A DNA stretch of 64,000 nt, taken from contig CANMJR010000001.1 in the NCBI GenBank assembly GCA_947498025.1, positions 1 through 64,000 of the forward strand. Direction: 5' to 3'. The translations under genes were made by a program, and so were the position numbers. This DNA comes from Helicobacteraceae bacterium. Lineage in GTDB: Bacteria > Campylobacterota > Campylobacteria > Campylobacterales > Sulfurimonadaceae. Positions 1 through 64,000 of the stretch are shown one piece after another. A model generated the notes under the pieces. The model was not told the origin of the DNA, searched no databases, and was given only the letters and a program-made list of their open reading frames with translations. Positions within the stretch are counted from its first letter, which is position 1, and each line of letters opens with the position of its first letter.

Positions 1-762
1 ATCTTCTTTACTCATATTGGTGTCTGTTTGAATGATAATACTATCTATGTTATGTGTTACATCAATGGTTCTTTCAACTGCGTTTACTACTTTATCCACA
101 TCCTCTGTACCGTATTTTGTTTCTAACTCTTTCATATTTAGTTTATTATTGATACTTTCAGATACATGCTCGCTCGCCTCTTTTGAACTTGCGGTGCTAC
201 TACTCGGGGGTTGAGAAGCTTTTTGTGTTTGGAGGTTGCTTAGCATATTTTTTAAACTCTGTATCTGTTTTTCTAATGCGGCTATCTGTTTGTTATCGCT
301 CTCATTTTGAGATTGTTCACCATCTTTTTCTTTAATATCGTTTAATTTATATGCACGATATGCCATTTTTTCCGTTCTGACCAGTTGCGATAAATCTCGT
401 TCTACCTCGTCTGAGTTTATCTTTTTATCATTGTTTTTATCAAGCTTTTTTAATTCTTCTTCAAGCACATCAAGCGACAAACCTTGTTGAAAATAAATAT
501 TTTGTATTGTTTTATTGTCAAGCAGATTCAGTCCGCGAACTAACTGAAACATATCTTTTTTTGCATTGAAATCTACCGAAAGTTTTACATTTGAAAGTTC
601 TTCATAAGTTAGAAATGCATCACCGTCTTTATCCGCAGTGCTAAAGTTGATTTTGTCCTCTATAACGGTTCCTATGCTCTCTTTGGAACCATCAACAAGA
701 ACATAACTTTTTACGTAATCCTGATCAACTTTCGGCAATACCGACAGATAATTTATATTCAT
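1..762 (-). CDS. EF-hand domain protein, partial (C-terminus beyond left edge)
   Basis: An open frame runs without a stop from an ATG at 762 to the window edge, giving 254 codons of a longer protein. Two 12-residue EF-hand calcium loops are visible: residues 44-55 (DKDGDAFLTYEE, canonical D-x-D-x-D with terminal E) and 108-119 (DKNNDKKINSDE, with Lys instead of the usual Gly at position 6). A Gln/Lys-rich probable coiled coil follows (about 150-175), then a Ser-rich linker. No signal peptide is seen. Calcium binding is inferred from the loops. The role is unknown; EF-hand proteins of this kind are often regulatory or surface-associated. Downstream sequence is missing. Confidence 0.75.
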   Translation of the reverse strand, partial: MNINYLSVLPKVDQDYVKSYVLVDGSKESIGTVIEDKINFSTADKDGDAFLTYEELSNVKLSVDFNAKKDMFQLVRGLNLLDNKTIQNIYFQQGLSLDVLEEELKKLDKNNDKKINSDEVERDLSQLVRTEKMAYRAYKLNDIKEKDGEQSQNESDNKQIAALEKQIQSLKNMLSNLQTQKASQPPSSSTASSKEASEHVSESINNKLNMKELETKYGTEDVDKVVNAVERTIDVTHNIDSIIIQTDTNMSKED

Positions 763-1056
763 AAAATTTATATCGGAAAAAATTTAATTATATTTAATTT
801 AAGAAGGAAAAAAGTGTCGCACATATTTTCATGTATAAAGAGATAAAATCGAGTGACAAAAATCAAGTTTCGATTCAATTCTGATGTCCTTACAACTCCA
901 TAAAGCTGCAAAAACAAGTGAAGCGTCTTTCGCAAAGCAAAAATGTTTCTTTAGTCAAAATTTGTTTTTAGAGAATTACATAGCATAGTGCAATATTTTT
1001 GCATCCACTCCATTTCTTCTGATATATTTCTTTCTAATTTAAATTAAAGAGTTCCA
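763..1056. other. Divergent intergenic region with degenerate R-element
   Basis: This 294-base stretch lies between the divergent EF-hand gene and the HTH gene. The part next to 762 is AT-rich and presumably carries the promoter of the minus-strand gene. The middle (881-976) is a degenerate copy of the dispersed R-element. The last 80 bases are AT-rich, with an AAAGAG ribosome binding site just before 1057. No further gene was found. Confidence 0.6.
881..976 (-). repeat. R-element copy R1 (degenerate, long-arm type)
   Basis: Read on the minus strand, it matches R7 closely: a TCTAAAAACA block, ACTAAAGAAA, a TTTGCTTTGCGAAA hairpin, a GCTTCACTTG block, GCAGCTTTA, then a decayed core (ATGGAGTTGTAAGGAC in place of AGGGGGTTGTAGGGAC). 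The second hairpin has decayed, and no third hairpin or terminal inverted repeat can be recognised. It is probably an old copy. Confidence 0.7.
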
Positions 1057-1275
1057 ATGAGAGATTTTTATAGCGTTATAGAAGAGTTGAAGAAATATTT
1101 GTCCGGTGATAAAAAAATAAAAATATTGGATAAAGATGTGGCGGATGTATTGGGTATTTCTCAGGCAAATTTTGCAACTCTCAAGAGGAGAAACTCTATG
1201 CCTTATGAGAATATATTGCTATTTTGTCAAAAAGAGAAGCTTTGTGTTCGTGAACTATTATTTTCAGAGCTGTAG
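1057..1275 (+). CDS. Small HTH regulator, phage CI-repressor-type N-terminal domain
   Basis: A 72-residue protein that is almost wholly one helix-turn-helix domain. The stretch VADVLGISQANFATLKRR (about 28-45), followed by NSMPYENILLFC, is the pattern of the bacteriophage CI repressor HTH family (PF07022), where LGxSQxNxxxLKRRxxxP is characteristic. It has no cleavage or effector domain, so it would act as a simple DNA-binding protein. The ATG at 1057 follows AAAGAG at good spacing. It converges with dnaX, whose stop codon is only 9 bases away. Its targets are unknown. Confidence 0.75.
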   Translation: MRDFYSVIEELKKYLSGDKKIKILDKDVADVLGISQANFATLKRRNSMPYENILLFCQKEKLCVRELLFSEL

Positions 1276-1283
1276 CATGGCAG

Positions 1284-3071
1284 TTAAATTTTGGACTGGA
1301 TTGTCACTTTTTTAGCTTCAAAAAGTTCAATTGCTTTTTGAACCATCGGCTCTTCTCTTATGTCAACTCCGTTTACTTCTTTGGCGGATTCATCGCTTTG
1401 TGAACAGCTGCTAACGCAACTATCACTTCCGCTAACTTCGGCATCTTCAATCATAGAACTGCTCTGGTCAAGCGGCATCGTTGGTTGTTCTATGACATGT
1501 TGAGGTATGGCAGTCGGCTCGGCTGTTTGAGTGAAGTTTTCCGGAATTACATCATTTTTTTTTTCCTCTTCCATCGCTTTGGAACAAGGCAAACCCTTGA
1601 TTTGTGTCTCAAATCCAAATATCTCTCGAACAAGTTGTCTGATAACCGTATAGCCATGTTTGAGTGCCTGTTTGCACTCCTCGTTCGCACAACTCTCCCA
1701 TGACAAAATACCGTCCTCATAAGATACAAATGTTACGCTTTTGGTAAAACATTCGCCGAGTTTATGGTTTCTGTCTCCTATTCTATTTATCAACTCTTCA
1801 AAGCTTTTTACATGTGGATTGATAATGGAATACGGAGTTTCTTTTGGCTCTTTTTCAATTTTGATTTCTATCTCTTCTTTAGCATGTACGGTCGGTTGAA
1901 CTCGTACCTCTTCTGTCGGCTTTGGGTGTGCAACTGCGGCATGTGGAGTTTCTATCGCCGGTCTTTGAATCTCTTTTTGAAGAGATTCTATCATCTGGTC
2001 AATCTCTTTTATGCGGAGCGCTTCAACCATCTTAAAAAATATGAGTGAGAGAACAAAAGAGCCGTTGGCATTGATGCTGAAGAGATATTTTGAGTCACTC
2101 AGTATTCTAAAAAATCTATCTAAAACCAGTGTTGAAAAGAGCGCATCATGGTTGTACATTCGCTCTTTAAGGTAGGCGATAAGCTCATCCACAACCATCT
2201 CTGCTTCATAATCTTCTAAAATTTTCGTATATTCAACCAACTGTCCATAATCTTTTGCAAAAACTGCACCGAATAAATCTGTCAAAAATTTTGGGTCAAC
2301 AAGCCCCAGCATGTCGGTTACGGTTTTGACATCGACATGGTTTTTGGAGTAGATGATGGCTTGGTCAAGAAGGGTGAGGGTGTCTCTTAGACTTCCGTTT
2401 CCGCTTCTAGCGAGTATTTCAAGTGCATCACTCTCATACTCAATTTTTTCACGATTAAGAATGTATGCCAAATGGTCTGCTACCTTGTTTGTTGCAATGC
2501 TTTTAAATCTGAAGTGCTGAGAACGACTCAAAATTGTCGCCGGAATTTTGAGCGGATCGGTTGTTGCAAGTATAAACTTTACATAGGCAGGCGGCTCTTC
2601 AAGCGTCTTTAAAAGTGCGTTAAACGCCTGAGGAGTGAGCATGTGAACTTCATCGATGATAAAGATTTTAAATCTTGCGGTGGAGGGTTTGTATTTCGTC
2701 TGCTCCACAAGGTCGCGAATATCGTCAATTCCGCGGTTTGAAGCAGCATCCATCTCCACTATATCCATGTGGCGACCCTCCAGAGCGAGCGTGCAGTTTT
2801 GGCAAACTCCGCATGGTTTATGGGTTACGCCTCTTTCGCAGATAAGAGCTTTTGCAAAGATACGGGCGGTTGAAGTTTTGCCGCTTCCCCTGAGACCTGA
2901 AAAAAGGTAGGCATGAGAGAGGCGGTTGGAGTCGAGTGCGAGTGAAAGAGTCTGAGAAATTGTCTCCTGCCCTATAAGCTCATCAAAGTTTGAGGGTCTG
3001 TATTTTCTAGCTAAAACTTCTGAACTCTCTTTCACATCCAACTCCATTGTTAATTGGGGTGATTCTAGCAT
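1284..3071 (-). CDS. dnaX: DNA polymerase III subunits gamma/tau
   Basis: Clamp-loader ATPase of the replicative polymerase. The Walker A motif is GLRGSGKT (59-66), zinc-finger cysteines lie at 78, 87, 90 and 93, Walker B with DEVH is at 140-143, and an arginine-finger region RSQHFRF follows. Domains I-III are followed by a Pro/Glu-rich linker (about 385-425) and a tau-type C-terminal region; 595 residues is a normal length. The first ATG is at 3071. An internal ATG nine codons in (MELDVKESS, at 3047) sits closer to the usual N-terminus before ARKYRP, so the start is uncertain. Near codon 503 the coding strand has a run of ten A; loss or gain of one A gives a stop within three codons (see findings). 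Confidence 0.96.
   Translation of the reverse strand: MLESPQLTMELDVKESSEVLARKYRPSNFDELIGQETISQTLSLALDSNRLSHAYLFSGLRGSGKTSTARIFAKALICERGVTHKPCGVCQNCTLALEGRHMDIVEMDAASNRGIDDIRDLVEQTKYKPSTARFKIFIIDEVHMLTPQAFNALLKTLEEPPAYVKFILATTDPLKIPATILSRSQHFRFKSIATNKVADHLAYILNREKIEYESDALEILARSGNGSLRDTLTLLDQAIIYSKNHVDVKTVTDMLGLVDPKFLTDLFGAVFAKDYGQLVEYTKILEDYEAEMVVDELIAYLKERMYNHDALFSTLVLDRFFRILSDSKYLFSINANGSFVLSLIFFKMVEALRIKEIDQMIESLQKEIQRPAIETPHAAVAHPKPTEEVRVQPTVHAKEEIEIKIEKEPKETPYSIINPHVKSFEELINRIGDRNHKLGECFTKSVTFVSYEDGILSWESCANEECKQALKHGYTVIRQLVREIFGFETQIKGLPCSKAMEEEKKNDVIPENFTQTAEPTAIPQHVIEQPTMPLDQSSSMIEDAEVSGSDSCVSSCSQSDESAKEVNGVDIREEPMVQKAIELFEAKKVTIQSKI
1555..1564 (-). other. A10 slippage-prone tract in dnaX
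   Basis: The coding strand reads GAG GAA AAA AAA AAT GAT, ten consecutive A. A nine-A product reads ATG ATG TAA and an eleven-A product reads TGA directly after the run, so slippage either way ends translation near residue 506. In Thermus dnaX an A9 run yields the short gamma subunit; here that role is inferred. Confidence 0.5.
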
Positions 3072-3102
3072 TTAAAGGGTTAAAGTATCATCAAAAGAAT
3101 TT

Positions 3103-4011
3103 TTAAAAATTAAAAATGTCATCTAAAGAGATCTCATAACATGTCTCTTCTTTTGGCATAATCAAGGCTTGAATCATCTCATAATCAGCTTTTAAAGAGT
3201 TGTCCATAAAATAGAGGTTTGCTCCTCCATTTATAAAAAGAGTCTGTAGCCAAGTGTCTAGGTTCTCTATAAAACCGTCTATCAGTAGTAGCTCCGATTT
3301 ATTAAGCTCTATAAATCTCTCTGCGTTTCCATTGATAAGATTGGAAAAGTTAGTTATCGTAATTGCAATCGGAGAGATTCTTTCATAGTAGCTTAGAGTT
3401 AAACAAAAGAGAGAAAATATGGATCTAAGCGATATGAAGATATTTTTATTGAAGCCGATTTTATTAATTTGAAAAGCTAACTCCTGCATATCCTCATTTA
3501 ATTTCAAGAGATACTCTAAATCTTCTTGATTTAAAAAAGTATAAACTTCTATCCTCTTATTTTTTTCCGGATTGATAACAGAGTTTATAAGATACTGCTC
3601 TCTTTTTTCATTTTTGAGATTTATTGTTTCAATATTTTTTAGGCACTTTAACTTACTTAGCTTTATGCTTATTTTCTTTTTATCATAGAGAAATTCGAAG
3701 GGAGTATTTTGTATGTAGAACTTAAAAGCGCGAGCTATCTTTTGATTCCATAGTGTAAAGTAAAAATAGCCGTCACTCTCTTCTAAAGTAATTTCAAAAT
3801 AGAGCTTTTTGTTGTCTCTAATATAAGATAAAGCGAAGTTGTGGAATTTTGTTATGAATGCATGAATTAAATCATGGGTTGGATTATTTGAAGCACTGAT
3901 AAAGTCCCAAAAGAGATTTACATCTTCCTCGCATGCAATAGAAATTACATGCCGTATCTGATAAATATCTTTGTCGTTAAAGAGGTTTATAATTTTCTGT
4001 TTTTTTCTCAT
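3103..4011 (-). CDS. Uncharacterised 302-residue protein coupled to an EAL/GGDEF gene
   Basis: Not a family I can name. The protein is soluble, with no signal peptide or membrane segment, and is rich in Ile, Leu, Lys and Asn. The N-terminal half (about 1-120) is predicted alpha/beta. The C-terminal third (about 235-300, LLLIDGFIENLDTWLQTLF...MDNSLKADYEMIQ) is helical and resembles C-terminal segments I associate with small signalling proteins of these bacteria; this is only an impression. Its ATG overlaps the stop of the upstream c-di-GMP gene by four bases, so the two are probably translated together. An adaptor or effector of that enzyme is a reasonable guess. Confidence 0.6.
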   Translation of the reverse strand: MRKKQKIINLFNDKDIYQIRHVISIACEEDVNLFWDFISASNNPTHDLIHAFITKFHNFALSYIRDNKKLYFEITLEESDGYFYFTLWNQKIARAFKFYIQNTPFEFLYDKKKISIKLSKLKCLKNIETINLKNEKREQYLINSVINPEKNKRIEVYTFLNQEDLEYLLKLNEDMQELAFQINKIGFNKNIFISLRSIFSLFCLTLSYYERISPIAITITNFSNLINGNAERFIELNKSELLLIDGFIENLDTWLQTLFINGGANLYFMDNSLKADYEMIQALIMPKEETCYEISLDDIFNF

Positions 4012-5765
4012 AACAGACTGCTTATAGAGAGATGGCTGTACTCATGTTTGGCAACTTTCTTTTGTGCCGACAAAACAGAGTTGATGTTTTTTGAAGACCT
4101 GTTCTTCGTTGCTTTTGTTATGATTACTATGGAGGCACTCACAGTAAGCAGAGGGAACACTTTTATATTCTCCTCTCTGTCTTTGGAGATTATAAACCCT
4201 CGCTCTTTGTCCTCTTTTGAGTAGAAATTTTTGGCATCCTGTGTGAATTTTGTCATAACTTTTATTATCTTTTTTGTATAGGAGTATTCATCTTCGTTAT
4301 TGTGTTGCATGGCGACAAAAAAGTCATCGCCGCCGATATGTGCTTTGCAAAACTCCGATGGCAGGTGTTTTTTTATAATATCCGCAAAAAGAAGTATAAC
4401 CCTGTCCCCGTTTCTAAAGCCGTAAACATCATTAAATGCTTTGAAATTATCTAAATCAAAATAGCAGAGCAGATAGGAGTCGTTATTGGATGAAGCTGCT
4501 GCAATATACCGCTCGATGACCGTGTTCCCGGGGAGTTTCGTGAGAGGATTCTGCTCCCTTGCAAAGAGTATATTCTCCTCATTCATTATGGTGATAATAG
4601 CCCTTGCAGAGAGGTAACCATAATATTTTGAGTTGTTTGTAAGAATAATACCTCTGGACTCTTTATTGTTTGAGAAGAGCTCTATAATTGTTGTAATGTC
4701 GCTGTTGATATCCGCTAAGCCGCAGTAGCTGATTAAATTTTTGAGTTTGGATTTTTTAGTACCGTCATTAAGAAGAAGTGCTTTGCCATATTGGGTATAT
4801 AAAAACTCTTTTATCGTATCCTCTTGGAGGATTCCGACCGGTTCATCGTTTGAATTTACAATTGGTATTAGCTGGCTATTTGGATATTTTTTGAAATATT
4901 CTATGACTTGATTCATTTTTGACCGAAGGCTAAGAGGTTTTATTTTCTCTGAATAAGCATCTAGTTTATACTCGTTCTCGGCTCTTTTATCATGTTTGAT
5001 TAAGTCGGAGACAGTGCTATAGTTTTGATTTATCTCTTTTGTGTTTTTAGTCGGTCTTTGCACAAAGTAGCCTTGAACCAAATGACACCCTATCTCTTTG
5101 CATGTCATAAGCTCTGCCTTCGTCTCAACGCCCTCTGCAATCACTTTTATGCCAAGCTGAACAGCTAAATGCGTTATGCTGCTGACCATTATCTTTTTCT
5201 TTATATCTTTTTCTATATCCGCCAAAAAGAATCTGTCTATTTTGATAACATCGGGCGTACTGTCATAGAGGAGTTTATAGCCTGAGTAGCCGACGCCAAA
5301 GTCATCAATAGCAATGCAGAACTCCTCATCTCTATAGTGCGATAGAATTTTTTCCATTTTACAATTGCTCGTTATCTCATGTCTCTCTGAAATCTCAAAA
5401 CAGATGCTGTCTTTTTCTATCCCATACTTTTTGAGCAATATGCTTGTGTTTCCGCTTGTAAAGTTAGCCATTTTAAAGAGACGGTTATCGAGGTTGTAGA
5501 AGAGTTTAATATTTTTAAAATTATCTATGTTTATGAATTTTTTTATAGCTTTCTCGCGAAGAGCCACATCAAAAGAGTAGAGCAGATTGTCTTTGTAAAT
5601 TTGGTCAAAAAGCTCAAAAATGGAGTCAAAACCCACCTCTTTATAATTTCGCAGAAGCGCTTCAACCGCATAGGTTTTGCCGGTATGAATATCCACAATC
5701 GGCTGAAAAGCAATATCTAAAACTTCTAAATTGTCTAACCATTCTTTGGGTAATGTGTTTTCCAT
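4008..5765 (-). CDS. EAL - CBS pair - GGDEF cyclic-di-GMP protein
   Basis: Cyclic-di-GMP phosphodiesterase/cyclase-type protein of 585 residues. Order: an EAL domain (about 1-250) with EALLR at 35-39, then FEISER, IDDFGVGYS, KIDRFFL, IAEGVET and VQGYFVQRP, so the catalytic residues look complete; a CBS-pair region (about 285-400); and a GGDEF domain (about 410-570) whose active-site motif is GGDDF. Asp at the fourth position departs from GGDEF/GGEEF, so cyclase activity is uncertain. I chose the ATG at 5765; an upstream in-frame TTG at 5795 would add ten residues that look unlike the family. No transmembrane segment, so cytoplasmic. The next gene (302 residues) overlaps its stop. Confidence 0.9.
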   Translation of the reverse strand: MENTLPKEWLDNLEVLDIAFQPIVDIHTGKTYAVEALLRNYKEVGFDSIFELFDQIYKDNLLYSFDVALREKAIKKFINIDNFKNIKLFYNLDNRLFKMANFTSGNTSILLKKYGIEKDSICFEISERHEITSNCKMEKILSHYRDEEFCIAIDDFGVGYSGYKLLYDSTPDVIKIDRFFLADIEKDIKKKIMVSSITHLAVQLGIKVIAEGVETKAELMTCKEIGCHLVQGYFVQRPTKNTKEINQNYSTVSDLIKHDKRAENEYKLDAYSEKIKPLSLRSKMNQVIEYFKKYPNSQLIPIVNSNDEPVGILQEDTIKEFLYTQYGKALLLNDGTKKSKLKNLISYCGLADINSDITTIIELFSNNKESRGIILTNNSKYYGYLSARAIITIMNEENILFAREQNPLTKLPGNTVIERYIAAASSNNDSYLLCYFDLDNFKAFNDVYGFRNGDRVILLFADIIKKHLPSEFCKAHIGGDDFFVAMQHNNEDEYSYTKKIIKVMTKFTQDAKNFYSKEDKERGFIISKDREENIKVFPLLTVSASIVIITKATKNRSSKNINSVLSAQKKVAKHEYSHLSISSLL

Positions 5766-5830
5766 GAGCAAAATTTTATTATCATACTGTTGCAAAATGG
5801 TTACAAAACATGTAAGGAGTGCTTTTGGAA

Positions 5831-5878
5831 CTTTTTATATATAAAAACTGTATATAGAAAAAAACTATATATAAAAAG
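5831..5878. promoter_or_regulatory. 13-bp perfect inverted repeat, candidate operator of the defence operon
   Basis: CTTTTTATATATA (5831-5843) is repeated exactly as its reverse complement (5866-5878) with 22 bases between. It sits directly upstream of a TATAAT at 5880-5885, covering the -35 zone of the promoter for the ATPase gene at 5915. The spacing of arm centres is 35 bases. It suits a dimeric or tetrameric repressor, but no regulator gene lies beside it, so the role is inferred. Confidence 0.5.
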
Positions 5879-5879
5879 C

Positions 5880-5885
5880 TATAAT
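5880..5885 (+). promoter_or_regulatory. Predicted -10 box for the ATPase-ptuA-ptuB operon
   Basis: TATAAT 29 bases before the ATG at 5915, with an AAAGGAT ribosome binding site (5903-5909) between. It follows immediately after the inverted repeat at 5831-5878. Perfect match to the sigma-70 -10 consensus; no clear -35 box. Confidence 0.55.
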
Positions 5886-5914
5886 GTTTTATATTTTTCA
5901 AACAAAGGATACCA

Positions 5915-7063
5915 ATGTTTCAAAGTGGAAGCCCTGTAAAAGGAAAAGATTTTATAGATAGAAAAAAACATCTCCCGCTCTTTAAATCTTATCTTGATAA
6001 CAATCAGCATATCATGATTAAAGCCCCAAGAAGATTTGGAAAAACATCGCTCATTAAGCATATCTTTGATTATGAAAAAGGTTATGATTTTATCTACATA
6101 GACATAAGACTACATCACTCTTTAGATTCATTGTCCAAGCAAATACTTGATAGTGCATACAGTTTTGTAAAGATTGAAAACTTCATCAGACAAACTAAAA
6201 ACTCCCTTTTAAATCTTTTGAAATCTATCAAAACCATCTCCATTCCCGACATGGCAGAAGTGACCATAGATTTGGTGAGTAAAGAAAGCGACCCTATAGA
6301 GCTTTTTATCCACTCTTTAAATGTAGTAGATAGCATAGCGACCTCAAAAGGTATAAATATCAAAGTGATATTTGATGAGTTTCAAGACATCACAAAACTC
6401 TATGACAAAAATATCTTAGAAGTGCTTCGTTCCGTTGCACAGCACCATGAAAACATCACTTATGTTTTTTTAGGAAGCATCGAATCGATAATGACTGAAA
6501 TCTTTGAGAGCAAAGCGTCACCGTTTTTTCATTTTGCAAGTGTGATAAAATTAAGCGGGCTTGATACGGATGAACTTTTTGAATATACAAAAACAGAGTT
6601 TGACAAACATGACATCGCTTATGACGCAGAACTTTTACATGCTACGATAACTTTTTTAGAAGGTCATCCTGAGTACAGTGCAAAAGTACTGCAAACGCTT
6701 TACATAAACGCCATGCTAGAAAAAAAGCCCATAGATTATAGCTGCGCACTTGAGGCTATAAGCTTTAGGGTGCTAGAAAACAGAGCCTATCTTGATGAGC
6801 TTATATCGAAACTCAAATCTAAAAAACACCATTTTGAAGTGGTCTATGCCATGGCAAATAACCTAAGCCATGCTATGGACTCAGCCACACTTTACAACAC
6901 CCGAGTATCACTAGAAAACATGGGACTCATAGCAAAACTACAAAAAGGCGAGTACAAAATAGTAGATATATTTTTAAAAATCCTCTTGCAGCAACATGAT
7001 GATAAGATGGTGGCACTTGATGGAAGATTGAATATTGGGCTTGAGCATGATTTTGAAAAATAA
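5915..7063 (+). CDS. STAND/archaeal-type ATPase (PF01637-like), first gene of defence operon
   Basis: A 382-residue P-loop ATPase. Walker A is APRRFGKTS (37-45) and Walker B VIFDEFQD (151-158). The N-terminal GKDFIDRKKHLPLFKSYL and the C-terminal winged-helix-like region (about 280-375, with SLENMGLIAKL) fit the archaeal-type ATPase family (PF01637, COG1672). Such proteins occur widely as single genes of unknown function and are relatives of STAND NTPases. Here the stop is 9 bases before ptuA, with an AGGGGA ribosome binding site in the gap, so the three genes likely form one transcript. That makes it a candidate extra component or regulator of the Septu-like pair, although it may be an unrelated passenger. 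Confidence 0.75.
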   Translation: MFQSGSPVKGKDFIDRKKHLPLFKSYLDNNQHIMIKAPRRFGKTSLIKHIFDYEKGYDFIYIDIRLHHSLDSLSKQILDSAYSFVKIENFIRQTKNSLLNLLKSIKTISIPDMAEVTIDLVSKESDPIELFIHSLNVVDSIATSKGINIKVIFDEFQDITKLYDKNILEVLRSVAQHHENITYVFLGSIESIMTEIFESKASPFFHFASVIKLSGLDTDELFEYTKTEFDKHDIAYDAELLHATITFLEGHPEYSAKVLQTLYINAMLEKKPIDYSCALEAISFRVLENRAYLDELISKLKSKKHHFEVVYAMANNLSHAMDSATLYNTRVSLENMGLIAKLQKGEYKIVDIFLKILLQQHDDKMVALDGRLNIGLEHDFEK

Positions 7064-7072
7064 GGGGAATGG

Positions 7073-8704
7073 ATGGAGTTAGTTTATTTGTGGGTTGAGG
7101 ATTACAAAAATATACATTATCAAGGGTTTAATTTCAATCCGAGATTTGAATTTGAATATATTCAAGATAAAAAGGAATTGGTACTTAACAAAGAAAATAA
7201 AGATTATGTAAGTATTTTTCCTCTAAACATTAATGTTACTGCTATTGTTGGGGAGAATGGGAGTGGGAAAAGTAGTGTTTTTGAAGTGTTATCAAAAATA
7301 CTAACACTTAATAGCGGTTTAGAAGAATTTAACTATTTTTATGTTTTAAATAATGGTTCGGACAATATCTGTTATTCAAATAATATAAATATAGAAAAAA
7401 ACATTTCAATGCAAATAGTAGATGGGAGTTTAAGTCATGGAACGGCTAGTTATAATATAGCTTTAAATAAACATTTTGATGTAAACTATCTTAATATATC
7501 TCATTTAGAAAAAGATGGCATTATTAAAAATGATTCACCAAGTCCAGAAGACCCTATAAAATATTATGGTATTTATAGAAAAAATGATTTTGATTTATAT
7601 AAAGAAAATAGTTTGTATCCAACTTTTTCAGGATTCAAACTTTCACAATTTAACTTTTTTCAAACTTATGCAATAGGTAATTTATTGGTTGATGATAAGT
7701 ACAAAAAGCTATTTTTTGAAGTTTTTAAAATCAAACAACCTTATAGTATTAAAATTGACTATAAAAAAGAAGACCTTGAAAAAATAAAATTTTCTAATAC
7801 ACCCAATGGTGACCCATCAAGACTAGTGGATGCAAGTGTCCCTGAGAAGATTGATAAAATACTCGAATTTTTAATAAAAATAGATAATAACTTGATTATT
7901 GAAAGTGATGATTATAAAACATTTTTTACATTAGTTTCATCTGTAAATTTAGAAGAAGAGTTTCAATTGACTTTTCAAACAGAAGAGAATAAAACTATCA
8001 AATTAAGTGCAGGTGAAAAAACAATTTTATTTTATTTGGAAAGAATAGATTTTATGTTGTCACAATTTAAAAGCAAAAGCAATATATTACTTTTTGACGA
8101 AATAGAATTATATCTTCATCCAAATTGGCAAAAACGAATTTTAAAAATAATACTTGATTTTATTCAAGAAAATAAATTAGTAAAAAATCTACATATTATA
8201 ATAGCCTCTCACTCTCCATTCATTCTCTCAGACCTACCAAAAAAAAATGTGATATTTTTAGATAAGTTTGATGATGAAACAAAGAAAAAATATCCAAAAT
8301 TAAAGATAAATGGATTAGAAAATGGAAATTGTATAAATGTAAGTAAGTATATTGAACTTAATCCTTTTGGAGCAAATATCCACACTTTACTTTCTCACGG
8401 TTTTTTTATGAAAGATGGGCTTATGGGTGAGTTTGCGAAAGGGAAAATTGAAGAGATTAAAAAATTTTATGATGAAAACAAAAATCTTCAAAAAGAAGAT
8501 GCAAATTTTCAAACACAGAAAGATGATTATGAAGCAAAAGAATATAATTTTAGATATATCCAATCAATCATCGGTGAGCCATTTTTAAAAACTATTATTG
8601 GTAATTATTTGGATGAGTTGGAAATTTTATTTTATGGGAAAAAAGAGTTTTTAAAAAAAGAAATAGAGAGGTTACAAGAATTAGAAAAGAGTTTAAATGA
8701 TTAA
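7073..8704 (+). CDS. ptuA: Septu-like defence ATPase PtuA
   Basis: A 543-residue ABC/SMC-type ATPase. Walker A is GENGSGKS (60-67), the signature-like LSAGEK is near 311-316, Walker B LLFDEIELYLHP is near 340-351 and the switch SHSPF near 378-382. A long insertion (about 85-300) separates the P-loop from the signature, as in anti-phage RecF/OLD-like ATPases. Together with the overlapping HNH gene this is the architecture of type I Septu: PtuA with the PtuB nuclease, which degrades DNA after phage infection. The gene is very AT-rich and uses mostly A/T-ending codons compared with nearby housekeeping genes, consistent with transfer. No reverse transcriptase is nearby, so it is not a retron-borne copy. 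Confidence 0.8.
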   Translation: MELVYLWVEDYKNIHYQGFNFNPRFEFEYIQDKKELVLNKENKDYVSIFPLNINVTAIVGENGSGKSSVFEVLSKILTLNSGLEEFNYFYVLNNGSDNICYSNNINIEKNISMQIVDGSLSHGTASYNIALNKHFDVNYLNISHLEKDGIIKNDSPSPEDPIKYYGIYRKNDFDLYKENSLYPTFSGFKLSQFNFFQTYAIGNLLVDDKYKKLFFEVFKIKQPYSIKIDYKKEDLEKIKFSNTPNGDPSRLVDASVPEKIDKILEFLIKIDNNLIIESDDYKTFFTLVSSVNLEEEFQLTFQTEENKTIKLSAGEKTILFYLERIDFMLSQFKSKSNILLFDEIELYLHPNWQKRILKIILDFIQENKLVKNLHIIIASHSPFILSDLPKKNVIFLDKFDDETKKKYPKLKINGLENGNCINVSKYIELNPFGANIHTLLSHGFFMKDGLMGEFAKGKIEEIKKFYDENKNLQKEDANFQTQKDDYEAKEYNFRYIQSIIGEPFLKTIIGNYLDELEILFYGKKEFLKKEIERLQELEKSLND

Positions 8705-9683
8705 GCTAGATTATGCAAACTTTCTAAAAAAGAAAGATTTTGATTTTGCGAAACAATATTTAGATGATTTAAAAACTATAACAAAATTTGAAAAACCACA
8801 TGAAAGCATTGAAGAAAGATTCAATAGGTATAAGAAAAATGATAAATCATTTAAAAAAGTATTTAAAAATTATACTTTTGAAGATATGATATTAGCCAAT
8901 ACAGAAAAAATAAAAATAATTATTCGCCCTATAGATAGTGAAATTAAAAAATTAACAGCTACAAATAAAAAAGAAACTATTGAAAAGATTAAAAACTTAT
9001 TTAATTATTCAGACAAATATCAATCCAAAGTATTAACTCCATTTTTCACAAAAAATTTCAATTTCAGAACCTGTTTTTATTGCAACAAAGATTTTATTAC
9101 AAATTTTGATGCAAAAAAAGAAGTTTCAACTTTTCAACTTGACCATTTTTTTGATAAAGGAACTTATCCATATTTAGCACTTAGTTTTTACAATTTTATC
9201 CCATCTTGTAGCACTTGTAATTCAAGCAAAGTCAAAGGAAGTAAAAATACTTTTGAACATGATGCAAAGGTGGGGAAATTTCAAAATGAAACTTGTATCG
9301 CACCAAATGATGAAACTTTCGATTTTCACGAAAAAGTAAAATTCAAACTACTTTTAGATGATTCTTGTAAAAATTTACATGTAAATTCAAAAAATGATAT
9401 TGCCATTCCTCTCAGGGAAAACTATACAAATCAGTACGATAAATATAAAAAGATTTTCGAACTAGATACAAGATACAAAGCTCACAAAGATATAGTTTTT
9501 GAGATGTTACAAAAAGCTGAACTTTATCCAGAGAGCAGACTGAGAGAGTTGCAAGATTTAACAGGCATACCGTTCCAACAAATCAAAAAAGATATTTTTA
9601 ATCTTATCGATGAAAATGAGGATTTATCAAAACAGCCTTTTTCAAAACTAATAAAAGATATAAGCGAAGAGCTAAAACTTTAG
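8697..9683 (+). CDS. ptuB: Septu-like HNH endonuclease PtuB
   Basis: A 328-residue HNH nuclease. The ββα-metal module is clear: zinc-type cysteines CFYC (126-129) and CSTC (171-174), the catalytic LDH (148-150) and Asn166/Asn175 in SFYNFIPSCSTCNSSK. A helical N-terminal region (1-110) and a C-terminal region (about 230-328) flank it. The ATG overlaps the end of ptuA by eight bases, so translational coupling and an equimolar complex are likely. In known Septu systems PtuB is the effector nuclease held by PtuA; that assignment is by family and context. The product is AT-rich like ptuA. The gene converges with murI. Confidence 0.8.
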   Translation: MIKLDYANFLKKKDFDFAKQYLDDLKTITKFEKPHESIEERFNRYKKNDKSFKKVFKNYTFEDMILANTEKIKIIIRPIDSEIKKLTATNKKETIEKIKNLFNYSDKYQSKVLTPFFTKNFNFRTCFYCNKDFITNFDAKKEVSTFQLDHFFDKGTYPYLALSFYNFIPSCSTCNSSKVKGSKNTFEHDAKVGKFQNETCIAPNDETFDFHEKVKFKLLLDDSCKNLHVNSKNDIAIPLRENYTNQYDKYKKIFELDTRYKAHKDIVFEMLQKAELYPESRLRELQDLTGIPFQQIKKDIFNLIDENEDLSKQPFSKLIKDISEELKL

Positions 9684-9786
9684 GAACAGTTTGAAAAAAA
9701 TGACTAAAACAGTTCAACTTTTTCATCATATTTGACTAGAAGTTACGAAATATAGCTTTTTAGCGATGCAAAAAGTCTAATAAGTT

Positions 9787-10530
9787 TTAAAGATTAAGCC
9801 ACATCTTCGCAACCGCTCTGAGTGCTTCCGGGTTTTCTGAGGCGAAGAATTTGAGTTTTGGGTTTTTATATTTTGTCTCAAATGTAAACTCTTTTTCTAA
9901 GTGTTCAACAATTGCTTCGCCGGAATGAATCAAAATTGTATCTTTGCCGAAATAGTTTTGAATGGCATTTGAGATGAGGGGAAAGTGGGTGCAGCCGAGA
10001 ATGACGGCATGGGGAGTTTCTAAATCTTTAAAGTAGTGTTTAAGTGTGGCATCTAAAATCTCACCTTCGTAAATTCCCTCTTCAACCATAGGAACAAACA
10101 GCCCCGTCGCTTTTGCCTGCAGGTTGACAAAGCCCTGTTTATGAAGGCTTGTCTCATAGGCTTTTGAGTTTACGGTGGCTTTTGTACCGAGTATTAAAAT
10201 ATTTGAATTTTTGTCTTTCAGTGCATTGGATGTTGCAAGCACGCCCGACTCTACCACCCCGATAACAGGACATGCAGAACTCTCTCGCATCTCCTCAAGA
10301 GCGTACGCACTCACGGTGTTGCATGCAACTATGATGAGGTCAAGTTCAAAGTTTTTGAAAAACTCTACAGCCTCTATGGCATAGCGGATGATAGTGTTTT
10401 TGTCTTTAATGCCGTAGGGAACACGCGCCGTATCTCCGAAGTAAATAATCTCTTCAAAAAGTTCATGCTCTAAAAGCGATTTTACAACTGTTAGACCGCC
10501 GATTCCGCTATCAAATACCCCTAATTTCAT
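9787..10530 (-). CDS. murI: Glutamate racemase
   Basis: Interconverts L- and D-glutamate to supply D-Glu for peptidoglycan. The 247-residue length is normal. Hallmarks: the N-terminal GVFDSGIGGLTV with its catalytic Asp/Ser, YFGDTARVPYG, the first catalytic cysteine in VACNTVSA (about 70) and the second in GCTHFPLI (about 180). It is cytoplasmic. It lies two bases after the rho stop codon on the same strand, so the pair is probably co-transcribed. About 100 bases separate it from the convergent ptuB; there a short CTTTTT/AAAAAG hairpin (9756-9775) is the only terminator-like structure. Confidence 0.96.
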   Translation of the reverse strand: MKLGVFDSGIGGLTVVKSLLEHELFEEIIYFGDTARVPYGIKDKNTIIRYAIEAVEFFKNFELDLIIVACNTVSAYALEEMRESSACPVIGVVESGVLATSNALKDKNSNILILGTKATVNSKAYETSLHKQGFVNLQAKATGLFVPMVEEGIYEGEILDATLKHYFKDLETPHAVILGCTHFPLISNAIQNYFGKDTILIHSGEAIVEHLEKEFTFETKYKNPKLKFFASENPEALRAVAKMWLNL

Positions 10531-10532
10531 AG

Positions 10533-11903
10533 TTATTGGTTCGTGTTCATGCTTTCTAGGAACTCTTCATTCGTAGCTTTTTTGCCCATTGTCGTGTAAA
10601 CAAATTTGAGTGCTTCTATCTCATTATCCTGCTTGTGAATCATTTGGCGAAGGATAAACACTTTTTGCAGAACATCGGAACCGATGAGTAAATCATCTTT
10701 TCTTGTTCCTGATTTTAAGATGTCGATTGCAGGGAATATGCGTCTCTCTGCGATTTTACGGTCGAGCACAACTTCAGAGTTGCCGGTTCCTTTGAACTCT
10801 TCAAAGATAACTTCGTCCATCTTACTTCCCGTATCAATGAGGGCGGTAGCGATAATAGTTAAACTTCCGCCGTTTTCAATATTTCTGGCTGCTCCGAAAA
10901 AGCGTTTTGGTTTGTGAAGTGCGTTTGCATCCACACCGCCGGAGAGAACTTTACCGCTTGAAGGTGTTACGGTGTTGTAGGCACGCGCTAGACGAGTGAT
11001 AGAGTCAAGAAGAATGACTACATCTTTTCCTAACTCAACGCGTCTTTTCGCTTTTTCTATGACCATTTCGGCAACTTTTACATGGTTTTTTGCAGGCATG
11101 TCAAAGGTTGAACTGTAAACATCACCCTTAACGCTTCTCTCCATGTCCGTTACTTCTTCAGGTCTCTCATCTACAAGTAGAACCATCAAATCAATTTCAG
11201 GATGATTTGCGCTTATTCCATGTGCAATCTCTTTTAAAAGTTCTGTTTTACCGCTTCTTGGAGGTGCAACAATTAGACCCCTTTGCCCCTTGCCGATAGG
11301 TGCAAATAAATCCATCATTCGACCGATAAGCCCTTTTTCTCTATACTCTAATTTGATTTGTTCTAGTGGATAGAGCGGTGTTAAGTTTTCAAAAAGAGGT
11401 CTTTTTTTACTCTCTTCGGGCGGTAAGCCGTTTACAGCCTCTATTTTAATAAGTGCGTAGTATCTCTCTTGATCTTTTGGAGGGCGAACTTGACCTGTTA
11501 CAACATCCCCGTTTCTAAGTGCAAATCTTTTAATCTGAGTGTTTGAAACATAGGCATCGTTTATACTTTCGTTGAAACTTTTGTCAATCGAGCGGATAAA
11601 TCCATAGCCGTCTTGCATAATTTCTAAGATGCCGCTAAAGAGTATAAAGCCGCCTTGCTCTGTTTGAGCCTTTAAAATTTCAAAGATAATATCTTGTCTT
11701 TTTAACTCATTTGGATGTTCAACATTGAGCTCATTTGCGAGTGTTACCAACTCTTCAATTGTTTTTGCACGAAGGTCATCAACAGTTACACCTTTAACAG
11801 GAGTGTGGGAGCGGGTTTTGTTGTTTGGCTTTGTCGTTGTCTTGCGTGGTTGGGTCGGTGTTGCTGGGGTTGTCGAAGTTGCTTGTGAATTGTTTTCACT
11901 CAT
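10533..11903 (-). CDS. rho: Transcription termination factor Rho
   Basis: Hexameric RNA helicase that ends transcription. The order is a basic, Thr/Pro-rich N-terminal extension (1-38), a Rho N-terminal helical domain (about 40-85), a cold-shock-like RNA-binding domain ([15 protein letters not shown], about 100-170), and the RecA-type motor with Walker [11 protein letters not shown] and Walker [13 protein letters not shown], then the Q-loop/R-loop region [22 protein letters not shown] (read in parts). 456 residues; the extra length against E. coli is the N-terminal extension. Essential housekeeping gene, upstream of murI with a two-base gap. Confidence 0.97.
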
Positions 11904-12037
11904 TAAGTAATTACCTTAGATTATTGGGATTTTTTTGCATAACGCATAAATTAGAGGATATTGAGATATGTAAATATCTGTTTTGATGCCGTAATTTTAC
12001 ACTATTTGAAGAGGCAATGTCAAGTTTTAAGCCATTC

Positions 12038-13216
12038 TTAACTTTTTAAATTTGAAATTGCATCCACAACACTTGAGATATTTACTTTTGCTTCACTGAG
12101 TGTTGCTTGGGTTTTTTCTGCAAGATTTCTAACTTCATCCGCCACCACTGCGAATCCTCTTCCATGTTCACCGGCGCTTGCCGCTTCTATGGCCGCATTG
12201 AGAGCAAGCAGATTTGTCTCTTCCGCAATATCCGAGATAGTCTCCAGTATATGGAATATGTTATGGCTTTTATGCTTGAGAGAGAGTAATTTTTCATTAA
12301 ACTCTGCATCGTTCTCATGAGGTTGTCTTTCTAAGCTTTTCAAATTTTCTTGAAATTCACTGATAAGCGCCTGTTGTGAATCTTGCAGCTCTGCTATTTT
12401 TTTCTTAAGCTCTTGTATGTCATGTTCGAGAGCTCTCTTCTCTTTTTTTAGTTCATCGTTTGCTCTGTTTTGCTCTTCATGCCAAGATGCTTTTAGGCGT
12501 TCTAAATGCTTCACTTCATTTAAAACATTATTATGCACTTTTTGCAGATTCGCTAGGGCATCACCATCATCACTGTTTTCTGTAATAGTAGTTTCTACAT
12601 GGCTGGTTTCTGCATGCTGAGGAGGTGCTTCCTTTGCCTTTTCTGAGCTATCGCTCTCCTCTTTGCTTTGTGTTTTATCCATCTCCGGCAGATTTGCAAA
12701 GATATCGTTAATGTTGCGGCTGGGCTTATCGTTATTGATTAAGGCAGTGTTTTGATTTCTAAAGAAAAAATAACTTACGCTAAACCCTAGAATAAGGGCT
12801 ACAATGCCTAAAAGTATAAAAAAAGGAAGAGGATTCTCGGACTCGGACTCGTTTGAGTTGGTTCTAATAAACTCCAAACCATACTTATTCATCTGTGTAT
12901 AGAGCTCTACTAAATTTTCTACATCACTCTTTTTAATCTTCTGGTTATTCATTTTTATTAAGGAGAAGAGCTTTAATGTCTCTTGCTCTACATCTTTGAG
13001 TGCATTACCGCTATGCTCACCTAGAGCATAAGCAGTTGTTATTTTGTCATGCGTTGCCAAAACTAACAGGTAGAGGGAAACTTTTTCTTCTGCTGAGAGT
13101 AGGGGAGATATTTTCTCAATTCCCGCATTGAGCTGTTCATACTCCTGCTCTATATCAAACGCCGACGAAGCTAAAATAGCTACATTTAATAAAATTATTA
13201 CTATTAGTGATTTCAT
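12038..13216 (-). CDS. MCP-like membrane protein with truncated signalling hairpin
   Basis: A 392-residue protein with a signal peptide/first membrane segment (1-20), a helical periplasmic region (20-128), one transmembrane segment (about 130-152), a long coiled coil (about 215-300) and, at the C-terminus, the receptor hairpin tip [19 protein letters not shown]...[16 protein letters not shown]. The chain stops only about 25 residues after that tip, so most of the return helix and the usual methylation region are missing, and no HAMP domain is evident. It may still contact CheA/CheW through the tip. It follows the 174-residue gene on the same strand with a 34-base gap. The stop is genuine in frame; no frameshift continuation was found. 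Confidence 0.8.
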
Positions 13217-13250
13217 ACACTTTTACAAGCATATACTATTCCAAAAAAAA

Positions 13251-13775
13251 CTAGGCGTACAGTTTTTTATTGTAATCATCAAACTCTTGAAGAGTTTTCT
13301 CTAATAATTTTTTTGCATCTTCAAAAATTTTATCTATAGAATCACTCTGTTTTAGAGCGTTGTCAAACATTTTGACTATATTTGTTTTTACATAATTTTT
13401 TGTATCTTCATCTTTTTCTTTCATAGGTGCAAAAATATCCGCTATCTTGTTTGCCAGCTTTGTAACAGGAGTTTGCGGTGCATCCTGCTCTAGCTCTTTT
13501 AAAAATGAATCAATAAACGGTTTTGCGATTTTCATAAAAGCATCTATCTCTTTTTTGTCATTCTCATCTATTCCATTGCCGGTTATAGAGAATTGAAACG
13601 ACTGCATAGAGGAGAAAGAGAGGCTATCTTTGCTTACATTCTCGCTCTCTTCATGCGACAGAGAAAGTTCTTTTTTATTCGCAAAATCCATGTTGATAAC
13701 ATCACCGCTCGATGTTTTCATTCTTATATTTAAATCGTGTGATGCATAGGAATTTAATCCATAGGATGTGTTCAT
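13251..13775 (-). CDS. Uncharacterised 174-residue protein
   Basis: I do not recognise a named family. The N-terminal 60 residues are polar (MNTSYGLNSYASHDLNIRM..), followed by FQFSITGNGIDENDKKEIDAFMKIAKPFIDSFLKEL (read as two parts) and a strongly helical, charged C-terminal half. There is no signal peptide or membrane segment. The style recalls small cytoplasmic proteins encoded near motility or chemotaxis genes in this phylum; the neighbour downstream is the MCP-like protein, with which it probably forms a two-gene unit. Function is not predicted. The divergent gene at 13906 shares its upstream region. Confidence 0.6.
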   Translation of the reverse strand: MNTSYGLNSYASHDLNIRMKTSSGDVINMDFANKKELSLSHEESENVSKDSLSFSSMQSFQFSITGNGIDENDKKEIDAFMKIAKPFIDSFLKELEQDAPQTPVTKLANKIADIFAPMKEKDEDTKNYVKTNIVKMFDNALKQSDSIDKIFEDAKKLLEKTLQEFDDYNKKLYA

Positions 13776-13868
13776 AATGTGCCCCTTGTAATTTTCAATA
13801 CTATCGGAAAATGCAGAAATTCTTTTAATCTTTTTCTTTATTTTAGATTTTACTTATAATTAAACCAA

Positions 13869-13874
13869 TATAAT
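13869..13874 (+). promoter_or_regulatory. Predicted -10 box for the tandem-repeat envelope protein
   Basis: TATAAT at 13869-13874. The expected transcript start (about 13881) lies after an upstream in-frame ATG at 13873, which argues that translation begins at 13906 instead, behind GGGGGAAGAG. Confidence 0.5.
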
Positions 13875-13905
13875 GATTTCAAAATTTATTTCGGGGGAAG
13901 AGCAC

Positions 13906-14922
13906 ATGAAAGTTATTTTTACAGCAGTGATGACTATACTGATAAGCAGTTCCTTAGGAGCCTATACAAAACAGATTGTTTTTGATAGTTTTAAAGACAA
14001 AGAGAGCGCGCATGCTGCATTTGAAAAACTAAAGAGTGATGAAATCTACAGTAAACTTGAACTTATTTCAAAAGAGAATGATTTTACTATTCATGTTATC
14101 GGCTCTTCCGGACAAAATCTTTTGGTTGCAGAACCTATAAAAAATCAGTTTATACTCGAAGAGACACTGAAATTGGTTGTACAGAAGTTTAACAATGCCA
14201 GTATAAAAGATATTGAAAAAGCATCGCAAAAAGCAGTGCAAATATTATCTACCGATAGTGCATCCACCTCGGAATATCCAAAAAAAATCATGTTGGGATC
14301 ATATTCTCTAAAAGAGGGTGCCTATGAGGAGCTAAAAAGGTTTCAAGAGGATGAGGTATATGAAAAGCTTAACTCATTGGCCGGAAAAAATGATTTTGTA
14401 ATTCATGTCCGACCTCTTGACAACTATACTGTTTTGGTTGTAGAACCTATAAAAAATAAAGAGATGCATGAAGAGGTTATGCGTCTTGTTACTTCTAAGT
14501 TTGAGGGTGTATATAGTCTAGAATATAGCGGAGCAACCCAAACCAAAGAAGAAGAGCAAAGCCTTGAAGTATCGGTAGCAGCAGTGCCGGCAGTCATTCC
14601 TGCAAAAACAAAAGTTGCAGATAAAAATATTTCGGCAACAAAAACAGATGCTAATATCACTCAACCTTTAGTGCATGCGACTCAAAAAGATACGAATGTT
14701 TCAGTAGTAGCACAACTCGATAGTGACAAAAGCAAAGCAGAGACAAAAGTTGTAACAAAAAGTGCAAAAAAAGAAGAGACAATAGTTGTTAAAAGGGTAA
14801 AAGAAGAGGCAGAAGGGGAGAGTTCATTTGCCATGTTTGTTTGGCTATTTATATTGGGCGTAGCAGCCGGAGCGATAATATATGTATATCCAAAAGCAAA
14901 ACGAGTGTATAACCAGTATTAA
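13906..14922 (+). CDS. Exported protein with two tandem SPOR-like repeats and C-terminal membrane anchor
   Basis: 338 residues from the ATG at 13906, chosen for the strong GGGGGAAG ribosome binding site and a following signal peptide (MKVIFTAVMTILISSSLGA). Two homologous blocks of about 75 residues follow: KQIVFDSFKDKESAHAAFEK..VAEPIKNQF..LKLVVQKF and KKIMLGSYSLKEGAYEELKR..VVEPIKNKE..MRLVTSKF. Their size and pattern are like SPOR-type peptidoglycan-binding repeats, but the match is weak. A Lys/Thr/Val-rich linker (about 220-305) leads to a transmembrane helix (about 310-330) with a short basic tail. Likely periplasmic with an inner-membrane anchor; the function is inferred only from layout. 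Confidence 0.65.
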   Translation: MKVIFTAVMTILISSSLGAYTKQIVFDSFKDKESAHAAFEKLKSDEIYSKLELISKENDFTIHVIGSSGQNLLVAEPIKNQFILEETLKLVVQKFNNASIKDIEKASQKAVQILSTDSASTSEYPKKIMLGSYSLKEGAYEELKRFQEDEVYEKLNSLAGKNDFVIHVRPLDNYTVLVVEPIKNKEMHEEVMRLVTSKFEGVYSLEYSGATQTKEEEQSLEVSVAAVPAVIPAKTKVADKNISATKTDANITQPLVHATQKDTNVSVVAQLDSDKSKAETKVVTKSAKKEETIVVKRVKEEAEGESSFAMFVWLFILGVAAGAIIYVYPKAKRVYNQY

Positions 14923-15015
14923 AAGTGTTTTTAAAAAGAGGGACATGAAAGAAGTTTATTGACAAAATATAAAATTGGATTGGCATGTTGGATTACAAGC
15001 AAAAGTTATCAAAGA
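14923..15015. other. Decayed sequence before the AAA/DUF4276 cassette
   Basis: AT-rich bases after the previous stop that carry fragments of former coding sequence but no intact gene. They lead into the methyltransferase-tail remnant at 15016-15075 in the same reading frame (LACWITSKSYQRQYKL). Confidence 0.4.
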
Positions 15016-15075
15016 CAGTATAAATTGTATTATTTAACTGATGAAGAAATAAAAATTATTGAAGGTAATAGATGA
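15016..15075 (+). pseudogene. Remnant of a DNA methyltransferase/type IIG C-terminus (left copy)
   Basis: The frame ending at the TGA 15073-15075 reads QYKLYYLTDEEIKIIEGNR. This matches the extreme C-terminal pattern of Eco57I/type IIG-like methyltransferases (LVYxLYGLTxEEIxIVE), from memory of that family. Nothing upstream is intact. Its TGA overlaps the ATG of the AAA gene, as if that gene had followed the intact methyltransferase. A similar tail occurs at 16931-16997. Confidence 0.5.
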
Positions 15076-16154
15076 AAATAGATGCTATAAGTATAAAAAA
15101 TTATAAATCTATTAAAGATATAGATGATTTAAAACTTACAAATCTAAATATTTTGATTGGTGCCAATGGTGCAGGAAAATCAAACTTCATCTCTTTTTTT
15201 AAAATGCTTAACATGATGATAGAAAAAAAGTTTCAAGAGTATGTAAAAGTGCAGGGTGGAGCAGATAATATTTTGTATTTTGGTTCAAAAATTTCATCGG
15301 AAATTTGTGCAACAATTGATTTTAAGAATAATATATATAGATTTATACTAAAACCAAATGAAGATGATACACTATTTTTTGCTGAAGAAGCAACGCCTTA
15401 CGTAGGAGAAAATATTATAGGTAAGGCTACCTTTGAAACTCAGCTTTTTAATGCAAAAGGTTCGAAAATATATGGAAAATATCATAAAGGAGTTGCTGAT
15501 TACGTAATTGATGCTTTACAGTCATGGAAAGTTTACCATTTTCACGATACAAGTTCAACGGCAGGTGTAAAAAAATATTGTGATATATCAAATAACAGAA
15601 AATTAGCTCCAGATGCCTCAAATTTGGCGGCTTTTTTATATCTGCTTAAAATAAAATTTCCTGATAGTTTCTTTATGATAGAAGAAAGCATCAAACTTAT
15701 AGCACCCTATTTTGATAGATTTATTTTAGAACCCGATGCATTGAACGAGGAACGAATTAGATTAGAGTGGTTAGAAATAGGAAGTGATAAAATTTTTAAT
15801 GCAAATCATCTCTCAGATGGAACTCTGCGAATGATATGTTTAACTACACTTTTGCTTCAACCAAATGCAGCAGACACAATCATAATAGATGAACCTGAAC
15901 TTGGGCTTCATCCTTATGCCATAACTGTTCTGGCAGCACTTATGAAAAGTTTTGCGATTGATAAGCAACTAATAGTTTCTACTCAATCAGTGTCTTTGAT
16001 AAATCAATTTGAGCCTAAAGACATTGTCGTAACGGATAAAATTGACGGAACATCAGTTTTTAGAAGATTGGAAGAAAATGAGCTGGCTGACTGGGTAGGC
16101 GAATACTCTTTGGGTGAGATATGGGAAAAAAATATTATCGGTGGTCGCCCATGA
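15072..16154 (+). CDS. AAA_21/OLD-like ATPase of a two-gene defence-type cassette
   Basis: A 360-residue ABC/RecF-type ATPase. Walker A is IGANGAGKSN (29-38), LSDGTLRM near 247 is the signature-like element, Walker B TIIIDEPELGLHP lies near 269-281, and STQSVSL near 302 replaces the usual SHS switch. Family AAA_21 (PF13304). The next gene, a DUF4276 protein, starts on an ATGA overlap, so the two are translationally coupled. ATPase plus TOPRIM-like partner is the layout of anti-phage systems such as PARIS (AriA/AriB) and AbiL; a matching role here is inferred. AT-rich, and sits between decayed mobile gene fragments. Confidence 0.75.
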   Translation: MKIDAISIKNYKSIKDIDDLKLTNLNILIGANGAGKSNFISFFKMLNMMIEKKFQEYVKVQGGADNILYFGSKISSEICATIDFKNNIYRFILKPNEDDTLFFAEEATPYVGENIIGKATFETQLFNAKGSKIYGKYHKGVADYVIDALQSWKVYHFHDTSSTAGVKKYCDISNNRKLAPDASNLAAFLYLLKIKFPDSFFMIEESIKLIAPYFDRFILEPDALNEERIRLEWLEIGSDKIFNANHLSDGTLRMICLTTLLLQPNAADTIIIDEPELGLHPYAITVLAALMKSFAIDKQLIVSTQSVSLINQFEPKDIVVTDKIDGTSVFRRLEENELADWVGEYSLGEIWEKNIIGGRP

Positions 16155-16786
16155 GCAAAGTTCTTATGTTGGTTGAGGGAGACACCGAAGAAAGATTTGC
16201 CAAAGAGTTGTTAAAACCTCATTTTGAGCAAAAAGGAATTTTTATTATTCCGAGAAATTTAAAAGGTGTAGGGAATTATAAAGCAATTCATCATGAAATA
16301 AAAATACTTTTAAAAGATAGTAATGCTATATCTGTTACTACAATGCTTGATCTTTATAGAATACCATCCGATTTTCCAGGTTTTAAAGATTTGCAAAAAG
16401 ATTTACATTTTAGAAAAAAAGTTGAAAAGTTAGAGATTTTATTTGCTGAAGATATTGATAATAGTAAGTTTTTACCTTATTTGCAGTTACATGAATTTGA
16501 AGCACTTCTTTTTAGTGATGTGTCGCACTTTAAAAAAATTCCAAATATAGGAAATAAAATCTCTGAATTTGAAAAAATCATCTCTTCAAAAGAACCGGAA
16601 GAAATAAATGACTTGCCAAATACTTCACCTGCAAATAGAATAAAAAAAATATTTAGCTTTTATGATAAAAAGCTTCATGGGATAATAATAGCAAAATCAA
16701 TAGGATTAGATAAGATGAGAGAAAAGTGTCCTCATTTTCATAGCTGGATAGAGTCAATTGAAAGTCTGACATCTCAAAAACTTTAA
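16151..16786 (+). CDS. DUF4276 (TOPRIM-like) partner protein
   Basis: 211 residues from the ATG at 16151, preferred over an in-frame ATG at 16121 because it forms the usual ATGA overlap and puts VEGDTEE at residues 8-14. DUF4276 (PF14103) hallmarks are all present: VEGDTEE, TTMLDLYRIPSDFPGF (63-78) and LQLHEFEALLFSD (111-123). The acidic residues Glu9 and Asp67 are placed like TOPRIM catalytic positions. The likely role is the effector (nuclease) half of the cassette with the upstream ATPase, by analogy with AriB/AbiLii; the activity has not been shown for this family to my knowledge. Confidence 0.75.
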   Translation: MSKVLMLVEGDTEERFAKELLKPHFEQKGIFIIPRNLKGVGNYKAIHHEIKILLKDSNAISVTTMLDLYRIPSDFPGFKDLQKDLHFRKKVEKLEILFAEDIDNSKFLPYLQLHEFEALLFSDVSHFKKIPNIGNKISEFEKIISSKEPEEINDLPNTSPANRIKKIFSFYDKKLHGIIIAKSIGLDKMREKCPHFHSWIESIESLTSQKL

Positions 16787-16862
16787 ACTCAATGCAAACA
16801 CGATAGAATGGGCAAACGGTGCAGATATAGCACCTGAGAGAATTTATGAGATAGCACAGTAA
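16782..16862 (+). pseudogene. DUF2442 C-terminal remnant
   Basis: The frame 16782-16862 reads FKLNANTIEWANGADIAPE followed by RIYEIAQ and stop. The NTIxWxNGADIAPExLYE motif is the typical end of DUF2442 proteins, often found beside DUF4160 in toxin-antitoxin-like pairs. The N-terminal half is absent: the frame starts inside the DUF4276 tail. Confidence 0.6.
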
Positions 16863-16903
16863 AAAAATTAAGTTGACATGTGGAAGTTTAAAATTATCCA
16901 CTT

Positions 16904-16997
16904 GCCGACGCAAGAGAACAGGATACAAAAACGGACGAGTTGGTCTATAAGTTGTATAATCTAAGCGATAAAGAGATAAAAATTATAAGAGGAACGC
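16904..16997 (+). pseudogene. Remnant of a DNA methyltransferase/type IIG C-terminus (right copy)
   Basis: The frame reads ADAREQDTKTDELVYKLYNL then SDKEIKIIRG. It fits the same type IIG/methyltransferase tail pattern as 15016-15075 (YKLYNLSDKEIKIIRG against YKLYYLTDEEIKIIEG). The body of the gene is missing: a stop at 16889-16891 precedes it. Confidence 0.5.
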
Positions 16998-17203
16998 ATG
17001 AATGTAACGATACATTTAGAAATACAAAATGATTTAAAAGATGCTTTACTTGCTTTTTTGAAGTTGTTGCCATCCACTGCTGTTAGAATATATGAGGAAG
17101 ATGACACGACATTTACGGAAGAAGATTAGGCGGCATTTGCAAAAGTGATGGACGAAAAGAGCAGAGTGTTAGTTTAGATGAATTAAAACAGAAGTATCTC
17201 TAA
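16998..17203 (+). pseudogene. Broken antitoxin gene
   Basis: The ATG at 16998 opens MNVTIHLEIQNDLKDALLAF..., continuing to a TAG at 17127-17129. Directly beyond, in the same frame, comes AAFAKVMDEKSR, and after one frame change QSVSLDELKQKYL with a stop at 17201-17203. Together this reads as a small ribbon/RelB-like antitoxin with FTEED-Y-AAFAKVMDE, where the tyrosine codon has become TAG and a frameshift follows. Two lesions make it non-functional. Confidence 0.6.
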
Positions 17204-17290
17204 ATGTATCGTCTTGAAATTTCCAAAGACGTTGATGAAATTTTGATATATGTTTATAAGGCTGATAGCAGGGGCGATATTTATAAGTGA
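17204..17290 (+). pseudogene. RelE/ParE-type toxin with internal deletion
   Basis: Starts one base after the antitoxin stop: MYRLEISKDVDEILIYVYKA then DSRGDIYK and stop, 28 codons. The beginning matches the N-terminus of RelE/ParE toxins, and the end resembles their usual C-terminus (HRxDIYK); about 50 central codons are missing. An intact frame through a deletion suggests loss of the toxin after the antitoxin broke. Confidence 0.55.
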
Positions 17291-17317
17291 TGAATAAAAT
17301 AAAATGAGGAAACAGGA

Positions 17318-18097
17318 TTGAGATACAAAATTTTAGTAACAAACGACGATGGATATGAGGCGAAAGGGCTGCGAAATTTGGTGCGTGCTTTGAGAGAAAT
17401 TGAGGGTGTGGATGTTACCGTTGTGGCACCTGCGAATGAGAAGTCTGCATGTGGGCATTCGCTTACTTTGGTTCGTCCGCTTCGTTTTGTCTGCGTTGAG
17501 GATGATTTTTATAAGCTTGATGACGGAACGCCGAGCGACTGCGTTTATCTCGCACTTCACTCCATGTTTGAGGGACAAAAACCGGATTTGCTTGTGAGCG
17601 GAATCAATCGCGGCTCAAACATGGGCGAGGACATTACCTATTCAGGAACATGTGCGGGTGCGATGGAGGCTGTTTTGCACGGTGTTCCTGCTATTGCCAT
17701 AAGTCAGGTGATGGATTTTACGAATCCGGATGGGGATTTTTCGCTTGCATGCAATACAATCAAAGAGCTTGTTTCGAAGATAAAAGAGGGTTCGTTTCCT
17801 TTGCCTCACAGAGAGTTTTTAAATGTGAATATCCCGGCGGAGTTGAGTGAAGCTCCCATGAAAGTTACTTATGCGGGGTATAGATGTTACGCAAATGACG
17901 CGCATCTGCATAGAAATCCACGCGGTGAAGAACACTACTGGCTGGGTCTTCATCCGCTGGAGTTTAAATCTCGCGATGTGGCACATGACATGAGCGATTA
18001 CGAAGCAATCGAAGCAGGTTTTGTCTCTTTGACTCCGATTCATCTCGACATGAGCGCATATAAAAGCATAAATGCACTTGTTGAGTGGATGAAATAA
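17318..18097 (+). CDS. surE: 5'/3'-nucleotidase SurE
   Basis: Metal-dependent nucleotidase (survival protein E). Starts with TTG at 17318 behind AGGAAACAGG. Signature N-terminus ILVTNDDGYEAKGL with the metal-binding Asp-Asp, then PANEKSACGHSLT, LDDGTPSDCV and SGINRGSNMGED; 259 residues is the normal length. Cytoplasmic. Followed after four bases by tcdA, so the two likely form an operon; the upstream region is a decayed toxin-antitoxin locus. Confidence 0.95.
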   Translation: MRYKILVTNDDGYEAKGLRNLVRALREIEGVDVTVVAPANEKSACGHSLTLVRPLRFVCVEDDFYKLDDGTPSDCVYLALHSMFEGQKPDLLVSGINRGSNMGEDITYSGTCAGAMEAVLHGVPAIAISQVMDFTNPDGDFSLACNTIKELVSKIKEGSFPLPHREFLNVNIPAELSEAPMKVTYAGYRCYANDAHLHRNPRGEEHYWLGLHPLEFKSRDVAHDMSDYEAIEAGFVSLTPIHLDMSAYKSINALVEWMK

Positions 18098-18101
18098 ACG
18101 G

Positions 18102-18740
18102 ATGAAATATGAACGAGTAAAACAGCTTTTGTTAGATGATTTTTCAAAGTTGCAAAATGCAAAAGTGATACTTTTGGGAGTCGGCGGAGTCGGCAGTTTT
18201 TGTCTTGATTGTCTGACTCGTAGCGGAATAAGCGATATAACAATTGTTGACTTTGACACCTACGATGTGACGAACCAAAACCGCCAGATGTGGTCTGAGC
18301 TGCATGAGGGCGAGTTTAAAGTTGAAGCACTTCAATCACACTATCCGCATGTTAAGATAATAAATGTTCGTATAGATGAACAGTGGGTTTGGGACTTTGA
18401 TTTTGATGCCTATGATTTGGTTTTAGATGCCATAGATGACAGAAATGCCAAACTCGCTTTAGCTCAAAAGTGCTACAAAAAACTCATCTCCTCTTTTGGA
18501 AGTGCTAAAAGATTGGATCCCACAAAGGTCGAAGTAGCAGACATCTGGAAAACACATGGAGATAAATTCGGCTCTAAAATAAGATATGAGCTCAAAAAAC
18601 GAGGCTTCAACAAAAAATATACAGCCATCTTCTCAAGCGAAGAGGTGGTTACAAAAGAGAAGGGAAGTTTTATGGGTGTAACGGCTACATTTGGGCTTGC
18701 CATGTGTGCACAGACGATAAAAAAAATAAGAGAAAAGTAG
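18102..18740 (+). CDS. tcdA: tRNA threonylcarbamoyladenosine dehydratase (TcdA/CsdL, ThiF/E1-like)
   Basis: E1-like enzyme that cyclises t6A37 of tRNA to ct6A. The ATP-binding loop is GVGGVGSF (about 25-32), followed by IVDFDTYDVTNQNRQ, which holds the Asp and the conserved N-Q-N-R-Q of this family, then DAIDDRNAK and SFGSAKRLDPTKVEVADI (the segment specific to TcdA). 212 residues is shorter than E. coli (about 268): the C-terminal membrane segment is reduced. Lies four bases after surE. Other ThiF relatives (MoeB, HesA) lack the KRLDPTKVEV segment. Confidence 0.88.
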   Translation: MKYERVKQLLLDDFSKLQNAKVILLGVGGVGSFCLDCLTRSGISDITIVDFDTYDVTNQNRQMWSELHEGEFKVEALQSHYPHVKIINVRIDEQWVWDFDFDAYDLVLDAIDDRNAKLALAQKCYKKLISSFGSAKRLDPTKVEVADIWKTHGDKFGSKIRYELKKRGFNKKYTAIFSSEEVVTKEKGSFMGVTATFGLAMCAQTIKKIREK

Positions 18741-18749
18741 GAGAACGGT

Positions 18750-19130
18750 TTGTTTGATTTTTTAGATAGTGATTGGTTTAATATTACGCTAGAGATTATT
18801 TTTTTGATACTGATAAGTTATGATATAAAAAAATATATCCAGACAAAAAAGAGAGAGTATATAACGAACATAGTTTTAACTTTGGGCTTTGCAGTGTGGA
18901 CTTTGCAGCCCTATTATAATAGTTATATTGGATGGGATGACGGGCAAAAACTGAAGGTTATTTCTACAAGTCAATATGACACGAATCAAACGGTGAATAC
19001 ATGCATTGATGAAAAAATTTTTAAAGAATACAGTTTTGAAAGTTATCAAAATTTAGACAAAAACAGCACTGACTTTGCAGAATTTATCAAAGAAGCAAAA
19101 GAGGATTGTTTAGATGATTCATGGTTTTGA
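18750..19130 (+). CDS. Small membrane protein, unknown function
   Basis: 126 residues from a TTG start (18750) after GTAGGAG. Two hydrophobic segments (about 9-25 and 40-58) and a polar tail with two cysteines. I recognise no family. Its stop overlaps the next small gene (ATG at 19114), and it follows tcdA by nine bases, so it is a late member of the surE-tcdA operon. Probably an inner-membrane protein with the tail on one side. Confidence 0.55.
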   Translation: MFDFLDSDWFNITLEIIFLILISYDIKKYIQTKKREYITNIVLTLGFAVWTLQPYYNSYIGWDDGQKLKVISTSQYDTNQTVNTCIDEKIFKEYSFESYQNLDKNSTDFAEFIKEAKEDCLDDSWF

Positions 19131-19383
19131 TTTGAACGCACCACTCGTTTGTGAGGGCATAGTCGGAGATGCCTGCGGCGGCGGAAGAATATTTCTTATA
19201 AAAGAGGAAACCCTCTATGCAAATGACCCGATAACAAACGAAAATATAAAGCTTTTAGAAAATATTCATATGCCTCTAAAAATAAGCAAAAAAGGGTGTA
19301 TCGTTACCATTGAATGCGAACTAGAGAGGATTGATTTTGATTTATCGAGTATGAAACCAACAATAAAACAACTTTCGATATAA
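19114..19383 (+). CDS. Conserved-looking 89-residue protein, unknown function
   Basis: Overlaps the previous gene by 17 bases in another frame; ATG at 19114. The sequence (PLVCEGIVGDACGGGRIFLI..., later GCIVTIECELERIDFDL) looks like a compact beta-rich domain with three cysteines and a Gly-rich turn. No signal peptide. No family recognised. Composition and coupling support a real gene. Confidence 0.5.
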   Translation: MIHGFDLNAPLVCEGIVGDACGGGRIFLIKEETLYANDPITNENIKLLENIHMPLKISKKGCIVTIECELERIDFDLSSMKPTIKQLSI

Positions 19384-19438
19384 TTACCGCACTAAAATTT
19401 AACTAAGTACCCCTTGAGGGTAAAAAAAGAGAACGATT

Positions 19439-19936
19439 ATGGAAAGAATTGAACCTATGACAGTTTTTGGCTATGCTAAACTGCAGGCTGAGATGAAAGA
19501 TTTAAAACAAGTTAAAAGACCGCAAACTGTGAAAGATATTGAAGAGGCGCTTGAACATGGCGACCTTAAAGAGAATGCCGAATATCACGCCGCAAAAGAG
19601 CAGCAAAGACTCATTGATGGGCGACTTATTGAGTTGGCGGATATTATCGGTTCTGCTCAGATAGTTGATCCCTCAGAGCTTGAACATGCCCGCATTAGTT
19701 TTGGTTCGACTGTGGTTTTGTGCGATTTGGAAACGGATGAAGAGATAACCTATGTGATAGTGGGTGGATGTGAAAGTAACCCTGATATCGGGCTGATTTC
19801 ATTCGCTTCTCCTTTGGCTAAACAGCTTTTAGGAAGAGAAGAGGGTGATGATTTTAAAGCGAAACTTCCTAACGGTGAAAAAGAGTATGAGATACTTGAA
19901 GTGAAATATCAGGAGATTGTGTTTGAGTGTAATTAA
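19439..19936 (+). CDS. greA: Transcription elongation factor GreA
   Basis: Rescues backtracked RNA polymerase by stimulating transcript cleavage. 165 residues: N-terminal coiled coil (about 10-85) with GDLKENAEYHAAKEQQ at its tip, which includes the catalytic acidic pair, then the C-terminal FKBP-like domain (ISFGSTV...ISFASPLAKQLLGREEGD). The ATG at 19439 has an AGAGAA site. Its stop overlaps the argC start region. A second Gre-family gene lies at 35868. Confidence 0.94.
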   Translation: MERIEPMTVFGYAKLQAEMKDLKQVKRPQTVKDIEEALEHGDLKENAEYHAAKEQQRLIDGRLIELADIIGSAQIVDPSELEHARISFGSTVVLCDLETDEEITYVIVGGCESNPDIGLISFASPLAKQLLGREEGDDFKAKLPNGEKEYEILEVKYQEIVFECN

Positions 19937-20927
19937 TGTCGGAATTATCGGTGCAAGCGGATATACAGGCTTAGAGCTTCTAAAAATTCTTATTAATCAT
20001 CCAAAATTTCATCTTAATTATGTTGCAAATTCTGAGGGTGGGATTATTCTCTCAGAGCTTCACCCATCTTTGGCAAAAGTGTATGAGTGCGATGTAGAAA
20101 AAGCTGACATGGACGAGGTTGCAAAGAGGTGTGAATTAGTCTTTTTGGCAGTTCCACACCAAACTGCTATGGCTTTTGTAAAACCGCTTATCGCATCTGG
20201 AGTAAAGGTTGTCGATTTGTCGGCTGATTATAGACTTCCTCAAGATGTTTATGAAGAATTTTATTGCCCTCACACAGATGTAGAAAACTTGGAGAGTGCC
20301 GTTTACGGGCTTCCTGAGATGTTTAGAGATGAGCTTCAGAGTGCTTCTCTGGTTGCAAATCCCGGCTGTTTTCCTACTTCTGCAATTTTAGGGATGCTGC
20401 CGTTTATGAAATATAGAGTTGCGCATACTCCGGTTATAATTGATTCAAAAACAGGAGTGAGTGGAGCCGGTAAAAAGCTTAGCGATGTGACCCATTTTGT
20501 GAATGTAAATGACAACCTCTTCGCATACAATCCACTCTCTCACAGACATGCCCCTGAGATTGCACAAAAGCTAGATATTCCAAATGAAGAGGTAATTTTT
20601 GTACCCCATTTGGTGCCGCTGACTCGTGGTATGATTTCATCGATTTATCTGCAAGTGAGCGGGACTTTTGATGCGGTTGAAATTTTAAAAGAGTACTATA
20701 AAGATGAGCCTTTTGTACGAATTTGCAAAAATCCTGTTGACATGAAGAGTGTTGCGGGTACTAACTTTTGCGATATTTATATCAAGCAAAAAAACAATAT
20801 GCTTTTTATCTCAAGTGCAATCGATAATTTAATGAGAGGGGCTTCCTCTCAAGCGGTTGTCAATGCAAATATTATGATGGGATTCCATGACTCTTTAGGT
20901 ATTTCAAATATCGCTTATGTCCCATAA
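19923..20927 (+). CDS. argC: N-acetyl-gamma-glutamyl-phosphate reductase
   Basis: Third step of arginine synthesis: NADPH-dependent reduction of N-acetylglutamyl phosphate. Rossmann loop GIIGASGYTG near the start, catalytic cysteine in VANPGCFPTSA (about 145), then SHRHAPEI and HLVPLTRGM. About 334 residues. I favour TTG at 19923 (MSVINVGIIG), seven bases after AGGAG at 19911-19915, over TTG at 19917, which is too close to that site. Overlaps greA by 14 bases and the downstream phosphoesterase by 11. Confidence 0.93.
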   Translation: MSVINVGIIGASGYTGLELLKILINHPKFHLNYVANSEGGIILSELHPSLAKVYECDVEKADMDEVAKRCELVFLAVPHQTAMAFVKPLIASGVKVVDLSADYRLPQDVYEEFYCPHTDVENLESAVYGLPEMFRDELQSASLVANPGCFPTSAILGMLPFMKYRVAHTPVIIDSKTGVSGAGKKLSDVTHFVNVNDNLFAYNPLSHRHAPEIAQKLDIPNEEVIFVPHLVPLTRGMISSIYLQVSGTFDAVEILKEYYKDEPFVRICKNPVDMKSVAGTNFCDIYIKQKNNMLFISSAIDNLMRGASSQAVVNANIMMGFHDSLGISNIAYVP

Positions 20928-21654
20928 TATCACAATTAAAGAGGGTGCATTTGTTATTGCAGATGCACACTATTCACACCTTCGCCCACAACTTTTAGAC
21001 TTCATAAAAGAGATACATTCAAAAAAACTACAACCTACGCAACTCCTATTTATAGGTGACATGTTCGATACTCTTTTTGGTGCAATCCCATATACTCAAA
21101 AAATAAATGAAGAAGCAATTACGCTTTTAAATCAGATTTCACAAGAGATAGAGCTAATCTATTTGGAGGGAAATCACGACTTTAATTTAAAAAACATCTT
21201 TCCTCATGCCAAGGTCTTCCAAATTAAACAGCAGCCATTGGCATGCAAATATAATGACAAAGTTGTAATGCTCGCGCATGGTGATTTTGGAGAAGATGTG
21301 GGATACAAAATATATACATCGATAATTAGAAACCCTTTGGTTTTGCTATTTTTAAGAGTCCTAAATTTTATAAGCAGTAATTTGATTTTAAAAAAACTCG
21401 ATAGCTATCTGAGTAAAAAAAATGATTGCAGAGAGTTTGTCGGATTTGATGCGTTTATAGTAAAAAGATTAGATAACAAATATGAGTGTAACTATTTTGT
21501 GGAGGGTCATTTTCATCAAAACAGGAGCATAAAGTTTGATAATTTTAGATATATAAATCTGGGGGCTTTTGCTTGCAATCAAAGATATTTTATTGTAAAA
21601 TCGTTCAAAGAAGTAGAGTTGCTAGAAGAAAATATTTTCTTTAAGGATAAATAA
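20917..21654 (+). CDS. Calcineurin-like phosphoesterase, LpxH-related
   Basis: 245 residues with the full metallophosphoesterase motif set: ADAHYSH (D-x-H), FIGDMFDTLFG (GD..D), LEGNHDFNL (GNHD), LAHGDFGE (H) and VEGHFHQNRS (GH-x-H). The family that includes LpxH, UDP-2,3-diacylglucosamine hydrolase of lipid A synthesis, shares this order and size. This one could be LpxH or a paralogue; the substrate is not certain. It overlaps argC and is two bases before cheV. Confidence 0.8.
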   Translation: MSHNITIKEGAFVIADAHYSHLRPQLLDFIKEIHSKKLQPTQLLFIGDMFDTLFGAIPYTQKINEEAITLLNQISQEIELIYLEGNHDFNLKNIFPHAKVFQIKQQPLACKYNDKVVMLAHGDFGEDVGYKIYTSIIRNPLVLLFLRVLNFISSNLILKKLDSYLSKKNDCREFVGFDAFIVKRLDNKYECNYFVEGHFHQNRSIKFDNFRYINLGAFACNQRYFIVKSFKEVELLEENIFFKDK

Positions 21655-21656
21655 GC

Positions 21657-22595
21657 ATGGATGATAATGCACTAAAAGTCGGCTCCAATGAAATGGAGCT
21701 TGTTGATTTCCGCATATTAAAAGAGGAAGATGGAGAAATATATGAGGGGATTTATGGGATTAATGTCTCAAAAGTCCGCGAAATTATTCGTATTCCAAAG
21801 TTAACAGAGTTGCCGGGAACGCCAGATTTTATTGAGGGCATTTTTGATTTAAGAAGTACTGTGATACCTGTTGTAAATCTTGCAAAATGGATGGGTATTA
21901 CTGCTCCTGAGGGTATAGAAGAAAAATCAAGAATAATAGTTACCGAGTTCAACAATGTTCTTATTGGCTTCATCGTTCATGAAGCAAAAAGAATAAGAAG
22001 AATCAACTGGAGCGATATAGAGCCATCAACATTCGGGAGCGGTTCTGGTTCTGTTGATGGGGGTAAAATCACCGGCGTCACAATGATAGAGAATGATAAT
22101 GTACTGCTTATTTTAGATTTAGAGAGCGTGGTACAAGATTTGGGACTTTATGAACCCGATACAAATTATGTTTCGGAAGAGCTAAACTCCTTTGACGGAT
22201 TAGCCCTTATTCTGGATGATAGTTCGACTGCCAGAAAAATTGTTAAAGAAGCCCTTGTGAAGATGGGCTTTGAAGTGATTGAAGCCATGGACGGGGAAGA
22301 TGGATTAGAGAAATTAGAGAATCTCTATGATATTTACGGTAAGGATATCTCTAGTCGTTTAAAACTTATAATATCAGATGTAGAAATGCCGAAAATGGAT
22401 GGTTTTCACTTTGCGGCGAATGTTAAGGAAGATGCAAGATACAATAACATACCGATTATATTTAACTCATCAATAAGCGATAGTTTTAGTGAAGGTAGAG
22501 GAAAAAAAGCTGGTGGAGAAGCCTATTTGGTTAAGTTTGAAGCAGCTTCATTTTATGATGAAGTAGCACGAGTCGTTCGTGCACATATAAAGTAG
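21657..22595 (+). CDS. cheV: Chemotaxis coupling protein CheV (CheW-REC)
   Basis: 312 residues: CheW-like domain (about 10-175, with NVSKVREIIRIPKLTELPGTPDFIEGIF read in parts) coupling receptors to CheA, then a receiver domain (about 183-310) with LDDSSTARK, phospho-acceptor Asp in IISDVEMPKMDG, and FNSSIS and VKFE in the T/K positions. The linker is short. Followed by cheA after ten bases and cheW, forming the chemotaxis operon typical of this phylum. Cytoplasmic, at the receptor array. Confidence 0.95.
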   Translation: MDDNALKVGSNEMELVDFRILKEEDGEIYEGIYGINVSKVREIIRIPKLTELPGTPDFIEGIFDLRSTVIPVVNLAKWMGITAPEGIEEKSRIIVTEFNNVLIGFIVHEAKRIRRINWSDIEPSTFGSGSGSVDGGKITGVTMIENDNVLLILDLESVVQDLGLYEPDTNYVSEELNSFDGLALILDDSSTARKIVKEALVKMGFEVIEAMDGEDGLEKLENLYDIYGKDISSRLKLIISDVEMPKMDGFHFAANVKEDARYNNIPIIFNSSISDSFSEGRGKKAGGEAYLVKFEAASFYDEVARVVRAHIK

Positions 22596-22605
22596 GAGTT
22601 TAAAT

Positions 22606-24999
22606 ATGGATGAATTTCAGGAAATATTACAAGATTTTTTAGTTGAATCTTTTGAGTTGATAGAACAGTTAGACCAAGATTTGGTAGAGCTAGAATCGAG
22701 ACCGGATGACTTAGAGCTTTTGAACGGAATTTTTCGTGTTGCACATACAGTGAAAGGTGCTTCGTCATTTTTAAATTTTGATGTATTAACGCATCTTACA
22801 CATCACATGGAAGATGTTTTAAATAAAGCCAGACATGGCGAACTCGCTATCACCGCAGAGGTTATGGATGTTGTTTTAGAATCAATAGATCTCATGAAAT
22901 CTCTTCTATCCAGAATTCGAGATACGAGTTCTGATGGAGGAATTGAAGTTGGCGAGTGCGTAAAAAGACTTGACAAAATCAGTGGCGGAAGCGGAGATGT
23001 GCATACTCCTGTTGCTGCAGCTCCGATAGTCGAAGAAAAGCCTGTTGAAGAGCCAAAGGTTAATCAAGATGAGCCAGATTACGACAGCATGGGTGCTGAT
23101 GAAGTAGAAGCTGAAATTGAGAGACTTTTGAAAGAGAGACAAGATCAAGACAAAGCAAAAAGAGCAGCTAAAATAGCAGCAGGAGAGAGTGTTCCTGAAG
23201 CTCCGCCTGAACCTATGGATGAAGTTGAATCTAAACCGGCACCAAAACCTGTACCGGCTCCGGCTCCTGTTGCCGTTCAAGCCTCTCCAAGAGCCATGGC
23301 CAAAGCAAAACAGGATGAGGATGATGCAAAAGCGGCAGCCCCTGCAACAAGAGCTCCGACAGTAGTTGAACAGACAATTCGCGTGGATGTTAAAAGACTT
23401 GACCACCTTATGAACCTTATCGGCGAACTGGTTCTTGCCAAAAACCGTCTCATCAAAATCAATGTGGATGTTGAAGAGAGATATGAGGGCGAAGAGTTCT
23501 TAGAAGAGCTGAATCAAGTTGTTTCTATTGTTTCTCTTGTTACAACAGACCTTCAGATAGCGGTTATGAAGACCAGAATGTTACCTATTGGAAAAGTGTT
23601 TAACAAATTTCCAAGGATGATTCGTGATTTAAGCCGTGAGTTGAACAAAAAAATTGAGCTTGAAATTTCCGGTGAAGATACGGAACTTGACAAATCAATT
23701 GTTGAAGAAATTGGCGACCCATTAGTTCACATTATTAGGAATTCATGTGACCACGGCGTTGAGACTCCGGATATTCGTTTAGCAGCAGGAAAAACAGAAT
23801 CTGGAACGATTACTCTCAAAGCATACAACGAGGGTAATGCTATCGTTATTCAAATAGATGATGATGGTAAAGGTCTTGACCCTGAGATGTTAAAAAACAA
23901 GTCGGTTGAAAAAGGCATTATCACTGAAGCTGAAGCGGATGTTCTGAGCGACAAAGAGGCATTTGCCCTTATCTTTAAACCGGGATTCTCAACGGCTGCA
24001 GCAGTAACAAGTGTCTCTGGGCGTGGTGTTGGTATGGATGTTGTAAAAACAAATATCGAAAAACTCAACGGCATCATTGATATCGAAAGCGAAATCGGTG
24101 TCGGAACATCTATGAAATTGAAGATTCCTTTAACTCTCGCTATCATTCAGGCTCTTCTAGTAGGCGTTCAAGAGGAGCATTACGCAATTCCTTTGGCATC
24201 TGTTTTGGAGACTGTCCGTATCTCTAAAGATGAGATTTATACAGTTGAGAATCGCTCTGTTATGAGACTTCGCGACGATGTACTCTCTTTGGTACATATC
24301 GGTGATATTTTTGAAGTTGAGCGAATATTAGACTCGGGCGAACATGCGTATGTCGTTGTTTTAGGGCTTGGTTCAAGCAAACTCGGACTTATAGTAGATA
24401 CTCTTGTGGGACAAGAAGAGATAGTCATCAAATCTATGGGTGACTATTTAAAAGGTATTGAGGGAATAGCAGGCGCAACTATTCGCGGTGATGGCGGTGT
24501 CACTCTAATTGTTGATGTAGCGGCACTTATGCAGATAGCAAAAGGCGTAAAAGCAAAAGCTATGGTTGAAGATACAAGTGCCGGTTCAAAAAGAGAAAAA
24601 TCAAGAGCGAGTGACTATAAAGTTATGATAGTGGATGACTCTAAAACAGATAGAATGATTATGAGAAAAGCATTAGAGTCATTAGGTGTTACAATAGTCG
24701 AAGCAGGAGATGGGCAGGAAGCGCTCAATGTTCTAAAGCAGGGCGACCATAACTTCGATGCCATGCTCATTGATATAGAAATGCCAAGAATGGATGGTTA
24801 TACGTTAGCAGGAGAGATTAAAAAATATAATAAATATAAAAATCTTCCTCTGATTGCCGTAACATCTCGAACTGGTAAGTCTGATAGAATGAGAGGTGTA
24901 GAATCGGGAATGGTTGAGTATATTACAAAACCTTACTCTGCGGATTATTTATCAAGCGTAGTTCAAAGAAATGTGAATTTTAAATCGGAGTTTTTATAA
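22606..24999 (+). CDS. cheA: Chemotaxis histidine kinase CheA with C-terminal receiver (CheAY)
   Basis: 797 residues. HPt/P1 domain with phospho-acceptor His in FRVAHTVKGASSF (about 46), a Pro/Ala-rich linker (about 130-250) that lacks an obvious P2 CheY-binding domain, P3 dimerisation (VKRLDHLMNLIGELVLAKNR), P4 ATPase with IIRNSCDHGVE, DDDGKGLD and SVSGRGVGMDVVK, P5 CheW-like regulatory domain, and a C-terminal receiver with IVDDSKTDR and LIDIEMPRMDG (acceptor Asp). The CheA-receiver fusion is characteristic of Campylobacterota. Stop overlaps the cheW start (TAATG). Confidence 0.96.
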   Translation: MDEFQEILQDFLVESFELIEQLDQDLVELESRPDDLELLNGIFRVAHTVKGASSFLNFDVLTHLTHHMEDVLNKARHGELAITAEVMDVVLESIDLMKSLLSRIRDTSSDGGIEVGECVKRLDKISGGSGDVHTPVAAAPIVEEKPVEEPKVNQDEPDYDSMGADEVEAEIERLLKERQDQDKAKRAAKIAAGESVPEAPPEPMDEVESKPAPKPVPAPAPVAVQASPRAMAKAKQDEDDAKAAAPATRAPTVVEQTIRVDVKRLDHLMNLIGELVLAKNRLIKINVDVEERYEGEEFLEELNQVVSIVSLVTTDLQIAVMKTRMLPIGKVFNKFPRMIRDLSRELNKKIELEISGEDTELDKSIVEEIGDPLVHIIRNSCDHGVETPDIRLAAGKTESGTITLKAYNEGNAIVIQIDDDGKGLDPEMLKNKSVEKGIITEAEADVLSDKEAFALIFKPGFSTAAAVTSVSGRGVGMDVVKTNIEKLNGIIDIESEIGVGTSMKLKIPLTLAIIQALLVGVQEEHYAIPLASVLETVRISKDEIYTVENRSVMRLRDDVLSLVHIGDIFEVERILDSGEHAYVVVLGLGSSKLGLIVDTLVGQEEIVIKSMGDYLKGIEGIAGATIRGDGGVTLIVDVAALMQIAKGVKAKAMVEDTSAGSKREKSRASDYKVMIVDDSKTDRMIMRKALESLGVTIVEAGDGQEALNVLKQGDHNFDAMLIDIEMPRMDGYTLAGEIKKYNKYKNLPLIAVTSRTGKSDRMRGVESGMVEYITKPYSADYLSSVVQRNVNFKSEFL

Positions 25000-25493
25000 T
25001 GAGTGATAAATTAAAACAGATTATTAATAAACAAGGCGAACAACAAATAGGCTCTACGGAACACTCTGCTGATATAGTTCAGTTGGTTGGATTTATTATA
25101 GGTGAAGAAGAGTATGCGGTGCCTATTTTAACAATTCAAGAGATTATTAAGCCTATAAGATGGACAAGAGTTCCTCAAACTCCTGCTTATGTTTTGGGTG
25201 TTTTTAACCTTCGTGGTTCTGTTATACCTTTAATCGACCTTCGAACTAAGTTTGGACTTCGTCCTCTAAAACATAGTGATGAGACTCGTTTTTTTGTTTT
25301 AAAACAAGGGGATGAAGTTGCCGGTTTTGTTATAGACAGGCTTACCATGGCTATAAGAATTAAAAAGTCAGATATCGGTGCCGCTCCTGATACTATTGCT
25401 GCTGATGACAGTATGATTGCCGGAGTCGGAAAACAGGCTGGTAGAATTTTAACGATATTGAAAGTAGATAAGTTATTGGCAAGAGACTTCTAA
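24999..25493 (+). CDS. cheW: Chemotaxis adaptor CheW
   Basis: 164 residues; single CheW domain (about 25-160) with GFIIGEEEYAVPILTIQEII, RVPQTPAYVLGVFNLRGSVIP (read in parts) and IDLRTKFGL, the standard adaptor pattern. Preceded by a short polar N-terminus. Links chemoreceptors to the CheA kinase. Starts inside the cheA stop codon (TAATG), so translation is coupled; the Mla operon begins 11 bases after its stop, on the same strand. Confidence 0.95.
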   Translation: MSDKLKQIINKQGEQQIGSTEHSADIVQLVGFIIGEEEYAVPILTIQEIIKPIRWTRVPQTPAYVLGVFNLRGSVIPLIDLRTKFGLRPLKHSDETRFFVLKQGDEVAGFVIDRLTMAIRIKKSDIGAAPDTIAADDSMIAGVGKQAGRILTILKVDKLLARDF

Positions 25494-25504
25494 TCTACCC
25501 CAAT

Positions 25505-26626
25505 ATGACTACTTCCTTTTTAACTATAAATAATAGTAACAAAAAACTCACCTTGAATTTTTCAGGGGAGTTTACTGTCTATTTAGTTACAAAATATCAA
25601 AAGCAAATAGAGAGTATCGGCCTCTCCAAAATTGAGAGTGTAACAATAGATTTTAGTGCATTAGAACTTTTAGACACCGCTGCAGCAATATTTATAAATA
25701 CCCTACAAAAAAAGTTGCAATCAAAAAATATACAAAATTCTCTAATATGTCATAAACAGGAGATATTAGAGAGTCTTGAATTGGTAAAAAAAGAGAAGCA
25801 AGTCGCAGGAAAAATTCCACATGCTCCGAAGCAGAGCTATTTGGAAATTATCGGAAAAGAAACCCATAGAAATTATATGGAACTTTTATATTTTTTATCT
25901 TTTTTGGGAGAGATGTTTCATACACATGCTCAAAGCCTAAAATCAATTAAAGATATTAGATTTAAAGAGATAGCTTTTGAGATGAATGAGAGTGCTATTA
26001 AAGCCTTGGGAATTATTGCATTAACAAGTTTTTTGATTGGTTTAGTTGTGGCGTATCAGTCGGCATATCAGTTAAAACTTTACGGTGCAAATATATTTAT
26101 AGTTGACATGCTTGGCATTTCCATTCTTAGGGAGTTAGCACCCCTGATTACTGCTATTGTTGTAGCCGGAAGAAGCGGCTCGGCTTTTACTGCACAGATT
26201 GGTGCTATGAAGATAACCCAAGAGTTAGATGCGATGCGTACTATGGGATTTGACCCGTATGCTTTTTTAGTGTTACCCCGTATTTTGGCTCTTATGATTG
26301 CTATGCCGATACTTATTTTTGTTTCGGATATTATGGGAGTTTTAGGCGGAATGCTTGTAGCAAATTTAGATTTACAGATTACTCCGGAACTTTTTTTAGA
26401 TAGATTTCAAGATGTTGTGGCGGCAAAACACTTTTTTATTGGCATAGCCAAAGGACCGTTTTTTGCATTTTTGATAGCAACAATCGGAATTTACAGAGGT
26501 CTGATGGTCAAGGATGATACGCAAAGTATAGGTTTTAATACAACCAAAAGTGTAGTTGAGTCGATATTTGCAGTAATCGTTTGCGATGCAATTTTTTCAA
26601 TAGCTTTTACAAATTTGAAAATATGA
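25505..26626 (+). CDS. mlaE: Mla-type lipid ABC permease MlaE with N-terminal STAS domain
   Basis: 373 residues. Residues 1-100 form a STAS/MlaB-like domain (LDTAAAIFINTLQKKL), then a linker and the MlaE permease (about 120-373) with membrane segments, IVVAGRSGSAFTAQIGAMKI, QELDAMRTMGFDP (the coupling EQxxAL-type helix) and later FFAFLIATIGIYRG. In E. coli MlaB is separate; fusion to MlaE means no separate mlaB is needed. Inner membrane; moves phospholipid between membranes. Stop overlaps the mlaF ATG. Confidence 0.92.
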   Translation: MTTSFLTINNSNKKLTLNFSGEFTVYLVTKYQKQIESIGLSKIESVTIDFSALELLDTAAAIFINTLQKKLQSKNIQNSLICHKQEILESLELVKKEKQVAGKIPHAPKQSYLEIIGKETHRNYMELLYFLSFLGEMFHTHAQSLKSIKDIRFKEIAFEMNESAIKALGIIALTSFLIGLVVAYQSAYQLKLYGANIFIVDMLGISILRELAPLITAIVVAGRSGSAFTAQIGAMKITQELDAMRTMGFDPYAFLVLPRILALMIAMPILIFVSDIMGVLGGMLVANLDLQITPELFLDRFQDVVAAKHFFIGIAKGPFFAFLIATIGIYRGLMVKDDTQSIGFNTTKSVVESIFAVIVCDAIFSIAFTNLKI

Positions 26627-27360
26627 TGAAAGCTATAATAAAAGTACGGGATGTTAAGACAATATTTGAACATAGAGTTGTGCATGACGGATTAAATCTT
26701 ACCGTAAAACAGGGTGAAATTTACGGTTTGCTCGGTCCTAGCGGATGTGGTAAAACAACACTCTTGCGAGAGATGGTTATGCTTCAAAAGTTTGGCGGCG
26801 GCTCAATAGAGATACTAGGGTATAACTTAGAAAAAATCAATCAAAATGATGCGCAAAAGCTAAGACGCCAGTGGGGAGTATTGTTTCAGGCGGGAGCACT
26901 CTTCTCGTCGCTGAGTATCGCAGAGAATATCGCTCTTCCTCTTCAGGAGTACACGGATTTATCACCGAAAATGATAGATGAAATTGTAGAGTTTAAGATT
27001 AACTTAGTCGGTCTCAAATGCAGGGATGCTCTTTTGTATCCCTCACAGATAAGCGGCGGCATGAAAAAAAAAGCAGCTCTTGCCCGTTCGCTCGCCATGG
27101 ATCCTAAACTTCTTTTTTTGGATGAGCCCACAAGCGGGCTCGACCCGATTTCGGCAAGAGATTTTGATGCTCTGATTTTAAAGCTTCGCTCGCTTTTGGG
27201 GCTTACTATCGTTATGGTTTCACACGATTTAAAATCAATTTACGATACACTCGACAGAGTTGCAATTATAGACAATAAAAAGATAGCATACGAGGGAACT
27301 CTGAGTGAAGTGACCTCGGTACAAAACGAATTTATACAAACTTTTTTCAGAGGAGCATAG
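26623..27360 (+). CDS. mlaF: Mla lipid transport ATPase MlaF
   Basis: ABC ATPase partner of MlaE. From the ATG at 26623 (ATGATGAAA, overlapping the mlaE stop at 26624-26626) it has 245 residues. Walker A GPSGCGKTT, Q-loop LFQAGALF, signature ISGGMKKKAALARS (the ABC signature with Met), Walker B LLFLDEPTSGLDP and switch His in MVSHDL. The repeat element R2 follows the stop and separates it from mlaD. Membrane-associated, cytoplasmic face. Confidence 0.94.
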   Translation: MMKAIIKVRDVKTIFEHRVVHDGLNLTVKQGEIYGLLGPSGCGKTTLLREMVMLQKFGGGSIEILGYNLEKINQNDAQKLRRQWGVLFQAGALFSSLSIAENIALPLQEYTDLSPKMIDEIVEFKINLVGLKCRDALLYPSQISGGMKKKAALARSLAMDPKLLFLDEPTSGLDPISARDFDALILKLRSLLGLTIVMVSHDLKSIYDTLDRVAIIDNKKIAYEGTLSEVTSVQNEFIQTFFRGA

Positions 27361-27382
27361 TATATGTGTTGCTTTTTAACTG

Positions 27383-27480
27383 ATGTTACGCACCTAAACG
27401 AACGCGTCCGTTTAGATGGCAGAGGTATATGTCTCTACAACCCCCTAAAGCTACAAGAAACGCTGTTTTTTGAGAATAAT
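27383..27480 (-). repeat. R-element copy R2, inside the mla operon
   Basis: ATGTTACGCAC terminal repeat at 27383-27393, third hairpin CTAAACG/CGTTTAG with its G-T wobble (27394-27415), second hairpin (AGAG/CTCT type), the core (read as TACAACCCCCTAAAGCT on the plus strand) and a first hairpin with one mismatch. The other terminal repeat is lost at the mlaD side. A 46-codon open frame (27364-27504) crosses it. Confidence 0.85.
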
Positions 27481-27496
27481 ATGGAGATAAAATTAT

Positions 27497-28459
27497 ATGA
27501 ATAATAAAGTAAACTACTCTTTAGTCGGTACTTTGGTCCTTTTAGGGGTTGCTCTTATGCTTGCATTTGTTTATTGGCTTTTAAAGCCATCCTCAGAGCA
27601 AGAGACAAAAACTTACGCAATCTACTTTAATGAATCTATTTTGGGTCTAAACATAGATGCACCGGTAAAGTATAGAGGAATCGCGGTCGGCAAAGTCTCA
27701 AAGCTGCAGATAAATGCCAAAAACTCGGAGCAGGTAGAGGTTCTTGTAACCATCTTAAAAAATACTCCTATAAAAGAAGATACGATAGCGAAACTTACCG
27801 CACAGGGGATTACAGGGCTTAGTTATATAAATTTGGACATGGGTTCAAACGAGGCGCCTGAATTACAACTAAAAGATGGAGAAAAGTATCCGGCAATAAA
27901 GAGTGCTCCGTCCTTTTTTGAAAATATTGAATCTTCCCTTGGTTCTGTATCTACAAAACTCTCGGCAACTCTTGCTCAAACTGAGAAACTCTTAAATGAA
28001 GAGAACCAAAAACAGATAACACTAGTGCTTCAAAGAACCGCGGGATTTATGGATAAAATGGAGAAACTTTTGGATGAGGAGAGTGTCAATCACCTTCATT
28101 CTAGCGTAAAAAATATAGACAAAGTCAGTAAAGAACTTACTAAAATCACACCGAATGTTGATAAGTTTATCGATAAAAGCGGAAAATGGGAAGAGAGCAC
28201 ATCCTTTTCTCTTTCTTCTATCATGGAGAGCTACAAAGGTATTAAAAGTGCTATGGATGAGGTAAAAAGGGCAGTTTCAAGCGGCGAATTTAATCTTAAA
28301 GAGATTTCGAGTGATGTTGTTCCGACTATGAATAACACTCTTTTAGAGATGCAGGGGCTTATGATAAAAATTGAGGATACTCTCCATGCTTACGAGAGAA
28401 GTCCTGGAGATATTCTGTTTAAACAAGAAGAGACCAAAAAAGGTCCGGGGGAGAGATAA
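27497..28459 (+). CDS. mlaD: MCE-domain lipid-binding protein MlaD
   Basis: 320 residues: N-terminal membrane anchor (about 8-28), MCE domain (about 38-120, with YFNESILGLNIDAPVKYRG and GITGLSYINLDMG read in parts), then a long helical region (about 145-300) that is longer than E. coli MlaD. Forms the periplasmic ring of the Mla lipid transporter. ATG at 27497 preceded by GGAG (27483-27486). The gap to mlaF is 136 bases and filled by R2. Confidence 0.92.
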   Translation: MNNKVNYSLVGTLVLLGVALMLAFVYWLLKPSSEQETKTYAIYFNESILGLNIDAPVKYRGIAVGKVSKLQINAKNSEQVEVLVTILKNTPIKEDTIAKLTAQGITGLSYINLDMGSNEAPELQLKDGEKYPAIKSAPSFFENIESSLGSVSTKLSATLAQTEKLLNEENQKQITLVLQRTAGFMDKMEKLLDEESVNHLHSSVKNIDKVSKELTKITPNVDKFIDKSGKWEESTSFSLSSIMESYKGIKSAMDEVKRAVSSGEFNLKEISSDVVPTMNNTLLEMQGLMIKIEDTLHAYERSPGDILFKQEETKKGPGER

Positions 28460-28460
28460 A

Positions 28461-29057
28461 ATGAAGTTATTTTTTATAGCAGTTACTCTATTGTTGCTCG
28501 GAGGATGTTCTACTATGACTCCTCCAAAGAGTGAGTACAGATTGAAGTCCGACATGCCGAGCAAGATTTTGAACCAAACGGGATGTGCAAATAAATCCCT
28601 AAAAGTTGCCGAAGCATTTAGTTCAAGTACTCTTATGGCGTTAGACATGAATTATGTGCAGGGTACAAATAAGCAGTTTGCCTATGCACAAGCACAATGG
28701 TCAACTTCGCCAAACCATGCCATAACAGATAAGTTGCTCTCTCTTATTAGAGATGCAAATCTTTTTAAAAGTGTTCAGGTTTCAAAGTCTAGAAGCAAAA
28801 ATGACTTGATATTAGAGACAAATATAGAAGATTTTATGCAGTACTATAGTGAGGATTTTAGAGAGTCGTACTCCAATGTCGTTATAACCTTAACGCTGAT
28901 TGATTCGAATACAAACAGTGTACTCTCCACAAAAACCTTCAGCTCAAAAGTAGTTGCTAAAAGACTCGACTCAGAGGGCGGAGTGGTTGCACTTGACAGC
29001 GCACTCTATGATGTTCTTTCTCAAATAAATGAGTGGTTTTCTAAGGTTTGTAAATGA
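28461..29057 (+). CDS. ABC-type transport auxiliary lipoprotein
   Basis: 198 residues from the ATG at 28461, one base after mlaD. Lipoprotein signal peptide: MKLFFIAVTLLLLGGCSTM, lipobox LGGC with Cys16. The rest fits the ABC_trans_aux (PF03886) type: YVQGTNKQFAYAQAQWSTSP, LLSLIRDANLFKSVQ and a C-terminal LYDVLSQINEWF. Such lipoproteins accompany MCE/Mla transporters and probably sit in the outer membrane leaflet facing the periplasm. Stop overlaps the next gene by four bases. Confidence 0.8.
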   Translation: MKLFFIAVTLLLLGGCSTMTPPKSEYRLKSDMPSKILNQTGCANKSLKVAEAFSSSTLMALDMNYVQGTNKQFAYAQAQWSTSPNHAITDKLLSLIRDANLFKSVQVSKSRSKNDLILETNIEDFMQYYSEDFRESYSNVVITLTLIDSNTNSVLSTKTFSSKVVAKRLDSEGGVVALDSALYDVLSQINEWFSKVCK

Positions 29058-30376
29058 TAGCAGAGCTAGAGTATAAGGCAAGAAGAGATGCTCTTGGAGT
29101 AAAACTCTCAAATAACTCTGTCGCCGTTTTGTTCAGTGCAGAGCCTAAAAGTCGCTCAAACGATACTGAATATCCCTATAGACAAAACAGTAGTTTTTAC
29201 TATGTAAGCGGCTTTAAAGAGGATAACTCTGCACTGATTTTTGTAAAAACAAAGAAGGGGCTGAAAACTATTCTGTTTGTGCAGGGCAAAGATAAGAAAG
29301 CAGAGCTATGGAGTGGAAAAAGATTGGGAGAAAAGAGAGCTAAAGAGAAGTTTCTAGTGAATGAAGTTTATGCCATGAGTAAACTGCAAGAGAAGCTCAA
29401 AGAGTTTTTGACTAATAAAAAATCTCTCTATTATGATTTTAGTTTGGATTACTCGAAAATCAAGATGCTAAAGAGAGAGTCCAAAGAGATATTCGCTCAT
29501 AAAAATATTGCACTTCTCATCGGTGAGATGCGATTGATTAAATCAGCCACAGAGATTGAGCTGATAAAAAAAGCGATAAAAATCACAAAAGAGGCGCACC
29601 ATGCGGCTATGAGGTTTGATAAAAAAGATAAATTTGAATATCAGCTTCAAGCTGAAATAGAGTATGTTTTTAAATCAAATGGCGCATACAGCGACGCTTA
29701 CACATCTATTGTGGCAGGCGGAAATTCTGCAAATACGCTTCATTATGTGAAGAACGACAAAATTCTCAAACAGGGTGAACTAATTTTGATAGATGCCGGA
29801 TGTGAATATGAGTATTATGCAAGCGATATAACCAGAACCATTCCGGTAAACGGCAAATTCACAAAACCGCAAAAAGAGTTATATAACATGGTTTTGGGTG
29901 TGCAGAAGAAAATCATAAAGATGGTAAAACCGCATGTAAAAAGAAGCACTCTTCAGGCTAGATCTGAAAAGTTATTAACCCTAGGGATGATAAAACTTGG
30001 GATATTAAAAGGTGACTACAAAAAACTAATCAAAAAAAAGAAACATAAAAAATATTTTCCGCATGGCATAGGTCATTGGATGGGGCTTGATGTTCACGAC
30101 GAGGCACCCTATAAATATCATAATGATAGTGAGATACCTCTGAGCTCCGGCATGGTTTTAACAATAGAGCCGGCGATTTACTGTGATAAAAACGACAAAT
30201 CTATCCCTAAAAAATACCGTGGCATAGGGATAAGAATTGAAGATAATATATTGGTTACATCAAAGAACTATGAAAATCTTTCAAAAAATATTGCAAAGAG
30301 TGTTGCGGCTATAGAAAAAAAAGGAACTGTTTTTGCTTTGAAAGCATATTACGGCAAAGGAAATAATGAATTATGA
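29054..30376 (+). CDS. pepP: Xaa-Pro aminopeptidase P (M24B)
   Basis: 440 residues. N-terminal AMP_N domain (EPKSRSNDTEYPYRQNSSFY) and C-terminal pita-bread metallopeptidase with GGNSANTLHYVKND, LIDAGCEYEYYASDITRT (two metal Asp), FPHGIGHWMGLDVHD (His), TIEPAIY (Glu) and IRIEDNILVT (Glu). All five metal ligands are present. Removes N-terminal residues before proline. Cytoplasmic. It starts within the end of the lipoprotein gene and its stop overlaps the next gene by four bases. Confidence 0.93.
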   Translation: MIAELEYKARRDALGVKLSNNSVAVLFSAEPKSRSNDTEYPYRQNSSFYYVSGFKEDNSALIFVKTKKGLKTILFVQGKDKKAELWSGKRLGEKRAKEKFLVNEVYAMSKLQEKLKEFLTNKKSLYYDFSLDYSKIKMLKRESKEIFAHKNIALLIGEMRLIKSATEIELIKKAIKITKEAHHAAMRFDKKDKFEYQLQAEIEYVFKSNGAYSDAYTSIVAGGNSANTLHYVKNDKILKQGELILIDAGCEYEYYASDITRTIPVNGKFTKPQKELYNMVLGVQKKIIKMVKPHVKRSTLQARSEKLLTLGMIKLGILKGDYKKLIKKKKHKKYFPHGIGHWMGLDVHDEAPYKYHNDSEIPLSSGMVLTIEPAIYCDKNDKSIPKKYRGIGIRIEDNILVTSKNYENLSKNIAKSVAAIEKKGTVFALKAYYGKGNNEL

Positions 30377-30978
30377 TAAGAACGTTGTTACTGTGGATAA
30401 TGATGATGGTTGCTGCGAACGCTGCTACAAATATGTGGATTCGTACAGGTGACGCCTATGGAATTGATCCAAGGTTGCTCTACGCTATCTCAAAAGTTGA
30501 GAGTGATTTACGCCCGCTCAATATCTCTGTAAACTACAAAAAACTAACCAAAATGCAACTCGATAAACTCTATCTTATGCTTAAAAACAGAGGTATTCCT
30601 TATAAAACTTTTACAAAAGTAGTGGCAATAGAGAACGAAAATATTACTCAAGCCAAATATGTCATTAGCTTTTTGGATAGCAACCACTACCCAAGCTTTG
30701 ATATCGGGCTGATGCAGATTAATAATGTTCACAAAGAGGTGCTTGCCGGGATGAAAATATCACTTCACAGCCTTTTAAACCAAGAGACAAATCTTAATGT
30801 TTCGGCTGCAATTTTATGGGAGTGCTACAAAAAGCATGGATCTACTTACAAGGCTATTAATGCCTATAACGGCCGTGTAGCAGGAAATCCTTACTACTCC
30901 AAGGTCTCGGCAGAGCTGCAAAAGCTTCTTCTTCCGAATGAAAACAGTTCAAAACGTCTCTTTTATGGGGTGCTATAA
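30373..30978 (+). CDS. Lytic transglycosylase, SLT-type
   Basis: 201 residues with a cleavable signal peptide (MIRTLLLWIMMMVAANAA). The soluble lytic transglycosylase fold is shown by YGIDPRLLYAISKVESDL with the catalytic Glu, FDIGLMQINNVH (GLMQI motif) and AINAYNGR. Cleaves peptidoglycan glycan chains in the periplasm. Single-domain type, as in small IagB/VirB1-like enzymes. Last gene of the plus-strand unit; R3 follows. Confidence 0.88.
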   Translation: MIRTLLLWIMMMVAANAATNMWIRTGDAYGIDPRLLYAISKVESDLRPLNISVNYKKLTKMQLDKLYLMLKNRGIPYKTFTKVVAIENENITQAKYVISFLDSNHYPSFDIGLMQINNVHKEVLAGMKISLHSLLNQETNLNVSAAILWECYKKHGSTYKAINAYNGRVAGNPYYSKVSAELQKLLLPNENSSKRLFYGVL

Positions 30979-30981
30979 CTA

Positions 30982-31074
30982 ATGTTACACACTCAAATGA
31001 GCGAAGCCCATTTGAGTGGCAGGGACAAACTTGTCCCTACAACCCCCTAAAGCTACACAAAGTAAGCTTTGTGA
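30982..31074 (-). repeat. R-element copy R3, convergent, pairs with R4
   Basis: Begins ATGTTACACAC (30982-30992), third hairpin CTCAAATGAGC/GCCCATTTGAG, second hairpin GGGACAA/TTGTCCC, core as CAACCCCCTAAAGCTA, first hairpin CACAAAG/CTTTGTG. All three hairpins are intact but with arms different from R4 and R6. Sits between the transglycosylase and the 142-residue gene. Confidence 0.85.
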
Positions 31075-31092
31075 GATTTGTTTGCGGAAATA

Positions 31093-31521
31093 TCAAATAT
31101 GGCTATAACTCCAGCCGGTTAAACTTTTCTCTTTTGCCTCGCTAAAGTTATCCGAATCTGCTAAAAAATCCATTACAAACATCGCTACATGTGGAATTGA
31201 ACTTATATCTTGAGGTTTAATTAAAAGCATGGGCATCGGTGTCTCCTGTAAACTTTGTGCAAACCCTACCGCCATTATTTGGCTCATAAGCTCTTTTGGG
31301 GTCTTGATGTTATTCTCTTGCAAAAATTTATCTAAAACTGCTTTTTGAATCTTTTTTGGAAGACTCTCCTCTGTATTTAAAAAGATGGTGAAGTGAATTG
31401 GAGTATCGCTAAAATGCTCCGGTGCAGGAGCTGCCATGATAATGTACTCAACACTTTTTAGATGTTTTTCTATCTCACTCGGCTCTAAATATTTATTTGT
31501 TTTGATTGCTTGATTGTTCAT
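31093..31521 (-). CDS. 142-residue protein of unknown function, bracketed by R-elements
   Basis: No family recognised. A soluble protein with no signal peptide. Several proline-rich turns (AAPAPEHFSDTPIHF, QETPMPMLLIKPQD), a central helix and a C-terminal FVMDFLADSDNFSEAKEKSL. The ATG is preceded by AGGAAAAAAG, a fair ribosome binding site. It stands alone on the minus strand between R3 and R4, which face opposite ways, so it may be a mobile or recently inserted passenger. Confidence 0.6.
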   Translation of the reverse strand: MNNQAIKTNKYLEPSEIEKHLKSVEYIIMAAPAPEHFSDTPIHFTIFLNTEESLPKKIQKAVLDKFLQENNIKTPKELMSQIMAVGFAQSLQETPMPMLLIKPQDISSIPHVAMFVMDFLADSDNFSEAKEKSLTGWSYSHI

Positions 31522-31551
31522 CTTTTTTCCTTTATAATTTTTAGATAGCTG

Positions 31552-31688
31552 ATATTACGCACCTTTATGAAAAAATATGTAAAATACTATGTAAATCTCG
31601 AAAAATTTATTTTTCGTAGCTTTAGGGGGTTGTAGGGACAATTTGTCCCTGCCACTAAAACGGACGAGTTCGTTTTAGTGTGTAACAT
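31552..31688 (+). repeat. R-element copy R4, full length (137 bp)
   Basis: ATATTACGCAC (31552-31562) to GTGTGTAACAT (31678-31688): near-perfect terminal inverted repeats (two mismatches). First hairpin CGAAAAAT/ATTTTTCG, core AGCTTTAGGGGGTTGTA, second hairpin GGGACAA/TTGTCCC, third hairpin CTAAAACG/CGTTTTAG with a G-T wobble. Exactly as long as R6. Its last base is the end of the holA stop codon. Confidence 0.9.
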
Positions 31689-32650
31689 CAAATGAGTTTC
31701 TGAACCCTGATAAGCGTTGAGAGCAAAATTGCACCTTTATCCACATTGGAGCTTTTCATTTTTAGTTCACTGCCGAGCAGAAGCGCATGCAGTTTATAGT
31801 AGATGTTCGGTTTAAATTTTAGTGAGAGCGCGGCTTTTTCGTCTATTACCGGTTTTGGAGGAGAGTAGCCTATTATCTCCTGAGCATTCGGAGCGCCGTT
31901 GACCCTTATGTAAATGTTAAACATGTAGAGCTGTGTTATGTAGCTTGTAATAGAGGTTATCACTCTTATCTCATCTTCTCCATGTTCGAGTATGCTGTTT
32001 AAATCCTCTATAAAATCTTTTTTGTTGAGCAATTTTTTTATAAAATCGTCCAGATTTACTTCGGCCAATCCAAAAACTAAGCTATCTATATCTTTTGTAG
32101 TCACTGCTCTGTCGTAAACTCTGAATTTCTCTATCTCGTTGCATGCAAGAGCAACATCGCCGTTATGAATTTGAAGGAGGTGAATAATTGAGTAGTTGTC
32201 TATATTTACCCCTTTCTCTTTTGCAATTTGAGATACTATGCTTTGCGCCTCATACTCTTTTGGATGAAAAAATCTGACACTCATAGTTCTTTTTTTGTCA
32301 AATGCTTTTGCATAAACCTTATGATCACTTCCATAGTAGGCATATACAAAAACATTGTCGGGATTTTTTTCGCAAAGCTCTATATAGATATCTATCTCTT
32401 TTTTGTCTATTTTTTTTTCGCTCTTTAGAACTAAAACATTTCTATCTCCAAAGAGAGAGCCTTGCGATAGATGGGCTTTAGCAGAGCCAAAGTCATATTC
32501 GTCGTGGTAGAATGAGAGTATGGAGCCATCTTCTACATCAGAGACTTTTTTTGTGTAGATATCTATAAAAAAAGTGCTTTCTCCAAAGAGTACAAAACTG
32601 TTGGAAGTAGATCTGTTTTGTATATGCTTATCTAACTCGCTTTTGTACAT
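31688..32650 (-). CDS. holA: DNA polymerase III delta subunit
   Basis: 320 residues. Typical HolA layout: weakly conserved N-terminal ATPase-like domain without a functional P-loop (FVLFGESTFFIDIY, SLFGDRNVLVLKS), central helical region (FRVYDRAVTTKDIDSLVFG) and C-terminal collar (YKLHALLLGSELKMKS). Wrench that opens the sliding clamp during loading. Cytoplasmic, with DnaX elsewhere in the window. Its ATG overlaps the rnr stop by one base, so it is coupled to rnr. Confidence 0.85.
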   Translation of the reverse strand: MYKSELDKHIQNRSTSNSFVLFGESTFFIDIYTKKVSDVEDGSILSFYHDEYDFGSAKAHLSQGSLFGDRNVLVLKSEKKIDKKEIDIYIELCEKNPDNVFVYAYYGSDHKVYAKAFDKKRTMSVRFFHPKEYEAQSIVSQIAKEKGVNIDNYSIIHLLQIHNGDVALACNEIEKFRVYDRAVTTKDIDSLVFGLAEVNLDDFIKKLLNKKDFIEDLNSILEHGEDEIRVITSITSYITQLYMFNIYIRVNGAPNAQEIIGYSPPKPVIDEKAALSLKFKPNIYYKLHALLLGSELKMKSSNVDKGAILLSTLIRVQKLI

Positions 32651-34590
32651 TACTCTTCGTCTCTTTTTGTAGCAGTGGCAAATATTTTTGCTTTTGCTAT
32701 GTCAACGCGCTCTATTTTTGCATAAATATCTTCAAATAGAACCACATTGTCATGCGAGGTAATATTGAGTCTTGCTCCAATAATTTCATCATGAAGTTCA
32801 GCTTTTACTTCAGGGTCTGTTGCATTTATACGGGCTTTGAAGCTTTCACCGACATGCCCTGCCGCCCATCTTGCAAACTTTCTGGCCATAAACTCATTCT
32901 CTATCGTACTTGCCTCTCTCTCTTTTTCGCTTATCGTCATGCTGAGTGCTTCAATATTTCTTAAAACATAGGAGCCCTCAACTGTGTCGTTATTGGCTAT
33001 TGCTTTTAAAAGTCTGTGAACGATTAAATCTGAGTATCTGCGAATAGGCGAAGTAAAGTGGGTGTACTCCTCAAAGCCCAATCCAAAGTGACCCGAATTG
33101 AGCGGAGAGTATCTTGCCTGCATCTGTGAGCGGATGATAAGCGTATCGACCTCTGACTCAAGACCCATATCTCTTGCCTGTTTTTGAATATCCGAAATGG
33201 TCTCTTTTATAGAGTGTTTTATATCTATATGCATGCCGATTCCGGCCAGTTCTTGGTAGAGAATTTGGAGTTTTAACTGGCTTGGAGGTTCATGAATTCT
33301 GAATATTCCTCTCTCAAACTGCTTTGCTGCTTCTTTGTTGGCTAAAAGCATACAATCTTCTATGAGTGCATGAGAAGGGGTTTCCTGAGCATAAGTTGTA
33401 TGTGTTAGATTCGATTTCTCATCTATAAACATCTCCAACTCATTGGAGCGGAAGTCATAGCCAATTTTTAATCTTTTTACTTTGAGCGCATCAGTAATCG
33501 GTCTAAGTTTTTTTATATACTCAAAGATTTTTGTCTCATCTTCATTTTTTGCTCCCAGTTTGCCCTCAAAAAACTTATCAATCTCCTCATAATTAAATCT
33601 TCGTGCAGAGTGAATAATCGCCTCATACACTTTTGATTTCGTAACCTCTAAGGTGTTCAAATCTAATTTTATTTCAAAAACATAGGCAAGTCTGTCAACA
33701 TGCGGCTGCAAAGAGCAGAGGGTTTCACTCAGTTCACGGGGCAGCATGGGGATAGAGCGGTGAGGAAGATAGATAGAAAAACATCTATAAATTGCTTCGT
33801 TGTCTATTGCCCCAAAGGGTGTCACATATTCGCTGACATCGGCTATGGCTACATAGAGAGTCGTGTTGTTGTCATCCCAGTAGATGGCATCGTCAAAATC
33901 TTTTGCAGTAACCGGGTCGATGGTGCAAAACGGCAAATCTCTTAAATCTTTTCTATTTGGGTATTTATGCGCATCAACAGGTTTAAAAGATTTTGCAATT
34001 TCTAAGACCTCTTCAGAAAATTCATCATGTTTATTGAATTGTGCTAAAACTATTTTTTCGTCAACAAGAGGGTCGTTTATGTTCCCAAGTTTTTCCATAA
34101 TGGCATTTTCTTGATTGTCGATTTTAAATACATCGCCGACTTCATAAGAATTTAATTTCTCATCACTCATCTCTGCACCGATTGGAAAGTCTGTTTTTAA
34201 GTCAACCAAAGAACGATGCGTGCCCTTTTGAATGATGTAAGCAACGCTGTAGCTAACGGCACGTCCTACAATTTCTGCTATCTTCGCACTTGGTGCTCCC
34301 ATTTTACCCAAAAGCCTTTGGGCAATAATGAGGTCTCCCTCTTTTGCCGTTCCCAAATCGCCCTCGCCAATAAAGAGATCACGGACATTCTCTCCGATGA
34401 CATTCAGATAGGCTGTTCCTTTTTGAACAAGTCCTAGAGTCCCTGCGCGGTATTTTGAGTTAAATTTATAGACATTATCTTTAAAAGTGAGATATTTTTT
34501 TGCTAAGAAGTTATTGACATGTACTTTCTCTTCGGGGGTGATGTCTTGCTCACTCAAACCGAGAGTGAGCCTAATAAGTAGAGATTTCAA
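32650..34590 (-). CDS. rnr: Ribonuclease R (RNB family)
   Basis: Processive 3'-5' exoribonuclease. 646 residues, shorter than E. coli RNase R but like other Campylobacterota enzymes. Cold-shock-type N-terminal region (YRAGTLGLVQKGTAYLNVI), RNB catalytic core FCTIDPVTAKDFDDAIYWD with the metal-binding Asp cluster, then HRSIPMLPRELSETLCSL and FTSPIRRYSDLIVHR. The C-terminal S1 region is short. Coupled to holA; stop of the HDOD gene is six bases upstream. Confidence 0.94.
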   Translation of the reverse strand: MKSLLIRLTLGLSEQDITPEEKVHVNNFLAKKYLTFKDNVYKFNSKYRAGTLGLVQKGTAYLNVIGENVRDLFIGEGDLGTAKEGDLIIAQRLLGKMGAPSAKIAEIVGRAVSYSVAYIIQKGTHRSLVDLKTDFPIGAEMSDEKLNSYEVGDVFKIDNQENAIMEKLGNINDPLVDEKIVLAQFNKHDEFSEEVLEIAKSFKPVDAHKYPNRKDLRDLPFCTIDPVTAKDFDDAIYWDDNNTTLYVAIADVSEYVTPFGAIDNEAIYRCFSIYLPHRSIPMLPRELSETLCSLQPHVDRLAYVFEIKLDLNTLEVTKSKVYEAIIHSARRFNYEEIDKFFEGKLGAKNEDETKIFEYIKKLRPITDALKVKRLKIGYDFRSNELEMFIDEKSNLTHTTYAQETPSHALIEDCMLLANKEAAKQFERGIFRIHEPPSQLKLQILYQELAGIGMHIDIKHSIKETISDIQKQARDMGLESEVDTLIIRSQMQARYSPLNSGHFGLGFEEYTHFTSPIRRYSDLIVHRLLKAIANNDTVEGSYVLRNIEALSMTISEKEREASTIENEFMARKFARWAAGHVGESFKARINATDPEVKAELHDEIIGARLNITSHDNVVLFEDIYAKIERVDIAKAKIFATATKRDEE

Positions 34591-34596
34591 AGGGGA

Positions 34597-35397
34597 TTAT
34601 CGAGCGCTTTCTAAAGCTTTGTCAAAGCTTTCCATGTCAAGCTCATATTTTACGATAAGCTCTTTGGCAGCTGCTACACTTTCATCTGTCATAACACCGT
34701 TTATAGGTACAGCGGCACGGACAACTTTTAAGATACTTGCCGCTTTTTGGTACTCTGGGTCTGCTTTTTCCGGCTCTTGACAATATTTTATAATTTCAAT
34801 AAGACCCTTTTCAAATTTCCACATGGCAAATATAGTAGAACTAACATCAGGAGTATCGGTACCGACTACTTTTGTCTCGGCTGCTTCAACATCTTGAAGC
34901 TCTTTTAGGGCATCACGAAACTCTGCTTGTTTGTTTTCCGCCATTACTTCCTGAGCAATGAGAACTTTGCCAATCTCGACAAGAAAGGCAGCAGGGGAAA
35001 GTACTCCTAAAAGTTTGTTTTCTTTTCTTATGCACCAAGCAGTTGTGAGGGCATGTTGTCTTTTTGAGAGTTCGGAAAACATCTCATTGGTTATTCCATA
35101 AGCAGAAAGATCCAGAGAAAAACTTTTTTTTACAATAGATGCTAGAGCAAAACCTCTTATTGTTCCCATTCCGAAGAGACCTACGGCTTGACTAATCGCA
35201 TTTATTTCACGAGAAAAACCATAGAGCGGAGAGTTTGCCGCTTTTAAAATATCGGCAGTCAAAAGAGGATCTTTTTCGAGTATCTTCACCATATCGTTAA
35301 AGCTGCTATTTGGATCTTGGTAAATAGCCTCAATCTGCATCGCAGATTCCGGAAGCGGTGGGAGTTGTTTTATTTTTGCCAATAGTTCTTCGGTCAT
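34597..35397 (-). CDS. HDOD-domain signalling protein
   Basis: 266 residues. HDOD domain (PF08668, about 5-200): LPPLPESAMQIEAIYQDPNSS and ILEKDPLLTADILKAANSPLYG with KINAISQAVGLFGMGTIRG-like text. The metal-binding HD pair of true HD phosphohydrolases is absent, which is normal for HDOD. Likely a cytoplasmic protein scaffold in signalling or stress. It is the first of the minus-strand set with rnr and holA; six bases separate it from rnr. Its promoter appears to overlap that of the divergent 110-residue gene. Confidence 0.85.
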   Translation of the reverse strand: MTEELLAKIKQLPPLPESAMQIEAIYQDPNSSFNDMVKILEKDPLLTADILKAANSPLYGFSREINAISQAVGLFGMGTIRGFALASIVKKSFSLDLSAYGITNEMFSELSKRQHALTTAWCIRKENKLLGVLSPAAFLVEIGKVLIAQEVMAENKQAEFRDALKELQDVEAAETKVVGTDTPDVSSTIFAMWKFEKGLIEIIKYCQEPEKADPEYQKAASILKVVRAAVPINGVMTDESVAAAKELIVKYELDMESFDKALESAR

Positions 35398-35428
35398 AAT
35401 ACTCTCTTTTCGGTATTTAAGTTTAGTG

Positions 35429-35440
35429 CTATAATTATAG
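35429..35440. promoter_or_regulatory. Palindromic bidirectional -10 element
   Basis: CTATAATTATAG is a perfect 12-bp palindrome that contains TATAAT on both strands. It lies 32-43 bases upstream of the HDOD gene (minus) and about 90 bases before the 110-residue gene (plus). The same bases could therefore start transcription in both directions. Confidence 0.4.
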
Positions 35441-35525
35441 TTAATACAGATAAATTGATACTGAATATTTACAATTTACTGTTATTATTTTTTAAAGAAA
35501 TTAAAAAAGAGTAAAAGGAAAAGCG

Positions 35526-35858
35526 ATGATGATACAAAGAGATGCAATGTTGACACAATTAGGTTATGTGCCAAATAGTGCTTTATTAGGTCAACTTGAG
35601 AGAATTGAAAACAATACGGTTGGGTATGAAAAGATAAACAAGCACATTATGGATTTGCATGATGCTCTAAAAGTGGACGGCTCTTTTGTAGCTATGTCAA
35701 ATACGAACGATTACTTTAAAATAAAAGTCGGAGTAGCAAGCCCTGAAATCGTTGAAGAGGTACACGAAAAAATTAAGCATTTTAGCGATAAATTCAAAGT
35801 AAGCGTTAAAAAATTGGATAATAAAGAGACCTATTACATAATCGGTTTTAATCATTAA
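35526..35858 (+). CDS. 110-residue protein, unknown function
   Basis: Small soluble alpha/beta protein: QLGYVPNSALLGQLERIENNT, IMDLHDALKVDGSFVAMS and a C-terminal KISDKFK-type beta strand set. No signal peptide. I do not recognise the family, although the ordered composition and strong AAAGGAAAAG site support a real gene. It is followed nine bases on by the second Gre factor, so they may share a transcript. Confidence 0.55.
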   Translation: MMIQRDAMLTQLGYVPNSALLGQLERIENNTVGYEKINKHIMDLHDALKVDGSFVAMSNTNDYFKIKVGVASPEIVEEVHEKIKHFSDKFKVSVKKLDNKETYYIIGFNH

Positions 35859-35867
35859 GGCTTTCTC

Positions 35868-36392
35868 TTGATTGAGCCTATGAGCGTCGAGGGCTACGAC
35901 CTTTTGGTGGAAGAGTTTAAGTTTTTACTAGAGGTGGAAAAGCCTAAAGTCGCACATGAGAAGTTAACTGCTGCGGCACAGGGGGACAGAAGCGAAAATG
36001 CCGACTACCATGCAGCAAAAGAGAAACTCCGTTTTATTGAGAGGAGACTTTTTTATCTCAACTCTATGATACAAAAGTCTCAAATTATAGACCCTGCTTC
36101 ACTTTCACATGCCAGAGTCAGTTTTGGAAGTACGGTAAAAATAGTTAATATCGAGAGTGAAGAAGAGGAAACCTATACGCTTTGCGGAGTCTTGGAATCT
36201 GAACCGGAAAACGGGCTTATCTCGATTCATTCACCCCTCGCAAAAGCACTGATTGGCAAGGAAGAGGAGGATGAGTTTACAATAAAGCTTCCACATACCA
36301 AGAAAAGCTATGAGATTCTAAAAATAGAGTATAAAAACATCTTCTCACTCAAAAAAAATATCCGCACCAAGGTTGATTTTTCTTTTCATTAA
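35868..36392 (+). CDS. Second Gre-family transcript cleavage factor (GreA/GreB-like)
   Basis: 174 residues. Same architecture as GreA: N-terminal coiled coil (about 10-80) with GDRSENADYHAAKEKL at the tip (acidic residues kept), then FKBP-like domain (VSFGSTVKIV, ISIHSPLAKALIGKEEEDE). TTG start at 35868 with AAGG seven bases before it. It lacks clear features that would separate GreA from GreB, and the C-terminus carries an extra basic tail (SLKKNIRTKVDF). A paralogue of greA at 19439. Confidence 0.85.
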   Translation: MIEPMSVEGYDLLVEEFKFLLEVEKPKVAHEKLTAAAQGDRSENADYHAAKEKLRFIERRLFYLNSMIQKSQIIDPASLSHARVSFGSTVKIVNIESEEEETYTLCGVLESEPENGLISIHSPLAKALIGKEEEDEFTIKLPHTKKSYEILKIEYKNIFSLKKNIRTKVDFSFH

Positions 36393-36463
36393 AAATATTT
36401 TGAGAGAAAAATCATGTCCATATTTTATACAGCAATCTTTTTAAAAGTTTTACGCAATTATCT

Positions 36464-36469
36464 TATAAT
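36464..36469 (+). promoter_or_regulatory. Predicted -10 box only 6 bases before the antiporter start codon
   Basis: TATAAT ends at 36469 and the ATG is at 36476. The expected start of transcription is at or next to the A of that ATG, so the message would be leaderless. No ribosome binding site precedes the ATG. Confidence 0.5.
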
Positions 36470-36475
36470 GCGTCT

Positions 36476-38077
36476 ATGGAAAATTTACTACTTGCAATTT
36501 TTTTAACGATCGCCGTCGCAACCGTACTTAATATTGTCCTGAAAAAGTTTGGAATTTCCCACATTATAGGCTATATTTTTACAGGAACAGTTATCAGTTA
36601 TCTCTTCGGATTTAATGGGCTCAATATAGACTCACTCGACCTTATCGGGGAATTTGGCATTGTCTTGTTGATGTTTACAATAGGGCTTGAACTCAGTCTG
36701 CAAAAAATCAGAAAGATGAAAGATATTCTGCTGACAAATGGTCTGTTACAAGTTCTACTGAGCGTTGTCGTGATATATCTACTCTCGTTTTACATTTTTA
36801 GGCTTGATTTCAATACATCAATCATCGTCTCTTTGGCTTTTTCGCTCTCTTCAACCGCAATAGTCCTCACCTATCTCAAAGAGTCCAAAGATATTCATAC
36901 ACCCTATGGACAAAAATCTATGGGAATACTTGTCTTCCAAGATTTAGCTGTCATTCCTATTTTACTGCTCATTACATTTTTGTCAAATGACACTCTGTCT
37001 CTGGGTGAAGTCCTTATCACAACACTGGTTTCAGCCGTTTTAGTCGTTGTTTTTATGTTTACGATTGGAGAGAAAATTGTAAACCTGTTGCTTCAGTTTT
37101 CTGCTAAAACAGAGCTTGAAGAGCTATTTTTGGGCTCTGTATTTTCTATTGTTATCGGAGCCTCTTTGCTGGCACATGCGATGGGTTTTACCTATTCTTT
37201 GGGTGCTTTTATAGCGGGCATGATAATCGCTGATACAAAATACAATGTAAAAGTAGAATCCGACATCGTGAGTTACAAAGATCTGCTTCTTGGCGTGTTC
37301 TTCTTTGGTGTCGGGACAAAAATTGATTTAATCTATTTTTTGGCAAATATTCACACCGTTATCTTCATTTTTATACTTGTAATGCTTTTCAAGGCTCTTG
37401 TAATTTATGCAATCATTAGACGAAATTCAGACAAAAACAGTTCAGCAAAAACGGCTCTCTCTCTTGCCCAGATTGGGGAGTTCTCTTTTGCAATCTTTGC
37501 TCTTGCCGCCTCGCAAAGACTTATAAGCCAAGAAATGGCGAACTTTTTGATACTTGTGAGCGTCATGTCGATGATACTAACACCCTTCATTGTAAATAAC
37601 ATCTACAAACTCTCCTCCTATTTTGAAAAAGAGTTTTATGAGTCAGATGTTATTACACCCATCGGGCGAAAAAATCATATCATTGTCGCTGGATTTTCAA
37701 CTCTTGGAAGAATAGTTGCATCCGATTTAAAGGCAAGAGGAGCGGATTTTGTCATCATCTCGGACAACCTCAAACATGTACTTCTTGCAAGAAAACTGGG
37801 CTACATGGCATACTTCGGACACCTCAATAAACTTCCCGTTTTAGAGTCTCTCATGGTAGATCAAGCCAAAGCCATAATCATCACAGTAAACAGCGAACAC
37901 CTTAAACGGCTTATCAGTGAAGCGATACTTGGTTTTTCTAAAAATGCAAACATCATCATAAAAATCGATAGTGTAGAGGAGAGAAAAAGCATGCGCGATT
38001 TACCCGAACTGGAGTTTGTGGATGCAAGTTTTGAGATATCTAATTTACTTGTGAATAATGCATTGAAAAATGGCTAG
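36476..38077 (+). CDS. KefB-type cation:proton antiporter with TrkA-N domain
   Basis: 533 residues. The N-terminal 370 residues are a sodium/proton exchanger-type membrane domain, about 12 segments, with LIGEFGIVLLMFTIGLELS, GILVFQDLAVIPILLL and LGAFIAGMIIADTKY, the CPA2 hallmark. The C-terminal part is one TrkA-N nucleotide-binding domain (HIIVAGFSTLGRIVASDL, about 400-510). No TrkA-C follows. Family of KefB/KefC potassium efflux and related Na+/H+ antiporters; the ion is not determined. The start lies just after a TATAAT (see finding on leaderless start). Confidence 0.85.
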   Translation: MENLLLAIFLTIAVATVLNIVLKKFGISHIIGYIFTGTVISYLFGFNGLNIDSLDLIGEFGIVLLMFTIGLELSLQKIRKMKDILLTNGLLQVLLSVVVIYLLSFYIFRLDFNTSIIVSLAFSLSSTAIVLTYLKESKDIHTPYGQKSMGILVFQDLAVIPILLLITFLSNDTLSLGEVLITTLVSAVLVVVFMFTIGEKIVNLLLQFSAKTELEELFLGSVFSIVIGASLLAHAMGFTYSLGAFIAGMIIADTKYNVKVESDIVSYKDLLLGVFFFGVGTKIDLIYFLANIHTVIFIFILVMLFKALVIYAIIRRNSDKNSSAKTALSLAQIGEFSFAIFALAASQRLISQEMANFLILVSVMSMILTPFIVNNIYKLSSYFEKEFYESDVITPIGRKNHIIVAGFSTLGRIVASDLKARGADFVIISDNLKHVLLARKLGYMAYFGHLNKLPVLESLMVDQAKAIIITVNSEHLKRLISEAILGFSKNANIIIKIDSVEERKSMRDLPELEFVDASFEISNLLVNNALKNG

Positions 38078-38104
38078 TTAAAATTTTTTTTACTACTTAT
38101 GCGA

Positions 38105-38110
38105 TATAAT
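38105..38110 (+). promoter_or_regulatory. Predicted -10 box of purL
   Basis: TATAAT 40 bases before the GTG start of purL, in the short gap after the antiporter gene. A separate promoter for purL is likely. Confidence 0.5.
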
Positions 38111-38150
38111 CCTCACTTAAAAACCAAAAATCAAATTTTAGGAATCCTCC

Positions 38151-40364
38151 GTGAGTCAACCATTAGAAAACATTGAAAAAGTTCTTGTATCCCACAAACT
38201 TTCAAGCGAAGATTACGCACATATCAAAAAGATTTTAGGGCGAGAGCCAAATCTTGTCGAGATTGGTATTTTTTCTGCCATGTGGAGTGAACACTGCTCT
38301 TACAAATCTTCAAAAGTGCATCTGAACGGTTTTCCGACAAAAGCTCCGTGGGTTATTCAAGGTCCGGGGGAAAATGCCGGAGTAATCGATATTGGCGACG
38401 GATATGCGGCTGTATTCAAGATGGAATCTCACAACCACCCAAGTTTTATAGAACCGTACCAAGGGGCTGCAACGGGTGTCGGCGGAATCATGCGTGATGT
38501 TTTTACGATGGGCGCGCGACCTATTGCAAACCTCAATGCTTTAAGATTTGGCAATGTTCTTAATGATGATAAAACCTCTGCACATCAGCGCTATTTGGTT
38601 CGCGGTGTAGTCTCTGGAATCGGCGGTTACGGTAACTGCATGGGCGTTCCGACTATCGGCGGAGAGACAAGCTTTGATGAGTGCTACAATGGAAATATTT
38701 TAGTCAATGCCTTTACTTTAGGGCTTGCAAAGTCGGATGAGATTTTTTATGGTCGTGCGGATGGTATCGGCAATCCCGTCATTTATGTGGGTGCAAAAAC
38801 CGGTCGTGACGGACTCGGCGGTGCGGTCATGAGTAGTGACAGTTTTACAGAGGAGTCAAAATCTCTTCGCCCGACTGTTCAGGTTGGAGACCCATTTACA
38901 GAGAAGCTTCTTCTTGAGGCATGTTTAGAACTCTTCAAAACTGACCATGTTGTCGGCATTCAAGATATGGGTGCAGCAGGGCTAACTTCTAGTGCATTTG
39001 AAATGGCTGGCCGTTCAGGTTCTGGGATGATTATGCACCTTGATAGAGTTCCGGCGCGTGAAGAGAATATGACTCCGTATGACTTTATGCTCAGTGAATC
39101 TCAAGAGAGAATGCTTCTTTGTGCAAAAAAAGGTTCTGAAGCGGAAATTATCAAAATTTTTGAAAAGTGGGATTTGGATGCTGCAGTAATCGGTGAAGTT
39201 ACGGCAACCGGAAATATGGAACTTTTCTGGCACGGTGAAAAGTGTGCTGAGGTTCCTGTAAATCCTGTGAGTGAAGAGGCTCCGGTGCTCAACCGTCCAA
39301 TGGTGCGCCCAGCGTATTTGGACACAATCGCGGATGTTACAATTAACGACTTTGCAAAGGTATCGAATCAAGAAGCGTTTGTAAAACTAACTAAATCAAT
39401 GGAAGTTGTTGATAAGTCTTGGATTTATACGCAGTATGACTCAATGGTTCAAACAAACACAATCAAAAAAGGGGGCATGTTAGACGCTTCTGTTGTTCGT
39501 GTCAAAGAGAACAAAAAAGCACTTGCAATGAGTGCTGACTGTAATGTTCGTTACTGCTACATCGACCCAAAAGGCGGAGCTGCCGCGGCAGTTATCGAGA
39601 GTGGGCGAAATGTTGCCATGAGTGGTGCGAGACCTCTTGCAATAACGGATTGTTTAAACTACGGAAACCCTGAAAATCCAGAGGTTATGTGGCAGTTTGG
39701 ACAAGGGTGTTTAGGTATTAAAGAGGCTTGTTCTGCACTTACTACGCCTGTAATCGGCGGAAATGTTTCACTCTACAATGAGACAAACGGTATTTCTGTT
39801 TTTCCAACTCCTTCTATCGCAACTGTGGGTGTAAATGATGATGAGAACAGAGTTCTTATGTCAAGCTTTCAAGGTGAGGGAAACACTCTTTATCTAGTGG
39901 GAGAGAGTAAAAGTGAGTTTGGTGGTTCACTCTACATGAAAGAGATTTGTGGCACTGTTGCAGGAAAACTTCCTGAGATAAACTATGCTAACGAGCTTGC
40001 TCTTTGGGAGCTTGTTATTGAAGCGAATAAGAAAGATTTACTAGAGTGCGCAAAAGATGCAAGCAGCGGCGGAGTAGCTATCGCATTGGCAAAAATGTCG
40101 GCTGTAAGCGGGCTCGGATGTGAAGTAAACATGGGTGTGCAAGACGAGAGAGATATTTTTGCAGAGAGCATAAGCCGTGCTATTATTGAAGTAAAGCCAG
40201 AAAATTGTGCAGCATTTGAAGCCATGTTAAACGGTTTGGCATGTGCAAAAATAGGAACAATCGGCGGAGAGATTATCAGAGTAAATGATGTATTTATGAG
40301 CATGAATGAACTTCAGGATAACTATTTTAATACATTTAAGAGAGTTATTGAGAGAGATTTATAG
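38151..40364 (+). CDS. purL: Phosphoribosylformylglycinamidine synthase subunit PurL
   Basis: Fourth step of purine synthesis: ATP-dependent amination of FGAR. 737 residues is the short, Bacillus-type PurL that works with separate PurQ and PurS. Motifs: [64 protein letters not shown] and [19 protein letters not shown] start at 38151 behind AGGAATCC. No purS or purQ is next to it in the window. R5 follows the stop. Confidence 0.96.
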
Positions 40365-40368
40365 TTTA

Positions 40369-40515
40369 ATATTACACACCAAAATGAGCACGTGTGTTCT
40401 GTGTCATAAAAAAGCACAGAATAAAGCCCATTTTGGCGGCAAGGACAACTTTGTCCTTTGCAATCCCCTAAAGCTTCCAGCATAAATGCTGAAGATTTTT
40501 ACGAACTTTTTGCAC
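40369..40515 (-). repeat. R-element copy R5, with enlarged third hairpin, pairs with R6
   Basis: ATATTACACAC at 40369-40379. Third hairpin CCAAAATGAGC/GCCCATTTTGG carries an extra inner hairpin (TTCTGTG/CACAGAA) in its loop. Second hairpin AGGACAA/TTGTCCT, core as CAATCCCCTAAAGCT, first hairpin CAGCAT/ATGCTG. It lies between purL and motB. The far terminal repeat is degraded before the motB stop codon. Confidence 0.85.
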
Positions 40516-40516
40516 C

Positions 40517-41362
40517 CTACTTCTGAAGTTTACTCAGAGCATCAAGTATATTATTCTGTTTCTCTTGAGTGAGAGGCATGTCTTTGTTTATAAATATATA
40601 AAGTTCTACCCTTCTGTTCTTAGCACGGTTTTCTTCGGTATTATTATCTGCAATCGGTTTCGCAGAACCAAATCCTGCCATTGAGAGACGCTCCGCACTT
40701 ACACCGTTGCTTATGAGTTCGCGCATTACTGCATCTGCTCTTTTACTAGATAGCGCAATATTGTCCATGTATTGAGAGCCTTTTGAGAGAGGCTGACTAT
40801 CTGTATATCCACGCACAGAAATATCAACATTAGCCGGAAGGGCATTAATAATGTATGAGATACGACTGATAAATAGGTGCAAATCTTCATCATCGATAGT
40901 TGCAGTTGCGCCCTTGAATGGAATGGAAACAGGAAGTTTTAGCAACACTCCATCCATAGATTGGTCTAGCGGTCCCTCCCCACCCATTGTAGAATTAAGC
41001 AGCTCTTTTTGAATTTTACTGATAGCGTCTTTAACTTCTAGGGTTTTTTGTTCTCCGGAGACGAGTGAACCACCATTCTTCGACACTATATTGCCGTTTG
41101 GTTTTCCTTCCGTATCTGGATCAGGTTTTGTGCTGTCAGGTTCGAGTCGTTGTACCGGATTCATTTGATCAGGAGGAGGAGTGAAATCGTAAATTTTTAT
41201 AAATTCCTGTTTAACGGCCTTTAATTTTTCGGTATTAACAGATGCTATCGCAAAAAGAGCAATAAAGAGTGCAAGAAGAAGACTGAAAAAGTCGGCGGTA
41301 GGAACTGCCCATTTTTCTCCTGCCGGACACACAACCTTTTTACACTTCTTAGGTCTGCCCAT
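40517..41362 (-). CDS. motB: Flagellar motor stator protein MotB
   Basis: 281 residues. One N-terminal transmembrane helix with the critical proton-binding Asp (WAVPTADFFSLLLALFIALF), a plug/linker region, and a C-terminal OmpA-like peptidoglycan-binding domain (VDISVRGYTDSQPLSKGS, NIALSSKRADAVMREL, RVELYIF). Anchors the stator to the cell wall. It lies 11 bases after motA. R5 directly follows its stop. Confidence 0.95.
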   Translation of the reverse strand: MGRPKKCKKVVCPAGEKWAVPTADFFSLLLALFIALFAIASVNTEKLKAVKQEFIKIYDFTPPPDQMNPVQRLEPDSTKPDPDTEGKPNGNIVSKNGGSLVSGEQKTLEVKDAISKIQKELLNSTMGGEGPLDQSMDGVLLKLPVSIPFKGATATIDDEDLHLFISRISYIINALPANVDISVRGYTDSQPLSKGSQYMDNIALSSKRADAVMRELISNGVSAERLSMAGFGSAKPIADNNTEENRAKNRRVELYIFINKDMPLTQEKQNNILDALSKLQK

Positions 41363-41373
41363 TTAAATACCCA

Positions 41374-42144
41374 TTACTTAAATTGACTGTGTTTCTCTTC
41401 CCCGTAAGGAAGGAAGTTGAGTAGTTTTGCTTCAAGTGTACGAGGATTGTCACCGTTTACTATGCCGATAATCCCTTCCAGCATTAATTTTTGTTCTTTG
41501 ACAATATGGTGTGATTTAGCCATCATTTTATTTCCAAACGGTCCAAGAACAACATACGCAGAAAAAATTCCTGTTACGGTAGCAGTAAAAGCTCCCGCAA
41601 TACCCTTTGCCATCTCCGGAGGATTGTCTAGTTTTTGAAGCGCTAGAATAAGACCCAAAACGGCTCCGATTAGCCCCATAACGGGTGAAGTTTCTCCTGC
41701 AAGAATCCAGTAGTGGGCGCATCCATGCCAATACTCTTCCGTCTCTTCAATGACTAAATCAAGTGTTTCAATGATAGTGTCAATCTCATTCCCGTCCACT
41801 GCCATGCTAAGACCCTGTTTTAGAAATTCGTTGTCTAGCATGGAAACTTTTTTTTCTAGTGATAACAGACCGTCATGGCGTGCCATGGTTGATAACTCAA
41901 TAATTTCTTTGATTCTTTCGTGCAAATGTACCGGATTTTTTTTGAATACAAAGCCAAGATTTTTATAAGCACCTCTGACAAACTCGCCGTCTGTACTTAC
42001 CATAGCTGCGAGCATAGAAGTAGGAAAAATAATAATAATAGAAGTTATATGGACGACATGCACAGGGTTTCCACCCTCCATCAAGTCCCCTATAGAAATA
42101 CTCGCCATTGCTCCCAATATTCCTAAAATGACCGTTAAATCCAT
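41374..42144 (-). CDS. motA: Flagellar motor stator protein MotA
   Basis: 256 residues with the MotA/ExbB-type four-helix membrane pattern: DLTVILGILGAMASISIGDL, a cytoplasmic loop with charged residues (about 70-150), GETSPVMGLIGAVLGLILAL and GIAGAFTATVTGIFSAYVV. Conducts protons with MotB to drive the flagellum. Precedes motB on the minus strand with an 11-base gap, which contains the motB ribosome binding site. The upstream gap to 42491 is 346 bases and holds R6. Confidence 0.95.
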   Translation of the reverse strand: MDLTVILGILGAMASISIGDLMEGGNPVHVVHITSIIIIFPTSMLAAMVSTDGEFVRGAYKNLGFVFKKNPVHLHERIKEIIELSTMARHDGLLSLEKKVSMLDNEFLKQGLSMAVDGNEIDTIIETLDLVIEETEEYWHGCAHYWILAGETSPVMGLIGAVLGLILALQKLDNPPEMAKGIAGAFTATVTGIFSAYVVLGPFGNKMMAKSHHIVKEQKLMLEGIIGIVNGDNPRTLEAKLLNFLPYGEEKHSQFK

Positions 42145-42490
42145 ATGACTCCTTCTTGTTTATGGCACATACTGATGTTACGCACTCTTTATGAAAAAGC
42201 ACATAAAAACCTTTTTATTCTCGAAAAACAGAGTTTTTCGTAGCTTTAGGGGGTTGTAGGGACATCCGTCCCTGCCACCAAAACGGACTTGTTCGTTTTG
42301 GTGCGTAACATATATTAATTTAAATTTGGAAAACTAAAATCGGCGGATTATACAATACTTTTAATAAAGAGTTAGACAAAGAAAAATAGAGCTTTTTCAT
42401 GGCTGGTTTTTTGAAGAAAGTTATCCTATAAATCGTTCAACAAAAATTAAGTTTTATGTATTTATACTTGTGCTAGATAAGAGGATTTGT
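42145..42490. other. Divergent gap between motA and the HD-GYP gene
   Basis: 346 bases. The first 30 hold the motA ribosome binding site (AGGAGTC on the minus strand). Then comes R6 (42175-42311), a 150-base AT-rich stretch, and TATACT at 42463-42468, a probable -10 box for the plus-strand gene at 42491. Any motA promoter must lie inside or beyond R6. No other gene seen. Confidence 0.55.
42175..42311 (+). repeat. R-element copy R6, full length (137 bp), perfect terminal repeats
   Basis: ATGTTACGCAC (42175-42185) and GTGCGTAACAT (42301-42311) are exact inverted repeats. First hairpin CGAAAAAC/GTTTTTCG, core AGCTTTAGGGGGTTGTA, second hairpin GGGAC/GTCCC, third hairpin CCAAAACG/CGTTTTGG with the G-T wobble. 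Best reference copy. No target-site duplication is evident (flanks ..TACTG and ATATT..). A common CTG precedes the left end in several copies. Confidence 0.92.
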
Positions 42491-43525
42491 ATGAATAATT
42501 TAAAAGTAATTTCTGTTGATGATGCTCTTATGAATTTAATGCTCATAGAAGAGATAGCAAAAGAGATGGGTGTCCTTGTTCAAAGTTTTCAAGACCCATT
42601 GGAGGCTTTAGCATTTATTCAACAAAATAGAGTTGATTTGATGTTTGTTGATTATATGATGCCGCAGATGAATGGAGTTGAACTTATAGTTGAGGCGCTG
42701 GCTCTTCAAGATGAGCTAATCCCTATTATGGTTACAGCAGTGGATGATGATCAAAATTTGAAACTTGAAGCACTTAAAGTCGGAGCGGCGGATTTTTTAA
42801 CAAAACCTGTGGATGTAGCACAGCTAGAGGCAAAGATTAAAAATTTCACAAAAATAATCCAGCTAAAACTTCAGTTAAAAGATTTTAATGCAAAGCTCCA
42901 AGAAGAGGTACAAAAGGCTACTACAGATCTTATTGAGAGAGAGCATGAAGCACTTCAAATTATTTCAAGGCTTTCAGAGTATAGAGACCCTGAAACAGGA
43001 AGGCATATCTCCAGAGTAGCACACTACTCAAGACTTTTGGCTAGAGAGTACGGATTAAGTGAGAAAGAACAAGATATACTTTTCTTCGCCTCTCCTCTGC
43101 ATGACATAGGAAAAGTCGGAATAAGGGATAATATTCTGTTGAAACCTGCGAAGCTAGAGTATGATGAGTATGAAATCATGAAAACACACTCCGACATAGG
43201 GTATGACATGTTAAAAGACAGCAAAAACCCTTATCTTCAGGCGGGTGCAATAATCGCAAAAAATCATCATGAAAAATATGACGGAAGCGGTTATTTTTCT
43301 TCTCTTAAAGGGGATGAGATACATATTTATGGGCGCATAACAGCGATTGCAGATGTTTTTGATGCACTTACATCGGAGAGACCATACAAAAAGCCGTGGA
43401 GTTTTGAAGATACGGTGGAGTTTTTAAAAAATGAGTCCGGAAAACATTTTGACCCAAGATTGGTTGAACTCTTTATAGAAAATATAGAGAAGATTAGAGA
43501 AATTTATTTAAAATTTGAGTATTAA
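42491..43525 (+). CDS. Response regulator with HD-GYP-like output domain
   Basis: 344 residues from the ATG at 42491, preceded by AAGAGGA. Receiver domain (about 1-120) with DDALMN, acceptor Asp in FVDYMMPQMNG and LTKPVD. A coiled linker (about 125-165) leads to an HD-GYP phosphodiesterase domain: RHISRVAHYS, SPLHDIGKVGI, THSDIGYDML, HHEKYDGSGYFSS and DVFDALTSERPYKKPW. The metal-binding His and Asp are present. The GYP itself reads GYF, an altered third residue. First of a likely three-gene unit with the FIST protein and hybrid kinase. It degrades c-di-GMP if active. Confidence 0.88.
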   Translation: MNNLKVISVDDALMNLMLIEEIAKEMGVLVQSFQDPLEALAFIQQNRVDLMFVDYMMPQMNGVELIVEALALQDELIPIMVTAVDDDQNLKLEALKVGAADFLTKPVDVAQLEAKIKNFTKIIQLKLQLKDFNAKLQEEVQKATTDLIEREHEALQIISRLSEYRDPETGRHISRVAHYSRLLAREYGLSEKEQDILFFASPLHDIGKVGIRDNILLKPAKLEYDEYEIMKTHSDIGYDMLKDSKNPYLQAGAIIAKNHHEKYDGSGYFSSLKGDEIHIYGRITAIADVFDALTSERPYKKPWSFEDTVEFLKNESGKHFDPRLVELFIENIEKIREIYLKFEY

Positions 43526-43534
43526 GGAGAAAAT

Positions 43535-44671
43535 TTGTTAATAAGTAATTTAGTGTTGAGTGACAGCGGTGATTGGGATTGCATTTCAAAAAGCTTAGAA
43601 GAGAGTGAAAGCGCGGATATAGTTTTTGTATTTGGTGATACGGATGTTATTAAGCAGAGTGCAACATTTCAAAAGATTAAAGAAAAATTTCCAAAAACTC
43701 ACATTATAGGTTGCTCTTCCTCCGGGAATATTCTTGGGAGAGAGATTTCCAAAAACTCTTTGGTGGCAACTGCCGTTAAGTTTGAGAGTTCAAGAGTAGA
43801 AGTTCAAAGTGTTGATTATGTAGATGGAGCGAATCTTGAGGAGTTATCGTCTCAGCTTGTAAATAAATTAAGTAGAGATGGGTTAAAACATGTATTTGTT
43901 CTCTCCGATGGACTGAAAATCAATGGTTCAGAACTCGTCAAAGGGATAAATTCATCATTGGAAGGCGTTGAAGTAACGGGTGGTTTGGCAGGCGACGGCG
44001 CAAGATTTCAAGAGACATTTGTGTTATGTGATGATGAAGCAAAAGAGAGCAGAATTGCCGTAGTCGGCTTCTATGGAGAGAACCTTGTAATTAGCAGCGG
44101 CTGCTTTGGCGGTTGGAGCGAGTTCGGAACGCATAGGATAATTACTAAATCAAAAGGGAATATTCTCTATGAGATAGATAATGAGCCGGCATTGGATTTG
44201 TACAAAAGATATTTGGGTGAGTATGCCGCTGATTTACCAAATAGCGGGTTACGATTTCCTTTGAGTATTAAAAAAAATGAGGATGACCCGGAGATAATTA
44301 GAACTCTGCTGGCAGTAGATGAAGCAGAAAAAAGTATCACCTTCGCCGGTGATGTGCCGGAGGGTTATTCGGCAAGGCTTATGAAACCCGATACCGATAA
44401 GCTGATAGACGGCGCGGGTCATGCTGCAAGTGAAATTACTATTGCAAATGATAAACCTGCCCTCGGTCTTGTGGTGAGTTGTGTAGGACGAAAGCTGGTT
44501 TTGGGGCAACTTATAGATGAAGAGTTGCAAGAAGTGGAAAATATCCTTGGTAAAAATATAAATCTTGTAGGTTTTTACTCGTATGGAGAGATAGCACCGT
44601 TTGAGGTCGATAAATTGAAGTGTGAATTACATAATCAGACGATGACGCTTACAGCTATATACGAAAACTAA
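43535..44671 (+). CDS. FIST-domain sensor protein (NosP-like)
   Basis: 378 residues: FIST N-terminal domain (about 25-200; IIGCSSSGNILGREIS, TGGLAGDGARFQETFV) and FIST C-terminal domain (about 215-370; DLPNSGLRFPLSI, VGFYSYGEIAPFEVDKLKC). FIST proteins include the heme nitric oxide sensor NosP, usually encoded beside a hybrid histidine kinase, as here. Heme binding is an inference. TTG start at 43535 behind AAGGAGA. It is nine bases after the HD-GYP regulator, and its stop is one base before the kinase ATG. Cytoplasmic. Confidence 0.8.
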   Translation: MLISNLVLSDSGDWDCISKSLEESESADIVFVFGDTDVIKQSATFQKIKEKFPKTHIIGCSSSGNILGREISKNSLVATAVKFESSRVEVQSVDYVDGANLEELSSQLVNKLSRDGLKHVFVLSDGLKINGSELVKGINSSLEGVEVTGGLAGDGARFQETFVLCDDEAKESRIAVVGFYGENLVISSGCFGGWSEFGTHRIITKSKGNILYEIDNEPALDLYKRYLGEYAADLPNSGLRFPLSIKKNEDDPEIIRTLLAVDEAEKSITFAGDVPEGYSARLMKPDTDKLIDGAGHAASEITIANDKPALGLVVSCVGRKLVLGQLIDEELQEVENILGKNINLVGFYSYGEIAPFEVDKLKCELHNQTMTLTAIYEN

Positions 44672-44672
44672 T

Positions 44673-47531
44673 ATGCATAGGTTGCTCAAAAGACAGATTA
44701 GAAGATATTTTGGAGATGAGTTTGAAGACTCTTTGAACAAGGAATCGTTTTCAAAATTTATTGAAGATATATCAAACAGTTATGATGAACTTTATGCAGA
44801 AAAGAAATTTTTAGAACATACAATTGACATAAGTTCACAAGATATTGAAAAAGCAAATATCAAAATCAGAGAGCAAAATAGCCATCTTCAAAGACTTCTA
44901 GATAAAAGGTCAGACGAGAATGAAGAGACGGTTTATATGCTTAATCAGTATAAAGAGGCCATAGATACATCGTTGATTGTAAGCACAACCGATTTGAGCG
45001 GAAGGATAAAATATATAAACAGTAACTTTTCCAAAATCAGCGGTTACACTGAAACAGAACTGATAGGAAAACCTCATAGTATTGTGAGACATCCCGATGT
45101 TCCAAAATCAGTTTTTGAAGAGATGTGGGAGACTATTTTAAATAAAAAAGTTTGGCAGGGTGTCTTTCCAAACAGGGCAAAGAATGGCACGACATATTAT
45201 GTAAATGCGACCATAGTGCCTCTTCTCAACAGAGATGGAGATATTGTAGAGTTTATGGCTCTTAGAGAGGATGTAACAAAAACAATAGAGTATCAAAATA
45301 GATTAGAAGCTGAAAAACAGAGAGTTTCTCAAATTTTAGATAATCAAGAGAGTATTATTGTTTTGGTTGATAAAATTTTCGGTGTTACTGAGGCAAATAA
45401 AAAGTTTTTTGAAGTATTTGGGTTTGCAACACTTGAAAAATTCAAAGAAGAGCATCAATGCGTATGTGAACTATTCGAAGTAAAAGAGAACTTCTTAAAA
45501 CCAAGTAAAGATGCCTACTTTTGGGTAACTCCTATAATTGAAGAGCCTCAAAAAGTACATCTTGCGCTAATTCATAAGCGAGTTTACAGCGTAAAAATAG
45601 CGATAGTTGAAATAGATGATAAAAAAACATATTTGGCAACTTTCACAGACATAACCGAGATAGAAGAGGCTAGAATAAAATCACATGAAGCAGAAAAAGA
45701 GAAATCAAATTTCTTGGCAAATATGAGTCATGAGATACGAACACCTATGAATGCAATTTTAGGTTTTTCAGAGCTTTTATCCAAAACAAAATTAGAAGCC
45801 AGACAGAGTAAATTTGTAGATTTGATAAAAAGCTCCAGTGCAACTTTGATTCAAATTATAAATGATATTTTAGATTTTTCAAAATTAGAAAGCGGGCAAA
45901 CAGAATTAGATACGATGAAAATCAATCCATTCATGGAGTTTGAAGATACATTTATGCTTTTGGCGGGAAGGGCTGCTGAAAAAAATATATCTTACATGAT
46001 TGAGATTGATCCATTTTTAGAGGAGTGCATTGAACTAGATAGTTTTCATATAAAACAGATTTTAATGAATCTTATAGGAAATGCCATAAAATTTACTCCA
46101 GAACATGGAACTGTAGATATAAAAATAAAAAAACATCTAGTTGATGGTAAAAAACATGTGAGATTTCTAGTTCAGGATACGGGAATCGGAATACCTGTGG
46201 ATAGACAACAAAAAATATTTGAACCATTCTCACAGGCAGATAGTTCGACCACAAGAAAATTTGGCGGAACAGGGCTGGGTCTGAGTATTTCAAATAGCTT
46301 GGTTGCTATGATGGGAAGCCGGCTACAGCTCGAAAGTAAAGAGGGAGTAGGGAGCAAATTTTATTTTGATCTTGCTTATGAGGGTTGCGTACCTAATAAC
46401 ACGCTAAAAGAGCATTTGGGCGGGCTGAAAATTTATTTTTTTGATATGGATGAAATTTCATTACGAAGTGCAGTTGAACAACTGAATGCTTACAAAATTG
46501 GGCATCAAATTTTAGAAAAATTTGATGAAAAGATAGATTTAAATAATTCGATTATTCTTTCAACAGATGAAGAGTCTACAAAAAGTTTTCAGCATGCTAA
46601 GATATTACTACTCCTAAAAACTGATGATAGTTTCGAAGATTCAAGACATCATCAAGTTGAAATTTTTCATGATTTTCCGTCCATTCTCTATAATGAGCTT
46701 ATGAGACTGAAACTTATAAAAACAGATATGCAGGTAAGCAATAGGCATGCGGTGCATCTGAAAATTTTAGTAGCTGAGGATTATGAGGTAAACAGAATAC
46801 TTATGTCAGAGATTTTAGACCAGTTTGATACAGAGTACAGTTTCGCAACAAACGGTCAAGAAGCAGTTGATATGGTTAGAAATAGCAGCTACGACCTGAT
46901 TTTGATGGATATAAACATGCCTGTGATGAACGGCATGGATGCTACAAAAATTATTATCAATGATTTAAAAGTTACAACGCCTATTGTCGCACTTACTGCG
47001 AATGCACTCGATGGAGACAGAGAAAAGTTTTTATCTATGGGAATGCATGACTATCTGTCAAAGCCGATAGATATAAAAGCTTTTGAAGCTCTTTTGGTAA
47101 GACAAAGCCAAGCCGTTTTGGCAAATAGCGGAGGCGATAAAAGTGTGACAACTCAAAATAACAGTTTGTCGTCTCAAACAAAGGGTTCCTTGGATATAAA
47201 ATTATCACTTGAGTCGGCTGCTAAAAATATGAATTTTCCTCAGGCTATTATAGGAAAACTTGTTAAAAGTTATGTATCCTCCTTAAATGAACTCGAAAAT
47301 AACATTAAGGATGGAATTGCTCAAAAAGATTTTCCGAAGATACAAATAAATGCACATAATTTAAAGAGTGGGGCTGCCTCTTTATGTTTTGATGTCATTG
47401 CAAAACTAGCTCAAGAGTTAGAGACGAATTCAAAAAACAAGAGGGAAGATTTTGACTTTCTAAAAAAGTTAAAAGAGATAAAGCCCTATATAAAATCGCT
47501 TATAGAGTATCAATCGGCTCTTGATTTGTGA
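44673..47531 (+). CDS. Hybrid histidine kinase, PAS-PAS?-HisKA-HATPase-REC-HPt
   Basis: 952 residues, no transmembrane segment, so soluble. Coiled coil (about 30-85), PAS domain (about 95-215, with GKPHSIVRHPDVPKSVFEEM read in parts, a PAS/Aer-type motif), a second weaker PAS-like region (about 225-335), HisKA with phospho-His in [16 protein letters not shown], HATPase (NLIGNAIKFTPEHG, DTGIGIP, GGTGLGLSIS), receiver with acceptor Asp in LMDINMPVMNGMD, and C-terminal HPt (INAHNLKSGAAS). Complete phosphorelay. Probably receives input from the FIST protein and passes phosphate to the HD-GYP regulator. Confidence 0.92.
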   Translation: MHRLLKRQIRRYFGDEFEDSLNKESFSKFIEDISNSYDELYAEKKFLEHTIDISSQDIEKANIKIREQNSHLQRLLDKRSDENEETVYMLNQYKEAIDTSLIVSTTDLSGRIKYINSNFSKISGYTETELIGKPHSIVRHPDVPKSVFEEMWETILNKKVWQGVFPNRAKNGTTYYVNATIVPLLNRDGDIVEFMALREDVTKTIEYQNRLEAEKQRVSQILDNQESIIVLVDKIFGVTEANKKFFEVFGFATLEKFKEEHQCVCELFEVKENFLKPSKDAYFWVTPIIEEPQKVHLALIHKRVYSVKIAIVEIDDKKTYLATFTDITEIEEARIKSHEAEKEKSNFLANMSHEIRTPMNAILGFSELLSKTKLEARQSKFVDLIKSSSATLIQIINDILDFSKLESGQTELDTMKINPFMEFEDTFMLLAGRAAEKNISYMIEIDPFLEECIELDSFHIKQILMNLIGNAIKFTPEHGTVDIKIKKHLVDGKKHVRFLVQDTGIGIPVDRQQKIFEPFSQADSSTTRKFGGTGLGLSISNSLVAMMGSRLQLESKEGVGSKFYFDLAYEGCVPNNTLKEHLGGLKIYFFDMDEISLRSAVEQLNAYKIGHQILEKFDEKIDLNNSIILSTDEESTKSFQHAKILLLLKTDDSFEDSRHHQVEIFHDFPSILYNELMRLKLIKTDMQVSNRHAVHLKILVAEDYEVNRILMSEILDQFDTEYSFATNGQEAVDMVRNSSYDLILMDINMPVMNGMDATKIIINDLKVTTPIVALTANALDGDREKFLSMGMHDYLSKPIDIKAFEALLVRQSQAVLANSGGDKSVTTQNNSLSSQTKGSLDIKLSLESAAKNMNFPQAIIGKLVKSYVSSLNELENNIKDGIAQKDFPKIQINAHNLKSGAASLCFDVIAKLAQELETNSKNKREDFDFLKKLKEIKPYIKSLIEYQSALDL

Positions 47532-47556
47532 TAATAAATTTTTTATCTAAATCCTA

Positions 47557-47562
47557 TATAAT
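47557..47562 (+). promoter_or_regulatory. Predicted -10 box of the hemerythrin gene
   Basis: TATAAT 29 bases before the ATG at 47591, with an AAGGC site between. The gene likely has its own promoter rather than reading from the kinase only. Confidence 0.5.
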
Positions 47563-47590
47563 GCCAATATTACTTCAAAAGGCATAAATT

Positions 47591-48031
47591 ATGAGTACAA
47601 TAAAAGAGTTTTTAAGCAACGACCATGGTAAGTGTGATGAGTTGTTTGCAACAATGGAAGAGAAGGCAACTAAGTCACTAGCAGAAGCGAAAGAGGCATG
47701 TGAAGAGTTTATAAAAGAGACTGAGAGACACTTTCAGATGGAAGAGAGAGTTATGTTTTTGGAGTTTGAGACAAAAACAGGAATGACTCAGGGTCCGACT
47801 GCGATGATGAGACATGAACATTCGCAAATGAGATCTTTGATGGAGCAGATGAAAGAAGCTATCGAAGCAGGAAACAAAGATAAATTCTTTGGATTGTCTG
47901 AGACTATGATGATTTTAAATCAGCAGCACAACATGAAAGAGGAGCAGATGCTCTACCCGATGGCACAGCAACATCTTAGTGCAGATTCGGATAGAATTGT
48001 TTCTATGATGGAGTCCATGGTTGTTGAGTAA
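47591..48031 (+). CDS. Hemerythrin-like protein
   Basis: 146 residues, four-helix bundle of the hemerythrin HHE family (PF01814). Putative di-iron ligands: His in SNDHGKCDELF, His/Glu in TERHFQMEERVMF, His pair in MMRHEHSQM and His/Glu in NQQHNMKEEQMLYP. It binds O2 or handles iron/NO in related proteins. Cytoplasmic, no membrane segment. It sits after the FIST-kinase pair and before the 12-TM protein, supporting a gas-related theme. R7 follows. Confidence 0.88.
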   Translation: MSTIKEFLSNDHGKCDELFATMEEKATKSLAEAKEACEEFIKETERHFQMEERVMFLEFETKTGMTQGPTAMMRHEHSQMRSLMEQMKEAIEAGNKDKFFGLSETMMILNQQHNMKEEQMLYPMAQQHLSADSDRIVSMMESMVVE

Positions 48032-48039
48032 AAGCTCTT

Positions 48040-48157
48040 TATTGTTCTCGAAAAACAGGTTTTACTAAAGAAATATTTTCGCTTTGCGAAAAGCGCTTCG
48101 CTTGTTTTCGCAGCTTTAGGGGGTTGTAGGGATGTTTGTCCTTGCCATCTAACATCA
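48040..48157 (+). repeat. R-element copy R7, long-arm type, third hairpin lost
   Basis: TTCTCGAAAAACAGG then ACTAAAGAAAT, TTTCGCTTTGCGAAA hairpin, GCGCTTCGCTTGTTTTCGC, core AGCTTTAGGGGGTTGTA, then a shortened second hairpin and TAACATCAG at the end. The third hairpin is deleted cleanly, so the right terminus joins the second hairpin. It lies between the hemerythrin gene and the next gene. Confidence 0.85.
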
Positions 48158-48183
48158 GTGAATAATGAATAAAAGGATTACAA

Positions 48184-49479
48184 GTGGATTTTAACGGTTT
48201 ATCTATTGACCAAGCGCCGCCCATATCAGCGCCGCTGCGATTCTTTTTATCAGCACCTCTTTTTGCACTATTTGCCGGTTTTTTGATTCTCTTTAGTGAT
48301 AGTAGCGCACTCATGAGCAGACACTCGATGGAATCCATTGTAGTTACCCATGCTATTACTATAGGCTTTTTCGGTTTTGTCATGCTTGGCGCCTTAACCC
48401 AGATGCTGCCTGTTCTAGCGGGGGCAAAAATTCCTAATGTGAAGTTTGCTACAAAATATTCACATTTGCTTCTCTTTTTTGGTCTCATTTTTATGCTTAT
48501 GGGACTTCTGCAAAATAATACTCTGCTTAGTTCCATAGCAGTTGTATCTCTTGGCAGCGGTTTTATGATGATTTTAATTCCTATTGCTGTGGCAATTAAA
48601 GGTGTTACAAATTTTACATCAACAGTAAAATCAATGGCAAATAGCATAGTTTTTGCATTTTTGACTCTGTTTATGGGGCTTTTTTTACTCTATTCCTATA
48701 GTACTAACAACATTTCAGAACTTCATGCGATAATCGCAAACATTCATAGTGTTTCAGGAATATTTGGATTTGCAGGAATTTTGATTATCGGAGTTTCTTT
48801 TCAAGTTCTTCCCATGTTCTATGTTGCACCAAAATTTAAAACTTTTTGCAAAAAGAGAGTTATTTGGCTTATTCCTACGGGGCTTATTTTATGGGCTGTT
48901 TTAAATGTATTTAGTGATACATATGCCCTCGTTGCAAAACTTTGGATAACTCTATTTTTTTGGGCATTTGCAACAACGGTCTGGAAAAAATTGAATAACC
49001 GTCGCCGACCAATCAGCGATGTCACGGTCTGGTATTGGAGAAGTGCTAGTATATTCTTAACGCTTGGCGCATTTTTATGGATATTCGATGAGTATTTTAA
49101 ACATGAATATATAGTCATGGTTGGCATATTAATAGGCGGTGGTTTTATAATGTCTATTGTTACGGGCATGCTTTACAAGGTAGTCCCATTTTTAGTATGG
49201 TTCCATCTTAATGCAATGGGGTATATGCAGATACCTACAATGAATGAGATGATAAATAAGAATCTAGCAAAACTTCAATTTATTCTGTTTATCACTTCAT
49301 TGATTGGGTTTATATTTTCATTTTATGAGCCGCTTTTATTAGAAATTTCTGCAGTTTGTTTTATAATTAGCGCGGCTATTTTAGAATTTAATATAGTTGC
49401 ACCCATGTTAATATATATGAAGATAAAAAAAACAGAGCCGGATTTTGACATGAGAGCATTTGCAACAAAAGAGAGTTGA
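48184..49479 (+). CDS. 12-transmembrane protein, heme-copper oxidase/NnrS-like
   Basis: 431 residues with about 12 hydrophobic helices and histidines placed within or near them: SRHSMESIVVTHAITIGFFG, AIIANIHSVSGIFG and VPFLVWFHLN. It resembles the heme-copper oxidase subunit I-like or NnrS-type proteins linked to nitric oxide stress, but I cannot choose between them and no exact family is claimed. GTG start at 48184 behind AAAGGATTACAA. Inner membrane. Located next to hemerythrin and the FIST/kinase set, and followed by aroK. Confidence 0.65.
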   Translation: MDFNGLSIDQAPPISAPLRFFLSAPLFALFAGFLILFSDSSALMSRHSMESIVVTHAITIGFFGFVMLGALTQMLPVLAGAKIPNVKFATKYSHLLLFFGLIFMLMGLLQNNTLLSSIAVVSLGSGFMMILIPIAVAIKGVTNFTSTVKSMANSIVFAFLTLFMGLFLLYSYSTNNISELHAIIANIHSVSGIFGFAGILIIGVSFQVLPMFYVAPKFKTFCKKRVIWLIPTGLILWAVLNVFSDTYALVAKLWITLFFWAFATTVWKKLNNRRRPISDVTVWYWRSASIFLTLGAFLWIFDEYFKHEYIVMVGILIGGGFIMSIVTGMLYKVVPFLVWFHLNAMGYMQIPTMNEMINKNLAKLQFILFITSLIGFIFSFYEPLLLEISAVCFIISAAILEFNIVAPMLIYMKIKKTEPDFDMRAFATKES

Positions 49480-49481
49480 GT

Positions 49482-49997
49482 ATGGAAAACATTATTTTAA
49501 TAGGTTTCATGGGCGTCGGAAAGGGTAGCGTTGCCAGAGAGGTGGTAAACAACTCTGAGTATATCGCTATTGATACGGATGATTTGATAGAGAGTATGCA
49601 AAACAGAAAAATCAAAGATATTTTTCATGATGATGGCGAGGCGTACTTTAGGGATTTGGAAAAAAAAGTTGCTTTTTGGCTTGAGCACAGTGTGAAAAAT
49701 ACACTTATTTCAACAGGCGGCGGATTCTACAAAGTGGAAAATTTAAACAAAATTGGTAGAATCGTTCTTTTAGACTCCTCATTTGATGCAATTATAAAGA
49801 GAATAAAAAAACATCCGAATGCAAGTCAAAAACTTAAAAAAAGACCGCTGCTCAAAGATTTAAAAAAAGCAAAAGCGTTGTATGAAATGAGAAGACCGGA
49901 ATATTTAGCAATGGCTGACATAGTGATAGATGTTGAAAATAAGAGCGCACATGAGTGTGCAATAGAGTTATTAAAAAAGGTAAAAAAAGATGTTTAA
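49482..49997 (+). CDS. aroK: Shikimate kinase
   Basis: 171 residues. Walker A GFMGVGKGS, shikimate-binding DTDDLIE, the GEAYFRDLEKKVAF motif, STGGGF and RRPEYLAMADIVID near the end. Phosphorylates shikimate in aromatic amino acid synthesis. ATG at 49482, two bases after the previous stop; an in-frame TTG six bases upstream (49476) was not chosen because it overlaps that stop. P-loop GxxGxGKG has Gly where many have Ser/Thr after Lys. Confidence 0.93.
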   Translation: MENIILIGFMGVGKGSVAREVVNNSEYIAIDTDDLIESMQNRKIKDIFHDDGEAYFRDLEKKVAFWLEHSVKNTLISTGGGFYKVENLNKIGRIVLLDSSFDAIIKRIKKHPNASQKLKKRPLLKDLKKAKALYEMRRPEYLAMADIVIDVENKSAHECAIELLKKVKKDV

Positions 49998-50415
49998 AAA
50001 ATTACTGTATGTAGTGTTATTAGTCTCTTCACTGCTGTCGGCGTCCGGCATAGAGTGGGCAAAAGATTATGAGAGCGGCATAAAGAAGGCTACACAAGAG
50101 AATAAACCGGTATTGTTCGTTTTTTCTCGCCACTCTTGTCACTACTGCGTTGTATTAGATAATACAACATTTAAGGATGCAAAAGTTATAGAGGCACTTA
50201 ATAAAGATTTCGTATCTATCATATCTTACACAGATGAAAATGATTATACGCCCGAAGAGTTATGGAGACCGGGGACACCTACTCTATGGTTTCTGTTCTC
50301 CAATGGTGAGCCAATATTTGAACCGCTTATGGGTGCCGTTGATGCGGAGAATTTTTTAAATGCTCTTGCTATCGTAAAAGAAGAGTTTGATAATACGAAA
50401 AATGTGGAAAAATAG
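49990..50415 (+). CDS. Periplasmic thioredoxin-like protein
   Basis: 141 residues with a signal peptide (LLYVVLLVSSLLSASG) and a thioredoxin fold. The redox motif is HSCHYC (CxxC), with FVFSR before it, and WRPGTPTLWFL carries the cis-Pro. Similar to DUF255/thioredoxin_7 types. Likely periplasmic disulfide handling. Overlaps the end of aroK by eight bases and precedes hisD by two, so it is within one transcription unit. Confidence 0.8.
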   Translation: MFKKLLYVVLLVSSLLSASGIEWAKDYESGIKKATQENKPVLFVFSRHSCHYCVVLDNTTFKDAKVIEALNKDFVSIISYTDENDYTPEELWRPGTPTLWFLFSNGEPIFEPLMGAVDAENFLNALAIVKEEFDNTKNVEK

Positions 50416-50417
50416 AT

Positions 50418-51710
50418 ATGATATTTGCAAAAACAACAGATAATAATTTTCAAGAGAGTTTTTCAGAGCTTCTTGGGCGTGGAAAAATGGATATTGCCAA
50501 TGTGAGCGTGATTGTCGGGAATATTATTCAAGAGATAAAAAAAGATAAAAATCAGGCACTAAAGCAGCATATATCAAAGTTTGATAATTGGAGCCCTGTG
50601 AATGATGAAGATTTGATGATTTCTACTGAATCTATGCAAAAAGCCTATGATAATATCGATGAAGAGTTGAAAAAAGCTCTGCACCTCTCTTATGACAGAA
50701 TAAAAGTTTACCATGAAAAACTCAAGCCAAAAAGCTGGTTTGATGATGAGCCAAATGGAACAATTCTGGGACAAAAAGTAACTCCTGTTGACAGTGCAGG
50801 GCTCTATATTCCGGGTGGGAAAGCCGCTTATCCATCCTCTCTTTTGATGAATGTGATTCCGGCTCAAGTCGCGGGAGTTAAAAATATAATTGTCTGCACA
50901 CCGACACCTAACAACGAGCCAAATGAGCTTTTACTTGCGGCATGTCATCTTTGCGGGGTCACTAAAGTTTACAAGGTTGGCGGTGCGAGTGCAATCGCTG
51001 CTATGGCGTACGGAACCGAGACTGTTTCAAAAGTGGATGTTATTACCGGTCCGGGAAATATTTTCGTTGCAACGGCGAAGAAAATGGTATTTGGTGAAGT
51101 AAACATCGACATGATAGCAGGACCCAGCGAGATAGGAATACTTGCAGATGATAGCGCAAATGCCAATCATTTGGCTGTTGACATGCTCTCTCAGGCAGAA
51201 CATGATGAGATGGCTAGCTCCATTTTGATAACACCGTCACAAAAACTGGCAGATGAGGTAAAGATTGAGATTGAAAAATGGCTTTTCAAACTCCCTCGAC
51301 AAGAGATAGCTAGAAAGTCCATAGAAGAGAGAGGTGCGATAATTGTCACGCATGACATGGATGAAGCTATAAAACTGATGAATGAGATTGCCCCGGAACA
51401 CCTTGAAGTGGCAACCAATTCACCTTTTGAACTTCTTCCTTTTATAAAACATGCAGGAGCGATTTTTTTAGGGCATAACACACCGGAGGCAATCGGTGAC
51501 TATGTTGCAGGTCCAAATCATACGCTTCCAACGGGTGGAACGGCTAAGTTTTACTCTCCTCTTGGAGTTGAAAATTTTATGAAAAAAACATCCATTATTT
51601 CTTTTTCTGCCAAAGCCATAAATGAGATAGGAGAGGCATGTGCATTAATCGCACATACAGAGGGACTCCATGCACATGAGCAGTCAGTGAGAGTAAGGTT
51701 AAATAAATAG
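50418..51710 (+). CDS. hisD: Histidinol dehydrogenase
   Basis: 430 residues. Catalyses the last two steps of histidine synthesis, oxidising histidinol to histidine with NAD. Motifs: PGGKAAYPSSLLMNVIPA, GGASAIAAMAYGTETVSKVD, ITGPGNIFVATAKK, IAGPSEIGILAD, SQAEHDE and the C-terminal PTGGTAKFYSPLGVENFMKK. Full length. Two bases after the thioredoxin-like gene. Cytoplasmic. Confidence 0.96.
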   Translation: MIFAKTTDNNFQESFSELLGRGKMDIANVSVIVGNIIQEIKKDKNQALKQHISKFDNWSPVNDEDLMISTESMQKAYDNIDEELKKALHLSYDRIKVYHEKLKPKSWFDDEPNGTILGQKVTPVDSAGLYIPGGKAAYPSSLLMNVIPAQVAGVKNIIVCTPTPNNEPNELLLAACHLCGVTKVYKVGGASAIAAMAYGTETVSKVDVITGPGNIFVATAKKMVFGEVNIDMIAGPSEIGILADDSANANHLAVDMLSQAEHDEMASSILITPSQKLADEVKIEIEKWLFKLPRQEIARKSIEERGAIIVTHDMDEAIKLMNEIAPEHLEVATNSPFELLPFIKHAGAIFLGHNTPEAIGDYVAGPNHTLPTGGTAKFYSPLGVENFMKKTSIISFSAKAINEIGEACALIAHTEGLHAHEQSVRVRLNK

Positions 51711-51777
51711 GTTTCGTTTGTAGTTGATTGTTGTATAACAATTAGTAAAATATTGTAGTTTAAAAGAAGGATAGAAT

Positions 51778-52254
51778 ATGTTACATCCGGCGGTTGCACA
51801 TTTTGCAGTAGTTTTACCAGTTGTCTCTTTAGTTATAGGAATTGCTTATTTGATTAAGCCGAGTGAGCTTATGTCAAAAATCTCTACCCGTTTTATGGTT
51901 TTTGCAACACTTTTTCTGATATTTACATTTTTTACAGGCAAGAGTGACGGAGGTGAGGTTTTTATACTTTTGCCTGAAGCAGGACAAGAGTTATTAAAAG
52001 AGCATAAAGAGCTTGGACTATTTTTGGTAATCGGAATGGGTATCGCAACCATCAGTAAATTTGTAGGTTGTTTAAAAAAGATTTTAAAAGCTGAAATTTT
52101 TGCAATACTTTTGGTTGCTATTATAAGTAGCGGAGCTCTGTTTCAAGGTAAAATGGGTGGAGAACTGACTTACGCTTATGGGGCAAATGTAGAAAAACAT
52201 GCCGATGGAATGGATTGTTTAGAAAATCCATCTGAATTTGTAGTAGAAAAATAG
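51778..52254 (+). CDS. DUF2231 membrane protein
   Basis: 158 residues, four hydrophobic segments. DUF2231 pattern: MLHPAVAHFAVVLPVVSLV at the start (HPxxxHFxxxL) and QGKMGGELTYAYGANV near the end. Often linked to cytochrome or heme-associated redox proteins; the function is unknown. Inner membrane. A bidirectional terminator hairpin follows its stop. Confidence 0.75.
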   Translation: MLHPAVAHFAVVLPVVSLVIGIAYLIKPSELMSKISTRFMVFATLFLIFTFFTGKSDGGEVFILLPEAGQELLKEHKELGLFLVIGMGIATISKFVGCLKKILKAEIFAILLVAIISSGALFQGKMGGELTYAYGANVEKHADGMDCLENPSEFVVEK

Positions 52255-52264
52255 CGTTATATAT

Positions 52265-52297
52265 TTTCACATGCCAATTATTTTAGGCATTGTGAAA
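52265..52297. terminator. Bidirectional terminator between DUF2231 and hybrid kinase
   Basis: Arms TTTCACATGCC (52265-52275) and GGCATTGTGAAA (52286-52297) pair with one bulged base around a 10-base loop. It sits between two converging stop codons and has T/A flanks on both sides, so it could serve both genes. Confidence 0.55.
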
Positions 52298-52307
52298 TAG
52301 CCCTAAA

Positions 52308-54368
52308 TCATTCAAAACTATTCAGTAAAATATTACACTCGCCTATGTCGAAGCTGTCAACTGCAAAAGTCAGTTGTGTTGCTAATCTTTTAAAACTCTC
52401 TATGTTGTTCTGTTCACCACATTTATACAGCACTTTTGCAAATTCTTGAATCTGTTGAATGTCCCCTCGCGTCTTGGCATCAGAAAGCACTTTGTCAAGA
52501 TTTGGGCACTTTAGCAAATATTCTTTTAAAGAGAATGTTTCGTGTTTATAGTTATCTATTTGTTCTTGTGGCAAAGTTTTAACCTCACACTTAATAAATT
52601 TACATAAAGAGTGAATTAAATTTTCAATTTTAAGAGGTTTATGTAGAAAATCATCAAAAATATCATTTTTCTCATCTTTCGTTCCAAAAACAACAGAGGC
52701 TGTTACCGCAATTATAGGTATTTTTGAAAAGCTTTTAATTTCTGCTGTCGCCTCATAGCCATCTTTGTTGGGCATTTTAATATCCATTAAAACTAAGTCT
52801 ATGTTATTGTTTTTTACGGCATCAACGGCCTCCTGACCATCTTTTGCTTCTAAAATCTCAAGAGTAGTGGATTTAAGATACTCTTTAATCAGATGTCTAT
52901 TTAGCTCAATATCATCTGCAATTAAAATTGTCGCTTTCTCAAATGTAACTTCTTGATTTTTTAAACATGACTGAACCGTTTTTTCATCGCTGGCTATAAT
53001 ATCCGACAATCTAACTATAAATGTTGAGCCAACACCTCTTTTGCTTTTTAGTGTGATATATCCGCCCATTAACTCCACTAACTTTTTAATTATAGCTAGT
53101 CCGAGTCCTGTCCCGCCGTACTCCTTGTTACTTTGATCGGAGTGTTGCGTGAATGATTCAAACATTCGATCTTGCTGCTCCTCATCCACCCCGATTCCGC
53201 TATCTTCCACCTCTAATATAAGGCTGACCAAATTGTTGCTACTTGGTGAAGTACTTATTCTTACATTTACATGACCTTCTAATGTAAATTTTATTGCGTT
53301 ACTTATGAGGTTAAAAAGTATTTGCCTCACTCTCACTTCATCGATTATCAGAGTCTCTGCAACTAAAGTATCAACCGTTATATTGAGAGAGATAGCTTTA
53401 GATTTTGCTTTATAGTGAAAAACATTTTTAATCTCCTCCGCCATCACTCTAATGTCAGTGGGAATATACTCAAGCTCAAGCTTTCCTGCTTCAACTTTTG
53501 ATAAATCTAAAATATCATTTATAAGAGTCAACAAAACTTTTGAACTGTCCTGTACCGATTTTACATAGTTTTTGTTAACCGTGTCAGTTATGTTTTTTCC
53601 CAAAAGGTCGGTAAAACCGATAATAGCATTCATAGGTGTTCTAATCTCATGAGACATATTTGCTAAAAATTCTGATTTCATACTGTTTGCATAATCTGCT
53701 TCTTCTTTTGCCTGTTGCAGCTCTATAGTTCTTATACCTACCATGCTTTCAAGGTTCCTGTTTACAGATTCGAGAGCCCCTTTTGTTCTGTAAAGTTCCT
53801 TATTTGTTCTATCCATATTAAATACGATAATAGATAAAACGAACCATTCAAATAGGACAAACGCACCGTGTAAAAGAACAATATCAAAGCCGCAACCATA
53901 GTTAAAAACAATAATAGGTGTACCAAAAACAGATATATTAAAATCTTGTAAATAGTTGAAAATAAGATGATGAACAATAATAAAAAGAGCACCTGCTGAG
54001 ATTGCCCTGTGGTCTTTGTAGATTACTAAAAATGAGAGAGCACCGAATATATGGAAGTGCATTTCAATTCGACCTAAGCTTTGCTGAATCATAATGATAG
54101 AAAAAGTGAGTAAAACTAAAGAGGTAATATATCTAAATGTCTGCGTATCTTTAAATAATTTGTAAGAAACAAGTGTAATTAAATAGAGCATTCCTCCACC
54201 AAAAAAACCCAATAAATAGGAGTCAAATAAAAAAGCTGTAATCGTTGAGACTATTATCCAGTGAGCAAATATCAGCTTCAGCATAAAGGCATCGGCATGT
54301 GCATGTTCAAAATTTAGGTCTGCAGAAAATCTGCTATTTGAAAAAAAAGTCTGAAGAAAGCTATTCAT
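52308..54368 (-). CDS. Membrane hybrid histidine kinase with receiver and C-terminal helical region
   Basis: 686 residues. N-terminal membrane domain of about six helices with histidines: [34 protein letters not shown] and [10 protein letters not shown], an EMHFH-type sensor region also seen in some chemoreceptors. Then coiled coil ([20 protein letters not shown]), HisKA with [16 protein letters not shown], HATPase with [22 protein letters not shown] and GGTGLGLAI, and a receiver with acceptor Asp in [11 protein letters not shown]. The last 90 residues are helical. It overlaps the SCO1 gene by eight bases. Sensing of copper, heme or redox state is inferred. Confidence 0.88.
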
Positions 54369-54930
54369 CTAAAAGCTCCTTTATGTCTAATTTGATTTGT
54401 TTAAAATCGTAAGGGTAAGAGCTGTAAATAAATCTAATCTCCTTTTTATTTTTACTTTTTTTTACAAGGTATAAGTTTGATGTGTGGTCAAACTCAATTT
54501 TGTTTATTAAAGATGGAGAAAAAAAGACTTTAAACTCTTTTGTGTACGCTCTTAATGTCTCTTGGCTTAGATAAATTCCTTTAAACTCTTTATTAAAAGA
54601 TGAGGCAAATTCTGCCGGAAGTGTTATTTCTTCCGGCACGGATATATCAAGGAATTCAACACCGACTCTTTTTCTTGTCTCTTCATCTAAAGAACTATAA
54701 AGTTCATTGATTGCCTGAAGTCTTGGCGTACATATATTTATACACCCGGAATATCCAAAAAATAGAAGTTTTATCTCTTTTTCATCATTAAGAATGAGCG
54801 GTAAATTAATCCCTTTGCTGGATGAGATTCTTGAAATGTTTTTTGTGGAAAATGTCGGAAGCACCATGATAAGTATTGAAACTGCTATAACTAAAAGAAG
54901 CATAAAAGCTAAGTAGGCTTTTTTCCCCAT
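54361..54930 (-). CDS. SCO1/SenC-type copper/redox protein
   Basis: 189 residues with one N-terminal membrane segment (about 5-25) and a thioredoxin-like SCO domain. Copper-site motif CINIC (CxxxC) in [16 protein letters not shown] and the third ligand His in [13 protein letters not shown]1 proteins deliver copper to oxidases or act as redox sensors (SenC/PrrC). It lies between a regulator and a sensor kinase with overlapping ends, so a signalling role is plausible. Periplasm-facing. Confidence 0.85.
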
Positions 54931-56321
54931 TATCTATTATACCTCTGTTTGATAGCTACTATTTGATCCATATTTGCCAGAAATAAATCTACCAGTTTAG
55001 GATCAAAAGATTTTCCGCTCTCATTTTTAATAAACGCAACTGTTTCATCGAGAGACCAAGCTTTTTTATACACCCTGTCATGGCTGAGTGCGTCAAAGAC
55101 ATCGGCTATTGCTGTAATTCTTCCGAATATATGAATCTCTTCACCTCCCATGCCTCTTGGATAGCCGGTTCCATCCCATTTTTCATGATGCTCGTGAGAA
55201 ATTAGAGCCGCCGCTTGTAAAAGTTGATGCTTGGATTTGTTAAATATCTCCCAACCATAGAGAGTATGATTTTTTATAATTTCAAACTCTTCAAATGACA
55301 ATTTTCCGGGTTTAAGAAGTATCTCATCGGGAATAACGACTTTTCCTATGTCGTGCATTGGCGAAGCAACTTTTAAGAGTTCTACATCCTTTTGTGAACA
55401 GCCATAGGCTTTTGCCAAAAGTTCAGAAAAAAGCGAAACCCTGTTGACATGGTCTCCGGTCTCTTTTGACCTCCATTCACCAAGCTCGCCTAGTGTAGAT
55501 AAAATTTCTTTTTGTGTTGCAACAATATCTTCTGTTAGCATTACCTCTTTGGTAACATCTGTTCTGATGCTTATGTATTCAATAATTTCACCTTGGTAGT
55601 TTAAAATGGGCATAATTGTTGCATCAATGTAGTAATAGCTTCCATCTTTGGCTCTGTTTTTAACCATGCCATTCCAAATTTTTTTACTCTTTATAGTCTC
55701 CCATAAACTTTTGTAAACATCATCGCCGACATCAGGGCTTCTAAGAATGCTATGGTTAACACCTATCAGCTCTTTTTTAGTGTATTTTGTAAGTTCACAA
55801 AATTTATCGTTAACATAAGTAATATTTCCCTCTGAATCTGACTTTGATACGGCAGAGCCGGCATCAACTGCAATTTTATACTGTTCTAACAGGGTTTTTG
55901 TCTCATTTACCTCTTGTTTTAATTGCTCTTTAGCATGAAAAAGTTCGACATGTGTATATACTCTGTGAAGTAATTCAGACTCATCAAACGGCTTTGTTAT
56001 ATAATCTGCTCCTCCATGCTCAAAACCTTTTCTGATACTCTCTTTATTAGCATTTGCCGATAAAAAGATAATGGGTATTTTTTTGGTTCTTGAATCTTTT
56101 TTTATGATAGAAGCGGTTTCATATCCGTCAATTCCGGGCATATTTATATCTAAAAGAATAAGTGAGTACTCTCTTGTTCTGAGCTGTTCAATGGCACTTT
56201 CTCCGCTTGTGGCAAAAAAGATGTTATATAAATTTGTAGATTTTAAAACATTTGCCGCCAACTGTATATTTTTTACATTGTCATCAACAATTAATATATT
56301 TTGTAGGGAGATTATTAGCAT
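54930..56321 (-). CDS. Response regulator: REC-PAS-HD-GYP
   Basis: 463 residues. Receiver (about 1-125) with VDDNVKN, acceptor Asp in LLDINMPGIDG and ITKPFD; PAS domain (about 140-265, HSILRSPDVGDDVYKSLWE); HD-GYP (about 285-460) with HVNRVSLFS, MHDIGKVVIPDE, HHEKWDGTGYPRG (intact GYP) and DVFDALSHDRVYK. c-di-GMP phosphodiesterase output. Its last base is shared with the SCO1 gene's first, so it is the first gene of the minus-strand unit with SCO1 and the hybrid kinase. Confidence 0.92.
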   Translation of the reverse strand: MLIISLQNILIVDDNVKNIQLAANVLKSTNLYNIFFATSGESAIEQLRTREYSLILLDINMPGIDGYETASIIKKDSRTKKIPIIFLSANANKESIRKGFEHGGADYITKPFDESELLHRVYTHVELFHAKEQLKQEVNETKTLLEQYKIAVDAGSAVSKSDSEGNITYVNDKFCELTKYTKKELIGVNHSILRSPDVGDDVYKSLWETIKSKKIWNGMVKNRAKDGSYYYIDATIMPILNYQGEIIEYISIRTDVTKEVMLTEDIVATQKEILSTLGELGEWRSKETGDHVNRVSLFSELLAKAYGCSQKDVELLKVASPMHDIGKVVIPDEILLKPGKLSFEEFEIIKNHTLYGWEIFNKSKHQLLQAAALISHEHHEKWDGTGYPRGMGGEEIHIFGRITAIADVFDALSHDRVYKKAWSLDETVAFIKNESGKSFDPKLVDLFLANMDQIVAIKQRYNR

Positions 56322-56619
56322 ATGAGTTTATACCCTTATATTTAGTAAAGTCTTAAATTATACTACTAAAAAGCATAAAAATCAGATTAAATCCCTTTAA
56401 AATAGTGATATAAAACACGGTGATATATACTTTTCATATCTACCCAAGTATCAATTTATTATAAAAAAAATATCACATCTTTATAACATTTTTAAGGTTT
56501 CTTAGATACTATGCCTACAGCAAAAGTACCCACTATTTTTTATATAAGGGATTCTTTTTAGTTAGATTAGAAATAGCTATAAATCTTAAAATTTACCTTA
56601 AAAGGCTAAAGGAGAATAT
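56322..56619. promoter_or_regulatory. Upstream region of molybdoenzyme operon with GTGATATA sites
   Basis: About 300 bases between the HD-GYP regulator (minus) and the iron-sulfur gene (plus). GTGATATA occurs at 56405-56412 and 56420-56427, 15 bases apart, and the reverse complement half ATATCAC at 56470-56476. Such spacing suggests binding of a dimeric regulator. AT-rich sequence and AAAGGAG (about 56607-56613) lead to the ATG at 56620. No coding frame was found. Confidence 0.5.
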
Positions 56620-57258
56620 ATGCAATTAGGTTTCCTAGTTGATTTGCATCTGTGTATGGGATGTAAAGGGTGTGAGATCGCATGTAAAGTGGAAAATGAA
56701 GTTCCGCTTAGTACATGGAGGCTTCGCGTTAAATATGTAGATGTGGGGAGTTTCCCAGAGACAAGAAGAACATTTACACCACTGAGATGTAATCATTGTG
56801 AAAATGCTCCATGTGTGAGAATTTGTCCGGTAAGCGCACTTCACTACATTGAGAACGGTATCGTAAATATTGATAAAGAGAGATGTATCGGCTGTGCAGG
56901 TTGTGTTATGGCATGTCCTTACGGTGCTATTTATATCGATCCTTTAACCCAAACAGCGGATAAGTGTACTTTCTGTGCGCACCGTGTTGCTTCATCTATG
57001 ATGCCTGCTTGTGTTGTTGCATGTCCTGTTCAAGCAAATATCTTTGGTGATTTAGACAATCCGACATCTAATATCTCTAAATATATTCAAAAAAATCAAG
57101 GGAATGTGCAGGTTCGTAAACCAGAGAAGGGAACAAACCCTCATCACTTTTATGTAAATGGCGGAAATGTTACTCTGAATCCACTCTCTTCTCATAGACT
57201 GAATGGACATAATCTCTTTAACAACATAACAACACTTCCAATAGGAGGACACCACTAA
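56620..57258 (+). CDS. Four-cluster ferredoxin subunit of molybdoenzyme (PsrB/DmsB type)
   Basis: 212 residues with four [4Fe-4S] motifs: CMGCKGCEIAC (start), CNHCENAPCVRICP, CIGCAGCVMACPYGA and CTFCAHRVASSMMPACVVACP in total 16 cysteines. DmsB/PsrB/HybA-like electron-transfer subunit. It is part of the B-C-A operon and lacks a Tat signal, so it is carried by the catalytic subunit. Its stop is adjacent to the NrfD gene ATG. The C-terminal 40 residues are a non-cluster tail. Confidence 0.92.
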   Translation: MQLGFLVDLHLCMGCKGCEIACKVENEVPLSTWRLRVKYVDVGSFPETRRTFTPLRCNHCENAPCVRICPVSALHYIENGIVNIDKERCIGCAGCVMACPYGAIYIDPLTQTADKCTFCAHRVASSMMPACVVACPVQANIFGDLDNPTSNISKYIQKNQGNVQVRKPEKGTNPHHFYVNGGNVTLNPLSSHRLNGHNLFNNITTLPIGGHH

Positions 57259-58160
57259 TGGTACATGAAACAATAGCGGCAACAAATGCCGTAGTAACTT
57301 TAGATGTAGCTTTACCGGGTATTGTTTGGCCTTGGTTGGTTACGGTAAATATGTGGGCAAAAAGTATCGGAACTGGTGTTATTTTTATGTTGTTTTTACT
57401 TCTGAAAAAATATCCGGAGCAAGCCGGTAAATTGAGATTTCAAACTACTGTAGTTTCAATTATATTCATTCACCTATTTTTACTGTTTACACTTGCTGAC
57501 TTACATCAGCCATTTAGAATGTGGCATATATTCTTCTTTCCACATGTAACCTCTGCAATTACTGTTGGTGCTTGGATGGCAACTGCTTTTGTCGGTCTTC
57601 TTTTCTTATTAGCTTTCCAAAGCTTTATCAAAAAGGATAATGCGGCGTTCGATAAGACCTTAACATGGGTAGTTTTATTAGCTATTCCGGTTACTCTTTA
57701 TACTGCTGGGCTTATGTCTCAGTGTACAGCGCGTGAACTATGGCAGATGCCTACGGAATCGGCTCAAATGATTTTTGCTGCACTTCTCTCAGGCTCGGCT
57801 TTTATGATTTTGCTCGCAGGAAACAAACTAAACTATGAAGCTAAAAAAACTTTGGGTGTTGTTCTTGGATTGAGTGCTTTGATGTCATTTATTTTATACA
57901 TGTCAGAGTATGTATTCGGTCCAATGAAAGCAGAAGAGGTTGCTGCAGTTCTTGAGTATATCAAAGGAGATGGTCCATATACTGTTATGTTTTGGTTAGG
58001 TCAGTGGATGGCTTATCTTCTGCCAATGTTGCTTATAGTGCTCAGTCGTGCTAGTAAAAGCGAAAATATTTTAAGACTTGCGGCTATTCTAGCATTAGCA
58101 GGTTTGTGGTTAGTTAAACATGTTTGGCTGATAATTCCACAATTATTACCAATGAGTTAG
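57258..58160 (+). CDS. NrfD/PsrC-type membrane anchor
   Basis: 300 residues and about eight transmembrane helices of the NrfD family: LPGIVWPWLVTVNMWAKSIG, LADLHQPFRMWHIFFFPH, LLIALSGSAFMIL-type and LWLVKHVWLIIPQLLPMS. In complexes of this type it anchors the ferredoxin subunit and reacts with quinone. One base overlap with the preceding gene; the catalytic gene follows after 12 bases. Confidence 0.9.
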   Translation: MVHETIAATNAVVTLDVALPGIVWPWLVTVNMWAKSIGTGVIFMLFLLLKKYPEQAGKLRFQTTVVSIIFIHLFLLFTLADLHQPFRMWHIFFFPHVTSAITVGAWMATAFVGLLFLLAFQSFIKKDNAAFDKTLTWVVLLAIPVTLYTAGLMSQCTARELWQMPTESAQMIFAALLSGSAFMILLAGNKLNYEAKKTLGVVLGLSALMSFILYMSEYVFGPMKAEEVAAVLEYIKGDGPYTVMFWLGQWMAYLLPMLLIVLSRASKSENILRLAAILALAGLWLVKHVWLIIPQLLPMS

Positions 58161-58172
58161 GGAGAAATATAA

Positions 58173-61100
58173 ATGTATTTACAAAGTAGAAGAACATTTT
58201 TAAAAGGTGCGGCATTTACGGTTGCCGGTGCTACTATTGCTAAGGGTGTATTTACAACAGATGCTTTAGCCGAATCGGTAACGGAGAGCAAATTCACAAA
58301 TACTCCTGACACGCTCTCATTTTATCCTCCGATGGAAGAGTGGGCTGACTTTAAAGAGTTAGACGGTAATGATTGGAAGCGAGGCGGGATTAACCGCAAG
58401 GGTGTGAGAAGCGAATCTAATCCAGACGGTATCGAAGTAAATGATTACATGATTATTCCGACTGCATGTTCTAACTGTGAAGCGTCATGCGGTATTACTG
58501 CATGGGTTGATAAAAAATCGTTTACTGTTAAAAAGTATATGGGTAACCCACTGCACCCAGCCTCAAGAGGTCGTAACTGTGCAAAAGGGTATGCTGTCCA
58601 GAGTCAAATGTATGACCCTGATCGTATAGCCTTCCCACTCAAGCGTGCTGCAGGTTCTGCGCGTGGCGAGGGTAAATGGGTTCGTACGACTTGGGATGAG
58701 GCGATGACTACCATCGGTAAAAAAATGGCAAACACCATAGAAAAAGGTGATGAGCTTTCTAAAAAATCACTAATGTACCATGTCGGTCGTCCAAATGAAA
58801 ATGGCTTTGTGCCTGCAATTTGGCACTCCCTAGGTCTTGATTCATATAATTCACACACAAATATTTGTTCGGCAAACGGACGAACGGCGACTATGCACTG
58901 GGCAAATGATGATAGAACATCACCGGATTGGGCGAATGCGAAGTTAATTTTTCTTAACTCTTCCCATGCTGCGGATGCAGGGCACTACTTTCAGCAATCG
59001 GCTTCATTTATAGCAGACGCAAGACAAAAGGGTGCAAAACTTGTCGTTATGGATCCTCGTTTGTCAAACTCTGCAGGTATGGCAGATCTTTGGATTGCTG
59101 CATGGCCGGGGACCGAACCTGCTATTTACCTCTATTTAGTTCAAAGAATGCTAAGTGAAGACAAAGTAAATAAAGCGTTTGTGAAAAAGTGGATAAACTG
59201 GGAAGTGATGCTTGATAATAAGGCATACTTGGAGTTTATGGTACTTAAAGGCTATATATCTAAAATGCCTGCCGGCGATAAGTTTGAAGATTTTATAGCG
59301 ATGCTTACAGAGCTTTATGCGCCTTATACGCTGGATTATGCAGTAAAAGAGACGCATGTTCCTGCTTATAAGCTTGAAGCACTTTATGATATGTTTATTT
59401 GGGCCGGAACAGCCATCTCTTCATACTTTTGGAGAGCTTCTGCTGCCGGAAACCGCGGTGGATGGATGGGTGGAAGAACAGGGTATCTCTCTCTCGCTCT
59501 TCGCGGTGCAATCGGACCGGAGGGTGGAACATTCTTCCACCATTGGCATGTTATCTCTGTTTCCGGTCTGGGCGGGAGTGCAACCGTCGGTCAGGGTTTG
59601 CGCGGTGTAAATATTCCTAAAGTCGATGTTTACAATGAACTTACCTACCCGCCGGAGTGGCCTCTTTCATCTTATGAGATGTCGTACCTCTTGCCTCATT
59701 TACTGAGTGATACGGAGTGGCAGAATAAGTGGATTGCAAAAGGGTTGACGGTACCTCAAAAACTTTCAGTTTATATTCCTCGTATGTACAATCCTGTATG
59801 GATTAATCCGGATGGATTTAGATGGATAGATACGCTCAAGAATGAGAAAAAAATGGAGCTTACGATGAATCTTTCTCCTATCTGGAGTGAGACGAATTGG
59901 TATATGGATTATATCCTTCCTGTTGGACTTGCCGGAGAGAGACATGACCAACACTCAGAGGCTACAATGCCTGCTCGTTGGACATCGTTCCGTCAGCCGG
60001 TACTCAGAGTTGCTCTAGAAAAAATGGGCTGGAAACCTAAGAATCCTGCGCGTGCTACTCTTGAAGCACACATTAAAGCCGGTCTTGGTGAAGTGTGGGA
60101 AGAGAATGAATTTTGGTTTGAACTGTGCGTGAATTTCATTGACCCGACAGGTAAACTCGGCATTAAAAAAATGTGGGAGTCTAAAAAAACTCCGGGTACG
60201 CCGGTTACCATTGCAGAGTGGTATGATGCTGCATTTGGTGACAACTTACCAAATCTTAAAGCAACTGCTTTGGCAGATGCAAGATATAAAAACTCTGAAT
60301 TTCCTGTGTATGAGTACATGAGAGATTATGGTGCTTGGATGGAAGAGAATAAAATCTACTCCCCTCAAGAGAGAGTTGTAAAAGAGGATGAGGAAAATTA
60401 TATTTCTCATGGTCATAAATATGAAAAAGCACATGTACATATTGATAAACGAACAGGTGTTATGACTGCAGAACATGCTGGCAAAAAAACAAATATGGGT
60501 ATAGAGATTGACGGTGTTAAAATGGAAGGTTTTGCTACACCTGATAAAAAACTTGATTTCTTCTGTGAATGGCTAGCAGATGATTGGAAATGGCCGGAAT
60601 ATGCGATTCCATTCTATCCAAGAAACGATGAAGAGAAAAAGAAGATGGTGCATATCGTCTCGCATGTAAACCACTCTTTTATGACAGAAAAAGATTCGTA
60701 TGCACTCAATACAGTTTTCCGTTTGCCGTATAATATTCATACGCGTTCTGCAAACTCAAAGCATTTGATGGAGATTTCTCAAAATCATGATCCGATTTGG
60801 ATTTCAACTGGGGATGCGGCGCGTCAAGGATTTAAGCGCGGTGATGCAATCCGCGTGAAAATTGTAGATAGTTTGACAGGATTAGAATCAGGTTATTTTG
60901 TAGCTATGGCTGTTCCGACTGAAGGTGTTTTACCAGGAACTCTTGCCTGCTCACACCATGGCGGTAGATGGAAATTGAAAAATTCTATTACTATTCCAAA
61001 CGGTGTAACAGATGGCAAAGTAGATTCTCAGCCGGTTTCTAGAAACATGAACGACCCTAAGTTTATGGCTCACTCGCCAGAGAATGTCGGTAAAGAGGGT

Positions 61101-61565
61101 TCACAAATTAAGATTGAGGATTATTCCGGTACATCTGGAATGAACAGTTTTGGTGTTCCGACTGCAGAGCTTCAAATGGATGGAAAAGAAGGTAAACTCA
61201 AATATATTGAGGGAATTAAACCGTTCCATGCAGAGAGATTTGCAAATTATAACAGAGATAGTGGAAATATTTGGTGGGATGGATTAAGCGGTTCATGGCA
61301 AAATGCTGTGGCAGCTCCACATCCAGACCCAGTCTCCGGTATGCACTGTTGGCATCACAAAGTTATTTTAGAACCTGCACAAAAAGGTGATAAAATAGGT
61401 GATATTCATGTAAATTATGAAAATAACTTTAAAGTATATCAAGGTTGGAGAGACCAGCTTACGCGTGGTTTAGATGAGAACTCTACAATTCGTCGTCCAA
61501 GACACCTTAAACGACCGTGGGTTCCACTTTCCGATAAAGCGTATGCGATGAATTTTAAAAAGTAG
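58173..61565 (+). CDS. Molybdopterin oxidoreductase catalytic subunit, Tat-exported
   Basis: 1130 residues, a large CISM catalytic subunit. Twin-arginine signal SRRTFLKGAAF near the N-terminus. [4Fe-4S] motif CSNCEASC...NCAKGY (about 98-138), molybdopterin-binding regions such as WDEAMTTIGKKM, HTNICSANGR (a cysteine that may ligate Mo) and AKLIFLNSSHAADAG, and a C-terminal molydop-binding domain with GDAIRVKIVDSLTGL. Longer than PsrA or PhsA (about 760) and closer to tetrathionate reductase. Could use polysulfide, thiosulfate, tetrathionate or another oxyanion; the substrate is not shown by the sequence. Periplasmic. Confidence 0.85.
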   Translation: MYLQSRRTFLKGAAFTVAGATIAKGVFTTDALAESVTESKFTNTPDTLSFYPPMEEWADFKELDGNDWKRGGINRKGVRSESNPDGIEVNDYMIIPTACSNCEASCGITAWVDKKSFTVKKYMGNPLHPASRGRNCAKGYAVQSQMYDPDRIAFPLKRAAGSARGEGKWVRTTWDEAMTTIGKKMANTIEKGDELSKKSLMYHVGRPNENGFVPAIWHSLGLDSYNSHTNICSANGRTATMHWANDDRTSPDWANAKLIFLNSSHAADAGHYFQQSASFIADARQKGAKLVVMDPRLSNSAGMADLWIAAWPGTEPAIYLYLVQRMLSEDKVNKAFVKKWINWEVMLDNKAYLEFMVLKGYISKMPAGDKFEDFIAMLTELYAPYTLDYAVKETHVPAYKLEALYDMFIWAGTAISSYFWRASAAGNRGGWMGGRTGYLSLALRGAIGPEGGTFFHHWHVISVSGLGGSATVGQGLRGVNIPKVDVYNELTYPPEWPLSSYEMSYLLPHLLSDTEWQNKWIAKGLTVPQKLSVYIPRMYNPVWINPDGFRWIDTLKNEKKMELTMNLSPIWSETNWYMDYILPVGLAGERHDQHSEATMPARWTSFRQPVLRVALEKMGWKPKNPARATLEAHIKAGLGEVWEENEFWFELCVNFIDPTGKLGIKKMWESKKTPGTPVTIAEWYDAAFGDNLPNLKATALADARYKNSEFPVYEYMRDYGAWMEENKIYSPQERVVKEDEENYISHGHKYEKAHVHIDKRTGVMTAEHAGKKTNMGIEIDGVKMEGFATPDKKLDFFCEWLADDWKWPEYAIPFYPRNDEEKKKMVHIVSHVNHSFMTEKDSYALNTVFRLPYNIHTRSANSKHLMEISQNHDPIWISTGDAARQGFKRGDAIRVKIVDSLTGLESGYFVAMAVPTEGVLPGTLACSHHGGRWKLKNSITIPNGVTDGKVDSQPVSRNMNDPKFMAHSPENVGKEGSQIKIEDYSGTSGMNSFGVPTAELQMDGKEGKLKYIEGIKPFHAERFANYNRDSGNIWWDGLSGSWQNAVAAPHPDPVSGMHCWHHKVILEPAQKGDKIGDIHVNYENNFKVYQGWRDQLTRGLDENSTIRRPRHLKRPWVPLSDKAYAMNFKK

Positions 61566-61579
61566 TAATTTTATTACAC

Positions 61580-61603
61580 GGCATGTGGAAAGTTCCACAT
61601 GCC
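61580..61603 (+). terminator. Terminator-like hairpin after the molybdoenzyme gene
   Basis: GGCATGTGGAA (61580-61590) and TTCCACATGCC (61593-61603) are exact complements with a two-base gap, so an effective 10-bp stem and small loop. No long T run follows directly, so Rho or the downstream R8 may assist. Confidence 0.5.
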
Positions 61604-61626
61604 AAGAGTGCTTCTCTCTTTTATAG

Positions 61627-61784
61627 CTGTTATTTCGCACTTTTATTCTCAAAAAATAAGGTTTTTTCTAAAGAAACATTTTCGCTATGCGAAAAACGAT
61701 TCTCTTGTTTTGTAGCTTTAGGGGGATGCAAGGGACAATTTGTCCCTGCCATCTAAACGGACGCGTTCGTTTAGATGTATAATA
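61627..61784 (+). repeat. R-element copy R8, long-arm type with both ends
   Basis: Left terminus CTGTTATTTCGCAC (61627-61640), a long first arm with CTAAAGAAAC and TTTTCGCTATGCGAAAA, core AGCTTTAGGGGG (then ATGCA), second hairpin GGGACAA/TTGTCCC, third hairpin ATCTAAACG/CGTTTAGAT around ACGCGT with the G-T wobble, right end ATGTATAATAT (decayed). Lies between the convergent molybdoenzyme gene and the TlpA-like gene. Confidence 0.87.
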
Positions 61785-61789
61785 TTGGT

Positions 61790-62287
61790 TTATAAACCAG
61801 CCCACAACATTCTTAAATACAAACCTACAGTAGATGTATAACCAACCTCACTAAAAATCAAGTTTCTATCTTTGTCATATATGAGCGTTGTAGGAAAGAC
61901 AGATATATTAAATTTTTTTGCGAAAAAACCAGACTCATCATTTGCAACATTAAAAGTTAGATTGTTAGCTGCCAAAAATTCCTTTACTTCATCATCAGAG
62001 CCAGATTTTACCGCTATCGTAACAACTTCAAACTTTTTTGAAATAAAATCTATATTTGAAGCTTCAAGTTTACATGTAGGACACCACGAAGCCCAGAAGT
62101 GTATAAGAACAGGCTTATCGCGAGTAAATATATATTTTTCATTATCTATAAGCGTTGTTTCATTCATATTGAGCGGCTGTTTGTTTAATTCAATACTTTT
62201 ATAGATACTTATGATATTTGTTAAAACAGTTATAATTACAAGAAAAATTACAATTTCTTTTATATAGCGTTTGATTTTTTCTTTCAT
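61790..62287 (-). CDS. TlpA/ResA-like membrane thioredoxin
   Basis: 165 residues with an N-terminal membrane anchor (about 10-32). Thioredoxin motif FWASWCPTCK (CPTC) and cis-Pro in SVFPTTLI. Periplasm-facing disulfide reductase of the TlpA/ResA/DsbE type, often for cytochrome c or copper proteins. Minus strand, opposite to the NosL gene, so the two share the 62288-62388 region. Partner unknown. Confidence 0.85.
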   Translation of the reverse strand: MKEKIKRYIKEIVIFLVIITVLTNIISIYKSIELNKQPLNMNETTLIDNEKYIFTRDKPVLIHFWASWCPTCKLEASNIDFISKKFEVVTIAVKSGSDDEVKEFLAANNLTFNVANDESGFFAKKFNISVFPTTLIYDKDRNLIFSEVGYTSTVGLYLRMLWAGL

Positions 62288-62388
62288 TTTCTTCCTATTA
62301 CTATTTTATTTAATGTAATTATAGAGTCTATTTAACAATTATGTAATTAATAACTGATAAGATTTAAAAAAGAGTAAAAGGAAATAAA

Positions 62389-62904
62389 ATGACAAAAACG
62401 GTAAGTTTGTTTGTTGTAAGTTTGGTTGTCGGTCTGTTCGTTTTTGGATGTTCTACTGATAAAAATATGGCTACCCCAAATATGATGTTTCAATCTGTAA
62501 ATGCAGATGAGGCAACTCTGGTTCAAGAGGGTGAGAATAGAGACAGTTGTATTAGATGCGGGATGGATTTGGTAAAGTTTTATAAAACGAGTCACACAGC
62601 AACTTATAACGGTAAAAATATTCAATACTGCTCACTTCACTGCCTTGAAGAGCATTTAGGTGAGGGTGTTGAACTTAAGAATCCTCAAGTTGTAGATATT
62701 GCTTCGTTAAAATTTATTGATGTAAGCAAAGCCTATTATGTTGTTGGAAGTTCTAAAAGAGGAACGATGAGTAAGGTCAGTAAATATGCTTTTTTAGAGG
62801 AAGCCATGGCTAAAAAGTTTCAGGCTGAATTTGGCGGTGAGATAATGGATTTTGCACATGCAAGAGAAAAAGCAAAAGAGGATTTTAAACACTATAAAAA
62901 TTAA
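62389..62904 (+). CDS. NosL-like copper lipoprotein
   Basis: 171 residues. Lipoprotein signal peptide with lipobox FVFGC (Cys22). NosL features: CIRCGM (CxxCGM copper motif), YCSLHCLEEH, the later Met-rich STMSKVSKYAF-like segment and a helical tail. NosL delivers copper to nitrous oxide reductase, but no nosZ is in the window. AAAAGGA site before the ATG. Likely outer or inner membrane lipoprotein facing the periplasm. Confidence 0.83.
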   Translation: MTKTVSLFVVSLVVGLFVFGCSTDKNMATPNMMFQSVNADEATLVQEGENRDSCIRCGMDLVKFYKTSHTATYNGKNIQYCSLHCLEEHLGEGVELKNPQVVDIASLKFIDVSKAYYVVGSSKRGTMSKVSKYAFLEEAMAKKFQAEFGGEIMDFAHAREKAKEDFKHYKN

Positions 62905-63026
62905 TATAGTTACAATTTCTAACACTCATAAAGCTTATATAAAAATTAGAATTATTGTATAATTGCAATGATAAATGTATCGTATAAAAATCTATGTTAT
63001 AAATCGAACAAATAAGGAGCATCATT

Positions 63027-63416
63027 ATGATAAAGTTATTTTTAAATAGGACGGATGATTTTTTATGCAAAAATGTTAGAAGTATTTTTGAAAAGACAGA
63101 AGATGCTTATAAGAATAAGGGTTTGAAAGTAAACCTAGTGCAAGAGCTCCATAATTTAGAGTTTAATCCTATCGTCTGCTCTGTTGGCAAAAATTCAAAC
63201 TTTGAAAAAAATATAAAGATTAAAATAAAAGCCCTCTTGGGAATGTTTTTTGTTGCTATTCCATTGTTCGCTTTTTCTTTGGTTACTTATATTTTGAATA
63301 TTGATTATGCTTATGCTTTTATATTCACATTTGTTGTAGCAATTTTAGTTTCATCAAGAATGGATGATATCGCGAAGCGATACGCTCAGAGAAGATTTTT
63401 GCTAGTTTGCAATTAG
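63027..63416 (+). CDS. 129-residue membrane protein, unknown function
   Basis: Two transmembrane helices (about 66-88 and 93-110) near the C-terminus with a polar N-terminal part that contains two cysteines (LCKNV, IVCSV) and a basic tail. No family recognised. The ATG at 63027 has AAGGAG before it. The 120 bases upstream contain TATAAT near 62958. It is followed by a small lipoprotein. Confidence 0.55.
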   Translation: MIKLFLNRTDDFLCKNVRSIFEKTEDAYKNKGLKVNLVQELHNLEFNPIVCSVGKNSNFEKNIKIKIKALLGMFFVAIPLFAFSLVTYILNIDYAYAFIFTFVVAILVSSRMDDIAKRYAQRRFLLVCN

Positions 63417-63433
63417 TCAAATAAGGGTAAAGT

Positions 63434-63574
63434 ATGAATAAATTAATCATGTTTCTAAGTATCGCAGCTTTAATGGGTTTTGTGGGTTGTGCAAGTCATA
63501 AAAGTGATAGTAGCTACTATGATAGAGCAAATAAGGTATCTAAAGAGACTATAAACGAGCTAGACAAAGAGTAG
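63434..63574 (+). CDS. Small lipoprotein, 46 residues
   Basis: ATG at 63434 to TAG at 63574. MNKLIMFLSIAALMGFVGCA is a typical lipoprotein signal with lipobox FVGC (Cys19); the mature part is a short, polar helix (SHKSDSSYYDRANKVSKETI). No family known; such small entericidin-like lipoproteins are often envelope stress related. The ribosome binding site is AAGGGTAA. A terminator overlaps the end of the gene. Confidence 0.7.
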   Translation: MNKLIMFLSIAALMGFVGCASHKSDSSYYDRANKVSKETINELDKE

Positions 63575-63590
63575 TTAACTCTTTGTTTTT
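63564..63590 (+). terminator. Rho-independent terminator of the small lipoprotein gene
   Basis: ACAAAGAGT (63564-63572) pairs exactly with ACTCTTTGT (63578-63586) around a five-base loop, followed by a T run. It includes the stop codon of the lipoprotein gene. It is the clearest terminator in the window. Confidence 0.75.
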
Positions 63591-63615
63591 ATAAATTTCA
63601 AAATATATTTTTAGA

Positions 63616-64000
63616 CTAGCTATTTATCTCATATTTTATAATTTTAGCTAAGGCGTTACACTCATCAATCTTCTGTTTATAACTTGTCGTATTATTTAAA
63701 AGCACCTCAATAAAAGCACTCCCGACAATAACTCCGTCAGCACCTTTTATCTTGTCTTTTGCAGTTTTTTGATTCACACCAAAACCAACATATACCGGCG
63801 TGTTTGTATATTTTTTAATAGAAGTCAAAAATGGTTGTAAATCTTCACTTACCCCAGATCCTGTGATACCCGTATATGCAACCATATAGATGAATTTTTG
63901 AGATTCACTGACTATCTTTTTGATTCTCTCTTCGCTGTCGGTAGGTGCTACAAAACTTATATTTGCTACATTGTTTGAGTTAAATAAGTTCTTGTAGGCT
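63616..64000 (-). CDS. trpA: Tryptophan synthase alpha chain, partial
   Basis: The frame ends at 63616 and stays open to the right edge, covering about 128 C-terminal residues. Family motifs: FVAPTDSEERIKKI, AYTGITGSG, VGFGVNQKTA and GADGVIVGSAFIEV. It cleaves indole-3-glycerol phosphate to indole. The N-terminal half with the catalytic Glu/Asp lies beyond the edge. It converges with the small lipoprotein gene, whose terminator lies between them. Confidence 0.93.
   Translation of the reverse strand, partial: AYKNLFNSNNVANISFVAPTDSEERIKKIVSESQKFIYMVAYTGITGSGVSEDLQPFLTSIKKYTNTPVYVGFGVNQKTAKDKIKGADGVIVGSAFIEVLLNNTTSYKQKIDECNALAKIIKYEINS

Follow-up and report, generated by a model that had tools for sequence, protein, structure and literature searches.

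Oppositely oriented repeats around a motB-motA stator operon are probably separate copies of a MITE-like element family of Campylobacterales

In the window analyzed here, the 64,000-nucleotide start of a contig from a Helicobacteraceae bacterium, two copies of a short repeat, R5 and R6, lie in opposite orientation on either side of the stator genes motB and motA. A first-pass annotation had suggested that this inverted pair might enclose the operon like the ends of a composite mobile unit, or else that it reflects a preference of the elements for gene borders. The repeat and its coordinates hold up (Table 1). R5 fills the gap between the convergent purL and motB genes: its fixed end begins 1-2 bp past the purL stop codon (40362-40364), and about 2 bp separate its variable end from the motB stop codon (40517-40519). 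R6 is located in the divergent gap between motA and a response regulator gene and starts 27 bp ahead of the motA start codon (ATG, complement of 42142-42144), a distance first given as 30. The repeat is far beyond chance, as a covariance model built from 34 copies recovered at least 117 copies at E <= 1e-5 in the same genome (2.93 Mb draft, 102 contigs; a lower bound, with 150 candidates scored), and R6 matches other copies in the genome at 81-96%.

Table 1. Features of the stator locus and further family copies in the window
Feature	Position	Strand	Remarks
purL	38151..40364	+	convergent with motB; Pfam AIRS domains
R5	40366..40514	-	divergent, 5′-truncated copy; absent in G095 and G069
motB	40517..41362	-	Pfam MotB_plug and OmpA
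motA	41374..42144	-	Pfam MotA_ExbB
R6	42172..42314	+	full-length near-consensus copy; ends near 42314
Sigma-28-like motA promoter	42337..42363	-	TAAA-N15-GCCGATTT; putative class
Response regulator-HD gene	42491..43525	+	divergent from motA; Pfam response regulator and HD; motA-linked in relatives
Family copy, fragment	881..954	-	
Family copy, 5′-truncated	27380..27486	-	site without element in G069
Family copy	30979..31090	-	orthologous copy in G069
Family copy, full length	31545..31690	+	site without element in G069
Family copy, degenerate, nested repeat	48065..48160	+	site without element in G069
Family copy, nested repeat in hairpin A	61631..61787	+	

We compared the two elements with each other. 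R6 retains both ends, reading from a terminal inverted repeat (TIR; CTGATGTTACGCAC) at 42172 through hairpins D, A, B and C to a fixed end, GTGCGTAACAT, with altered last bases. R5 keeps its fixed end only, and a palindromic insert of about 34 nt sits in the loop of its terminal hairpin. R5 and R6 agree at 82% of the 104 positions that align and differ by large indels, so R5 is a divergent member; the pair is unmatched and represents different subtypes of one family. No target duplication is recognizable at either element (the R6 flanks agree at 2 of 7 positions), and no common outer duplication surrounds the two. The list of open reading frames holds none of 80 aa or more inside R5 or R6, and neither encodes a transposase, whereas a composite transposon is flanked by functional insertion sequences.

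The locus in relatives bears directly on whether R5 and R6 bound a transposable segment that carries motBA. The best named motB records come from Sulfurimonas MAGs (97% and 75% amino acid identity) and a Campylobacterales MAG (96%). In the two closest relatives, G095 (93% over motBA) and G069 (92%), purL, motB, motA and the regulator follow in identical order and orientation, and neither element is present in its R5 or R6 form; the purL/motB junction is a 6-nt gap in G095 and holds an unrelated terminator-like hairpin in G069. In G106, a 77% relative, motBA adjoins the same regulator, purL lies elsewhere, and no element is near. The purL junction is therefore the only variable one, and G095 and G069 share it without R5. 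Because motA is joined to the regulator even in the 77% relative, motBA has not traveled as a 1.6-kb unit. The first-pass annotation had named motAB in an unchanged place without either element in most relatives as what would refute its reading, and this is what the two relatives with this arrangement show. The segments inside two other close pairs of elements are likewise in place in G069. The opposite orientation of R5 and R6 with outward fixed ends, repeated in the five closest pairs of the genome, is what such a unit would display, but with motBA in place without either element in both relatives that have the arrangement, a truncated R5 and no shared duplication, we regard the composite unit put forward in the first-pass annotation as extremely improbable. 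Inversion of motBA through recombination between R5 and R6 was also considered and rejected, as the operon has the same orientation in the relatives that lack them.

The same comparison raises the alternative that both elements are old and vertically inherited, and that G095 and G069 have lost them. At the R6 site, both have a palindrome of 34 nt (ATATAACTAAAAATTTGTACATTTTAGAAATCAG in G095) that is similar to the element's terminal hairpin and possibly left over from the element. In G095 the global score of this spacer against a minimal element was reached by 0 of 2000 shuffles, for a stretch that was chosen after inspection. The palindrome is absent from the R6 site of the outgroup G119, so R6 may descend from an ancestral copy that has since decayed in G095 and G069; elements found at the 3′ end of purL in several further species fit with inheritance as well. 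Against this, the likeness to a minimal element is weak in G069, the R5 site shows just the short gap or the unrelated hairpin, and the purL copies elsewhere adjoin a different gene. We consider vertical inheritance possible but doubtful. The composite-unit reading fails whether R6 is a new insertion or an ancestral element.

Having set the locus in context, we took a closer look at the family. A full copy measures about 142 bp (about 116-143 bp without nested repeats), is non-coding, and is bounded in the 69 two-ended copies by 14-bp TIRs, CTGAYSTTACGCAC. The 5′ TIR with hairpin D (TTACGCACTTTTATGAAAAAGTGCGTAA) is followed by hairpin A, a linker, hairpins B and C, and the 3′ TIR GTGCGTAACATCAG; the linker that joins the hairpins, GTAGCTTTAGGGGGTTGTAGGGAC, is nearly invariant, and hairpin B is GGGAC..GTCCC. 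The two-ended copies share three covarying hairpins. In an alignment of 28 copies from several families, the bases of hairpins A and C vary while pairing is kept: 94.6% of cells are paired (36-47% in slid controls), and double changes number 90, compared with 28 in shuffles. No Rfam 15 model matched the window at the gathering threshold.

Several lines of evidence indicate that the family is mobile. Of the 69 two-ended copies across all genomes, 32 have 7-bp flanks that agree at 6 or all 7 positions (16 agree exactly), compared with 0 of 69 in an offset control, and the duplicated target has the consensus TTAWTAA. The part of the window that aligns with G069, a genome of about 90% nucleotide identity, holds six elements, of which G069 lacks five and shares one; further sites are polymorphic as well. 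A clean insertion is found at the purL 3′ end of G098, where TAATCAA-element-TAATCCA corresponds to an unfilled TAATCTA in G093 and G061. The family thus has several of the features of a MITE: short non-coding copies in large number, TIRs, a target duplication and empty sites in relatives. In over half of the copies, the 3′ end is kept but the 5′ TIR is missing. This fixed 3′ end led us to consider 5′ truncation of a retrotransposition-like kind, which we rejected, as the exact 7-bp duplications on two-ended copies favor a transposase of the DDE kind and later erosion; we read the missing 5′ TIRs as probably due to such erosion. Separately, a block of about 2.4 kb at 14922-17317 of the window is missing in G069, which has a 35-bp spacer there.

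We then asked where the elements lie relative to genes, using simple ORF calls and the 45 elements with two neighboring genes. Eighteen of the 45 fall between convergent genes, compared with 68 of 424 gaps (16%; p = 1e-4), and in 31 of the 45 the fixed end points towards a stop codon (47% expected; p = 0.004). As the target TTAWTAA contains TAA/TTA, it can explain both the excess at gene ends and that between convergent pairs. The element preference for gene borders, which the first-pass annotation had offered as its other reading, is therefore borne out by placement and target alike. An inverted pair as close as R5 and R6 is not unusual in this genome, where five adjacent pairs lie within 2 kb and copy density alone predicts about 3.6. 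In all five (main contigs C1, C3, C5 and C8 of G000) the fixed ends point outward, minus then plus, as in R5 and R6, a curiosity that chance does not obviously give. The few close pairs listed in other genomes break this rule (G131 C31, minus/minus; G081 C40, plus/plus; G109 C185, plus/minus). In G098, G065, G067, G039 and G081, too, an element follows purL, in the orientation that R5 has relative to purL but with other neighboring genes. Such purL 3′-end elements occur in at least five other species (L263, L264, L280, L267, L265).

Taken together, these data suggest, with a probability that we put at roughly 0.82, that R5 and R6 represent separate, independently placed copies of a single non-autonomous MITE-like element. 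A transposase acting in trans would move the element; a target with TAA on either strand would direct insertions onto or beside stop codons; and the 7-bp duplication would restore the stop codon after insertion, so that insertions would do no harm and would build up, chiefly between convergent genes. R5 would be one such insertion, in the convergent purL/motB gap, and R6 another, in the divergent motA/regulator gap, and their independent placement would produce both the opposite orientation and the bracketing of motBA. Several observations sit uneasily with separate insertion of a MITE: loss of the 5′ TIR in more than half of the copies is unexplained by a plain MITE, the palindrome in the relatives means that their R6 site is not clean, the searches described below gave no transposase-bearing element with these ends, and R5 and R6 lack duplications of their own, so that we infer their insertion from the behavior of the family.

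The conserved pairing leaves room for a reading in which the hairpins serve first of all as an RNA module, either regulatory or forming mRNA 3′ ends, and mobility is secondary. Covariation and the invariant linker across families, the excess at gene 3′ ends (convergent pairs above all) and the other hairpins found at the equivalent place in relatives would all suit such a module. The elements occur, however, in both orientations relative to genes, differ in presence between species and match no Rfam model, and palindromes may also be maintained at the DNA level; we therefore think a primarily RNA-level role unlikely. Less likely still is that the family consists of REP/REPIN-type elements with a RAYT (Y1) transposase as their mover. 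The element is palindromic and intergenic, has GTAG beside hairpin B, and shares its genome with nine Y1 domain matches. Yet the two short RAYT-like genes that we examined are flanked by other palindromes, G005, G021, G071 and G070 carry 15-22 scored copies and no Y1 match, and TIRs with a 7-bp duplication are not a Y1 signature. We rejected RAYT mobilization because the Y1 genes carry other palindromes and Y1 matches do not track the element-rich genomes. The two RAYT-like genes (L087:2351-2884 and 7873-8397) have their own flanking palindromes (TTCCCAAGCTGGAGCTTGGGAACGAG; GGCTCTGCCTTCGGTAG). A 470-aa Y1-domain protein is encoded at L086:7579-8991, with proteins of similar length in other genomes of the genus, and a truncated element copy (L086:9000-9055) lies directly downstream of its gene.

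We also looked for an autonomous partner. Non-exhaustive searches, by paired ends across about 1.8 Mb of two genomes, by PF01609, and by end patterns in six genomes, found no autonomous element with the same ends and a transposase. They returned only more MITEs and a second MITE type of about 258-265 bp with the same ends.

IS630-type MITEs duplicate TA. The bacterial MITEs Correia/NEMIS and RUP are short, non-coding, multi-copy elements with TIRs and a target duplication, mostly intergenic (PMC2229807, PMC10969869), and the present family resembles them in each of these respects. It differs in its 7-bp TTAWTAA duplication, covarying internal hairpins and invariant linker, and in having many 5′-truncated copies and no parent insertion sequence that we could find. 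BOX and SPRITE of Streptococcus pneumoniae are small intergenic repeats that insert into one another (PMC10969869); our family likewise has repeats inside its hairpin loops, but is of other sequence and lineage and has a target duplication. ERIC/IRU of enterobacteria, an intergenic imperfect palindrome of about 127 bp thought to affect mRNA (PMC2229807), differs in sequence, whereas our family has a 7-bp duplication and separate hairpins. REP/REPIN elements with RAYT are similarly palindromic and extragenic; the element described here is longer, is bounded by TIRs with a duplication, and does not lie beside the RAYT genes examined. The open literature that we searched, also by sequence strings, held no description of the element, and for an order-wide family with conserved hairpins we found none in Rfam either.

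At the stator locus, R6 lies between the sigma-28-like promoter and the motA start and so should be transcribed within the motA leader, which should be about 110 nt longer as a result. The promoter sequence, which also contains TATAAT, is common to G095 and G069 and less exact in G119. From the sequence we predict that R6 likely makes the motA 5′ leader longer and more structured and that R5 likely provides a 3′-end hairpin between purL and motB. With one element altering the motA leader and one the purL/motB junction, the locus is a natural test case for the rewiring of transcript ends by small mobile elements. More tentatively, the family could be an undescribed, Campylobacterales-wide three-hairpin element with a TTAWTAA target that acts as a traveling gene-end module, adding structured 3′ ends to genes and sometimes, as at motA, 5′ leaders; if so, the many 5′-truncated, 3′-anchored copies would point to an unusual route of insertion or erosion.

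The bracketing of motBA is ordinary, and the element family is the interesting part: it is abundant across an ecologically important order, its target rule can explain insertion at gene ends, and its hairpins are kept by compensatory change across families. With the covariance model, 96 of the 135 genomes searched within the genus gave matches, as did 59 of a sample of 299 from the order, belonging to 18 of 81 genera; the phage, plasmid and viral collections that we searched gave no match to the element.

Palindromic repeats are nested in the hairpin loops of several copies (L092:2262-2416, L024:13076-13229, and 61631-61787 and 48065-48152 of the window). One, TTCTAAAGAAACAT..CGCTTCGCG..ATTCTCTTGTTTTG, occurs in hairpin A or C, and another, CTGTGCTTTTATATGGCACAGAACACACG, in hairpin C, R5 included. 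The second MITE type measures about 258-266 bp and has identical terminal repeats and another interior (L210:126-383; L221-L225, from other Campylobacterales), and many genomes in the order contain sequences that match this interior.
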